Assembly: GCF_001418575.1 (NCBI RefSeq) | Contig: NZ_LIQR01000057.1 | Span: 1 to 37,720 of the forward strand | Source of the DNA: Peterkaempfera griseoplana | GTDB taxonomy: Bacteria; Actinomycetota; Actinomycetes; Streptomycetales; Streptomycetaceae | Direction of reading: 5' to 3' | Length of the DNA: 37,720 nt | Part shown: positions 1 through 37,720 of the stretch, one piece after another | How positions within the stretch are numbered: the stretch's first letter is position 1 | How the letters are laid out: each line of letters begins with the position of its first letter | Translations under genes and position numbers: made by a program | The notes under the pieces: generated by a model | Seen by the model: only the letters and a program-made list of their open reading frames with translations | Told to the model about the DNA's origin: nothing | The model's database searches: none

Positions 1-615
1 CGTTGCGGGCGAAGTCGACGAGCTGGCATAACCGCCCTCCGCCCACACGAGGGTCATGCGCCAGTGCCGCGCGCGAAGCCGGGCGAGCACGCGCTGCCCG
101 GCCTCGCGGTCGGTGGCCGAGGCCGCGGTAACCATCACGGCGAGCAGGAGCCCGAGCGTGTCGACCACGATGTGCCGCTTGCGTCCGTTGACCTTCTTCC
201 CGCCGTCGAAGCCTCGTGTCGCGGCGGGCACGGAGGCGGCCGCCTTCACCGACTGTGAGTCGATGATGCCCGCGGTCGGCTCTCGGTCGCGTCCCGCCGC
301 CTCGCGGACCCGGTCGCGCAGCCGGTCGTGCAGTTCGCGGATGAAGCCCTTGTCCCGCCACCTGCGCCAGAAGGCGTAGACCCGGTCCCAGACGGGGAAG
401 TCGGCCGGCATGGCTCGCCACTTGATGCCGTTGTCCACCAGGTACCGCACGGCGTCGATCATCTGCCGGTGGCAGTAGCCCTCCGGCTGGCCGCCCCTTC
501 CCTCCAGCCATCCCGGCACCGGCAGTGACGCACGGACCTGGGCCCACTCGGCGTCGGTCATGTCGGAAGGGTAGATCCGTGTCCGTTCGGGGCGGTCGGC
601 GGCGTTTCCGTACAT
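1..615 (-). pseudogene. IS5-family transposase (DUF4096 + DDE domain), frameshifted, 5' part
   Basis: From ATG at 615 the product begins MYGNAADRPERTRIYPSDMT and continues through a DUF4096-type N-terminal region (WxxVRASLP, MIDAVRYLVDNGIKWRAMP, FWRRWRDKG), then the first DDE aspartate in GIIDSQSVKAA, GKKVNGRKRHIVVDT, and VWAEGGY. Two defects are visible. The second catalytic aspartate, normally in VWADGGY, is Glu (GAG). Directly after GGY the family continuation QLVDFARN appears only in another frame (about positions 3-25), so the reading frame is shifted near position 25. The element is therefore probably inactive unless a functional copy acts in trans. An in-frame ATG at 561 is an alternative start; no clear ribosome-binding site favours either. 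The 3' part with the catalytic Glu lies outside the window. Confidence 0.75.
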
Positions 616-827
616 GTGCGCGACGCAATCACACGACCGGGAAGGCGAGTTGGACTCGCGGAACGCAGACACGTAAGACTGCGGCAACGGGGTCTCCCTG
701 CAGCTCGGATGGCTTCGCACCCACGAGCTGTGCCGGAGACCCGGCCTTCATGCCCGGACCACCAGAAGATCACTCGACCGAGCCGCCACAGTCGAACCCC
801 TGCTCACCGTGATCGGAACGACAACGG

Positions 828-843
828 CTTCTGAGACAGGCTC
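828..843 (-). repeat. Probable terminal inverted repeat of the IS5-type element
   Basis: The minus strand reads GAGCCTGTCTCAGAAG inward from 843, and CTAG (844-847) lies just outside. The partner repeat is beyond the window, so this assignment rests on position, on resemblance to ends of actinobacterial IS5 elements, and on the CTAG flank. Confidence 0.45.
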
Positions 844-879
844 CTAGCCTGGGTAGCGGTCGCGGGGAGGAGAGGGCCC

Positions 880-1233
880 GTGAAACAGCAAAATGACGAC
901 GGGACCGGGCCGCGGTGGGCCGAGGGGTGGATGGGCCCGCCGGACTGCTCTGAGCGGCCACCCAGGCCACCGGCCCGGACGCGTTCCGAGGGCACCACCG
1001 TGCTCCTTCTCGGTCTGGGAACGCTCGCCTTCGTACTGCTGCTCAACATCAGCCTGGTCGTGGAGATCGGCGGCATCGTGGTCCTCGGCGGCCTGGGAGG
1101 ACTGGCCCGTCAGCTGGTCACGGGGCGGTACGGTCACTGGGCAGTCCATCTCGGGGCCGCGCTGTCGGGTGCGGCGGCGGTGGCCGCGAGCCTCCTGCTC
1201 CCGTTCGGCTTCCTGCCCTGGATGAGACTGTGA
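880..1233 (+). CDS. Small membrane protein of unknown function
   Basis: The 117-residue product is not a family I recognise. It has a Pro/Arg-rich, probably cytoplasmic N-terminus (residues 1-38) and two or three hydrophobic segments (about 40-60, 62-77 and 89-112). A GARQLVTGRYGHW-like polar loop lies between the second and third. The start is GTG at 880, preceded by a strong ribosome-binding site (GGGGAGGAG, 864-872) at good spacing, which is the main reason to accept the gene. It begins only 33 bp beyond the CTAG that borders the insertion sequence, so its original upstream region may have been displaced by the element. No partner gene is obvious. Confidence 0.6.
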   Translation: MKQQNDDGTGPRWAEGWMGPPDCSERPPRPPARTRSEGTTVLLLGLGTLAFVLLLNISLVVEIGGIVVLGGLGGLARQLVTGRYGHWAVHLGAALSGAAAVAASLLLPFGFLPWMRL

Positions 1234-1619
1234 CGCTCTGTCAGTGCGCGGCCCGCCTACCGAACCGTCGGCGAACTCCCAGCAGGGGACCTGCCTTTCG
1301 CCTCTCCACGATTCAACCTCGCTGATGAGCACCACCCCGGGTGATCCGGGGCGTCCGTGTGCCGTGCACAGCAAGGCCTGCCTTGAGACGGACAGGCGAT
1401 CAGTGCTTCTGGATCTGGCCCGCCGAGTCTGTCACCCCCGGGCCCGGCCGCCGACCGGGTCCCGTGGGCGGGGGTCCGGGCTCAGCCCCACCAGGCTCCC
1501 CGGACGAGGGCGGGCTCCGCTCTGCGGATGACCCGGATCGTGCTCGCGGGCGACGTCTGCCACCCCGTGCGGCTGAGATCGTCGACCCGACAGCAGCAGC
1601 CGGCCCCGGGAGCCCACCC
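1234..1619. other. Intergenic region without a supported gene
   Basis: This 386-bp gap separates the two small membrane-protein genes. Frames open through parts of it are Pro/Arg/Gly-rich, lack ribosome-binding sites and resemble no family. The frame of the downstream gene is open from 1341, but the translation before 1620 is low-complexity and is probably not coding. No convincing promoter or terminator was found. Confidence 0.5.
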
Positions 1620-2237
1620 ATGACCACCCTCGACGGAGCACCGCGGACCGGATTACGCGGGGGGTGGCGGGCCGCTCACGCGTCCGTCGAGGGAGTGCCC
1701 CGGTGGGCCCGCGTCATCGCCCACGCCATCCCGCTCCTGGTGCTGCCGTCGGGCGTCTGGAGGATCGCGACGGCCGTCCTCCATGTGGGGGGCGACGGCC
1801 TGCGGCACGGTGCCGGGGACCTTCCGGCGTGGCTTCCCGGCCCGGTGTACGTGACCTTCCTGTCGGTCCTCTCCGAACTCCTCGCATTCACCGCCGTCGG
1901 CCTCGTCGCCGCCTGGGGAGAGGTCTTCCCGCGGTGGATCCCCGGACTGGGCGGGCGCCGCGTACCGCTCCCGGCTGCCGTGCTCCCGGCCGCCTTCGGC
2001 GCCGCCGTCCTCACGGTGCTGGGGACCGTCGTCGCGGTCTCGATCACGTCCGGGGTCACCCTGCAGGGCGGACGGCTCCCGGCCGACTTCCCCACCCTCA
2101 CGCTGCACGGCTGGCGTCTCGGCTTCTTCGTCGCCACCTACGCCCCGCTTCCGCTCTGGGGGCCACTGCTGGCGCTTCTCACCCTCGCCTACTGGCGGCG
2201 GCGGCGCGGTACGGGCGCCGCGCAGCCCCGCGGTTGA
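1620..2237 (+). CDS. Four-helix integral membrane protein, unknown function
   Basis: The product is 205 residues from ATG at 1620, which has a GGGAG-type site about 8 bases upstream. Hydrophobic segments lie near residues 34-52, 76-99, 117-142 and 165-192. The protein ends in an arginine-rich tail (YWRRRR), which suggests a cytoplasmic C-terminus. The frame stays open upstream to 1341, but that stretch looks non-coding, so I chose the later start. Between helices 3 and 4 is a short external loop (GVTLQGGRLPADFPTLTLHG). It resembles small actinobacterial membrane proteins of unknown role, and no catalytic motif is visible. It converges on the fur-type gene with a gap of only 34 bp. Confidence 0.6.
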   Translation: MTTLDGAPRTGLRGGWRAAHASVEGVPRWARVIAHAIPLLVLPSGVWRIATAVLHVGGDGLRHGAGDLPAWLPGPVYVTFLSVLSELLAFTAVGLVAAWGEVFPRWIPGLGGRRVPLPAAVLPAAFGAAVLTVLGTVVAVSITSGVTLQGGRLPADFPTLTLHGWRLGFFVATYAPLPLWGPLLALLTLAYWRRRRGTGAAQPRG

Positions 2238-2271
2238 CGCCCGGGCGGGCGGGGCGCCGAAGCAGGGCTGG

Positions 2272-2682
2272 TCAGGCGCAGGAAGGGCAGAGGCCGCGGT
2301 AGGTGACCTCGGCCTGGGAGACCATGAAGCCGAAGCGCTCCGCCGTGGGGAGGTCGGCCAGCGGATCGCCCGTCGGGTGGACGTCCCGGACGGTGCCGCA
2401 GCGGGAGCACACCAGGTGCTGGTGCGGGTGGTGTGCGTTGGGGTCGTAGCGCTTGGCGCGGCCGTCGGTGGCGACCTCGATGACCTCACCGAGGGAGACC
2501 AGCTCGCCCAGGGTGTTGTAGACGGTCGCCCGGGAGATCTCGGGCAGCCGCTGCGCCGCGCGGGCGTGCACCTCGTCGGCCGTGAGATGGACATGGTCGC
2601 CGTCGAGAACCTCCGCGACGACACGTCGCTGGGAGGTCATCCGCCAGCCACGTCCTCGCAGTCGCTCCAGCAGGTCGCTCAT
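2272..2682 (-). CDS. furA: Fur/PerR-family peroxide-responsive repressor (FurA/FurS/CatR type)
   Basis: This 136-residue metalloregulator would repress catalase genes when metal-bound and release DNA on peroxide oxidation. The winged-helix DNA-binding part ends in SRATVYNTLGELVSLGEV (about 50-67). Structural zinc ligands are present as two CxxC pairs, C92/C95 (CSRC) and C132/C135 (CPSC). Candidate regulatory-metal ligands are H32 in VHLTADE (equivalent to the oxidisable PerR His37), D80, H87 and H89. Length is normal for the family. The start is ATG at 2682 with AGGTGA just upstream. The gene is divergent from katG, which fits control of a catalase-peroxidase, as known for FurS-CpeB and FurA-CatC in streptomycetes; there the two genes usually run in the same direction. 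Whether it senses peroxide or redox through cysteines cannot be read from the sequence. Confidence 0.88.
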   Translation of the reverse strand: MSDLLERLRGRGWRMTSQRRVVAEVLDGDHVHLTADEVHARAAQRLPEISRATVYNTLGELVSLGEVIEVATDGRAKRYDPNAHHPHQHLVCSRCGTVRDVHPTGDPLADLPTAERFGFMVSQAEVTYRGLCPSCA

Positions 2683-5486
<2,804 letters not shown>

Positions 5487-5510
5487 AGCGTCTGAACCAC
5501 GTCGTCTGAA

Positions 5511-5558
5511 CCACGACGTCCGGGCCGAGCCCGCACGGGCTTGGCCCGGACGCCGTGG
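5511..5558. terminator. Strong hairpin terminator between katG and the DUF4291 gene
   Basis: The core stem CGTCCGGGCC(g)AGCCCG / CGGGCT(t)GGCCCGGACG spans 5517-5552 around a tiny loop. It is extended outward by CCACG (5511-5515) pairing with CGTGG (5554-5558). There is no U-tract, as is common in streptomycetes. Lying between convergent genes, it can stop transcription in both directions. Confidence 0.8.
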
Positions 5559-5574
5559 TGTGACGCCGGGCGGC

Positions 5575-6183
5575 CTACGGCAGCAGACGGGCCGGCACGG
5601 ATCGGCCGTCCCCCCAGAGCCGTTCGCCGGGCAGCAGTACGGCGGCCTCGGCAAGCCGGCGGTCCCGGACCAGCGCGTGGATCCGATGGGCGAGCGGGGT
5701 CACATCGGTGATGCCGACGGTCCACTCGTCCGCATAGCGGGCGGCTGCCTCACCGCAGAGCCCGAGCTGGAGCGAGCGGTGGGGCAGCGGCTGCAGTTGC
5801 AGATCGCGTTCGGGGTCCCACTGCACCCGGGCCGGGGCGCGCCTCAACTCCCGCTGCCAGGAGGCACGGTCGGGGTGCAGGCCCCGCTGGTAGTGGGACA
5901 GGCAGGCGTGGTCCAGCGCCCAGGCGAACCCCTCGCGGGTGATCTCCACGGCCAGCACCGTCTGCTGACCGTCCTTGGTGCCCCAGCCGCTGCGGTACAT
6001 CATCCACAGGAACGACGGCTTGATCCAGGTCATGCGGTCGCGCTTCCAGGCGGCCGGGAAGCGGCCCGCACGGGCGGCGGGCAGGCCGATGCCCGGGTCG
6101 TACGCCTGGTAGACGGTGACCGTGTCGGCGGTGTGGAGGGCGCGGATGCGGTACCTGGGCTCGCCGGTGACGGATTGCTGCAT
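5575..6183 (-). CDS. DUF4291 family protein
   Basis: The 202-residue product fits the DUF4291 family, whose biochemical function is not established to my knowledge. The family hallmark MTWIKPSFLWMMYRSGWGTK lies near residues 51-70. Other conserved-looking blocks are IRALHTADTVTVYQAYDP, VLAVEITREGFAWAL, VQWDPERD and SLQLGLCGEAAARYADEW. It has no membrane segment or signal peptide and is probably cytoplasmic. The start at 6183 is the only reasonable one ahead of the conserved region, although the ribosome-binding site is weak. The gene follows the MerR regulator on the same strand after 126 bp, so co-transcription is possible. Its end faces katG across the shared terminator. Confidence 0.8.
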   Translation of the reverse strand: MQQSVTGEPRYRIRALHTADTVTVYQAYDPGIGLPAARAGRFPAAWKRDRMTWIKPSFLWMMYRSGWGTKDGQQTVLAVEITREGFAWALDHACLSHYQRGLHPDRASWQRELRRAPARVQWDPERDLQLQPLPHRSLQLGLCGEAAARYADEWTVGITDVTPLAHRIHALVRDRRLAEAAVLLPGERLWGDGRSVPARLLP

Positions 6184-6309
6184 GGCGCCCAGGGTGGGAC
6201 CGGAGCGGCGATCGGCGCCAGCGGATTACCGCCGCCGTCCGCTCCCGGCGCATGTCCCCCGAGGGCTCCGCGGGCGTACGGATCCGCGTCCGGCGGCACG
6301 GCGGCGAAT

Positions 6310-6738
6310 TCAGTCGACCGTCCCGCCGGTGGCCGCGTACCGGCCGGATGCGGCGCCCTCCCGGTCTCCCGCTGCCGCGGGCCGGTCGGCTGCCCTCAGG
6401 GGGCATCCGGTGCCGACCCGGGTGGCCAGGTCGGCGCGCAGGGCGGCCAGTTCGGCCATACGGACGTCGATGACCTGGATCTTCTCCTGGAAGAGCGCGG
6501 AGAGCGCCACCGCGCTGTCCGGTGCCTCACGCAGGATCTCGCCGTTGCGCGCGATCTCCGCCAGGGAGAATCCAAGCGTCTGCGCGGTGCGGATGTACTG
6601 CAGCCAGGACACCGTCTCGGGCGGGAAGTCGCGGTACCCGTTGGGCAGTCGCCGGCCCGAGACGAGGCCGACCTTCTCGTAGAACCGGATCGTGTCCCTG
6701 GTCATGCCGGCTCGCGCGGCGAGCTCACCGATGCGCAT
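6310..6738 (-). CDS. MerR-family transcriptional regulator
   Basis: The 142-residue protein has the MerR helix-turn-helix and wing at its N-terminus (MRIGELAARAGMTRDTIRFY, then EKVGLVSGRRLPNGYRDF) followed by a dimerisation helix (about 78-108). Only one cysteine is present (C112, in GCPL), so the cysteine pair used by copper and zinc sensors is missing and the ligand is unknown. The start is ATG at 6738 with GGACGGAGGGG just upstream; the frame extends further upstream, but the HTH beginning at residue 1 is typical. The gene is divergent from a small membrane protein, and a MerR-type operator lies in the 133-bp intergenic region. It probably activates that gene by untwisting the promoter and may autoregulate. 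Confidence 0.9.
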   Translation of the reverse strand: MRIGELAARAGMTRDTIRFYEKVGLVSGRRLPNGYRDFPPETVSWLQYIRTAQTLGFSLAEIARNGEILREAPDSAVALSALFQEKIQVIDVRMAELAALRADLATRVGTGCPLRAADRPAAAGDREGAASGRYAATGGTVD

Positions 6739-6801
6739 GCCCCTCCGTCCCTGCCGGCCCAGCGATCTGCTGTTCGTCAGACCGACCGCCGGGTTGCCGA
6801 C

Positions 6802-6833
6802 TTGACCCTGGAGCGTACTCCACTGTTTAGCGT
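6802..6833 (+). promoter_or_regulatory. MerR-type elongated-spacer promoter with central dyad
   Basis: The -35 TTGACC (6802-6807) is followed by a perfect dyad TGGAG-CGTA-CTCCA (6809-6822) and then -10-like sequence (TTTAGC 6826-6831 or TAGCGT 6828-6833), giving an 18- to 20-bp spacer. A dyad inside an over-long spacer is the hallmark of promoters activated by MerR proteins through DNA distortion. It directs transcription to the gene at 6872. Confidence 0.8.
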
Positions 6834-6871
6834 GAGGCGTCGCTGCCCCCGGACCCGGCAGGAGCCTCGCC

Positions 6872-7351
6872 GTGCACCGTCTCCGCACCCCCGCACACCC
6901 CGGCTACCTCCGCGTCGTACGCGCGAGCGCCTGGTACGACCTGGTCGTCACGGCGGGGTTCGCGACCCCCTGGACCTATGCGCTGGTGCATGACGCGCTG
7001 TCGTGGCTGGGTGGGTCGCTGGGGCTGGGCGGGCTTCCGCAACCCGACCCCTGGCAGATCCTGTTCGCCGATCTGATGGGCTCGGTGGTGGTCGTCTGGG
7101 CGGTCCTGCGCATCGTCAGACCACTGCCCGAGTACGGGCTGTTCGACGGCGTCGCACGTGCCCTGTTCGCGACCTGGCAGGCGTATGCGCTGGCCCACGG
7201 CGTGTCGCGGCTGCTGTGGCTGTTCCTCTGCGTCGAGGTGGCCTTCGGCGTGGTCCAGCTGGTGCCGTGGCGGTGGCGCCGGACGCCGGACGTCACCGGC
7301 GGCGAGCCGGACCGCGCCGGGGGACGTCCGCTCGACGCGGCGCACCGGTGA
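6872..7351 (+). CDS. Four-helix membrane protein, probable target of the divergent MerR regulator
   Basis: The 159-residue product has hydrophobic segments near residues 22-46, 62-84, 92-110 and 112-133, and a hydrophilic C-terminal tail. It is not a transporter family I recognise. Distinctive stretches are ASAWYDLVVTAGFATPWTYA and PQPDPWQILFADLMGSVVV. The start is GTG at 6872 with AGGAG at 6860-6864. The MerR-type promoter about 40 bp upstream strongly suggests induction by the MerR effector, so the protein may act in stress or toxic-compound response. That role is inference from context only. Confidence 0.75.
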   Translation: MHRLRTPAHPGYLRVVRASAWYDLVVTAGFATPWTYALVHDALSWLGGSLGLGGLPQPDPWQILFADLMGSVVVVWAVLRIVRPLPEYGLFDGVARALFATWQAYALAHGVSRLLWLFLCVEVAFGVVQLVPWRWRRTPDVTGGEPDRAGGRPLDAAHR

Positions 7352-7408
7352 CACACGGACCGTGAGCGCGCGGACGAGGCGGCCGGTGCGGGCTGCCCAC
7401 CGGACCGG

Positions 7409-7978
7409 TCACAGGTCCAGCGCGGAGATCCACACCGTGGGGTGGCCGGGGTCGCTGCGGTCCACGGCCAGGACGACGGGGCTTTCCGTGCCGTCGAGTT
7501 GGGCGAAGGCGACCCGGGGCCCGCTGGGCGGGGTCAGGCCGCAGGGGCCGCTCGCCGGCCCTGGCGGGCTGTCGGGCGCGGGCCAGCCGCCCATGGCGGG
7601 ATCGGTGTCCGGTGCGGGGGCGGGCAGCCCGGTGGCTGCCAGCACCTCCTCCAGACCTCGGGGCGTGGTACGGAAGCGCAGGTCCAGCGAGTACTCGCCG
7701 AAGAAGTCGTTGAGTGTGGCGTTGAAGGTCACCGCGGTCGACCCGTCCGGGAGCGCCAGCCCGAAGTGCCCCATGACCTCGTCGAAGTCCACATTGTTGC
7801 CCTGGGTCCCCCGGCAGACCCGGGAGTCGGTGGCGGCCACATGGTTGTCGGGCTGGGCGGAGAGACCGTCTCCCCAGGAGAGCACCGTGTGCGCTGCCCA
7901 GCCGGCAGTGGCCGCCGCCAGGGTCAGCGAGCCGATCAGGAAGATGTGCCGGGGGCGCAGACGCCGCAACCGCACCAT
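7409..7978 (-). CDS. Membrane-anchored or secreted protein of unknown function
   Basis: The 189-residue product has an arginine-rich N-terminus and one hydrophobic segment (about residues 11-30), then a domain predicted outside the cell. The domain contains FNATLNDFFGEYSLDLRFRTTPRGLEEVLAATGL, shown here only as a pointer in two parts: FNATLNDFFGEYSLDLRF and TTPRGLEEVLAATG. It ends in a strand-like VVLAVDRSDPGHPTVWISAL. Two cysteines outside the membrane could form a disulfide. The ATG at 7978 is preferred to the ATG at 7984 because the GAGGGGG site is seven bases from the former but one from the latter. It converges on the membrane-protein gene at 6872. I do not recognise a family. Confidence 0.65.
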   Translation of the reverse strand: MVRLRRLRPRHIFLIGSLTLAAATAGWAAHTVLSWGDGLSAQPDNHVAATDSRVCRGTQGNNVDFDEVMGHFGLALPDGSTAVTFNATLNDFFGEYSLDLRFRTTPRGLEEVLAATGLPAPAPDTDPAMGGWPAPDSPPGPASGPCGLTPPSGPRVAFAQLDGTESPVVLAVDRSDPGHPTVWISALDL

Positions 7979-8034
7979 GGGCATGCCCCCTCACCGGCCC
8001 GGATCCCGTCCGGGCCGGCCGCACCCTACCAGCC

Positions 8035-8655
8035 TCAGGCGTCGATCTCGGCGAGGAGGTCCAGGGCCACCGCCCAGGCCTGCTGCGCGGCCTCGGCGTC
8101 GTAGTCGGGGAGGTCGGGGTCGGTGAAGAGGTGCCCGGCTCCGCGGTAGCGGTGGACCTCGACGTCCGCCCCCGCCCTGCGCATCCGCAGGTACCAGGCG
8201 TTCAGCCAGTCCTCGGTCTCGAAGGGGTCCGGCTCGGCGACATGGAGCTGGACCGGGATGCCGGTGGCGGCCTCGTCCAGGATGTCGGAGGTGCCGTGGA
8301 AGAGCAGCAGGCCGCGGCAGGCCTCGTCGGCGAGGGCGAGGTTCTGGGCGAGGGCGCCGCCGAGCGAGAAGCCGGCATAGACCAGGCCCGGTGCGTCGGG
8401 CCCGCCGCCGTTGCCGGAGACCCCGGAGGAGGCCGAGCCCAGCAGCGGGACGGCGGCGGCGACCGCGCGGCGGAGGAGTTCGTCGGTGCCGATCTGCTCC
8501 TTGATCGCCATGCCCTCCTCGACGGTGGCCGTCACACGGCCGTCGTAGAGGTCCGGCACATGCACCTCGTGTCCGGCGGCGCGCAGCCGCTCGGCGGCCG
8601 CGTGCACGGCGGGCCGCAGCCCGTAGGCGGAGTGGAGGAGCAGGATACGTGCCAC
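8035..8655 (-). CDS. Dienelactone-hydrolase-family alpha/beta hydrolase
   Basis: The 206-residue protein is a compact alpha/beta hydrolase of the dienelactone hydrolase type. Strand 1 and the following loop read MARILLLHSAYGL. The nucleophile elbow is GFSLGG with S97, where classical dienelactone hydrolases use Cys, so this member may be an esterase. Acid candidates are D143 or E146 in HVAEPDPFE, and the catalytic histidine is H175 in GAGHLF. GTG at 8655 is chosen as start because it begins the first strand and has GAGAGG eight bases upstream. The gene is divergent from the first MscS-like gene with a 144-bp gap. The substrate cannot be inferred. Confidence 0.85.
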   Translation of the reverse strand: MARILLLHSAYGLRPAVHAAAERLRAAGHEVHVPDLYDGRVTATVEEGMAIKEQIGTDELLRRAVAAAVPLLGSASSGVSGNGGGPDAPGLVYAGFSLGGALAQNLALADEACRGLLLFHGTSDILDEAATGIPVQLHVAEPDPFETEDWLNAWYLRMRRAGADVEVHRYRGAGHLFTDPDLPDYDAEAAQQAWAVALDLLAEIDA

Positions 8656-8799
8656 GGGGGTGCCTCTCGTACGGATGGTCGGTCTCGCCTGCCATGATCC
8701 CGCTCGCGGGTGGTCCGCGGTAATCGGCGGCCCGCCGATCCGCCAGGATGGTCGAAGATCATCCCTGAACCACCGTCCCACGAACGGAAGTCGACCCCC

Positions 8800-9930
8800 A
8801 TGTGGAGCGTGATTCGTCCGCTGGCCCTGCTGTGCTGCGCGGTCGCCGTACCGGCCCTGGTGGGCTGGGCGGCGGACCGGTTGCTGCGGCGGGCGATCGG
8901 CGCCCGGCCCGCGTCGCGGACCCTGCCGCTGCTGCGCCGCTGCCGGATGCCGCTGCAGGCGGCGGTCGCCGCGGCCTGGCTGTACGCGGCGCTCCCCGCC
9001 GCCCGGCTGCCCCGCCACCTCTACCCGGACGTCCGGCATGCCCTGCTGCTGCTGGTGCTGGGCACCTCGGGGTGGCTGGGGGTGCGGGTCACCGGTGCGC
9101 TGGTGACCACGGCGGTGGGCCGGTACGAGAGCGCGGTGGAGGACCACTCCCGGATCCGGCGGATCAGGACCCAGGTGGGGCTGATACGGCGGGTGACCCA
9201 GGCCGCCATCGTGCTGGTGGCGATCGCGTCCATGCTGATGACCTTCCCCGGGGCCCGTACGGCGGGTGCCAGCCTGCTGGCCTCGGCCGGGGTGATCGGC
9301 GTGGTGGCGGGCATCGCCGCGCAGCCGACGCTGGGCAACCTCTTCGCCGGGCTGCAGATCGCCTTCGGCGACATGGTGCGGATCGGCGATGTGGTGGTGG
9401 TGGACGGGCAGCGCGGCGAGGTGGAGGAGATCACTCTCACCTATCTGGTCCTCGCCACCTGGGACCAGCGACGGATCGTGATGCCGGTGTCGTACTTCAC
9501 CGGCCGCCCCTTCGAGAACTGGTCCCGCAAGGACCCCCGGATGACCGGCACGGTGCTGCTGCACCTGGACCACGCCGCCCCGGTCGCGGAACTGCGGGCG
9601 GAGCTGAAGCGCTATCTGGACGGCAACGCCCTGTGGGACAGGCAGGGCTGGAGCCTGCTGGTCACGGACACCACCCCGTCCACGGTGGTGGTGCGGGCGC
9701 TGGTGACGGCGCGCGACGCGGACGACGTCTGGACGCTGCGCTGTGCGGTCCGCGAGCATCTGCTCGGCTATGTGCGCGACCGCCATCCGCGTGCGCTGCC
9801 CCGGGTGGTGACCGCGGTGGCCGAGAGCAAGACGCCCGACGGGGCGCAGTGGCATCCCGGGGACGAGGCCGTCCCGGTGCCCCGCCGGGCCGGCGGGCCG
9901 GGTGTCAGCCTGGCCAAGAAGCCGCGCTGA
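8800..9930 (+). CDS. MscS-family mechanosensitive ion channel, paralogue 1
   Basis: The 376-residue product would release solutes when membrane tension rises. Hydrophobic segments lie near residues 4-25, 53-68, 78-105 and 133-150. The pore helix with small residues follows (ASLLASAGVIGVVAGIAAQ, 157-175), then the MscS beta domain with the hallmark FGDMVRIGDVVVV (189-201) and the conserved RRIVMPVSYF. The last residues include GGPGVSLAK, shared with the paralogue at 13846. ATG at 8800 has GGAAG upstream. Its closest relative in the window is the 419-residue MscS protein 4 kb away, and the two flank the hydrolase-ABC unit transcribed in the opposite direction. Osmotic protection is the family role; a specific link to the ABC unit is inference. 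Confidence 0.9.
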   Translation: MWSVIRPLALLCCAVAVPALVGWAADRLLRRAIGARPASRTLPLLRRCRMPLQAAVAAAWLYAALPAARLPRHLYPDVRHALLLLVLGTSGWLGVRVTGALVTTAVGRYESAVEDHSRIRRIRTQVGLIRRVTQAAIVLVAIASMLMTFPGARTAGASLLASAGVIGVVAGIAAQPTLGNLFAGLQIAFGDMVRIGDVVVVDGQRGEVEEITLTYLVLATWDQRRIVMPVSYFTGRPFENWSRKDPRMTGTVLLHLDHAAPVAELRAELKRYLDGNALWDRQGWSLLVTDTTPSTVVVRALVTARDADDVWTLRCAVREHLLGYVRDRHPRALPRVVTAVAESKTPDGAQWHPGDEAVPVPRRAGGPGVSLAKKPR

Positions 9931-9981
9931 CCGGTTGCGGTCCTGCCGAAGCGCCGCCCGGAACTCCGGCCGCGGCCGGCG

Positions 9982-10893
9982 TCAGGACACCACGTCCTTG
10001 CCCCGGAAGCGCCGGAAGGCCAGGGCCACCAGCACCACCGCGCAGGAGACCGACACGGAGCCGCCCTTGACCATGCCGCCCCACTCCAGCTGGGGCTGCA
10101 GCGCGTCGGCCCAGGCGTACTGCCAGTGCGCGGGCAGGAACTGCCGCCAGTCCCCGAGGGCGGTGACCGCGTCCAGCACATTGCCGAGGACGGTGAGGAA
10201 GACCGCGCCGCCGACCGCCCCCAGCGGGGCGTCGGTGGCGGTGGAGAGCCAGAACGCCAGCCCGGCGGTGGCCAGTTGGGACACCGTCACATACGCCACC
10301 GCGATCAGCAGCCGGGGCAGCGCGTCACCCGCCGCCAGGCTGCCTCCGGTCGGCAGACGCAGATCCCCCCAGCCGTAGGCGGCGGTGCCGACGGCGAGCG
10401 CCACCGCGGGCAGCAGCACCATGGCGGCGGCGCTGAAGGCCAGTCCGACGGCGAGTTTCACCCCGAGCAGCCGGGGACGCGGCACGGGCGCGGCCAGCAG
10501 ATAGCGCAGCGAGGACCAGCCCGCCTCCGAGGCCACCGTGTCGCCGCAGAACAGCGCCACCGGGATGACCAGCAGAAAGCCGCTGGAGACAAAGAGCGCG
10601 GTGGCCGCGAAGTTGGCGCCGGAGGCGGTGGCCGTGTCGATCAGGGTGGTGCGGCCGCGGCCGGGGTCCGGTCCGCCGCCGACCGCGAAGGCGATCAGCA
10701 GGACCAGCGGCAGCCCGGCCAGTACCGCGGCCATCACCAGGGTGCGGCGGCGGCGCAGCTGCCGTACGGCCTCCACCCGGAAGGGCAGGGTGCGGCGCGG
10801 CTGATAGCCGGGGGCGTGCCCGGCGTCGGGCGGCTCGGGGCTGCCCAGCGGGGGCACCCGGGGTGCCGCGGAGGGCGTCGGTACGGCGCTCAC
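9982..10893 (-). CDS. ABC-2-type transporter permease
   Basis: The 303-residue membrane protein is probably the permease partner of the upstream ATPase fusion. A Pro-rich cytoplasmic N-terminus (1-50, with RQLRRRRT near 45-52) is followed by about six hydrophobic segments, beginning with LVMAAVLAGLPLVLLIAFAV. A periplasm-side loop contains GGGPDPGRGRTTLIDTA. The stretch EAGWSSLRYLLAAPVPRPR resembles the coupling region of ABC-2 permeases. The start is GTG at 10893, which overlaps the stop of the ATPase gene as GTGA (10890-10893). Translational coupling of the two subunits is therefore likely. The end faces the first MscS gene across a 51-bp gap containing a GC palindrome (9966-9979). Confidence 0.85.
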   Translation of the reverse strand: MSAVPTPSAAPRVPPLGSPEPPDAGHAPGYQPRRTLPFRVEAVRQLRRRRTLVMAAVLAGLPLVLLIAFAVGGGPDPGRGRTTLIDTATASGANFAATALFVSSGFLLVIPVALFCGDTVASEAGWSSLRYLLAAPVPRPRLLGVKLAVGLAFSAAAMVLLPAVALAVGTAAYGWGDLRLPTGGSLAAGDALPRLLIAVAYVTVSQLATAGLAFWLSTATDAPLGAVGGAVFLTVLGNVLDAVTALGDWRQFLPAHWQYAWADALQPQLEWGGMVKGGSVSVSCAVVLVALAFRRFRGKDVVS

Positions 10894-13685
10894 GCGGGGC
10901 CTCCGATCAGGGAGAGGAAGGCGTCCTCCAGGCGGCGGTGCGGGGCCAGCCGCTCCACGGGGATGCCGAGCCGGACCAGTTCCGCCAGCAGCCGGTGCGG
11001 CGCCAGGCCGTCCAGTGCCACCAGCACCCCGCCGTCGGCGGCTTCCGCGGAGGCCACCCCCTCCAGGGCGGCGATCTTCTCGGCGGCCGCGGTGACACCG
11101 CCCTCGTCCAGCGCCTCGGGGCCGCTGGTGACCACGGAGACCATCAGCAGGCCGCCCGCACCGACGATGTCGGCGACGGCGCCCGCCGCGACCAGCCTGC
11201 CCTGGTCCATCACCACCAGGTGACTGCAGCTCTGCTCGACCTCGGAGAGCAGATGACTGGAGACGATGACGGTGCGTCCGGTGGCGGCGTAGCGGATCAG
11301 CACCTCGCGCATCTCGCGGATCTGCGGGGGGTCCAGTCCGTTGGTGGGCTCGTCCAGGATGAGCAGTTCGGGCAGGCCCAGCATGGCCTGGGCGATGGCC
11401 AGGCGCTGGCGCATGCCCTGGGAGTAGGTGCGCACCGCCCGGTCCAGGGCCTCGCCCAGTGCGGCGATCTCCAGGGCCTCGTCCAGGTGGGCGTCCCCGG
11501 CCGGGCGGCCGGTGGCCTGCCAGTACAGCCGCAGGTTGTCGCGGCCGGTCAGATGGGGCAGGAAACCCGCGCCCTCGACGAAGGCGCCGACCCGGGAGAG
11601 CACGGGTGAGCCGCCGCGGACCGCGTGGCCGAAGATCCGGATGTCGCCGCCGTCCGGGCGGATGAGGCCCATCAGCATCCGCAGGGTGGTGGTCTTCCCC
11701 GCGCCGTTGGGGCCGAGCAGACCCACCACCTGGCCCTGTTCCACCCGGAAGCCCAGGTCGCGCACGGCATAGCGGTCGGCTGCCCCGGCATAGCGCTTGG
11801 ACAGGCCGGTGATCTGCAGCGGCACCGCCGCCAGCAGGGGGTCGGGCGGCGGGGTGCGGCGCAGCCGGCCGCGGCCGGTGAGCAGCAGCAGCGCGGCGAA
11901 GGCGACGGCTGCGGCGGGCAGGCCCCAGACCCAGCCGGGCAGCGGCGGGGCCGCGGTGCGCAGCCCCTGGTCGGCGGGCACCACCAGGCCGGGGCCGACC
12001 GCCGCGATGCGGTAGTGGGCGGGCTGCACCGGTGAGGCGTAGGCCAGGTCGGTGGTGGCCAGGACGACCGCCATCCGGTGGCCCGCGGCGAACTCGTGGT
12101 CCACCGCGGGCAGCCGTACCTCCAGGGTGCGGCCTGCGGCGCTGTCGGCGCCGGTCACCCGCAGCGGGGCGGCCAGCTGCTGGGGAAGGGTGCGGGTGCC
12201 GTCCTGGGCGACGTCGTAGACCTTGCCGAAGAGCACCGCGTCGGGCCGGTCGGAGTGCACCCGTACGGTGATCCGGGGTGTTCCGGTGACCCGGACCGCG
12301 GCGGGCAGCGGAGCGGAGGTGAAGACCGCGGACTGGCCGGGGAGGTCGAGGGTGAGCCCGGCGCCCGCGGCGGAGAGCTGGGTGAGCGCCGAGACCCCGG
12401 GGACGGTGGAGAGGGCCGGCGGGGAGCCCCCGGCCGGGTTGGCCGCGGTCTGCTCGGGCCCGGTCAGCGCCACGGTGCGGCGGGTGGTGCCGTCCAGGCC
12501 TGGGTAGCGTTCGGCGGTGGCGCCGCGCAGCACCGGCTCGACGCCGGTGGAGTCCAGGCCACCGGTGCGGGTGACCCGGAAGGCCGGGCCGGTGGCGGCG
12601 CCGCTGCCCTTGAGGTAGTGGTCGAACCAGGCGGTGATCCGCTGCTGGACGCGTCCGCTCTCCTGGTTGCCGCCGTCGTGTCCGCCGTCGAACCAGTCGA
12701 CCGCGACGGGCGCTCCGTTGGCGGCGACCGCCCGGGCGATGGCGTCCCCCTGGTCGAGGGGGAAGAGGGAGTCGTGCAGCCCCTGGACGACCAGGGTGGG
12801 GACGCGGATGCGGTCGGCGACGGAGGACGGGCTGGAGCGGTCCAGCAGCTTCACGGCGGCCGGGTCGGCGTGTCCGGCCACCGCGACCCGGTTGTACATC
12901 TCGCAGAGCTGGTCGGTGAAGCGGCCGCAGCCGGAGGCGCCCGCGGCGGCGGGGGCCGCGGCGCTTGCGGCGGCGGAGCCGGAGGCGCCCAGGGAGGCGG
13001 AGCCGGAGGTGAAGAAGATCCCGGCCCAGAGCCGCTTGAAGACCCCGTCGGCGGCGGATCCCCCCACGGCGTTCTGCGGGAAGAGCGCGTCCGCCAGGTT
13101 CCACCAGGTGATCTGGGGGGCGATCGCGTCGATCCGCCGGTCGTAGGCCGCCGCCAGCAGCGAGATCGCCCCGCCGTACGAGGCACCGGCGACCCCGACC
13201 CGGGGGTCGCCCGCTCCGTCCAGCTGCACCTCGGGACGCCGGGCCAGCCAGTCGACCAGGGCGCGGACGTCCTGCACCTCCGCGTCCGGCGAGTCCAGCG
13301 CGATCCGCCCGCCGGAGCGGCCGAAGCCGCGGGCCGACCAGGTGAGCACCGCGTAGCCGGACCGGGCGAGCTGCTCGGCCTGCGCCCTGACGTCGTTCTT
13401 GGAGCCGCCGAAGCCGTGCGCCAGCAGCACCGCCGGACGCCGGCCGGGTCCGCCCGCGGTGAGGAAGGAGGTGTCGACGGCCACCCGCCGGGAGCTGCCC
13501 GGGCTCTCGGGCAGCTGCAGAAAGCGCTGCTCGACGTGGACCACGGGGCCACCCGAGGCCGTCTGCCGCCACACCCCGGCGCCACCCGCCACCGCGGCCA
13601 GGGCCAGCACCGCGGCCGTCAGCCGCCGGGCGCGGCGCGGCCACCCCCTCCACCACTGCCGCACACGGCGGCCGACCGGCTCCAT
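10890..13685 (-). CDS. Fusion of an extracellular S15/X-Pro dipeptidyl-peptidase-like hydrolase with an ABC transporter ATPase
   Basis: The 931-residue protein reads in one uninterrupted frame. An arginine-rich N-terminus and a membrane helix (about 22-38) are followed by an alpha/beta hydrolase with a complete triad, S169 in GASYGG, D305 in GLHDS and H336 in GGHDGG. Next comes a beta-rich C-terminal domain of the CocE/X-Pro peptidase kind (about 440-565). A second membrane helix (584-603) ends in GRGRLRR. The rest is an ABC ATPase with Walker A GPNGAGKT (658-665), signature YSQGM (754-758), Walker B LLILDEP (774-780) and H-loop H811. The two helices put the hydrolase outside and the ATPase inside, a coherent topology. 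ATG at 13685 has AGGATC upstream. The permease follows with a 4-bp overlap. Substrate is unknown; a peptide or acyl compound cleaved outside is inference. Confidence 0.9.
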   Translation of the reverse strand: MEPVGRRVRQWWRGWPRRARRLTAAVLALAAVAGGAGVWRQTASGGPVVHVEQRFLQLPESPGSSRRVAVDTSFLTAGGPGRRPAVLLAHGFGGSKNDVRAQAEQLARSGYAVLTWSARGFGRSGGRIALDSPDAEVQDVRALVDWLARRPEVQLDGAGDPRVGVAGASYGGAISLLAAAYDRRIDAIAPQITWWNLADALFPQNAVGGSAADGVFKRLWAGIFFTSGSASLGASGSAAASAAAPAAAGASGCGRFTDQLCEMYNRVAVAGHADPAAVKLLDRSSPSSVADRIRVPTLVVQGLHDSLFPLDQGDAIARAVAANGAPVAVDWFDGGHDGGNQESGRVQQRITAWFDHYLKGSGAATGPAFRVTRTGGLDSTGVEPVLRGATAERYPGLDGTTRRTVALTGPEQTAANPAGGSPPALSTVPGVSALTQLSAAGAGLTLDLPGQSAVFTSAPLPAAVRVTGTPRITVRVHSDRPDAVLFGKVYDVAQDGTRTLPQQLAAPLRVTGADSAAGRTLEVRLPAVDHEFAAGHRMAVVLATTDLAYASPVQPAHYRIAAVGPGLVVPADQGLRTAAPPLPGWVWGLPAAAVAFAALLLLTGRGRLRRTPPPDPLLAAVPLQITGLSKRYAGAADRYAVRDLGFRVEQGQVVGLLGPNGAGKTTTLRMLMGLIRPDGGDIRIFGHAVRGGSPVLSRVGAFVEGAGFLPHLTGRDNLRLYWQATGRPAGDAHLDEALEIAALGEALDRAVRTYSQGMRQRLAIAQAMLGLPELLILDEPTNGLDPPQIREMREVLIRYAATGRTVIVSSHLLSEVEQSCSHLVVMDQGRLVAAGAVADIVGAGGLLMVSVVTSGPEALDEGGVTAAAEKIAALEGVASAEAADGGVLVALDGLAPHRLLAELVRLGIPVERLAPHRRLEDAFLSLIGGPA

Positions 13686-13845
13686 GGTCGCTGATCCTAA
13701 CTGCCCTGCCCCGGGCCCCGACCCGGGGAGCCGGTGCTCCCGGCGGGGCCCGGTGTGGGGGGCGCCACCCGACGGACTGGTGTCCGGATCACGGAAGCGG
13801 CAAGGGATACCCGGAACGGCGTACGGAAGAGGAGAGAGACAACTC

Positions 13846-15105
13846 GTGGACCTGTGGAGCGTACTGAGGCCGGGTCTGGCGCTGGTCGGAACGTTGCTGG
13901 TCACCCTGGTGCTGGGGCGGCTCGCCGAGCGGCTGGTGGGGCGGCTCGTCGCCGGGCGGCCCGAGAGCCTGCGGGCGCCGCTGCGGCGCTGCCGGGTGCC
14001 CTTCCTGCTCACGGTCGGATCGCTGGTACTGCTCGGCAGCGAGCAGACGGCCGGTCTGCCGGCCGCCGTGCGGGGGCCGCTGCGGCATGTGCTGGTGCTG
14101 CTGCTGATCGCGGTGGCCGCCTGGCTGCTGTCGCGTACCGCCGCCCTGCTGATCGGCACCTCCTTCACCCGCTACACCGCGGGGCACCGGGATCCGGCGC
14201 GGGTACGGCGGGTCCGTACCCAGGCGGGGATGCTGCGGCGGATCACCACGGTGCTGGTGGCGCTGGTGGCGGGGGCCTGCATGCTGCTGACCTTCCCCGG
14301 GGTGCGGGCGGTGGGCACCAGCCTGCTGGCCTCGGCGGGGCTGATCGGGGTGGTCGCGGGTGTGGCGGCGCAGTCGACGCTGGGCAATCTCTTCGCCGGG
14401 CTGCAGGTCGCCTTCGGCGACATGGTGCGGATCGGCGACGTGGTGGTGGTGGAGGGCGAGTGGGGGACGGTGGAGGAGATCACCCTCACCTATCTGGTGC
14501 TCGCCACCTGGGACCAGCGGCGGATCGTGATGCCGGTGTCGTACTTCGCCTCCAAGCCCTTCGAGAACTGGTCCCGGCACGATCCCCGGATGACCGGCAC
14601 GGTGCTGCTGTACCTGGACCACGCCACCCCGGTCGAGGAGCTGCGCGAGGAGTTCCGGCGGCTGCTGAAGGACTCGCCGCTGTGGGACGGCCTGGGGTCG
14701 GCGCTCCAGGTCACCGACACCACACCCAGCGGGATCGTGGTGCGGGCCCTGATGACCGCCCAGGACTCCGACGACGTCTTCGCGCTCCGCTGCGAGGTGC
14801 GCGAGCGGCTGGTGGAGTGGCTGCGGACCAACCACCCCGGGTCGCTGCCCCGGATCGCCACCGCCGCAGCCCCCGCGGCGGAGGTCCCCCGGCCCAGGGA
14901 GGGGCTGTGGCAGGACGGTGCGGCGGATGCCGGCCGGCGCGGGCAGGCGGCGGCCGACGCCGGGCCGCGGCAGGACCCCGCGGAGGGGCCGCACCGGCCC
15001 GGTCAGGAGCCCACGGACGTGGAGGCCCTGCACAACGCGGGCGGCCCCGGCGGTGTGTCGCTGGCCAAGGACGGCGGCCCGGCCGGGGACCCGCGGCGGG
15101 GGTGA
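13846..15105 (+). CDS. MscS-family mechanosensitive ion channel, paralogue 2
   Basis: The 419-residue product is a close relative of the channel at 8800. It has the same N-terminal opening (LWSVLRP against MWSVIRP), an RRCR motif before helix 2, the pore helix with SLLASAGLIGVVAGVAAQ, FGDMVRIGDVVVV and RRIVMPVSYF. It differs by a hydrophilic, low-complexity insertion of about 50-60 residues near the C-terminus, after which GGPGGVSLAK returns. The start is GTG at 13846 behind GAGGAGAGAG. It is divergent from the hydrolase-ABC gene with a 160-bp gap, so shared regulation is possible. Its end is seven bases from the convergent GNAT gene. High DNA identity with paralogue 1 over the beta domain suggests duplication or gene conversion. 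Confidence 0.9.
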   Translation: MDLWSVLRPGLALVGTLLVTLVLGRLAERLVGRLVAGRPESLRAPLRRCRVPFLLTVGSLVLLGSEQTAGLPAAVRGPLRHVLVLLLIAVAAWLLSRTAALLIGTSFTRYTAGHRDPARVRRVRTQAGMLRRITTVLVALVAGACMLLTFPGVRAVGTSLLASAGLIGVVAGVAAQSTLGNLFAGLQVAFGDMVRIGDVVVVEGEWGTVEEITLTYLVLATWDQRRIVMPVSYFASKPFENWSRHDPRMTGTVLLYLDHATPVEELREEFRRLLKDSPLWDGLGSALQVTDTTPSGIVVRALMTAQDSDDVFALRCEVRERLVEWLRTNHPGSLPRIATAAAPAAEVPRPREGLWQDGAADAGRRGQAAADAGPRQDPAEGPHRPGQEPTDVEALHNAGGPGGVSLAKDGGPAGDPRRG

Positions 15106-15112
15106 CCGGCGG

Positions 15113-15577
15113 TCAGCCCGCCAGGGTCCTGGTCATGGTGCGGTGCGGGAGGCCGCCGTCGAGGTACTCGGGGCCGTGGGCCGTGTAGCCCAGCCGCTCG
15201 TAGAAGCCGATCGCGGTGACCTGGGCGTGCAGTTCCATCTCCCGGGCGCCCCGCTCCACCCCGGCCTGCTCAAGCGCCCGGACCAGGGCCGCGCCCAGGC
15301 CGGTGCCGCGGGCGGCGGGCAGGACGGCGAGCCTGCCGAGCAGCACCACACCGTCGCGGCCGGCCTGCTTGCGGGCGGGCTCCCCGTGGATCAGCCGGCC
15401 GGTGCCCAGCGCCTCACCGCCGGGGCCCGCGGCCAGCAGATGGACGCAGAGCGGGTCGAGGTCGTCCCACTCCTCGTCCTCGGGGATCCGCTGCTCGACG
15501 ATGAAGACCTCGCGGCGGACCCGGTGCACCTGCGCCATGTCCTCGTCGGTGTCGGCGGTACGGATGACGGCGTCCAC
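15113..15577 (-). CDS. GNAT-family N-acetyltransferase
   Basis: The 154-residue protein belongs to the GNAT fold. The acetyl-CoA binding motif is LGRLAVLPAARGTGLGAALV (about 79-98), preceded by the strand LGTGRLI and followed by HAQVTAIGFYERLGYTAHG, typical of the C-terminal half. The N-terminal VRREVFIVEQRIPEDEEWD resembles the ElaA/YjdJ-like subgroup. The substrate is unknown. The start is GTG at 15577, immediately after the TGA of the pseudouridine synthase gene, with GGAGAG six bases upstream, so the two are almost certainly co-translated. Confidence 0.88.
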   Translation of the reverse strand: MDAVIRTADTDEDMAQVHRVRREVFIVEQRIPEDEEWDDLDPLCVHLLAAGPGGEALGTGRLIHGEPARKQAGRDGVVLLGRLAVLPAARGTGLGAALVRALEQAGVERGAREMELHAQVTAIGFYERLGYTAHGPEYLDGGLPHRTMTRTLAG

Positions 15578-16516
15578 TCAGCTCTCCGCGGTGATGATGT
15601 CGAGGGCCTTGGCCAGGTCCTCGGGGTACTCGCTGTCGAACTCCACCCACTGGCCGTCCGAGGGGTGCTCGAAGCCCAGGTGGACGGCGTGCAGCCACTG
15701 GCGGGTGAGGCCCAGCCGCTTGGCCAGGGTGGGGTCGGCGCCGTAGGTGAGGTCGCCCACGCAGGGGTGGCGCAGCGCGGACATGTGGACCCGGATCTGG
15801 TGGGTGCGGCCGGTCTCCAGCTTGATGTCCAGCAGCGAGGCGGCCCGGAAGGCCTCGATCAGGTCGTAGTGGGTGACCGAGGGCTTGCCGGTGGCGACCA
15901 CGGCCCACTTCCAGTCGGAGCTGGGGTGGCGGTCGATGGGGGCGTCCACGGTGCCGCGCATCGGGTCGGGGTGGCCCTGGACCAGGGCGTTGTAGCGCTT
16001 GTCCACGGTGCGCTCGCGGAACTGCTGCTTCAGCAGGCTGTAGGCCAGCTCCGACTTGGCGACCACCATCAGGCCGGAGGTGCCGACGTCCAGGCGGTGC
16101 ACGATGCCCTGGCGCTCGGCCGCGCCCGAGGTGGAGATGCGGTAGCCGGCCGCGGCGAGCCCGCCGATCACGGTGGTGCCGGTCCAGCCGGGGCTGGGGT
16201 GGGCGGCGACGCCCACCGGCTTGTCGACCACCACCAGGTGGTCGTCGTCATGGACGATCCGCATGCCCTCGACCGGCTCGGCGACGATCTGCACCGGCGC
16301 GGGCGGGGCGGGGATCTCGACCTCCAGCCAGGCGCCCGCGGTGACCCGGTCCGACTTGCCGGCCGTGGCGCCGTCCACCCGGACCTTCCCGTCGGCGGCG
16401 AGTTCGGCCGCCTTGGTGCGGGAGAAGCCGAACATCCGGGCGAGGGCGGCGTCGAGACGCTCACCCTCGAGGCCGTCGGGTACGGGCAAGGTGCGGATCT
16501 GCGCTGCGGTGCTCAC
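15578..16516 (-). CDS. RluA/RluD-family pseudouridine synthase
   Basis: This 312-residue enzyme isomerises uridine to pseudouridine, probably in 23S rRNA. An S4 RNA-binding domain occupies the N-terminus ([20 protein letters not shown], 20-39). The catalytic domain starts near residue 90 with [18 protein letters not shown]. The catalytic aspartate is D143 in [23 protein letters not shown] and the [12 protein letters not shown] motif follow. Length is normal for RluD. The start is GTG at 16516 with a poor ribosome-binding site. It lies 51 bp after lspA and directly before the GNAT gene on the same strand, the usual actinobacterial order lspA then rluD. The exact target uridines cannot be told from sequence. 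Confidence 0.93.
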
Positions 16517-16567
16517 CCGAACGAGTATGCCGGACGGCGGAGCCCGCCACGGCCACGGCGGCCGGGG

Positions 16568-17245
16568 TCAGGACTGCCCGGCGGCGTCCGGCTCCTCCTC
16601 GCGGTCCCGCTGGACGGAGCCGTCCGGGTTGGAGCCGCGGAAGGAGAGCAGCACCACCAGCACACCGCCGCAGACGATCGCGGAGTCCGCGAGGTTGAAG
16701 ACGGCGAAGTGCTGCAGCGAGATGAAGTCCACCACATGCCCGCGGAAGACCGCCGGGGCGCGGAAGAGCCGGTCGGTGAGGTTGCCCAGGGCGCCGCCCA
16801 GCAGCAGACCCAGCGCGATCGCCCAGGGCAGGCTGTGGAGCTTGCGGGCGATCCGCCAGATCACCACGATCACCGAGGCGGCGATCAGAGTGAAGACGAT
16901 GGTCAGCGCCTGTCCCATGCCGAAGGCCGCACCGGGGTTGCGGATCACCTGGAAGGTGAGCACATCGCCGATGACCTGGATGGGGGCGTGACCCTCGAGC
17001 CTGGCGACCACCAGCAGCTTGCTGCCCAGGTCGATCAGGTAGGCGAGGAGCGCGACGACCAGCAGCACGCCCACCCGGCGGCGTCGTGCCTCCGGGACGG
17101 GAGCCGCCTCCGCGGCCTGCTGGGTCGACTCCTCGGCGCCGGCGGGTGTCTGCCGGGCCGCGGGGTCGACGGCGTTGTCCCGGGCCGCGCCGCCCTGGGT
17201 CTGGTGGGAACCTGGCGTACTGATGATGCGCTCCGCTGCCGTCAC
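16568..17245 (-). CDS. lspA: Lipoprotein signal peptidase (signal peptidase II)
   Basis: LspA removes signal peptides from diacylglyceryl-modified prolipoproteins in the membrane. The 225 residues include a hydrophilic N-terminal extension of about 55 residues before the first membrane helix (about 58-78). The two catalytic aspartates are D158 in [11 protein letters not shown] and D187 in [20 protein letters not shown] (100-111) is the conserved substrate-pocket strand. About four membrane helices are visible. The start is GTG at 17245 with a weak ribosome-binding site, so the extension could be partly untranslated. The C-terminal tail is acidic ([10 protein letters not shown]). It sits between the DksA-like gene and the pseudouridine synthase. 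Confidence 0.95.
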
Positions 17246-17339
17246 AGGTGGTAACCGGCCCCGGGGCCGGGGCGGCGCTGTCGAGGTCGAGCGTACGGCA
17301 CCGGGGCGGCACAGGAGGGGCGGGACCGCGGCGGCCCGG

Positions 17340-17939
17340 CTAGCGCCGTTCCTGCTTGGCCTTGCACTGGACGCAGAGGGTGGCCCGCGGGAACGCCTGG
17401 AGCCTCGCCTTGCCCACCGCGTTGCCGCAGGACTCGCAGAGGCCGAAGCCGGTGCCCTCCAGCCGCCCGAGGGCCCGCTCGGTCTGGGCGAGCATGTCGC
17501 GGGCGTTGTTGGCGAGCGCGAGCTCGTGCTCCCGGGAGATGTTCTTGGTGCCTGCGTCCACCTGGTCGTCGCCGGCGCCGTCGCCGGAGTCGCGCATCAT
17601 GCCGGAGATCGCCGCCTCGGCGGTGTCGATCTCCAGGCTCAGCCGCTGGGCCTCCGCGGTGAGCTCGTCGCGCAGCTCGACGACCTCCTCGGCGGTCCAG
17701 GGGTCCTCGCCCGGGCGCACCGGGAGGTCCGCCGGCTCCAGCGGGCCGGGCTCCGGTACGGCCGCGGTGGCGACCGCCCGGGGCGCCGCCGCCGAGGCGT
17801 GGGTGCGAGTCGGGACCGCCGGGCGTGCGGCGGCGGTACTGGTCTTGCGGCGCGTGGTCACTGTCCCCTCCCCCGGGTCCGCCACGGCCCTGCGGGGCCG
17901 CCTGGTGGCGGTGGTCCCGTTCTCAGCCTTATCAGCCAT
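17340..17939 (-). CDS. DksA/TraR-family zinc-finger protein with long N-terminal extension
   Basis: The 199-residue protein ends in a DksA/TraR C4 zinc finger, C168/C171 (LCESC) and C189/C192 (CVQC). Before it is a helical region (about 82-160) with an acidic stretch [12 protein letters not shown] near its tip, reminiscent of the coiled coil that enters the RNA polymerase secondary channel. The first 80 residues are basic and Ala/Pro/Thr-rich, with two RRP or TRRK clusters, and are unlike DksA. ATG at 17939 is chosen because GAAGGGG lies nine bases upstream; the frame stays open further. It may modulate transcription initiation, but the E. coli-type DD tip is not exactly conserved here. It is divergent from the ileS leader. 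Confidence 0.85.
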
Positions 17940-18179
17940 GGCTACGACCCCTTCACGAATGGCGGTGCCCGGCGGTTCCCGGTCCGCTCGGTGCCGGAAC
18001 GATAATTCGCTGCGATTCATGTCACAACCGGACATTCCGGCATGCGCCCGATGTCCACCCGAGGAGGCCCTCCTCCGGCCTGACGAGGTTGTGCCCAGAA
18101 CGTGACCCGTTAACCGCATTCGGTGTCCGCTACCGCCCGCCGCGGCGAAAGCGGTTGCGCCGGCCTATACACTGCTGGT

Positions 18180-18456
18180 GCGAGGCGTTGATGGGGACGA
18201 GTACCGCCGTACGCAGCCAGCAGCGAACCGGGGACGGTGGGAGCCCGGGGGCGTGCACGACGGGAAGATCACCCCGGAGCCGCCGGAAGAACGGCCCGGC
18301 GAGGGCCCGGTAGACCCGGCAGCAGCACCAATGAGTGGGCCGCGGCAGGCACCCCCGTCCGCAGCCAAGGAGGGTGGTACCGCGGGGCCGCGCACGCTGC
18401 CTCGTCCCTCCGTCGGAAGCCGTATCGCACGCATCCGCCGGAGGAAGGCCCCCGCG
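18180..18456 (+). promoter_or_regulatory. T-box riboswitch (isoleucine, translational type) upstream of ileS
   Basis: The conserved T-box AGGGTGGTACCGCGG is at 18371-18385. An ATC isoleucine codon sits in the candidate specifier loop (GGGAAGATCACC, ATC at 18268-18270), and a GATGGGGACGAGTA block near 18188 fits Stem I. Uncharged tRNA-Ile would pair with ATC and with the T-box bulge. No U-tract terminator is present; instead CCTCCG (18407-18412) can pair with CGGAGG (18439-18444) of the ileS ribosome-binding site. This is the actinobacterial arrangement in which uncharged tRNA frees the start site for translation. A -10-like TATACA/TACACT lies at 18166-18173. Confidence 0.9.
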
Positions 18457-21400
18457 ATGACCAACCCCGAAGAGCCCCGTTACCGGGCCGTGCCCGCGCA
18501 GGTCGACCTGCCCGCCCTGGAGCACCAGGTGCTCTCCTTCTGGCGGGACAACAAGATCTTCCAGCGCAGCCTGGAGCAGTCCGAGGGCCGCCCCGAGTGG
18601 GTCTTCTTCGAGGGCCCGCCCACCGCCAACGGCATGCCCGGCGCCCACCACATCGAGGCCCGCGTCTTCAAGGACGTCTTCCCCCGCTACCGCACCATGA
18701 AGGGCTACCACGTCGGCCGCAAGGCCGGCTGGGACTGCCACGGGCTGCCGGTCGAGCTGGCGGTGGAGAAGGAGCTGGGCTTCACCGGCAAGCAGGACAT
18801 CGAGGCGTACGGCATCGCCGAGTTCAACGCCAGGTGCCGCGAGTCGGTCACCCGGCACACCGACGCCTTCGCGGAGCTCACCGAGCGGATGGGCTACTGG
18901 GTCGACCTGGACCAGGCCTACCGCACCATGGACCCCGCCTACATCGAGTCGGTGTGGTGGTCGCTGAAGCAGATCTTCGACAAGGGCCTGCTGGTGCAGG
19001 ACCACCGGGTCGCCCCCTGGTGCCCCCGCTGCGGCACCGGCCTCTCCGACCACGAACTCGCCCAGGGCTACGAGACCGTGGTCGACCCCTCGGTCTTCGT
19101 CCGCTTCCCGCTGACCTCCGGCCCGCTCGCCGGCCAGGCCTCGCTGCTGGTCTGGACGACGACCCCGTGGACCCTGGTCTCCAACACCGCGGTCGCCGCC
19201 CACCCCGAGGTCACCTACACGGTGGCCACCGACGGCACCGAGCAGCTGGTCGTCGCCGAGCCGCTGCTGGCCAAGGCGCTGGGCGAGGGCTGGACCGCCA
19301 CCGGGCAGACCTTCACCGGCGCCGAGATGGAGCGCTGGACCTACGACCGCCCCTTCGCGCTGGTCCCGATCGAGGACGCCCACTACGTCGTCAACGACAC
19401 CTATGTGACCACCGAGGACGGCACCGGCCTGGTCCACCAGTCCCCCGCCTTCGGCGAGGACGACCTGCGGGTCTGCCGCAGCTACGGACTGCCGGTGGTC
19501 AACCCGGTGCGCCCGGACGGCACCTTCGAGCCCGAAGTGCCGCTGGTCGGCGGGGTCTTCTTCAAGAAGGCCGACGAGGCGCTGGTGGCCGACCTCCAGG
19601 CCCGCGGCCTGCTCTTCCGCCACCTGCCCTACGAGCACAGCTACCCGCACTGCTGGCGCTGCCACACGGCGCTGCTCTACTACGCCCAGCCGTCCTGGTA
19701 CATCCGCACCACCGCGGTCAAGGACGCCCTGCTGCGCGAGAACGAGCGCACCAACTGGTTCCCGGAGAACATCAAGCACGGCCGCTTCGGGGACTGGCTC
19801 AACAACAACGTCGACTGGGCGCTGAGCCGCAAGCGCTACTGGGGCACCCCGCTGCCGATCTGGACCTGCGAGCAGGGCCACCTCACCTGTGTCGGCTCGC
19901 TCTCCGAGCTCGGCGAGCTGGCCGGCCGCGACCTCTCCGCGCTGGACCCGCACCGCCCCTACATCGACGACGTCACCCTCGACTGCCCCGAGTGCTCCGC
20001 CACCGCCACCCGGGTGCCCGAGGTCATCGACGCCTGGTACGACTCGGGTTCCATGCCGTTCGCGCAGTGGGGCTACCCGTACCGCAACCAGGAGCAGTTC
20101 GAGAAGAGCTACCCCGCGCAGTTCATCTCCGAGGCCATCGACCAGACCCGCGGCTGGTTCTACTCGCTGATGGCCGTCGGCACCCTGGTCTTCGACCGCA
20201 GCTCGTACGAGAACGTGGTCTGCCTGGGCCACATCCTCGCCGAGGACGGCCGCAAGATGTCCAAGCACCTGGGCAACATCCTGCAGCCCATCCCGCTGAT
20301 GGACCAGCACGGCGCCGACGCGGTGCGGTGGTTCATGGCCGCCGGCGGCTCCCCGTGGGCCGCCCGCCGGGTCGGCCACGGCACCATCCAGGAGGTGGTC
20401 CGCAAGACCCTCCTCACCTACTGGAACACCGTCGCCTTCCAGGCCCTGTACGCCCGCACCGCCGGCTGGGCCCCGTCCGCCGCCGACCCCGCCGCGGCCG
20501 AGCGGCCGCTGCTGGACCGCTGGCTGCTGTCCGAACTGGGCATCCTGGTACGAGAGGTGGACGCCGCGCTGGAGGCCTTCGACACCCAGCGTGCCGGCCG
20601 GCTGCTCTCCGCCTTCGTCGACGACCTCTCCAACTGGTACGTCCGCCGCTCCCGCCGCCGCTTCTGGCAGGGGGAGCCCGCCGCCCTGGCCACCCTCCAC
20701 GAGGTCGTGGACACCGTCACCCGGCTGATGGCCCCGCTGGTCCCGTTCATCACCGAGCGGGTCTGGCAGGACCTGGTGGTGACGGTGGTGCCGGACGCCC
20801 CCGCCTCGGTGCACCTGGCCTCCTGGCCGCAGGCCGACGAGAGCGTGATCGACACCGACCTCTCCCGGCACATGGCCCTGGTCCGCCGTCTGGTGGAGCT
20901 CGGCCGCGCCACCCGCGCCGACTCCGGGGTGAAGACCCGTCAGCCGCTCTCCCGGGCGCTGATCGCCGCCCAGGGCTGGGAGGAGCTGCCGGCCGAACTG
21001 CGCGGGCAGATCGCCGAGGAGCTCAACGTCTCCGAGCTCGCCTCGCTGGCCGAGGTCGGCGGCTCGCTGGTGGACACCACCGCCAAGGCCAACTTCCGGG
21101 CGCTGGGCAAGCGTTTCGGCAAGGGTGTGCAGGACGTCGCCAAGGCCATCGCGGCCGCCGACGCCGCCGCCCTCTCCGCCGCGCTGCGCGCCGGGGGCAC
21201 CGCTGCGGTCGAGGTGAACGGCGAGACCGTCGAACTCACCCCGGACGAGGTCGTGGTGACCGAGACCCCCCGCGAGGGCTGGGCCGTGGCCAACGAGTCC
21301 GGCGCCACCGTCGCCCTGGACCTGCACATCACCCCCGAGCTGCGCCGCACCGGCGTCGCCCGGGATGTGATCCGGCAGGTCCAGGAGGCCCGCAAGAGCA

Positions 21401-21600
21401 GCGGCCTGGACGTCGCCGACCGGATCGTGCTGCGGTGGACCGCCGAGGACCCGGAGACCGCCGGGGCGCTGGCCGAGCACGCCGGGCTGGTCGCCGACGA
21501 GGTGCTGGCGGTGGACTTCGCCGAGGGCGAGGCCGACTGGACCTCCGAGGCCTTCACCGACGAGTCCCTGGGCCTCTCCTTCCGCCTCCGCAAGGCCTGA
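18457..21600 (+). CDS. ileS: Isoleucyl-tRNA synthetase, IleS2-like with GxHH signature
   Basis: This 1047-residue class I synthetase charges tRNA-Ile and edits misactivated valine. The class signature that usually reads HxGH is G62-A63-H64-H65 here (NGMPGAHHIEA), with positions 1 and 3 swapped. The second signature is KMSKH (600-604). The editing domain includes VWTTTPWTLVSNTAVAAHPE and GTGLVHQSPAFGEDD. Both WDCHGLPVE and the Rossmann-fold DQTRGWFYSL are intact. Length and the absence of a C-terminal zinc-finger extension fit the eukaryote-like IleS2 group, which resists mupirocin. ATG at 18457 follows GGAGGAAGG (18440-18448); the open frame upstream belongs to the T-box leader. Two hairpins close the unit. 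Confidence 0.97.
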   Translation: MTNPEEPRYRAVPAQVDLPALEHQVLSFWRDNKIFQRSLEQSEGRPEWVFFEGPPTANGMPGAHHIEARVFKDVFPRYRTMKGYHVGRKAGWDCHGLPVELAVEKELGFTGKQDIEAYGIAEFNARCRESVTRHTDAFAELTERMGYWVDLDQAYRTMDPAYIESVWWSLKQIFDKGLLVQDHRVAPWCPRCGTGLSDHELAQGYETVVDPSVFVRFPLTSGPLAGQASLLVWTTTPWTLVSNTAVAAHPEVTYTVATDGTEQLVVAEPLLAKALGEGWTATGQTFTGAEMERWTYDRPFALVPIEDAHYVVNDTYVTTEDGTGLVHQSPAFGEDDLRVCRSYGLPVVNPVRPDGTFEPEVPLVGGVFFKKADEALVADLQARGLLFRHLPYEHSYPHCWRCHTALLYYAQPSWYIRTTAVKDALLRENERTNWFPENIKHGRFGDWLNNNVDWALSRKRYWGTPLPIWTCEQGHLTCVGSLSELGELAGRDLSALDPHRPYIDDVTLDCPECSATATRVPEVIDAWYDSGSMPFAQWGYPYRNQEQFEKSYPAQFISEAIDQTRGWFYSLMAVGTLVFDRSSYENVVCLGHILAEDGRKMSKHLGNILQPIPLMDQHGADAVRWFMAAGGSPWAARRVGHGTIQEVVRKTLLTYWNTVAFQALYARTAGWAPSAADPAAAERPLLDRWLLSELGILVREVDAALEAFDTQRAGRLLSAFVDDLSNWYVRRSRRRFWQGEPAALATLHEVVDTVTRLMAPLVPFITERVWQDLVVTVVPDAPASVHLASWPQADESVIDTDLSRHMALVRRLVELGRATRADSGVKTRQPLSRALIAAQGWEELPAELRGQIAEELNVSELASLAEVGGSLVDTTAKANFRALGKRFGKGVQDVAKAIAAADAAALSAALRAGGTAAVEVNGETVELTPDEVVVTETPREGWAVANESGATVALDLHITPELRRTGVARDVIRQVQEARKSSGLDVADRIVLRWTAEDPETAGALAEHAGLVADEVLAVDFAEGEADWTSEAFTDESLGLSFRLRKA

Positions 21601-21621
21601 CCTCCGGCCCGACCCGGCCGC

Positions 21622-21657
21622 CGGCAGCCCCGGGCCCCCACGGGCCCGGGGCTGCCG
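21622..21657 (+). terminator. Rho-independent-like hairpin after ileS
   Basis: A 16-bp perfect stem, CGGCAGCCCCGGGCCC (21622-21637) against GGGCCCGGGGCTGCCG (21642-21657), encloses a four-base loop and is followed by CTTTCG. It lies 22 bp after the ileS stop. Confidence 0.85.
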
Positions 21658-21734
21658 CTTTCGCCCGGTCCGGGCCGCACCGCCACCCCGCGGCGCCCAC
21701 CGAGGCCCGGCCGGCCGGGCGCCTCACCGCGGAC

Positions 21735-21783
21735 ACACAGAACGGCGCCCCCACCGCATCGCGGTGGGGGCGCCGTTCTGTGT
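21735..21783. terminator. Perfect 23-bp hairpin between ileS and divIVA
   Basis: The arm at 21735-21757 is the exact reverse complement of 21761-21783, with a three-base loop (ATC). The outer part ACACAGAACGG is less GC-rich and gives short A- and T-containing flanks on both strands. It probably terminates divIVA transcription from the minus strand and backs up the ileS terminator. Confidence 0.85.
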
Positions 21784-21821
21784 CGCGGGTCATGTGACGA
21801 GCATCACGCCGACCCGCTCCC

Positions 21822-22997
21822 TCAGTTGTCGTTCTCCTCGTCGATGAGGAAGCCGCGCATCGGGGTCGGGGCCTGCTGCAGCGGCTGCGGGGGCTGCGGC
21901 CGGACCGCGGCCATCGGCTGGGTCATCCCGGCCGGGGCCATCGGCGAGTTCTGGCCGCCGCCGAAGCCGCCGCCCTGACCGTTGGCACCGAAGGACTGCT
22001 GCCCGCCGAAGCTGGGCTGGCTGCCGCCGCCGAAGGACTGCTGTCCGCCGAAGGTCTGGCCGCCCATGCCCGAGGGAGCGCCGGCCGGCGCCATCGACGC
22101 CGCCGGGGGCAGCGAAGCGGTGGCCGGGGTGCGCGGCGGGGCGAGCGAGTCGTCCGCCTGCGACTCCAGCTGACGCAGCTGGGTCTCCAGGTAGGACTTC
22201 AGCCGGGTCCGGTACTCGCGCTCGAAGGCGCGCAGGTCCTCGACCTTGCGCTCCAGCGTGGCGCGGGCGGACTCCAGGGAGCCCATGGCCACCCGGTGCT
22301 TCTCCTGCGCGTCCCGCTCCAGGGCGTCGGCCTTGGACCGGGCGTCGCGCTCAAGTCCCTCGGCGCGGCTGCGGGCCTCACCGACGATCTTGTTGGCCTC
22401 GGAACGGGCCTCGGCGATCGCCTGGTCGGCGGTCTGCTGGGCGAGCGCCAGCACGCGGGCCGCGCTGTCGCCGCCCGGGCCCTGCTGCTGCTGCATGTGC
22501 GGAGGACCGCCCATGGGGCCGCCCATCGGGCCGCCCATGGGGCCACCGGGGCCCATGGGGCCTCCCATGGGACCAGGGCCCATGGGTCCGCCCATCTGCT
22601 GCGGCATCGGCGGCTGGCCACCGGGGCCGGCGGGCAGCTGCGGCGGGCCGCCCATCTGCTGCTGGCCGCCCGGGGGCAGGCCGAGCTGCTGGGGGCCGCC
22701 CATCTGCTGCGGCATCTGCTGCTGGCCCGGGATGGGCGGTCCCGATATGGCAGCGGGCACCGGAGCGTTGGGGCGCTGCTGCTGCTCCTGCTCCTTGCGC
22801 ATGTTCTGCTGGTTCTGCGCGGCGGCGCGGGTCGCAGCGGCCAGCTTGGCGCGCAGGTCCTCGTTCTCGCGGAGCAGTCGCGTCAGCTCTGCTTCGACCT
22901 CGTCGAGGAAGGCATCGACCTCGTCCTCGTCATAGCCTTCGCGGAGGCGGACGGTCGTGAACTGCTTGTTACGAACGTCCTCGGGGGTCAACGGCAT
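21822..22997 (-). CDS. divIVA: DivIVA, polar growth determinant
   Basis: DivIVA assembles at hyphal tips and drives polar growth. The 391 residues begin with the membrane-binding domain (MPLTPEDVRNKQFTTVRLRE, then GYDEDEVDAFLDEVE) and a first coiled coil to about 72. A Pro/Gln/Gly/Met-rich linker (about 73-175) holds repeated QQMGGP and GGPMGG units. The long second coiled coil runs from about 178 to 282 (ARVLALAQQTADQAIAEARS onward). A Gly/Gln/Ser-rich tail with repeated GGQQSFG units ends in GFLIDEEND. This is the streptomycete architecture with a PQG-rich segment between coiled coils. ATG at 22997 is clear. It is the last gene of the dcw block, 48 bp after sepG, and ends near the strong hairpin. 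Confidence 0.97.
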   Translation of the reverse strand: MPLTPEDVRNKQFTTVRLREGYDEDEVDAFLDEVEAELTRLLRENEDLRAKLAAATRAAAQNQQNMRKEQEQQQRPNAPVPAAISGPPIPGQQQMPQQMGGPQQLGLPPGGQQQMGGPPQLPAGPGGQPPMPQQMGGPMGPGPMGGPMGPGGPMGGPMGGPMGGPPHMQQQQGPGGDSAARVLALAQQTADQAIAEARSEANKIVGEARSRAEGLERDARSKADALERDAQEKHRVAMGSLESARATLERKVEDLRAFEREYRTRLKSYLETQLRQLESQADDSLAPPRTPATASLPPAASMAPAGAPSGMGGQTFGGQQSFGGGSQPSFGGQQSFGANGQGGGFGGGQNSPMAPAGMTQPMAAVRPQPPQPLQQAPTPMRGFLIDEENDN

Positions 22998-23045
22998 CTC
23001 TTCACCTCAACGTGATCGTCGGCACACCGGCGTCCTGTCGCGCGC

Positions 23046-23336
23046 TTACCACGGCAGTCTCACCACGAGCGAGATCAGGACATACACAATGATCATCAGT
23101 ACGAAGAAGGACAGGTCGAGCGCCACGCCCCCGAGACGTAGCGGCGGAATGAACCGCCGCAGAAGCTTGAGCGGCGGATCCGTGACAGTGTACGTGGCCT
23201 CGAGGACCACAATCATGGCCCTCCCGGGGTGCCAGGAGCGGGCGAACTGGAACACCCAGTCCATCACCAGCCGGAAGAGCAGGATGATCAGGAAGACGGT
23301 CAGTGCGTAGTAGAGCACTGCCGACACGATGCCCAT
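23046..23336 (-). CDS. sepG: YggT/YlmG-family membrane protein, SepG type
   Basis: The 96-residue protein has two membrane helices (about 1-25 and 70-93) joined by a conserved cytoplasmic or membrane-edge segment with ATYTVTDPPLKLLRRFIPPL, the YggT hallmark. In streptomycetes the homologue SepG helps place the Z-ring and affects nucleoid shape in sporulating hyphae. ATG at 23336 is preferred over the upstream in-frame ATG at 23363, because it opens the first helix directly and has AGGGAAG at good spacing. It lies between sepF and divIVA on the same strand. Confidence 0.93.
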   Translation of the reverse strand: MGIVSAVLYYALTVFLIILLFRLVMDWVFQFARSWHPGRAMIVVLEATYTVTDPPLKLLRRFIPPLRLGGVALDLSFFVLMIIVYVLISLVVRLPW

Positions 23337-23401
23337 CGCGCTTCCCTCTCCCTGTCCGTTCACTCACTGTCAGCGGATCCGTACCTGGTGTTGTGGCTGG
23401 G

Positions 23402-24001
23402 TCAGCTCTGGTTGAAGAACCCACCCTCGGCGATACGGGCCTTGTCCTCCGCCGTGACATCGACGTTAGCAGGAGACAGCAGGAACACCTTCTGCGTCAC
23501 CCGCTCGATGCTGCCGTGCAGACCGAAGACGAGTCCAGCCGCGAAGTCTACGAGGCGCTTGGCGTCGGTGTCGTCCATCTCCGTGAGATTCATGATCACG
23601 GGGGTGCCGTCACGGAAGTGTTCCCCGATGGTGCGGGCCTCGTTGTAGGTTCGGGGGTGGAGTGTGGTGATGCGGTACGGCTCTCGCTCGTTGACGACCT
23701 TGGGCATGATCACCGGGGCGCTCTTCTCCACGTGACGGCGTTCGGGTGTGATGGAGGACACCGGAGCCATCCGTGCCGGCTCCTGGCGGATCGGCACCGC
23801 CTGCGCCGCCGGAGCGGCATGCGGGACCGCGTGGGCCGCGGCCGCAGCCGGCTGCTGCCGGGGCACCTCCTCGGTGCGCGCGCCACGCAGCGGCTCGGGG
23901 TCCGCGTCGTAGTCGTCGTCGGGGTCGTACCCCTGGCCGTCGTACGTCTCGTCCTCCACGAGGCCGAGGTAGACCGCCATCTTGCGCATAGCGCCGGCCA
24001 T
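23402..24001 (-). CDS. sepF: SepF, Z-ring membrane anchor
   Basis: SepF tethers FtsZ to the membrane and substitutes for FtsA, which actinobacteria lack. The 199 residues start with an amphipathic membrane-targeting helix ([17 protein letters not shown]). An acidic, then Ala/Pro-rich linker follows (18-100), and then the globular SepF domain (about 105-185) with [40 protein letters not shown] and [14 protein letters not shown] at 24001 has GGAGG eight bases upstream. The 216-bp gap upstream holds a low-GC pocket with a tandem repeat, suggesting a local promoter in addition to read-through from ftsZ. Confidence 0.96.
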
Positions 24002-24170
24002 ACTCCTGTCCTCCGCTCTGTGGTGGATCGGCCCGTCACCGGCCAGACCCCGCCCCCGACGGCGCCGGAGGTCGGGACCGCGGTCCGCCCGGCGCCCGAC
24101 GATGCGTCAGGTCCGCTGCGTGGCCGCGGACATACGATCCACGATTCGCCGCCGCAATGCGAAGGCGATG

Positions 24171-24224
24171 CATCTTGTCCTATTTTGTCCTGTGGTCTGA
24201 TCTACTAACCGGTGACGTTACCGG
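24171..24224 (-). promoter_or_regulatory. Candidate sepF control region: tandem AGGACAA repeat and adjacent palindrome
   Basis: On the minus strand two AGGACAA copies lie exactly 10 bp apart (24175-24181 and 24185-24191) in a local AT-rich pocket. Beside them is a near-perfect 16-bp palindrome, CCGGTgACGTtACCGG (24209-24224), which overlaps the yggS stop. A TAGGAC hexamer within the repeat could serve as a -10 element, but no good -35 was found. The arrangement suggests an activator or repressor site; the protein is unknown. Confidence 0.4.
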
Positions 24225-25006
24225 AGGGGTGGCCGCGCGCCGAGTACCGCCGTTCCGACGCGCACATGTGTCGCACCGGCGGCAACGGCCTGTTCGAGGT
24301 CGCCGCTCATCCCCGCCGAGACCATCGTGGCAGCCGGATGGGCCGCCCGTACTGCGCTTGCGATTTCCGCCAGGCGGCCGAAAGCCGCCGCCGGATCGCC
24401 GGCGTAGCGGCCGGCGAGCGGAGCCACCGTCATCACGCCCGCTAGGGCCAGCCCGGGCGCCGCCGCGATGGCGTCGGCGAGGGCCGCCACCTCATCGGGG
24501 GACACCCCGGCCCGGCCTGCACCGCCGGCCGACTCCCGGTCCAGGGCCACCTGCACCAGGCAGCCCAGATCCGGCCGTCCGGCCTTCAGCACCGCCGAGG
24601 AGAGCGCCTCCACCAGCCGCAGCCGGTCGACGGAGTGCACATAATCCGCATAACCAATCACGGAGCGCACCTTGTTGGTCTGCAGCTGCCCGACGAAGTG
24701 CCAGGTCAGTGGCAGATCCGCACACTCGGCGGCCTTGGGGGCGGCGTCCTGGTCCCGGTTCTCGGCCACCTCCCGCACCCCGAGGGAGGCGAGCAGCCGG
24801 GTGTCCGCCGCCGGATAGGTCTTGGTGACCACCACCAGGGTGACCTCGTCGCGTGGGCGCCCGGCGGCGGCGCAGGCCGCGGCGATGCGCTGCTCCACCC
24901 CGGCGAGGTTGGCGCGCAACTGCTCGCGGCGCGCCGGGTCGGGTCCGGTCGGGGCATCGGGGAACGACGGGCCGTCGGGGAACGACCCGTCACCGTGATT
25001 CGTCAT
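24218..25006 (-). CDS. yggS: YggS/YBL036C-family pyridoxal-phosphate homeostasis protein
   Basis: This is the single-domain PLP-binding protein linked to vitamin B6 and amino acid homeostasis. The 262 residues include the PLP lysine K62 in LVVVTKTYPA, WHFVGQLQTNK, YVHSVDRL, GVMTVAPL and the phosphate-binding SAGMSGDLEQAVAAGATHVR followed by VGTAVLG. The first 25 residues form a Gly/Asp/Pro-rich extension. ATG at 25006 overlaps the stop of the upstream gene as ATGA (25003-25006), so the pair is translationally coupled. Position in the dcw block matches the Bacillus ylmE gene. Confidence 0.95.
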   Translation of the reverse strand: MTNHGDGSFPDGPSFPDAPTGPDPARREQLRANLAGVEQRIAAACAAAGRPRDEVTLVVVTKTYPAADTRLLASLGVREVAENRDQDAAPKAAECADLPLTWHFVGQLQTNKVRSVIGYADYVHSVDRLRLVEALSSAVLKAGRPDLGCLVQVALDRESAGGAGRAGVSPDEVAALADAIAAAPGLALAGVMTVAPLAGRYAGDPAAAFGRLAEIASAVRAAHPAATMVSAGMSGDLEQAVAAGATHVRVGTAVLGARPPLR

Positions 25007-25743
25007 CTCTCCTGTGGATCCAACCAGACGTAGCCGGCGAGGCGCCCGGTGCGCTGCTCACGGCGGTAGGAGAAGTGGTCCACCGACTCCATGGTGCAGA
25101 CCGGGGAGCGGTGCAGGTCGGTGACGCCCGCCTCGGCGAGCTGGGCGTGCACTCCGGCGGGCACGTCCAGGGCGGGGGTCCCCCAGCCGGTGGTGGCGTA
25201 CGCCGCCGGGACGACCGCGGCGACCTCGGCCCGCAGCGCCTCGGGGACCTCGTAGCAGCGGCCGCAGACGGTGGGCCCGGTGACGGCGGTGATCCGCTCC
25301 GGACGGGCGCCCAGCCGCACCATCGCCTCCACGGCCGCGGGGACGACCCCGGCGGCGAGGCCCGGCCGGCCGGCGTGGGCGGCGGCGGCCACCCCGGCGA
25401 CGGGGTCGGCCAGCAGCACGGGTGCGCAGTCGGCGGTGAGCACCGCCAGGGCGAGCCCGGGGCGGGTGGTGACGACCGCGTCCACCCGAGGTGCCTCGCC
25501 GTCCTGCTGACGGCCGGTGGCCTCGGCGACCTCCCGGCCGTGCACCTGGTTCATCCAGACCACGTCCGCCGGGTCCAGGCCGAGGGAGCCTGCGGCGAGC
25601 GCCCGGTTGCTGCGCACGGCGGCGGCGTCGTCGCCGACCGCACCGCCGAGGTTGAGCTCTCCGTACGGAGCGGAGCTCACTCCGCCCCACCGGTCGGTGA
25701 AGGCGAAGTGAGCCCCGTCGCGCTCGATGCGCTGCCCGATCAC
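25003..25743 (-). CDS. pgeF: YfiH/LACC1-family protein, peptidoglycan editing factor
   Basis: The family was named polyphenol oxidase; members are now known as purine nucleoside-processing enzymes and, in E. coli, as a factor that prevents wrong amino acids in peptidoglycan stems. The 246 residues carry the metal-site residues H68 (QVHGREV), C106 (LTADCAPVL) and H123 (AAHAGRPGL). The start is GTG at 25743 with GGGGAG upstream. It lies 34 bp after ftsZ and overlaps yggS by four bases. Its place next to mur genes is consistent with peptidoglycan quality control. Confidence 0.93.
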   Translation of the reverse strand: MIGQRIERDGAHFAFTDRWGGVSSAPYGELNLGGAVGDDAAAVRSNRALAAGSLGLDPADVVWMNQVHGREVAEATGRQQDGEAPRVDAVVTTRPGLALAVLTADCAPVLLADPVAGVAAAAHAGRPGLAAGVVPAAVEAMVRLGARPERITAVTGPTVCGRCYEVPEALRAEVAAVVPAAYATTGWGTPALDVPAGVHAQLAEAGVTDLHRSPVCTMESVDHFSYRREQRTGRLAGYVWLDPQER

Positions 25744-25777
25744 TCGCTGCTCCCCGGGCGCGCCGCTATCGGTGCGG

Positions 25778-26974
25778 TCACTTGAGGAAGTCCGGGACGT
25801 CCAGCTCCTCGGCCGGGGTCTCGACGTAGGGGCGCACCGGCGGGACCTGCGGCGGCACCGGGGGGCTCACCGGGGCGGGGACCGACTCGGAACGGCTCGC
25901 CGGGACCTCGTCGGAGGCGGCGACGGAGCCCAGGGACCCGTAGGAGGGGCGTGCCGGGGCCGGGCGGTCGCGGTCGCGGTCCTGCGGGGTGGACTTCACC
26001 ACCGGGTCGCGGACGATGGCCGGGGGCTGGCCGCCGTCGAAGCCGGCGGCGATCACGGTCACCCGCACCTCGTCGCCGAGGGCGTCGTCGATGACCGCGC
26101 CGAAGATGATGTTGGCCTCCGGGTGGGCGGCCTCGCTGACCAGCTGGGCCGCCTCGTTGATCTCGAAGAGGCCGAGGTCGGATCCGCCGGAGATGGAGAG
26201 CAGCACCCCGCGGGCGCCGTCGATGGAGGCCTCCAGCAGCGGCGATGAGATGGCCATCTCGGCGGCGGCCTTGGCGCGGTCCTCACCGCGGGCGGAGCCG
26301 ATGCCCATCAGGGCGGACCCGGCGTCCGACATCACCGACTTGACGTCGGCGAAGTCCAGGTTGATCAGACCGGGGGTGGTGATCAGGTCGGTGATGCCCT
26401 GCACACCGGAGAGCAGCACCTGGTCCGCGGAGCGGAACGCGTCCAGCACGCTGACCTGGCGGTCGGAGATGGACAGCAGCCGGTCGTTGGGGATGACGAT
26501 GAGGGTGTCGACCTCTTCGCGCAGCTGCGCGATGCCGTCCTCGGCCTGGTTGGCGCGGCGGCGGCCCTCGAAGGTGAAGGGCCGGGTGACCACACCGATG
26601 GTCAGGGCGCCCAGCGAGCGGGCGATGTTGGCCACCACGGGTGCGCCGCCGGTGCCGGTGCCGCCGCCCTCGCCGGCGGTGACGAAGACCATGTCGGCCC
26701 CCTTGAGGACCTCCTCGATCTCCTCGCGGTGGTCCTCCGCGGCCTTGCGGCCGACCTCGGGGTTGGCGCCTGCGCCCAGACCCCGGGTGAGTTCACGGCC
26801 CACGTCGAGCTTGACGTCGGCGTCGCTCATCAGGAGGGCCTGCGCATCGGTGTTGATCGCGATGAACTCGACGCCCTTGAGCCCGACCTCGATCATCCGG
26901 TTGATGGCGTTGACGCCACCGCCGCCGATTCCGACGACCTTGATGACTGCGAGGTAGTTCTGCGGTGCTGCCAC
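25778..26974 (-). CDS. ftsZ: Cell division GTPase FtsZ
   Basis: FtsZ polymerises into the Z-ring; in streptomycetes it is needed for cross-walls and sporulation septa rather than for viability. The 398 residues include the GTP-binding glycine loop GIGGGGVNA (15-23), the tubulin signature GGGTGTG (103-109), the T7 synergy loop [15 protein letters not shown] (205-219) and the C-terminal peptide DVPDFLK that binds SepF and other partners. A Pro/Ser/Arg linker precedes the tail. The start is GTG at 26974 with GAGAGG nine bases upstream. The 339-bp region upstream has its own promoter, four WhiA-like motifs, an inverted repeat and a leader hairpin, so expression is probably boosted in sporulating hyphae. 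Confidence 0.98.
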
Positions 26975-27060
26975 GTCGAAGGCCTCTCGCCTCGAGTTAC
27001 CGGGTCGGACGGCTGCGTGGTGAGTGCCGTACGACGGATGCCCATGGGTGGGGTGCCCGT

Positions 27061-27082
27061 TTCCGGGGTCGATGCCCCGGAA
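27061..27082 (-). promoter_or_regulatory. Hairpin in the ftsZ mRNA leader
   Basis: A perfect 8-bp stem TTCCGGGG / CCCCGGAA with a six-base loop lies about 90 nt before the ftsZ start and downstream of the predicted promoter. It is far from the ribosome-binding site, so a role in mRNA stability or attenuation is more likely than direct occlusion. Function is inferred. Confidence 0.45.
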
Positions 27083-27099
27083 TGCCGACCGCCGACCCG

Positions 27100-27124
27100 A
27101 ACCCTAACCTTGAGGTTTAGGGTT
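27100..27124. repeat. Inverted repeat upstream of ftsZ
   Basis: Arms AACCCTAACCT (27100-27110) and AGGTTTAGGGTT (27113-27124) pair over 11 bp with a single bulged base, around a two-base centre. It stands out as an AT-richer island in GC-rich DNA, about 45 bp downstream of the predicted ftsZ -10. It could be an operator or an RNA hairpin. Confidence 0.5.
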
Positions 27125-27130
27125 ACTGCT

Positions 27131-27170
27131 GTGTCAGTGTCTCTTTCAACGTCCTGATGACACAGGACAC
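27131..27170. promoter_or_regulatory. Cluster of four GACAC/GTGTC motifs, candidate WhiA site
   Basis: GTGTC occurs at 27131-27135 and 27137-27141, and GACAC at 27159-27163 and 27166-27170: two copies on each strand within 40 bp. GACAC is the core bound by the sporulation regulator WhiA, and ftsZ is a known WhiA target in streptomycetes. The last GACAC overlaps the predicted -10 hexamer. Confidence 0.65.
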
Positions 27171-27195
27171 TAGGTCGATGCGCGGCTGCGTTCAA
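27167..27195 (-). promoter_or_regulatory. Predicted ftsZ promoter
   Basis: On the minus strand TTGAAC (27190-27195) and TAGTGT (27167-27172) are separated by 17 bp, a good principal-sigma match. The start of transcription would lie about 185 nt before the ftsZ start. Streptomycete ftsZ usually has several promoters, so others may be present. A weaker pair beginning TTGAAA lies just downstream. Confidence 0.6.
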
Positions 27196-27313
27196 CGAAC
27201 ACGCCGAGCCTCCTGCTTTTCTTTTGAGCCTATGTGATCACCCTGCGGCCCACTCAGCCGGGGTGGACCATGGTCCGGCCGCCGGCGCCCGGCGTCAACA
27301 CCCCTACGAGCCG

Positions 27314-28096
27314 TCAGCCCGCCGTGGCCGGCGCGTCCGGAGCACTGACGTCGTACGTCCGGGCCGGCCGGGTCAGCAGCGCGGTGAGCACCGCGGCCTT
27401 GCGCGACCCCCGCTCGGCGCTGCCCCACAGCACGGTTCGGCCGCCGTCCAGCCGCAGTTCGATGTCGTCGAAGGAGTGCACCTCGACCGCCGCGGCCTTC
27501 CCCGCCACCGCGGCCGGCAGGTCCCGCGCCACCTGCACCGCGGCGGCGATCAGGGCCTTCTGCGGAAAGGCCGCCGCCGCGTCCCGGGCCGCCGGGGACT
27601 CCTTGAGCTCCACCACCGGTACGCCCCTGGGCGGCGCCGCGTCGGTCGCGAACCGCACCCCGGAGGCGTCGACCCGGGTGTAGCGGCCGTCGGCCTCCTT
27701 CACCGCCGCCACCGCCCGGCGCTCGGTGATCTTGATCCGCAGGGTGTGCGGCCAGCCCCGCCACACCTCCACCCGGTCCGCCTTCCGCAGCCCGGCCGAA
27801 ATCCGTCGCCGCACCGCCTCGAGGTCCACCCGGGCCAGCGGGCCCCCGGGGTGCACCCCGGCCGCGGCGACGACCTGCTCGGCGGTCAGTTCGTGGTTGC
27901 CGGTGACCGCCACCGTGCGGACCTGGAGCACCGAGGAGAAGAAGACCAGCCAGACGCAGACCGCCGTCAGCACCGCACAGAGCGCGGCCAGCACGGCCAC
28001 CCCCCGCCGGGACAGCCGGAGGCGGGGCGGCGACCCCTCGGCCGCCGCCCGCTCCGGCTGCTCCCCGCGGCGCTGCGGGGCGATCGGCTCAGCCAC
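27314..28096 (-). CDS. ftsQ: Division protein FtsQ/DivIB
   Basis: FtsQ is a bitopic divisome scaffold that recruits late proteins. The 260 residues have a cytoplasmic N-terminus (1-31), one membrane helix (about 33-55), an external POTRA domain starting at [17 protein letters not shown] (59-75), and the FtsQ beta domain with [20 protein letters not shown] (110-129 region). Length is normal. The ATG at 28096 overlaps the end of murG by eight bases. The 339-bp gap to ftsZ downstream carries the ftsZ promoter. Confidence 0.96.
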
Positions 28097-29198
28097 GGTG
28101 CGGGCCGTGCCCCCTTGCCGCGCTGATGGCCTCGTACACCATGCCGACCAGCAGGTCGTCGGCGTCCCGGCGACCGAACTCGGCGGCGGCGCGGCTCATG
28201 TCCCACAGCCGCTGGGGGTCGGTGAGCACCGGCAGCACGCTGCCCAGCACCCACTCCGGCGTCAGCTCGGCGTCGTCGACCAGCAGTCCGCCGCCGGCCT
28301 TGACCACGGGCTGGGCGTTGAGCCGCTGCTCGCCGTTGCCGATCGGCAGCGGGACGAAGGCGGCGGGCAGGCCCACCGCGGCCAGTTCGGCCACGGTCAT
28401 GGCGCCGGCCCGGCAGAGCATCATGTCGGCGGCGGCGTAGGCGAGGTCCATCCGGTCCAGGTAGGGCACCGCGCGGTAGGGCGGCATCCCGGGGATGTCG
28501 TCCACCCTCGGCAGCTCGTTCTTGGGGCCGACGGCGTGCAGGATCTGCACCCCGTACTGCTGCAGCCGCGGGGCAATGGCCTGAACCGTCTCGTTCAGCC
28601 GCCGGGCGCCCTGGGAGCCGCCGGTGACGAGCAGGGTGGGCAGCCGCTGGTCGAGGCCGAAGTAGTGGCGTGCCTCGGGGCGGGCGGCCTGGCGGTCCAG
28701 GGTGGCGATGGTGCGGCGCAGCGGGATGCCGACGTAGCGGGCGCCGCGCAGCTTGCTGTCCGGGGTGGAGACCGCGACGAAGTCGGTGTAGCGGGAGCCG
28801 ACCTTGTTGGCCAGGCCGGGGCGGGCATTGGCCTCGTGGACCACGATCGGCACCCCGGCGCGCTTGGCCGCCAGATAGGCCGGCATGGCCACATAGCCGC
28901 CGAAGCCGACCACGGCGTCGGCCTTGGACCGCTCGATGATGTCCTGGGTGGCCTTGACGGTGGCGCGAAGCCGGCCCGGGACGGTGATCAGCTCGGGGGT
29001 GGGCCGCCGCGGCAGCGGGACCGCCGGGATCAGCTCCAGGTGGTAGCCGCGCTCGGGGACCAGCCTGGTCTCCAGGCCCCGCTCCGTGCCCAGCGCCGTG
29101 ATGCCGACCGTCGGGTCGTGCCGGCGGAGTGCGTCGGCGAGGGCGAGCGCGGGCTCGATGTGACCGGCGGTCCCCCCGCCGGCGAGTACGACATGCAC
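28089..29198 (-). CDS. murG: UDP-GlcNAc:undecaprenyl-PP-MurNAc-pentapeptide GlcNAc transferase
   Basis: MurG makes lipid II by adding GlcNAc to lipid I at the inner membrane face. The 369 residues have the GT-B fold signatures: GGGTAGH (7-13) in the N-terminal acceptor domain, [10 protein letters not shown] and [13 protein letters not shown], and in the donor domain [15 protein letters not shown] and [20 protein letters not shown] with [18 protein letters not shown] at 29198. The gene is six bases after ftsW and overlaps ftsQ by eight bases, so coupling on both sides is likely. Confidence 0.98.
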
Positions 29199-29204
29199 CG
29201 AAAT

Positions 29205-30575
29205 TCACCGCTCCCTGCGCGGCTGCCCGGTGGCGGGCCGCGCTGTGGTTCGTCGTGGCAGCACCCGGGCCAGGGTCGCCCTGATCCGGGAGGTGGAGCC
29301 CCGTGCGGCCAGGGCCGCCCTGGCCCCCGGCTCGCTCCGTGCGAAGCACAGCAGCATGCCGATGGCGAACAGGGTCGGCAGCAGTGCGGACCCTCCGTAG
29401 GAGAACAGCGGGAGCGGGACTCCCGCGATGGGCAGCAGTCCCAGCACCGCACCGATGTTGATCACAGCCTGGGCCATGATCCAGGTGGTGGCGCCTCCCG
29501 CGGCATACCTGACGAAGGGGTCCTTCGTGCGTCCGGCCACGCGGATACCCGCATACCCTAGTGCCGCGAAGAGGCCGAGCACCGACAGCGTCCCCGCCAG
29601 GCCCAGCTCCTCGCCCGTCACGGCGAAGATGAAGTCGGTGTGGGAGGCGGGCAGCTGGCCCCACTTCTCCACCCCGGCGCCCAGGCCCGAGCCGAAGAGG
29701 CCCCCGGAGGCCAGGGCGTAGAGGCCGTGCACGGCCTGCCAGCAGGGCTCGTCGGGGCCGGTGTGGGTGACGCCCACGCAGTTGATCCGGGCGAGCCGGT
29801 GCGGGGCCAGCACGATCAGCGCGGTGGACATCACCACGGCGATGCCCGCCGCCCCGGCGAAGAGCCGCAGCGGGGCACCGGCCATCCACAGCAGCCCGAA
29901 GAGCACCGCGACCAGGATCATCGCGGTGCCCATGTCACCGCCGGCCATGATCAGCATCAGCAGGAAGACCGTGCCCGGCACCAGCGGCACCAGCAGGTGC
30001 TTCCACTGGTCCAGCATCCGCATCCGCTGCTTGCGGGCCAGCAGGTCGGCGCCCCAGAGCACCAGCGCCAGCTTGCCGAACTCGGAGGGCTGGATCTGGA
30101 AGAGGCCGACATTGATCCAGTTGCGGTTGCCGCCCACCTCCACCCCGACGCCGGGGATGGTGACCAGGACCATCAGGAAGATCGACCCCAGCAGCAGCGG
30201 ATAGGCCAGCGCCCGGTGCAGCGCCACCGGCAGCCGGGCGGCCACCAGCATCAGCCCGAGGCCGAGGACCACCGCCATCAGCTGCTTGAGGAAGTAGAAC
30301 AGCACCGGCAGGCCCTGGCTGAGCGCGGTGATCTGCGAGGCGGAGAAGACCATCACCAGCCCCAGCACCAGGATCAGCAGGCTGGCGCCGAGGATCAGGT
30401 AGTAGGCGGTGAGCGGCCGATCGAGGGTGCGCCGGAGCCGGGCGGTGAAGCCCCGCAGGGCCGCGGTGGGCCCGGCGGCGCGGAAGGTGGTGGCGGACGC
30501 CGAGATGACCGGGGGGCGGGCGGCGGAGCGCTGCGGCGGTGGCGCGGACGTGCGCCCGCGTACTTGTTCCGGCAC
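29205..30575 (-). CDS. ftsW: Septal peptidoglycan polymerase FtsW (SEDS family)
   Basis: FtsW polymerises lipid II with its partner transpeptidase FtsI at the septum. The 456 residues contain a basic cytoplasmic N-terminus (about 1-55) and about ten membrane helices. SEDS signatures are NRNWINVGLFQIQPSEFGKL, GGDMGTAMIL, and KWGQLPASHTDFIFAVTGEE, with the conserved Asp of HTDFIFA. FSYGGSALLPTL near the end is the usual C-terminal motif. The start is GTG at 30575 with GGAAGGGG upstream, and the gap to murD is 26 bp. A basic tail closes the protein. Confidence 0.97.
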   Translation of the reverse strand: MPEQVRGRTSAPPPQRSAARPPVISASATTFRAAGPTAALRGFTARLRRTLDRPLTAYYLILGASLLILVLGLVMVFSASQITALSQGLPVLFYFLKQLMAVVLGLGLMLVAARLPVALHRALAYPLLLGSIFLMVLVTIPGVGVEVGGNRNWINVGLFQIQPSEFGKLALVLWGADLLARKQRMRMLDQWKHLLVPLVPGTVFLLMLIMAGGDMGTAMILVAVLFGLLWMAGAPLRLFAGAAGIAVVMSTALIVLAPHRLARINCVGVTHTGPDEPCWQAVHGLYALASGGLFGSGLGAGVEKWGQLPASHTDFIFAVTGEELGLAGTLSVLGLFAALGYAGIRVAGRTKDPFVRYAAGGATTWIMAQAVINIGAVLGLLPIAGVPLPLFSYGGSALLPTLFAIGMLLCFARSEPGARAALAARGSTSRIRATLARVLPRRTTARPATGQPRRER

Positions 30576-30601
30576 CGCTCGCCCCTTCCCGGTCGTTCTC
30601 C

Positions 30602-32032
30602 TCAGCGTCGTGACAGATCGCGTACGGCGGCGGCGAAGAGGTCGCCGCGTTCACCGTAGTTGGTGAACATGTCCATCGAGGCGCAGGCCGGGGCCAGCAG
30701 CACGGTGTCGCCGGGTTCGGCGAGACCCGCGGCGGCGCGGACCACGGCGGTCATCGCCTCGGCGCCAGTGTGGCCCTCGGCCGGCTCGATCACCGGCACA
30801 TCCGGGGCGTGTCGCCGCAGTGCCTCGCGGATCACCGCCCGGTCGGCGCCGATCAGCACCACTCCGCGCAGCCGGTCGGCGGCGGTGGCCACCAACTCGT
30901 CGAAGGCCGCGCCCTTGGCGAGGCCGCCGGCGATCCACACCACCGGCCGGTAGGCGGCCAGCGAGGCGGCCGCGGCATGGGTGTTGGTGGCCTTGGAGTC
31001 GTCGATGTACGTCACCTCGTCCACCACGCCGACCTCCGCGATGCGGTGGGCGTCGGGGCGGAAGGCCCGCAGCCCGTCCCGGACCGCGCGGGGCTCGACC
31101 CCGTAGGCGCGGGCCAGCGCCGCGGCGGCGAGGGCGTTGGCGATGTTGTGCGGGGCCGGCGGCCGCACGTCCTCGACGGAGGCCAGCTCGGCGGCGGTGC
31201 GCTGCCGGTCCGCGACGAAGGCCCGGTCGACCAGCAGGCCGTCCACGACGCCGAGTTGCGAGAGTCCGGGGGCGCCGAGGGTGAAGCCGACGGCGCGGCA
31301 GCCCTCCTCGACGTCGGCCTCGCGGACCAGGTCCTCGGTGGCCTTGTCCGCGTCGTTGTAGACGCAGGCGACGGTGTTGCCCTGGTAGATACGGCCCTTG
31401 TCGGCGGCGTACGCCTCCATGGAGCCGTGCCAGTCCAGGTGGTCGGGCGCCAGGTTGAGCACCACCGCGGAGTGCGGGCGCAGCGAGGGCGCCCAGTGCA
31501 GCTGGTAGCTGGAGAGCTCCACGGCGAGCACGTCGTAGGGCTCCTCGGCCAGCACCGCGTCCAGCACGGAGACGCCCACATTGCCCACGGCGGCGGTACG
31601 CAGGCCCGCCGCGGTGAGGATGGAGGCCAGCATCTGGACGGTGGTGGTCTTGCCGTTGGTGCCGGTGACGGCCAGCCAGGGGGTGGGCTCGCCGGTGACC
31701 GGGTGCGGCCGGCGCAGCCGCCAGGCCAGTTCCACGTCGCCCCAGACCGGGACGGCCGCCGCCGCGGCGGCGCTGAACAGCGGGCTGGAGGGGGGCCAGC
31801 CGGGCGAGGTGACGACCAGCCGGGTGCCGTCGGGCAGGGTGTCGCCGTCGCCGAGGCGTACGGTGACACCGTCCGCCTCCAGGCCGGCGGCGCGCCGGCG
31901 CAGCGCCGGGGAGTCGCCGCCGTCGACGACGGTGACGACGGCGCCCAGGCCGTGGAGCACCCGGGCGGCGCTGATGCCGGACACGCCGAGTCCGGCGACC
32001 GCGATGGGCAGCCCGGCGAAGCTCTCGGTCAT
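30602..32032 (-). CDS. murD: UDP-N-acetylmuramoylalanine-D-glutamate ligase
   Basis: MurD adds D-Glu to UDP-MurNAc-L-Ala in the cytoplasm. The 476 residues have an N-terminal Rossmann-like domain ([20 protein letters not shown]), the ATP loop TGTNGKTTT (123-131), [17 protein letters not shown], and [17 protein letters not shown] in the C-terminal domain. ATG at 32032 overlaps the mraY stop as ATGA (32029-32032). A longer open frame upstream is just the other side of mraY. ftsW follows after 26 bp. Confidence 0.97.
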
Positions 32033-33093
32033 CCGGTCACCCAGCCCGCGTAGAAGAGTCCGAGGCCGACGGCGACGCAGAGGCCCTGGATGATCCAGAA
32101 ACGGACCACGATGAGGACCTCGCTCCACCCCTTGAGTTCGAAGTGGTGCTGGAGCGGTGCCATCTTGAAGACCCGCTTGCCGGTCATCCGGAAGGAGCTG
32201 ACCTGGATGATCACCGACAGGGTGATCAGCACGAAGAGGCCGCCCAGCAGGGCCAGCAGCATCTCGGTGCGGGAGCAGATGGCCAGACCGGCCAGCGCGC
32301 CGCCGAGCGCCAGGGAGCCGGTGTCGCCCATGAAGATCTTGGCGGGTGAGGTGTTCCACCACAGGAAGCCGAAGCAGGAGCCCATCAGCGCCGAGGCCAC
32401 CACCGCGAGGTCCAGCGGGTCGCGGACGTCGTAGCAGTTGGCGGTCGCGGTGAGGGTGAAGGCGCAGTTCTGGCCGTGCTGCCAGACGCCGATGAAGACA
32501 TAGGCACCGAAGACCATCACCGAGGCGCCGGTGGCCAGGCCGTCCAGGCCGTCGGTGAGGTTCACGCCGTTCGACATCGCAGCGATCATGAAGTACGCCC
32601 AGATGACGAACAGCACGGGCCCTATCGACCAGCCGAAGTCCTGCACGAACGACAGTTTGGTGGAGGCCGGCGTCAGCCCCCGGCTGTCGTGGAACTGCAG
32701 GGCGAGCACCGCGAAGGCGAGGCCCACCGCGGACTGGCCGACCAGCTTGGCCTTGGCGCGCAGACCCAGCGAGCGCTGCTTGACGACCTTGATGTAGTCG
32801 TCCAGGAAGCCGACCAGTCCCAGACCGGCCGTCAGGAAGAGCACCAGCAGCCCGGAGGCGGTCGGCGGCTTGTCGGCCACGATCACATGGGTGATCGCAT
32901 AGGCGATGATCGTCGCCAGGATGAAGGCGATACCGCCCATCGTGGGGGTGCCGCGCTTGCTGTGGTGCGCGGCCGGGCCGTCGTCCCGGATCATCTGGCC
33001 GTAGCCGTGCCTGGCCAGCAGTCTGATCAGCAGCGGGGTCCCGATCAGCGTCAGGACCAGGCCGATCACTCCCGCGAAGAGGATCTGCCTCAC
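32029..33093 (-). CDS. mraY: Phospho-MurNAc-pentapeptide translocase (lipid I synthase)
   Basis: MraY transfers phospho-MurNAc-pentapeptide to undecaprenyl phosphate, making lipid I. The 354 residues form about ten membrane helices with the catalytic aspartates DD at 98-99 (GFLDDYIK), [10 protein letters not shown] (178-187) and the cytoplasmic [11 protein letters not shown] histidine loop. The [11 protein letters not shown] motif (44-54) is intact. The start is GTG at 33093, overlapping the murF stop as GTGA (33090-33093). The end overlaps murD by four bases. Confidence 0.98.
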
Positions 33094-34508
33094 TTGGCCG
33101 CTCCTGTCGCTCCGTCACCGGCGAGCAGGGCCTCGGCGACCCGCTCCAGGCCGGCCGCCCGGGAGGCCTTCACCAGCACCACATCCCCCGGCCGTACCTG
33201 ATCGCGCAGCAGCTCGACCGCCGCGTCAGCGTCGGACACCAGCACCGACTCCTCACCCCACGAACCTTCGTTCTTGGCACCCATGTCGAGCCAGGCCGCC
33301 TCGCGGCCCCCGACCGCCACCACCTTGGTGATGTTCAGCCGGACGGCCAGACGTCCGATGGCGTCGTGCTCCGCGAGGGTCTCCTCGCCGAGCTCCCGCA
33401 TCTCGCCGAGCACCGCCCAGGTACGGCGGCGCTCCTCGCCGGTGCCGGCCATCGCCGCCAGCGTCCGCAGCGCGGCCCGCACGGACTCCGGGTTCGCGTT
33501 GTAGGCGTCGTTGACGACGGTGACACCGTCGGCCCGTTCGACGACCTCCATGCGCCAGCGGGAGAGCGCATCCGCCTCGCCCAGGGCAGCGGCGGTGTCG
33601 TCGACGGACATCCCCAACTCCCCTGCCACCGCTGCGGCGGCCAGGGCGTTGGAAACGTGGTGCTCACCGTACAGGCGCAAGGTCACGGAGGCGGAACCGG
33701 CCGGGGTGGTCAGTGTGAAGGACGGGCGGCCGGACGCGTCCAGGCGTACGTCCGTGGCCCTGAACTGGGCCTGCTCCGACTCCCCGAACCAGACCACCCG
33801 GGCCCGGGTGCGCCCGGCCATGGTGCGGACCAACGGGTCGTCGGCGTTGAGGACGGCCACGCCGTCGGCCGGCAGCGACTCCACCAGCTCGCCCTTGGCC
33901 TCGGCGATGGCGGCCTTGCCGCCGAACTCCCCGGAGTGCGCGGAGCCGACGTTGAGCACCAGGCCGATGCGCGGCGGGGTGAGGCCGGTGAGGTAGGCGA
34001 TGTGGCCCTTGCCGCGGGCGCCCATCTCCAGCACCAGGAAGCGGGTGCCGTGGTCGGCCTGGAGCGCGGTGAGCGGCAGCCCGATCTCGTTGTTGAAGTT
34101 GCCCGCCGGGCAGACCGTCGGGCCCAGGCGCCGCAGCAACTGCCCGATGAGGTCCTTGGTGGAGGTCTTGCCGGACGAGCCGGTCAGGCCCACCACCGCG
34201 GTGTCCGGCAGCCGGTCGACGACCGCGCGGGCGAGCAGGCCCAGCGCCGCCACCACGTCGTCCACCACCACCGCGGGGACGCCCACCGGACGGGCCGCCA
34301 GCACCGCGGCCGCGCCGTCGGCGACCGCCTTGGCGGCGAAGTCGTGCCCGTCCACCTGCTCGCCCTGGACGGCCGCGAACAGCCCTCCCGGCTGCACCTG
34401 GCGGGAGTCCACGACCACCGGTGCGGTGATCGGGGTCTGCGGGTCGGGGGCGTCGTGAAGCGTCCCCCCGACGGCCGTGGCGACCTCGGCGAGGGTCAGT
34501 GCGATCAC
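33090..34508 (-). CDS. murF: UDP-MurNAc-tripeptide D-alanyl-D-alanine ligase
   Basis: MurF adds the D-Ala-D-Ala dipeptide to the stem peptide. The 472 residues include [20 protein letters not shown] (31-50) in the substrate domain, the ATP loop GSSGKTST (110-117), [11 protein letters not shown], and [15 protein letters not shown] in the C-terminal domain. The start is GTG at 34508 with AAGGAG nine bases upstream. The gene follows murE after six bases and overlaps mraY by four. Confidence 0.97.
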
Positions 34509-34514
34509 TGGGGA

Positions 34515-36254
34515 TTACTCCTTGGAGTCTGCCGGGCCGGCGCCCGCGGGACGGGGCTCCGGTGCCGCGGCGTCCGGACGGTGCCCGCTGCCGAGAATCG
34601 CCTCGCGCAGCACCTCCCGGTCGTCGAAGGGCCGGATCTCGTCGCGGACGTACTGGCCGAGCTCATGGCCCTTGCCCGCGACCAGGATCGAGTCGCCCGC
34701 GTGGGCGCGGGCCACGACAGCGGCGATGGCCTCCGCACGGCGGGGGACCACCAGCACGTCGCCGCGCTCCGCCTCAGGGACCTCCACCGCGCCGGCGAGC
34801 ATGGCGAAGAGGATGGCCAGCGGGTCCTCGGTGCGGGGGTTGTCGCTGGTGAGGACGGCGGTGTCGGCCAGCCGGGCGGCGATGGCGCCCATGGAGCCGC
34901 GCTTGTGCGGGTCGCGGTCGCCACCGCAGCCGATCACCACGTGCACCTGGCCCTTGGTGACCTCGCGCAGCGACTCCAGGACGGCCCTGAGGGCGTCCGG
35001 CTTGTGCGCGTAGTCGACCACGGCCAGGTACGGCTGGCCGCCGTCCACCCGCTCCATCCGGCCGGGCACCCCGGGGACGGCGGCGACCCCGGCCACCACG
35101 TCCTCCAGCGGCAGCCCGGCGGTGGCCAGGGCGGCGATGGCGGCCAGCGCGTTGGCCACGTTGAACGGGCCGGGCAGCGGCACCGAGGCGTCGGCGGCGG
35201 CGCCGTCCGGGCCCACCACGCGGAAGGTGGAGTCGGCCGGGCCCAGGTGCACGGCCTCGGCCCGCCAGTCGGCGGCGGGGTCGCCGGACGCCGAGAAGGT
35301 GACCACCGGGATCGCCGCCTCGGCGGCCAGCCGCCGGCCGTAGGGGTCGTCCAGGTTGACCACGCCCCGGCGGGCCCGCCGCTCGGTGAAGAGCTGCGCC
35401 TTGGCCCGGAAGTAGTCCTCCATGTCGGGGTGGAAGTCCAGGTGTTCCGGGGTCAGGTTGAGGAAGACGGCGATGTCGTAGACGACCCCGTCGACCCGGC
35501 CGAAGACCAGGGCGTGGCTGGAGACCTCCATGGCCACCGCGTCGGCACCCTGCTCGCACATCAGCGCGAGGATGGCGTGCAGATCGGTGGACTCCGGGGT
35601 GGTGCGCTCGCTCTTGATCCGCTCCGCGCCGACCCGCATCTCCACGGTGCCGATCACCCCGGGGGTGTGCCCGGCGCCGCGCAGCCCGCCCTCCACCAGG
35701 TAGGACGTGGTGGTCTTGCCGTTGGTCCCGGTGACGCCGACGGTGAGCAGCCGCTCCGCCGGGCCCCCGTAGACGGCCGCGGCAAGAACGCCCATCCGGG
35801 TCCTGGGGTCGTCCACCACCAGCAGCGGGACCCCGCAGCCGGCGGCGTGCTCGGCGCCGGCCCGGTCGGTGAGCAGCGCCACCGCCCCGGCCGCCACGGC
35901 CTGCGGGGCGAAGGCGGCGCCGTGGTGGTTGGCGCCGCCGAAGGCGACGTACAGGTCACCGGGGCGCACCGCCCGCGAGTCATGGGTGATGCCGGTGACC
36001 TGGCCTCCGGCGTCGGGCGGTGCCAGGCCGAGCAGGCCGGCGATCTCGCCGAGCGGCGTCGGGCGGACCACGGCGGGGCGCGGCGGCACGGACTGCGGCG
36101 GTGTCCCTGGGTGTCGCTGGGGCTGATCAGGTTTTGGCACGGCAGGCAGGGTATCCGGAGCGGCAGTGCCGGGGCCAAGCGAGTGGTCGCGGGCGCCGTC
36201 CGCCGGCTCCGGGGGGGTGATCGACCTCACGGCGTCTCCACTGTCGCTGCTCAT
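34515..36254 (-). CDS. murE: UDP-MurNAc-dipeptide:diaminopimelate ligase
   Basis: MurE adds diaminopimelate to UDP-MurNAc-L-Ala-D-Glu. The 579 residues start with a Pro-rich extension of about 60 residues not needed in other MurE proteins. ITHDSRAVRPGDLYVAF begins the substrate domain. The ATP loop is [11 protein letters not shown] (173-183). The motif DNPR (471-474) marks a diaminopimelate-adding rather than lysine-adding enzyme; streptomycetes use the LL isomer, which the motif cannot distinguish. ATG at 36254 overlaps the ftsI stop as ATGA (36251-36254), with GGAAG upstream inside ftsI. The frame remains open further upstream, but that is the shadow of ftsI. Confidence 0.97.
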   Translation of the reverse strand: MSSDSGDAVRSITPPEPADGARDHSLGPGTAAPDTLPAVPKPDQPQRHPGTPPQSVPPRPAVVRPTPLGEIAGLLGLAPPDAGGQVTGITHDSRAVRPGDLYVAFGGANHHGAAFAPQAVAAGAVALLTDRAGAEHAAGCGVPLLVVDDPRTRMGVLAAAVYGGPAERLLTVGVTGTNGKTTTSYLVEGGLRGAGHTPGVIGTVEMRVGAERIKSERTTPESTDLHAILALMCEQGADAVAMEVSSHALVFGRVDGVVYDIAVFLNLTPEHLDFHPDMEDYFRAKAQLFTERRARRGVVNLDDPYGRRLAAEAAIPVVTFSASGDPAADWRAEAVHLGPADSTFRVVGPDGAAADASVPLPGPFNVANALAAIAALATAGLPLEDVVAGVAAVPGVPGRMERVDGGQPYLAVVDYAHKPDALRAVLESLREVTKGQVHVVIGCGGDRDPHKRGSMGAIAARLADTAVLTSDNPRTEDPLAILFAMLAGAVEVPEAERGDVLVVPRRAEAIAAVVARAHAGDSILVAGKGHELGQYVRDEIRPFDDREVLREAILGSGHRPDAAAPEPRPAGAGPADSKE

Positions 36255-37720
36255 GGGGAGGGCTTCCACTCGACGGGCAGATTGGGGGGTGCGGTGCCGG
36301 TGGGCGGCACCCGCAGGGTCTTCAGGGCGAACTCCATCACCTGCTTGAACACCGGGCCGCACAGCTGGCCGCCGAAGTGCCCGTTGGTGGGGTTCTGGAT
36401 GGCGCAGGAGACGGTCAGCCGGGGCTTGTCGGCAGGGGCGAAGCCGATGAAGGACGCGGTGTAGCCGGAGTAGCGGCCGGTGCGGGGGTCCACCCGGTTC
36501 GCCGTTCCGGTCTTGCCGGCCACCCGGTAGCCGGGGATCTGCGCCATGGTGCCGGTGCCCTGTTCGTCGGTGACCACCGACTCCAGCATCCGGGCGAGGG
36601 TGGCCGCGGTCTGCGCGCTGACCACCCGGGTCTGCTCGGGGGCGGGCGCGGGGGTGTAGTGCCCGTCCGGGCCGGTGGTGCCCTGGACCAGGGTGGGGTC
36701 GACCCGGACCCCTCCGTTGGCGATGGTGGAGTACACCGAGGTGGCCTGGATGGCGCTCAGCGACAGGCCCTGGCCGAACGGGATGGTGTACTGCTGGGAG
36801 CCCTTCCAGTCGGCGCCCTTGGCGAGGATGCCCTGGGTCTCCCCGGGGAAGCCCAGGCCGGTGGGGCGGCCGATGCCGAACTTCTGCAGGTAGCCGTAGA
36901 GCACCTGGTTGGACTGCGCCTGGGTCTTGCCCAGGTGCTCGGCGGCCTCGATGGTGCCGATGTTGGAGGACTTGGCGAGCACCCCGTTGAGGGTGAGGTG
37001 CCAGGTGCCGTGGTCGACGTCGTCGTGGAAGATCCGGTCGGCGCGGTGCAGGGTGCCGGGCACCGTGACATGGGTGTCCCAGGCGGCGGTTCCGGAGTCC
37101 AGCACCGCCGCCATGGTCATCAGCTTGGCGGTGGAACCGGGCTCGTAGGCGTCCTGCACCGCGGGGTTGCCCAGGGTGCCCGGGGCGGCGTGGGAGAGGT
37201 CGTCGGCGTCGAAGCCGGGCGAGGTGGCCATGGCGAGCACCTGCCCCGACTGCACGTCCTGAACAATGACGTAGCCCTTCTCCGCCCCCGCGGCCTTCAC
37301 CCGGTCGGTGATGGCCTGCTGGGCCTCCCACTGGATGTCGCGGTCCAGGGTGAGCCGCAGATCGGTGCCGGGGACGGCGGCGCGCTCGTGGAAGCCCGCG
37401 GTGGGCACCAGCCGGCCGCCGGACTGGGCGTAGGTGATCCTGCCGTCGCGGCCGGCCAGTTCGGCCTGGTACTGCTGCTCCAGACCGGCGGCGCCGACGC
37501 CCTCGCCGTTGACGAACCCCACCACGTTGGACGCCAGGCCGCCCGCCGGGTAGACCCGCTTGCTGGTCTCCCGGTGGAAGACCCCGGCGAGCACATCGGC
37601 GCAGCCGGGGTCCACCGCGGTGCGGCCGCCCTGCGCGGCGGGCCTGCCCACCGCGCGGGCCTGCGCCTGGCAGGCCGGGGTGGAGGCCTGGCGGGCGAAG
37701 CTGGTCTGCAGCGCGGAGAT
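36251..37720 (-). CDS. ftsI: Septal penicillin-binding protein (transpeptidase FtsI/PBP), 5' end outside window
   Basis: This class B penicillin-binding protein cross-links septal peptidoglycan as partner of FtsW. The visible 489 residues cover part of the dimerisation domain and the whole transpeptidase. The nucleophile motif is STAK (around 37135-37124, in YEPGSTAKLM), followed by SSN (in AKSSNIGT) and KTGT (from about 36514, in AGKTGTANRV). The N-terminal membrane anchor lies beyond 37720. The frame is open to the window edge without a stop. The stop overlaps the murE start. An ORF-like ATG/GTG at 37651 is internal, not the start. Confidence 0.96.
   Translation of the reverse strand: MSALQTSFARQASTPACQAQARAVGRPAAQGGRTAVDPGCADVLAGVFHRETSKRVYPAGGLASNVVGFVNGEGVGAAGLEQQYQAELAGRDGRITYAQSGGRLVPTAGFHERAAVPGTDLRLTLDRDIQWEAQQAITDRVKAAGAEKGYVIVQDVQSGQVLAMATSPGFDADDLSHAAPGTLGNPAVQDAYEPGSTAKLMTMAAVLDSGTAAWDTHVTVPGTLHRADRIFHDDVDHGTWHLTLNGVLAKSSNIGTIEAAEHLGKTQAQSNQVLYGYLQKFGIGRPTGLGFPGETQGILAKGADWKGSQQYTIPFGQGLSLSAIQATSVYSTIANGGVRVDPTLVQGTTGPDGHYTPAPAPEQTRVVSAQTAATLARMLESVVTDEQGTGTMAQIPGYRVAGKTGTANRVDPRTGRYSGYTASFIGFAPADKPRLTVSCAIQNPTNGHFGGQLCGPVFKQVMEFALKTLRVPPTGTAPPNLPVEWKPSP

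Follow-up and report, generated by a model that had tools for sequence, protein, structure and literature searches.

A predicted ecto-hydrolase and an ABC ATPase joined in one polypeptide beside an ABC-2 permease gene in Peterkaempfera griseoplana

One polypeptide of Peterkaempfera griseoplana contains a serine hydrolase and an ABC ATPase that both look intact, and a conserved ABC-2 permease gene adjoins its gene. We infer, as the most likely explanation and with roughly even confidence, that the pair is an ATP-driven extraction or efflux pump, which passes a hydrophobic ester or amide on to the surface hydrolase built into it. The window, meaning the whole stretch of DNA analyzed, comprises 37,720 nt of contig NZ_LIQR01000057.1 (GCF_001418575.1), part of a draft genome in 802 contigs. 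On the minus strand, 13685->10890 (10890..13685) translated as a single stop-free frame of 931 aa with an ATG start, which is backed by a homologous N-terminus in locus L041, and a TGA stop; a hidden stop or frame change within the gene was ruled out by translating the window. The domain order is an N-terminal membrane helix, the hydrolase, a PepX_C-type beta domain, a second helix, and the ABC ATPase. A domain search placed Peptidase_S15, PepX_C, and ABC_tran all above their curated cut-offs, and translation, Pfam, and motifs together bear out the claim of an earlier note that both helices, the hydrolase, the beta domain, and a full ABC ATPase share one chain. The permease (9982..10893, minus strand, frame 10893->9982, 303 aa) has a GTG start that overlaps the TGA of the fusion by 4 nt (GTGA). 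The permease lies next to the fusion on the same strand in 99/99 aligned loci and also adjoins it in seven further loci; the earlier proposal that the fusion is coupled to a permease is supported.

The alpha/beta hydrolase catalytic domain (12576..13550, minus strand; residues 46–370), assigned from Peptidase_S15 and CocE_NonD matches and a fold match, is followed by the PepX_C-type domain (11961..12575, minus strand; residues 371–575), which is mostly beta in the structure model. Pfam matches were obtained for Peptidase_S15 (PF02129; residues 84–308, 7e-22, 78.8 bits versus a cut-off of 23) and PepX_C (PF08530; residues 439–555, 4e-14, 53.3 bits versus 22.5), and TIGR00976, the model of CocE/NonD hydrolases, scored 98.6 bits versus 66.3. 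The triad proposed earlier was recovered as Ser169 in G-A-S-Y-G-G (13179..13181), Asp305 (12771..12773), and His336 (12678..12680), all on the minus strand and each invariant in 99/99 aligned homologues; the fusion thus shows both the two-domain profile match and the Ser-Asp-His triad of the CocE/NonD group.

Residues 90–94 read HGFGG, with no Tyr, and H90, G91, and F92 are invariant in the 99 aligned sequences. HGF stands at the putatively equivalent place of what we take to be the oxyanion-hole tyrosine, Tyr44 in CocE and Tyr206 in AEH. Comparison of the model with solved structures gave Z 33.0 for PaL, 28 for CocE, and 26.4 for PepX, and the lipase PaL (8yzn) is the closest solved relative both by sequence and by fold. 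PaL accepts bulky hydrophobic esters (PMC9902596). The label "S15-like" is correct by Pfam but misleading as to activity, PaL being a lipase; X-Pro peptidase activity is not the best guess, given the nearness of PaL and the HGF motif at the putative place of the tyrosine oxyanion.

The ABC ATPase domain (11157..11828, minus strand; residues 620–843) was delimited by its ABC_tran match (residues 642–782, 1.7e-29, above the curated cut-off), conserved motifs, and fold. Its motif set is complete and invariant or nearly so in the 99 sequences: Walker A GPNGAGKTT (11688..11714, minus strand; residues 658–666), the signature YSQGM from residue 754, Walker B with the catalytic Glu (DE, 778–779), and the H-loop (H811). 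The fold matches TM0544, NosF, and ABCA4, and residues 619–931 align with structures 4yer and 7o0y, a stretch that includes a C-terminal alpha/beta domain (10893..11156, minus strand) as in NosF/TM_1403-type ATPases. The triad and the key ATPase residues do not vary across the 99 aligned sequences, which suggests that selection acts on both activities.

The N-terminal membrane helix (13560..13637, minus strand; residues 17–42), a signal anchor or signal peptide, corresponds to a hydrophobic segment that exceeded the 1.3 threshold in 98/99 sequences and has an Arg-rich flank. The second helix (11874..11936, minus strand; residues 584–604), followed by RGRLRR, is present in all 99 with net positive charge after it, and the structure model predicted helices at about 17–42 and 584–604, matching the hydrophobic segments. 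A cysteine pair in the cap region, C253...C261 (12903..12929, minus strand), is a probable disulfide judged by sequence conservation; both residues are kept in 96/99, and the hydrolase domain contains exactly two Cys in 98/99. Some related hydrolases carry CW_binding_2 domains. The 10th, 50th, and 90th percentiles of the length of the linker between hydrolase and second helix are all 15 residues. Taken together, the helices, the positive-inside charge, the cysteine pair, and the relatives with CW_binding_2 give good support, at the level of sequence, to the predicted topology with the hydrolase outside and the ATPase inside, in which a 15-residue link to the helix leading into the ATPase would keep the hydrolase at the membrane.

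The permease matched ABC2_membrane_4 (Pfam, 30.6 bits versus a cut-off of 27), and profile and fold agree on a six-helix ABC-2/type V protein; no solved relatives of the permease were found by sequence. Over about 240 residues, its fold scores for NosY (Z 17.4) and ABCG2 (Z 17.0) are tied, and the modeled fold cannot separate transporters such as ABCG2 and Rv1217c-1218c from NosFY with its outside partner. With the ATPase, it belongs to the ABC-2/type V kind of NosFY, PmtCD, Rv1217c-1218c, and ABCG, and not to type VII (YbbAP, FtsEX, MacB), being a 303-aa member of ABC-2 families whose model lacks a large outside domain. The complex is probably a two-gene ABC machine, (hydrolase-TM-ATPase)2 + (permease)2.

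Actinobacteriota and plasmids were surveyed, and 106 homologous loci were examined (99 aligned and seven further) from the seven GTDB families of the phylum survey and further lineages. In all 106 the fusion is a single frame and the permease adjoins it, so neither chance nor an assembly join accounts for the architecture. An artefact joining two genes, conceivable in a draft of 802 contigs, can be dismissed because the same single frame recurs in all these loci, including finished chromosomes and one plasmid annotated in RefSeq. As far as they could be tested, the two grounds on which the fusion could have been refuted, an assembly join or homologues with the parts in separate genes, both failed. 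The architecture, called unusual in the earlier note, is indeed rare as an architecture but not rare in nature, being present in 26 of 37 sampled Streptomycetaceae genomes; RefSeq annotates one example only as "alpha/beta fold hydrolase". The tree needs one origin only (support 98/96, 97% of bootstraps), after which the fusion was retained. A solo hydrolase beside an ABC pair was considered as an evolutionary intermediate and rejected, as none of the unfused relatives inspected was accompanied by a matching permease in the stretch that was read. Other ABC ATPases lie near unfused relatives in loci L133, L144, and L145.

Apart from the permease, no neighbor conserved across families was found, so fusion and permease constitute the whole conserved unit, and gene context gave no clue to the substrate. 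In the window, the pair adjoins MscS-like channels, a GNAT gene, and apparent housekeeping genes, which by eye resemble RluD, LspA, and IleRS. Only loci of the Streptacidiphilus/Kitasatospora type share a divergent MscS-like gene, apart from one weaker, more distant match in L127.

In the mechanism we favor, ATP would open the ABC-2 permease, and an amphipathic molecule, such as an acyl ester, a lipid-like compound, or a lipophilic peptide, would be extracted or exported through it and presented to the tethered hydrolase, which would cut an ester or amide bond. It would serve to detoxify or turn over compounds lodged in the membrane rather than to feed the cell. This reading is favored by the invariant triad and key ATPase residues, the constant presence of the permease, the predicted outside location, PaL as nearest solved relative, the ABC-2/type V folds, the near-constant linker, the single retained origin, and a working precedent, YbbAP-TesA of E. 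coli, in which an outside esterase is coupled to an ABC transporter and the extraction of hydrophobic compounds for cleavage has been proposed (PMC12646458). The esterase activity of that complex was little stimulated by ATP, which counts against this reading (PMC12646458).

The strongest competitor, possible although we consider it unlikely, is an ATP-gated surface hydrolase without transport, in which ATP moves the permease and second helix and thereby switches on the hydrolase or lets it reach its envelope substrate, in the manner of FtsEX. The covalent link of ATPase and hydrolase through one helix at near-constant length is in agreement with such gating, as is the established FtsEX-type mechanotransmission to cell-wall hydrolases. 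NosF and NosY are, moreover, the top or joint-top solved neighbors of the two subunits, and their complex, which presumably works mechanically, has an outside partner, NosD. However, the modeled permease offers no large outside domain for transmitting motion, ABCG2 scores level with NosY, and related hydrolases occur without such an ABC partner, indicating that enzymes of this type can do without ATP gating. Its specific form, a covalent ATP-gated ecto-enzyme whose ABC pair is a mechanical switch, with ATP binding pulling or releasing the hydrolase via the single helix, is if anything more doubtful.

We regard as improbable a resistance or immunity device against peptide or lipopeptide antibiotics, in which an expulsion pump of the BcrAB/LanFEG kind would carry its own cleaving enzyme. 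The ABC2_membrane_4 match of the permease fits this idea, as do weak lantibiotic matches of the ATPase and of one permease homologue, but every lantibiotic match is far under its curated cut-off: the fusion scored 168.6 versus 309.75 for the lantibiotic-protection ATPase family TIGR03740, the window permease had no NCBIfam match, and one homologue reached 20 bits versus 117 for the immunity permeases MutG/MutE. Nor was a conserved biosynthetic neighbor found, the window pair lying instead beside MscS-like, GNAT, and housekeeping-like genes. Import coupled to cleavage, also raised in the earlier note, is very unlikely; importers are often fed by surface hydrolases and the topology is compatible, but the ABC-2 permease and NosF/DrrA-type ATPase have exporter-type folds and no conserved gene for a substrate-binding protein was found nearby.

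For extraction and cleavage, the covalent tie between hydrolase and ABC motor removes doubt over their joint action, for which YbbAP-TesA needed co-purification, and would let single-residue mutants of one protein show whether ATP-driven extraction feeds an outside enzyme. Being common in Streptomycetaceae, the fusion can be studied in ordinary laboratory strains, and a role in destroying or processing lipophilic compounds, should it have one, would bear on membrane cleanliness in antibiotic producers.

No experimental description of a hydrolase-ABC ATPase fusion was found in the literature, and the parts consulted of a 2024 alpha/beta hydrolase survey do not mention one. The CocE/NonD - Peptidase_S15 hydrolases share with the fusion the alpha/beta hydrolase, beta-sandwich, and Ser-Asp-His triad; in contrast, the fusion is membrane-anchored, has an ABC ATPase attached and a cysteine pair in its cap, and carries HGFGG at the putative place of the tyrosine oxyanion motif of CocE and AEH. 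BcrAB, LanFEG, and DrrAB resemble the pair in the type of their ATPase and the class of their ABC-2 permease (by subthreshold matches), but their ATPase is separate and cytoplasmic, with no hydrolase. NosDFY likewise places an outside partner on an ABC-2 pair, but NosD, which functions in nitrous oxide reductase maturation, is a separate protein and not a hydrolase. In TC 3.A.1.145, a peptidase is also joined to an ABC-2 transporter component, yet it is an M1 aminopeptidase, of another peptidase family, and is fused to the permease rather than the ATPase (PMC3924187). YbbAP-TesA may work in a like manner, an ABC transporter being coupled to an extracytoplasmic serine esterase and extraction of hydrophobic compounds from the membrane being proposed to precede cleavage; it differs in its permease, which is of type VII (MacB/FtsX-like) and has periplasmic domains, and in its separate GDSL-family esterase, in place of which the fusion system has an ABC-2 permease and an alpha/beta hydrolase covalently joined to the ATPase.

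The earlier note had proposed that a hydrolase and an ABC ATPase are encoded in one frame, and translation of the window bore this out: the minus-strand frame 13685-10890 is stop-free and encodes 931 residues. After a basic stretch at the N-terminus come a hydrophobic helix (residues 17-42) and the alpha/beta hydrolase domain (46-370). Residues 371-575 make up a PepX_C-type beta domain, and a second hydrophobic helix (584-604), with RGRLRR behind it, leads to an ABC ATPase (620-843) whose C-terminal domain runs to residue 931. The adjoining ABC-2 permease gene (10893-9982, minus strand), with an ABC2_membrane_4 match barely over the cut-off, starts at a GTG within a GTGA overlap with the fusion gene, which fits the translational coupling also suggested there. 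The pair lies between two MscS-like channel genes on the opposite strand (8710-9930 and 13846-15105, both plus), which share 58% identity. A divergent upstream gene of this type recurs in Streptacidiphilus/Kitasatospora-type loci (L041-L043, L046, L047, L051, L052, L056-L059), and L041 keeps both.

How widely the fusion occurs, a question of the same note, was surveyed across Actinobacteriota and plasmid records. A first search used the hydrolase part as query against 296 actinobacterial genomes, and wider stretches around the best matches were then read. The fused frame appeared in 20 genomes of seven GTDB families: 19 were read directly, and one (G023) was recognised from a match spanning the junction. 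All 80 genome-collection loci, mostly from Streptomyces and Kitasatospora, were fused; retrieved with the fused protein as query, they show recurrence, not the frequency of separate parts. A third search, with a query spanning the junction, scanned 61 relatives and found the fusion in 26 of 37 Streptomycetaceae genomes, including two matched in the ATPase part only, where reading showed the fusion. Altogether, hydrolase and ATPase share one frame, with a same-strand permease adjoining, in all 106 loci read. A Tsukamurella plasmid in RefSeq carries the same gene pair, with a 4-nt overlap, under the names "alpha/beta fold hydrolase" and "ABC transporter permease". In this plasmid (L169:5911-8286) and in a Nonomuraea locus (L170:5917-8826), the ATPase match of the fusion stops early, without the C-terminal domain of approximately 90 residues.

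Both halves appear to be under selection. Ser169, Asp305, and His336, the predicted catalytic triad, are invariant in 99 aligned sequences, as are the Walker A lysine, the signature serine and glycine, the Walker B aspartate and glutamate, and the H-loop histidine. If the hydrolase served only as a spacer, loss of the triad would be expected. Among 12 distant members, mean identity to the window sequence was highest in the ATPase (62%), with 44% in the permease, 43% in the catalytic domain, and 35% in the beta domain.

Indirect but consistent sequence evidence suggests that the hydrolase domain lies outside. Practically all members have a hydrophobic segment at each end of this domain, and the mean net charge around the second helix is +1.9 after it versus -0.2 before it. 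The Cys pair 253/261 is present in 96/99 sequences, and the whole domain has exactly two Cys in 98/99. Related unfused hydrolases carry CWB2 cell-wall-binding domains. Two loci from other actinobacteria (L128:7310-10273, L137:7271-9919) encode S15-type enzymes of this kind, with CW_binding_2 domains attached, and these are probably bound to the cell wall. The N-terminus of some fusion members (e.g., locus L124) could be a cleavable signal peptide, in which case the second helix alone would hold the protein.

The fusion model had a mean pLDDT of 85 (hydrolase mostly >90), and its pTM of 0.63 makes the relative domain placement unreliable. The closest solved fold to the hydrolase was the lipase PaL (8yzn; Z 33.0, 450 residues, 2.8 Å), also its top sequence match, followed by CocE (Z 27.9) and PepX (Z 26.4). 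PaL, equated by name match with the Pseudomonas alcaligenes lipase, hydrolyses menthyl propionate (PMC9902596). The ATPase fold resembles TM0544, NosF, and ABCA4, while the permease model (pLDDT 88) tied between NosY (Z 17.4) and ABCG2 (Z 17.0) and also matched Rv1217c-type and PmtCD permeases. Most members have a link of 15 residues between beta domain and second helix, which would keep the enzyme near the membrane, beside the permease.

When 48 hydrolase domains were placed in a tree, a single branch separated the 26 fused members from the rest (support 98/96; recovered in 97% of the bootstrap trees), so one joining event is enough. Unfused sister hydrolases had no matching permease alongside within the stretches read. 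The pair's closest unfused relatives in the window's own genome lie in an operon (L163:3318-6224, contig C452), where the sole permease paralogue (31%) adjoins the best ATPase paralogue (46%). The operon also encodes a protein weakly similar to LolA/RseB, with relatives in 21/21 genomes checked; LolA-like proteins typically handle lipids or lipoproteins. Finding an outside protein with the sister transporter as well is suggestive but falls short of proof.

All domains of the fusion are from known families, and the protein is already in databases under a plain name. A different peptidase-ABC-2 fusion, an M1 peptidase joined to a permease, was noted earlier (PMC3924187). A covalent link between an outside serine hydrolase and the ATPase subunit, of single origin and spread through Actinobacteriota, seems undescribed in a literature search that was thin on subscription papers.

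The likeliest use of the pair would be to pull an amphipathic compound out of the membrane at the expense of ATP, with the tethered hydrolase cutting it there. Two fusion and two permease copies, as in ABC transporters in general, would form a standard ABC-2 transporter with a hydrolase at each side of the exit. The chief alternative is an enzyme gated by ATP, with nothing transported, and the data fit either reading. Extraction followed by hydrolysis is also the scheme proposed for YbbAP-TesA of E. coli (PMC12646458), a system made of unrelated components: its permease is of type VII, and its GDSL esterase is a separate protein. If the extraction reading is right, the fusion and its permease would work like YbbAP-TesA while not belonging to its family.

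Follow-up and report, generated by a model that had tools for sequence, protein, structure and literature searches.

As we read them, the four WhiA-type motifs crowded upstream of ftsZ in Peterkaempfera griseoplana belong to a conserved ftsZ promoter of the sigma-A/HrdB type, P2. One copy (motif A) is its -10 hexamer, and the other three (motifs B, C and D) are lineage-specific sequence in the interval that separates P2 from the following conserved block. Activation of P2 by WhiA, together with WhiB, most likely proceeds mainly through element E, a GTGTY pentamer beside the -35, and the GACAC at D may serve as an accessory WhiA contact where it is present. We hold this explanation as a whole at a probability of about 0.6, and binding of WhiA at element E is a step that we infer from sequence comparison.

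The ftsQ-ftsZ spacer and the P2 promoter

The window, that is, the whole stretch of 37,720 nucleotides that was analysed, contains a 339-bp spacer between ftsQ and ftsZ that houses all four motifs (Table 1). The genome carries the WhiA gene as a single copy (PF02650 match, E 1.2e-20 in a profile search), and its translated stretch matches the WhiA chains of PDB 8dy7/8dy9 at E about 1e-154. For comparison, 209 distinct Streptomycetaceae genomes were fetched and 208 of them, from 17 genera, were analysed, leaving out L199, whose upstream sequence was too short, as well as duplicate loci of the same genomes; the spacer region was recovered by query in 297/297 sampled family members. The genus of the window (g1) is represented in the collection by three genomes, the congeners being 91-92% identical to the window, and the largest genus sampled (g10, n = 90) probably corresponds to Streptomyces sensu stricto.

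Table 1. Features of the ftsZ upstream region, with positions in the window
Feature	Position	Strand	Basis or conservation
ftsZ coding sequence, 398 aa	25778..26974	-	ORF and translation
Candidate FtsR-type operator, 25-bp imperfect palindrome AACCCTAAACCTCAAGGTTAGGGTT	27100..27124	-	17/25 identities with the C. glutamicum FtsR site
Right dyad arm TGACACAG	27129..27136	-	pairing tests
Motif D, GACAC, within the right dyad arm; begins 11 bp upstream of AACCCT	27131..27135	-	GACAC in this register in 61/208
Motif C, GACAC	27137..27141	-	motif scan; 3/3 g1 genomes
Left dyad arm CTGTGTCA	27158..27165	-	
Motif B, GTGTC just after the -10, within the left dyad arm	27159..27163	-	47/208, only g1 and g14
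Motif A, GTGTC inside the -10 (TAGTGTC)	27166..27170	-	GTGTC in 184/208
P2 -10 hexamer TAGTGT	27167..27172	-	TANNNT 208/208, TAGTGT 184/208; C next in 208/208
P2 -35 hexamer TTGAAC, 17-bp spacer	27190..27195	-	TTGAAC 178/208; spacer 17 or 18 in 208/208
Element E, reading GTGTT (in other genera GTGTC), 2 bp upstream of the -35; proposed principal contact of WhiA	27198..27202	-	GTGTY 207/208 and 12/12 other-family genomes
BldD-box-like TCACATAGGCTCA	27225..27237	-	conserved block in most of the family
ftsQ-like coding sequence, upstream neighbour	27314..28096	-	ORF; identity from dcw-cluster position and sequence

On the forward strand, a motif scan of the window reads the cluster as GTGTC at 27131-27135 and 27137-27141 and GACAC at 27159-27163 and 27166-27170, and in the direction of ftsZ the order is TAGTGTC-CTGTGTC-...-GACAC-T-GACAC, 161 to 196 bp ahead of the GTG start codon. 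The preliminary description had counted two GTGTC and two GACAC within 40 bp and had let one of them overlap a predicted -10 TAGTGT, and it was exact on both points; the 40 bp are 27131-27170. The strict arrangement matches once in the window, where shuffled sequence gave an expectation of 0, and a whole-genome scan showed it to be unique in its own 8.24-Mb genome; GACAC is otherwise scarce in the window (68 observed vs 102 expected). By simulation, four motifs fall within 40 bp in 3/300 windows of 37.7 kb and in 1/3000 spacers of this composition, which is unusual, not extraordinary. Moreover, because one of the four copies forms part of the -10 hexamer, it is no independent observation. Read with their 3′ flanks the window copies are GACACTA, GACACAG, GACACTG and GACACAG, and none is followed by GC.

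That the motifs lie over the ftsZ promoter, as had also been claimed, agrees with the comparison, in which TTGNNN and TANNNT hexamers of the sigma-A/HrdB type, 17 or 18 bp apart, are conserved in 208/208 Streptomycetaceae spacers. Motif A has lost GTGTC in 24/208 genomes, where it reads TACTGT (20), TAATGT (2), TAGGGT (1) or TAGGCT (1), all of them still TANNNT. Thus motif A is conserved as a -10 and not as GTGTC, and conservation of GTGTC over the -10 was rejected as evidence for WhiA. Published work describes three ftsZ promoters, vegetative, sporulation and constitutive (PMC4852450), and gives ftsZp2 as HrdB-dependent (PMC6344877). Like this developmental promoter, P2 is a sigma-70-like promoter in the ftsQ-ftsZ spacer, and TAGTGT would be the -10 of ftsZp2, the start of P2 transcription being likewise a predicted position. 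A sequence-only model of the P2 block matches 14/15 genomes from other families of the order, and a class-wide search for the block gave 33/197 genomes at E <= 0.01, 16 of them within the family and the others weak; of the 14 non-family loci of this search that were read, L355 and L356 are the two situated upstream of ftsZ. Both come from the distant family f9 and carry the element GGCGTGTC upstream of ftsZ with altered spacing, and L356 has TTGACA and an FtsR-like palindrome upstream of ftsZ as well. A stricter scan for E. coli consensus promoters and terminators detected neither.

Candidate operators for other regulators lie close by. The BldD-box-like candidate sequence TCACATAGGCTCA overlaps a possible upstream -10 TAGGCT (27227-27232), and TAGGCT or TAGGGT is conserved in most of the family. 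BldD is reported to repress ftsZ (PMC3781837, PMC4850268). Downstream of P2, in the ftsZ leader, the palindrome AACCCTAAACCTCAAGGTTAGGGTT resembles the C. glutamicum FtsR site (reference like AACCCTAAAGTAAAGGTTGAGGGTA), with identities of 15-22/25 across 208/208 genomes, compared with 10-15 for shuffled sequence (n = 60). FtsR is a MerR-type activator whose operator was published for C. glutamicum ftsZ and proposed for other actinobacteria (PMC6683498); as there, a 25-bp inverted repeat stands upstream of ftsZ, and here it adjoins the motif cluster and is not inside it.

Conservation of element E and of the four copies

The most invariant stretch of the spacer, TCGGCGTGTYCGTTG, contains the GTGTY of element E. 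This element was absent from the motif list of the preliminary description, yet it is better conserved as a candidate WhiA site, reading GTGTT in 192/208 genomes and exactly GTGTC in 15/208, and the one exception of the 208 has an insertion. Among 12 loci fetched from the neighbouring families f41 and f42, 12/12 have GTGTY at E and a -35, followed by a -10 of TAATGT or TACTGT; A is lost there while E is kept, which we count in favour of the explanation given at the outset.

For calibration, the upstream regions of nrdR and whiA, two WhiA targets in PMC3781837, were aligned. The aim was to determine how far GACAC stands from the promoter, and the alignments yielded flanking sequence only: GACACGC is present upstream of nrdR in 16/26 genomes (20/26 loci were parsed, and the count uses 26 as denominator) and upstream of whiA in 17/26 genomes. 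The reverse complement of element E, CGRACACGCC, is close to this GACACGC, a likeness that is suggestive only as a WhiA signature. The genome of the window itself, unlike most relatives, has no GACACGC upstream of its own nrdR (L406) and whiA (L001) loci. At nrdR, the ChIP distance of 94 bp (PMC3781837) and the candidate GACACGC at about -190 do not match. With GTGTT, element E reads AACAC, one base off GACAC, and no documentation of WhiA binding to AACAC was found in the accessible parts of the literature; WhiA does footprint on GACGC at treZ (PMC3781837), and thus a one-base variant can be bound by WhiA. Because element E abuts the -35, its conservation may also serve sigma or another factor. 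In the structure of WhiA and WhiB with sigma-A RNA polymerase, WhiA reportedly contacts GACAC upstream of the -35. By that geometry, element E is placed as the GACAC is in the complex on the sepX promoter (PDB 8dy7, 8dy9). The WhiA ChIP peak of S. venezuelae is 158 bp upstream of ftsZ (Table 1 of PMC3781837), and in g10 the -10 copy lies mostly near -160 relative to ftsZ; the peak does not tell E apart from A or D, and base-level WhiA sites at ftsZ were not found in the accessible literature.

All four motifs occur together in 1/208 genomes, that of the window only. Motif B is found in g1 (3/3) and g14 (44/52), which makes 47/55 in these two genera and 0/153 elsewhere, and it is absent from 15 of the 17 genera. 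GACAC in the register of D to AACCCT is held chiefly in g10 (49/90). The two congeners retain 6/8 copies, close to the chance level of ∼5/8 predicted by our own arithmetic for 5-mers at 91-92% identity, and the conservation in close relatives on which the preliminary description had made its claim depend was thus largely missing.

These counts bear on the proposal, drawn earlier from the density and inversion of the motifs, that the four copies form an inverted array to which WhiA, possibly joined by WhiB, binds cooperatively, and that ftsZ of this species is driven in this way, which we now consider quite improbable. The exact, dense and genome-unique arrangement speaks for it, as does the known activation of ftsZ by WhiA, and in g14 three motifs are common in the same stretch (28/52) and four occur in 3/52, although never as this inverted set. 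Against it stand the rarity of the full set, the narrow range of B, the constraint on A as a -10 and the copies lost in congeners; moreover, binding across the -10 and the transcription start would be predicted to cause repression and not activation, and the array was seen near ftsZ in 0 of 118 other stretches among the matches listed (FtsZ signature or P2 block in fetched DNA). Many inverted GTGTC/GACAC arrays are present in several Nitrospirae assemblies (L220, L222, L226, L227, L229, L252, L259 and others), where they are probably an unrelated dispersed repeat. WhiA binding has been described as monomeric (Bush 2013, PMC3781837), which offers no basis for cooperativity in an inverted array. 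What survives is the regulatory link itself, because the WhiA gene is present and direct activation of ftsZ by WhiA with WhiB was published for S. venezuelae (PMC3781837, PMC4850268), that is, for the same gene and regulator family; the four copies as its cooperative platform are not supported. The S. venezuelae case differs in that it belongs to another genus and the four-copy array does not occur in g10. If g10 is Streptomyces, its lack of motif B (0/90) means that WhiA control of S. venezuelae ftsZ needs no such array. Alternatively, B, C and D might be chance or drift in a fast-changing spacer and bind nothing, which is compatible with the explanation preferred here and is in our judgement a real if minority possibility. 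The spacer length of 22 to 114 bp by our own parsing and the near-neutral retention of copies in congeners are in line with drift. So are the 15,116 GACAC copies of S. venezuelae, of which WhiA occupies just a fraction (PMC3781837); the abundance of GACAC makes WhiA targets difficult to predict. On the other side, GACAC-class pentamers rank 6th/274 in the spacers of g10 and 4th/331 in those of g14 and g1, and thus motifs B-D may be used, and D keeps its register to AACCCT in 61/208 genomes.

The inverted repeat after the -10

The inverted arrangement of the motifs is in part due to a dyad immediately following the -10, with arms that differ from genus to genus. They read CTGTTC/GAACAG in g10, CCTGTCCC/GGGACAGG in g7, CCTGTCTC/GAGACAGG in g9 and CCTGCGT/ACGCAGG in g2, staying largely complementary, and both right-arm changes in the congeners leave G-U pairs; stems are weak or absent in several members of g3, g10, g11, g13 and g15. 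Among 43 representatives, selected out of the first 97 genomes for k-mer dissimilarity, the mean pairing run was 5.0, compared with 4.30 (sd 0.15) when arms were swapped between genomes. An offset scan gave z 3.7 at the dyad position, and offsets 14, 17 and 53 also gave 3.0-3.7. In tree simulations, which probe palindromicity more than covariation, runs of at least 6 occurred in 40% vs 2-3% simulated, the long runs being matched in 0/400 and 0/1000, while the observed mean pairing was reached by 6-7/1000. In the A2 set (55 unique spacers of exactly 36 bp, from 152 unique spacers), pair counts were 73.5% vs 70.9% shuffled, and both-side changes were 21 vs 11.4 shuffled, with 1/500 at least as high; the number of pairs with a both-side change showed no excess (5 vs 5.3 shuffled). 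RNAalifold gave no consensus structure, and G-U cells (32) were in no clear excess over C-A cells (27), the wobble pairs being without strand preference. The pairing tests were consequently rejected as proof of RNA structure. Rfam gave no family match, the one sub-threshold match (E 4.2) being at chance level. The ftsZ leader (26975-27167, minus strand) has a more stable fold than shuffles (z = -3.45) and forms a row of hairpins.

The dyad is regarded as real in most genera on these comparisons, and compensation is moderately supported. It could act in transcripts that begin upstream of P2, as an RNA stem-loop, or over the start of P2, as an inverted repeat in the DNA; compensatory change would then have maintained it, and in g1 the arms would just happen to read CTGTGTCA/TGACACAG. 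The complementarity of genus-specific arms, the arm-swap, offset and long-run results, the both-side changes in A2 and the leader fold are in keeping with such a function, and the null RNAalifold result, the unremarkable number of pairs changed on both sides, the strand-neutral wobble pairs, the comparable z at other offsets and the weak stems of several genera tell against it. Moreover, the left arm is probably part of the P2 discriminator, and thus P2 RNA may lack it; the dyad may act as RNA or as DNA. We regard this account as somewhat unlikely, and it does not exclude the explanation by P2 and element E. Unlikely, too, is the fuller version in which a rapidly evolving, structure-preserving inverted repeat on the start of the developmental ftsZ promoter would, across most Streptomycetaceae, tune FtsZ for sporulation as an RNA or DNA element, with the order-wide GGCGTGTYCG beside the -35 as the true WhiA/WhiB contact.

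Consequences for ftsZ control

Under the preferred explanation, in which A is the P2 -10 and WhiA would act mainly through element E, the locus is, on the present comparison, the known WhiA/ftsZ sporulation circuit in a new genus, with one copy really a -10 and a motif set that is lineage-specific. It also gives a caution, since dense short motifs over a promoter may be just a -10 and the arms of a repeat. The element beside the -35 is proposed as the more promising WhiA candidate. Order-wide, and like the GACACGC at whiA and nrdR, it would be a longer candidate WhiA signature that is directly testable at ftsZ, whose rise sets off septation for sporulation.
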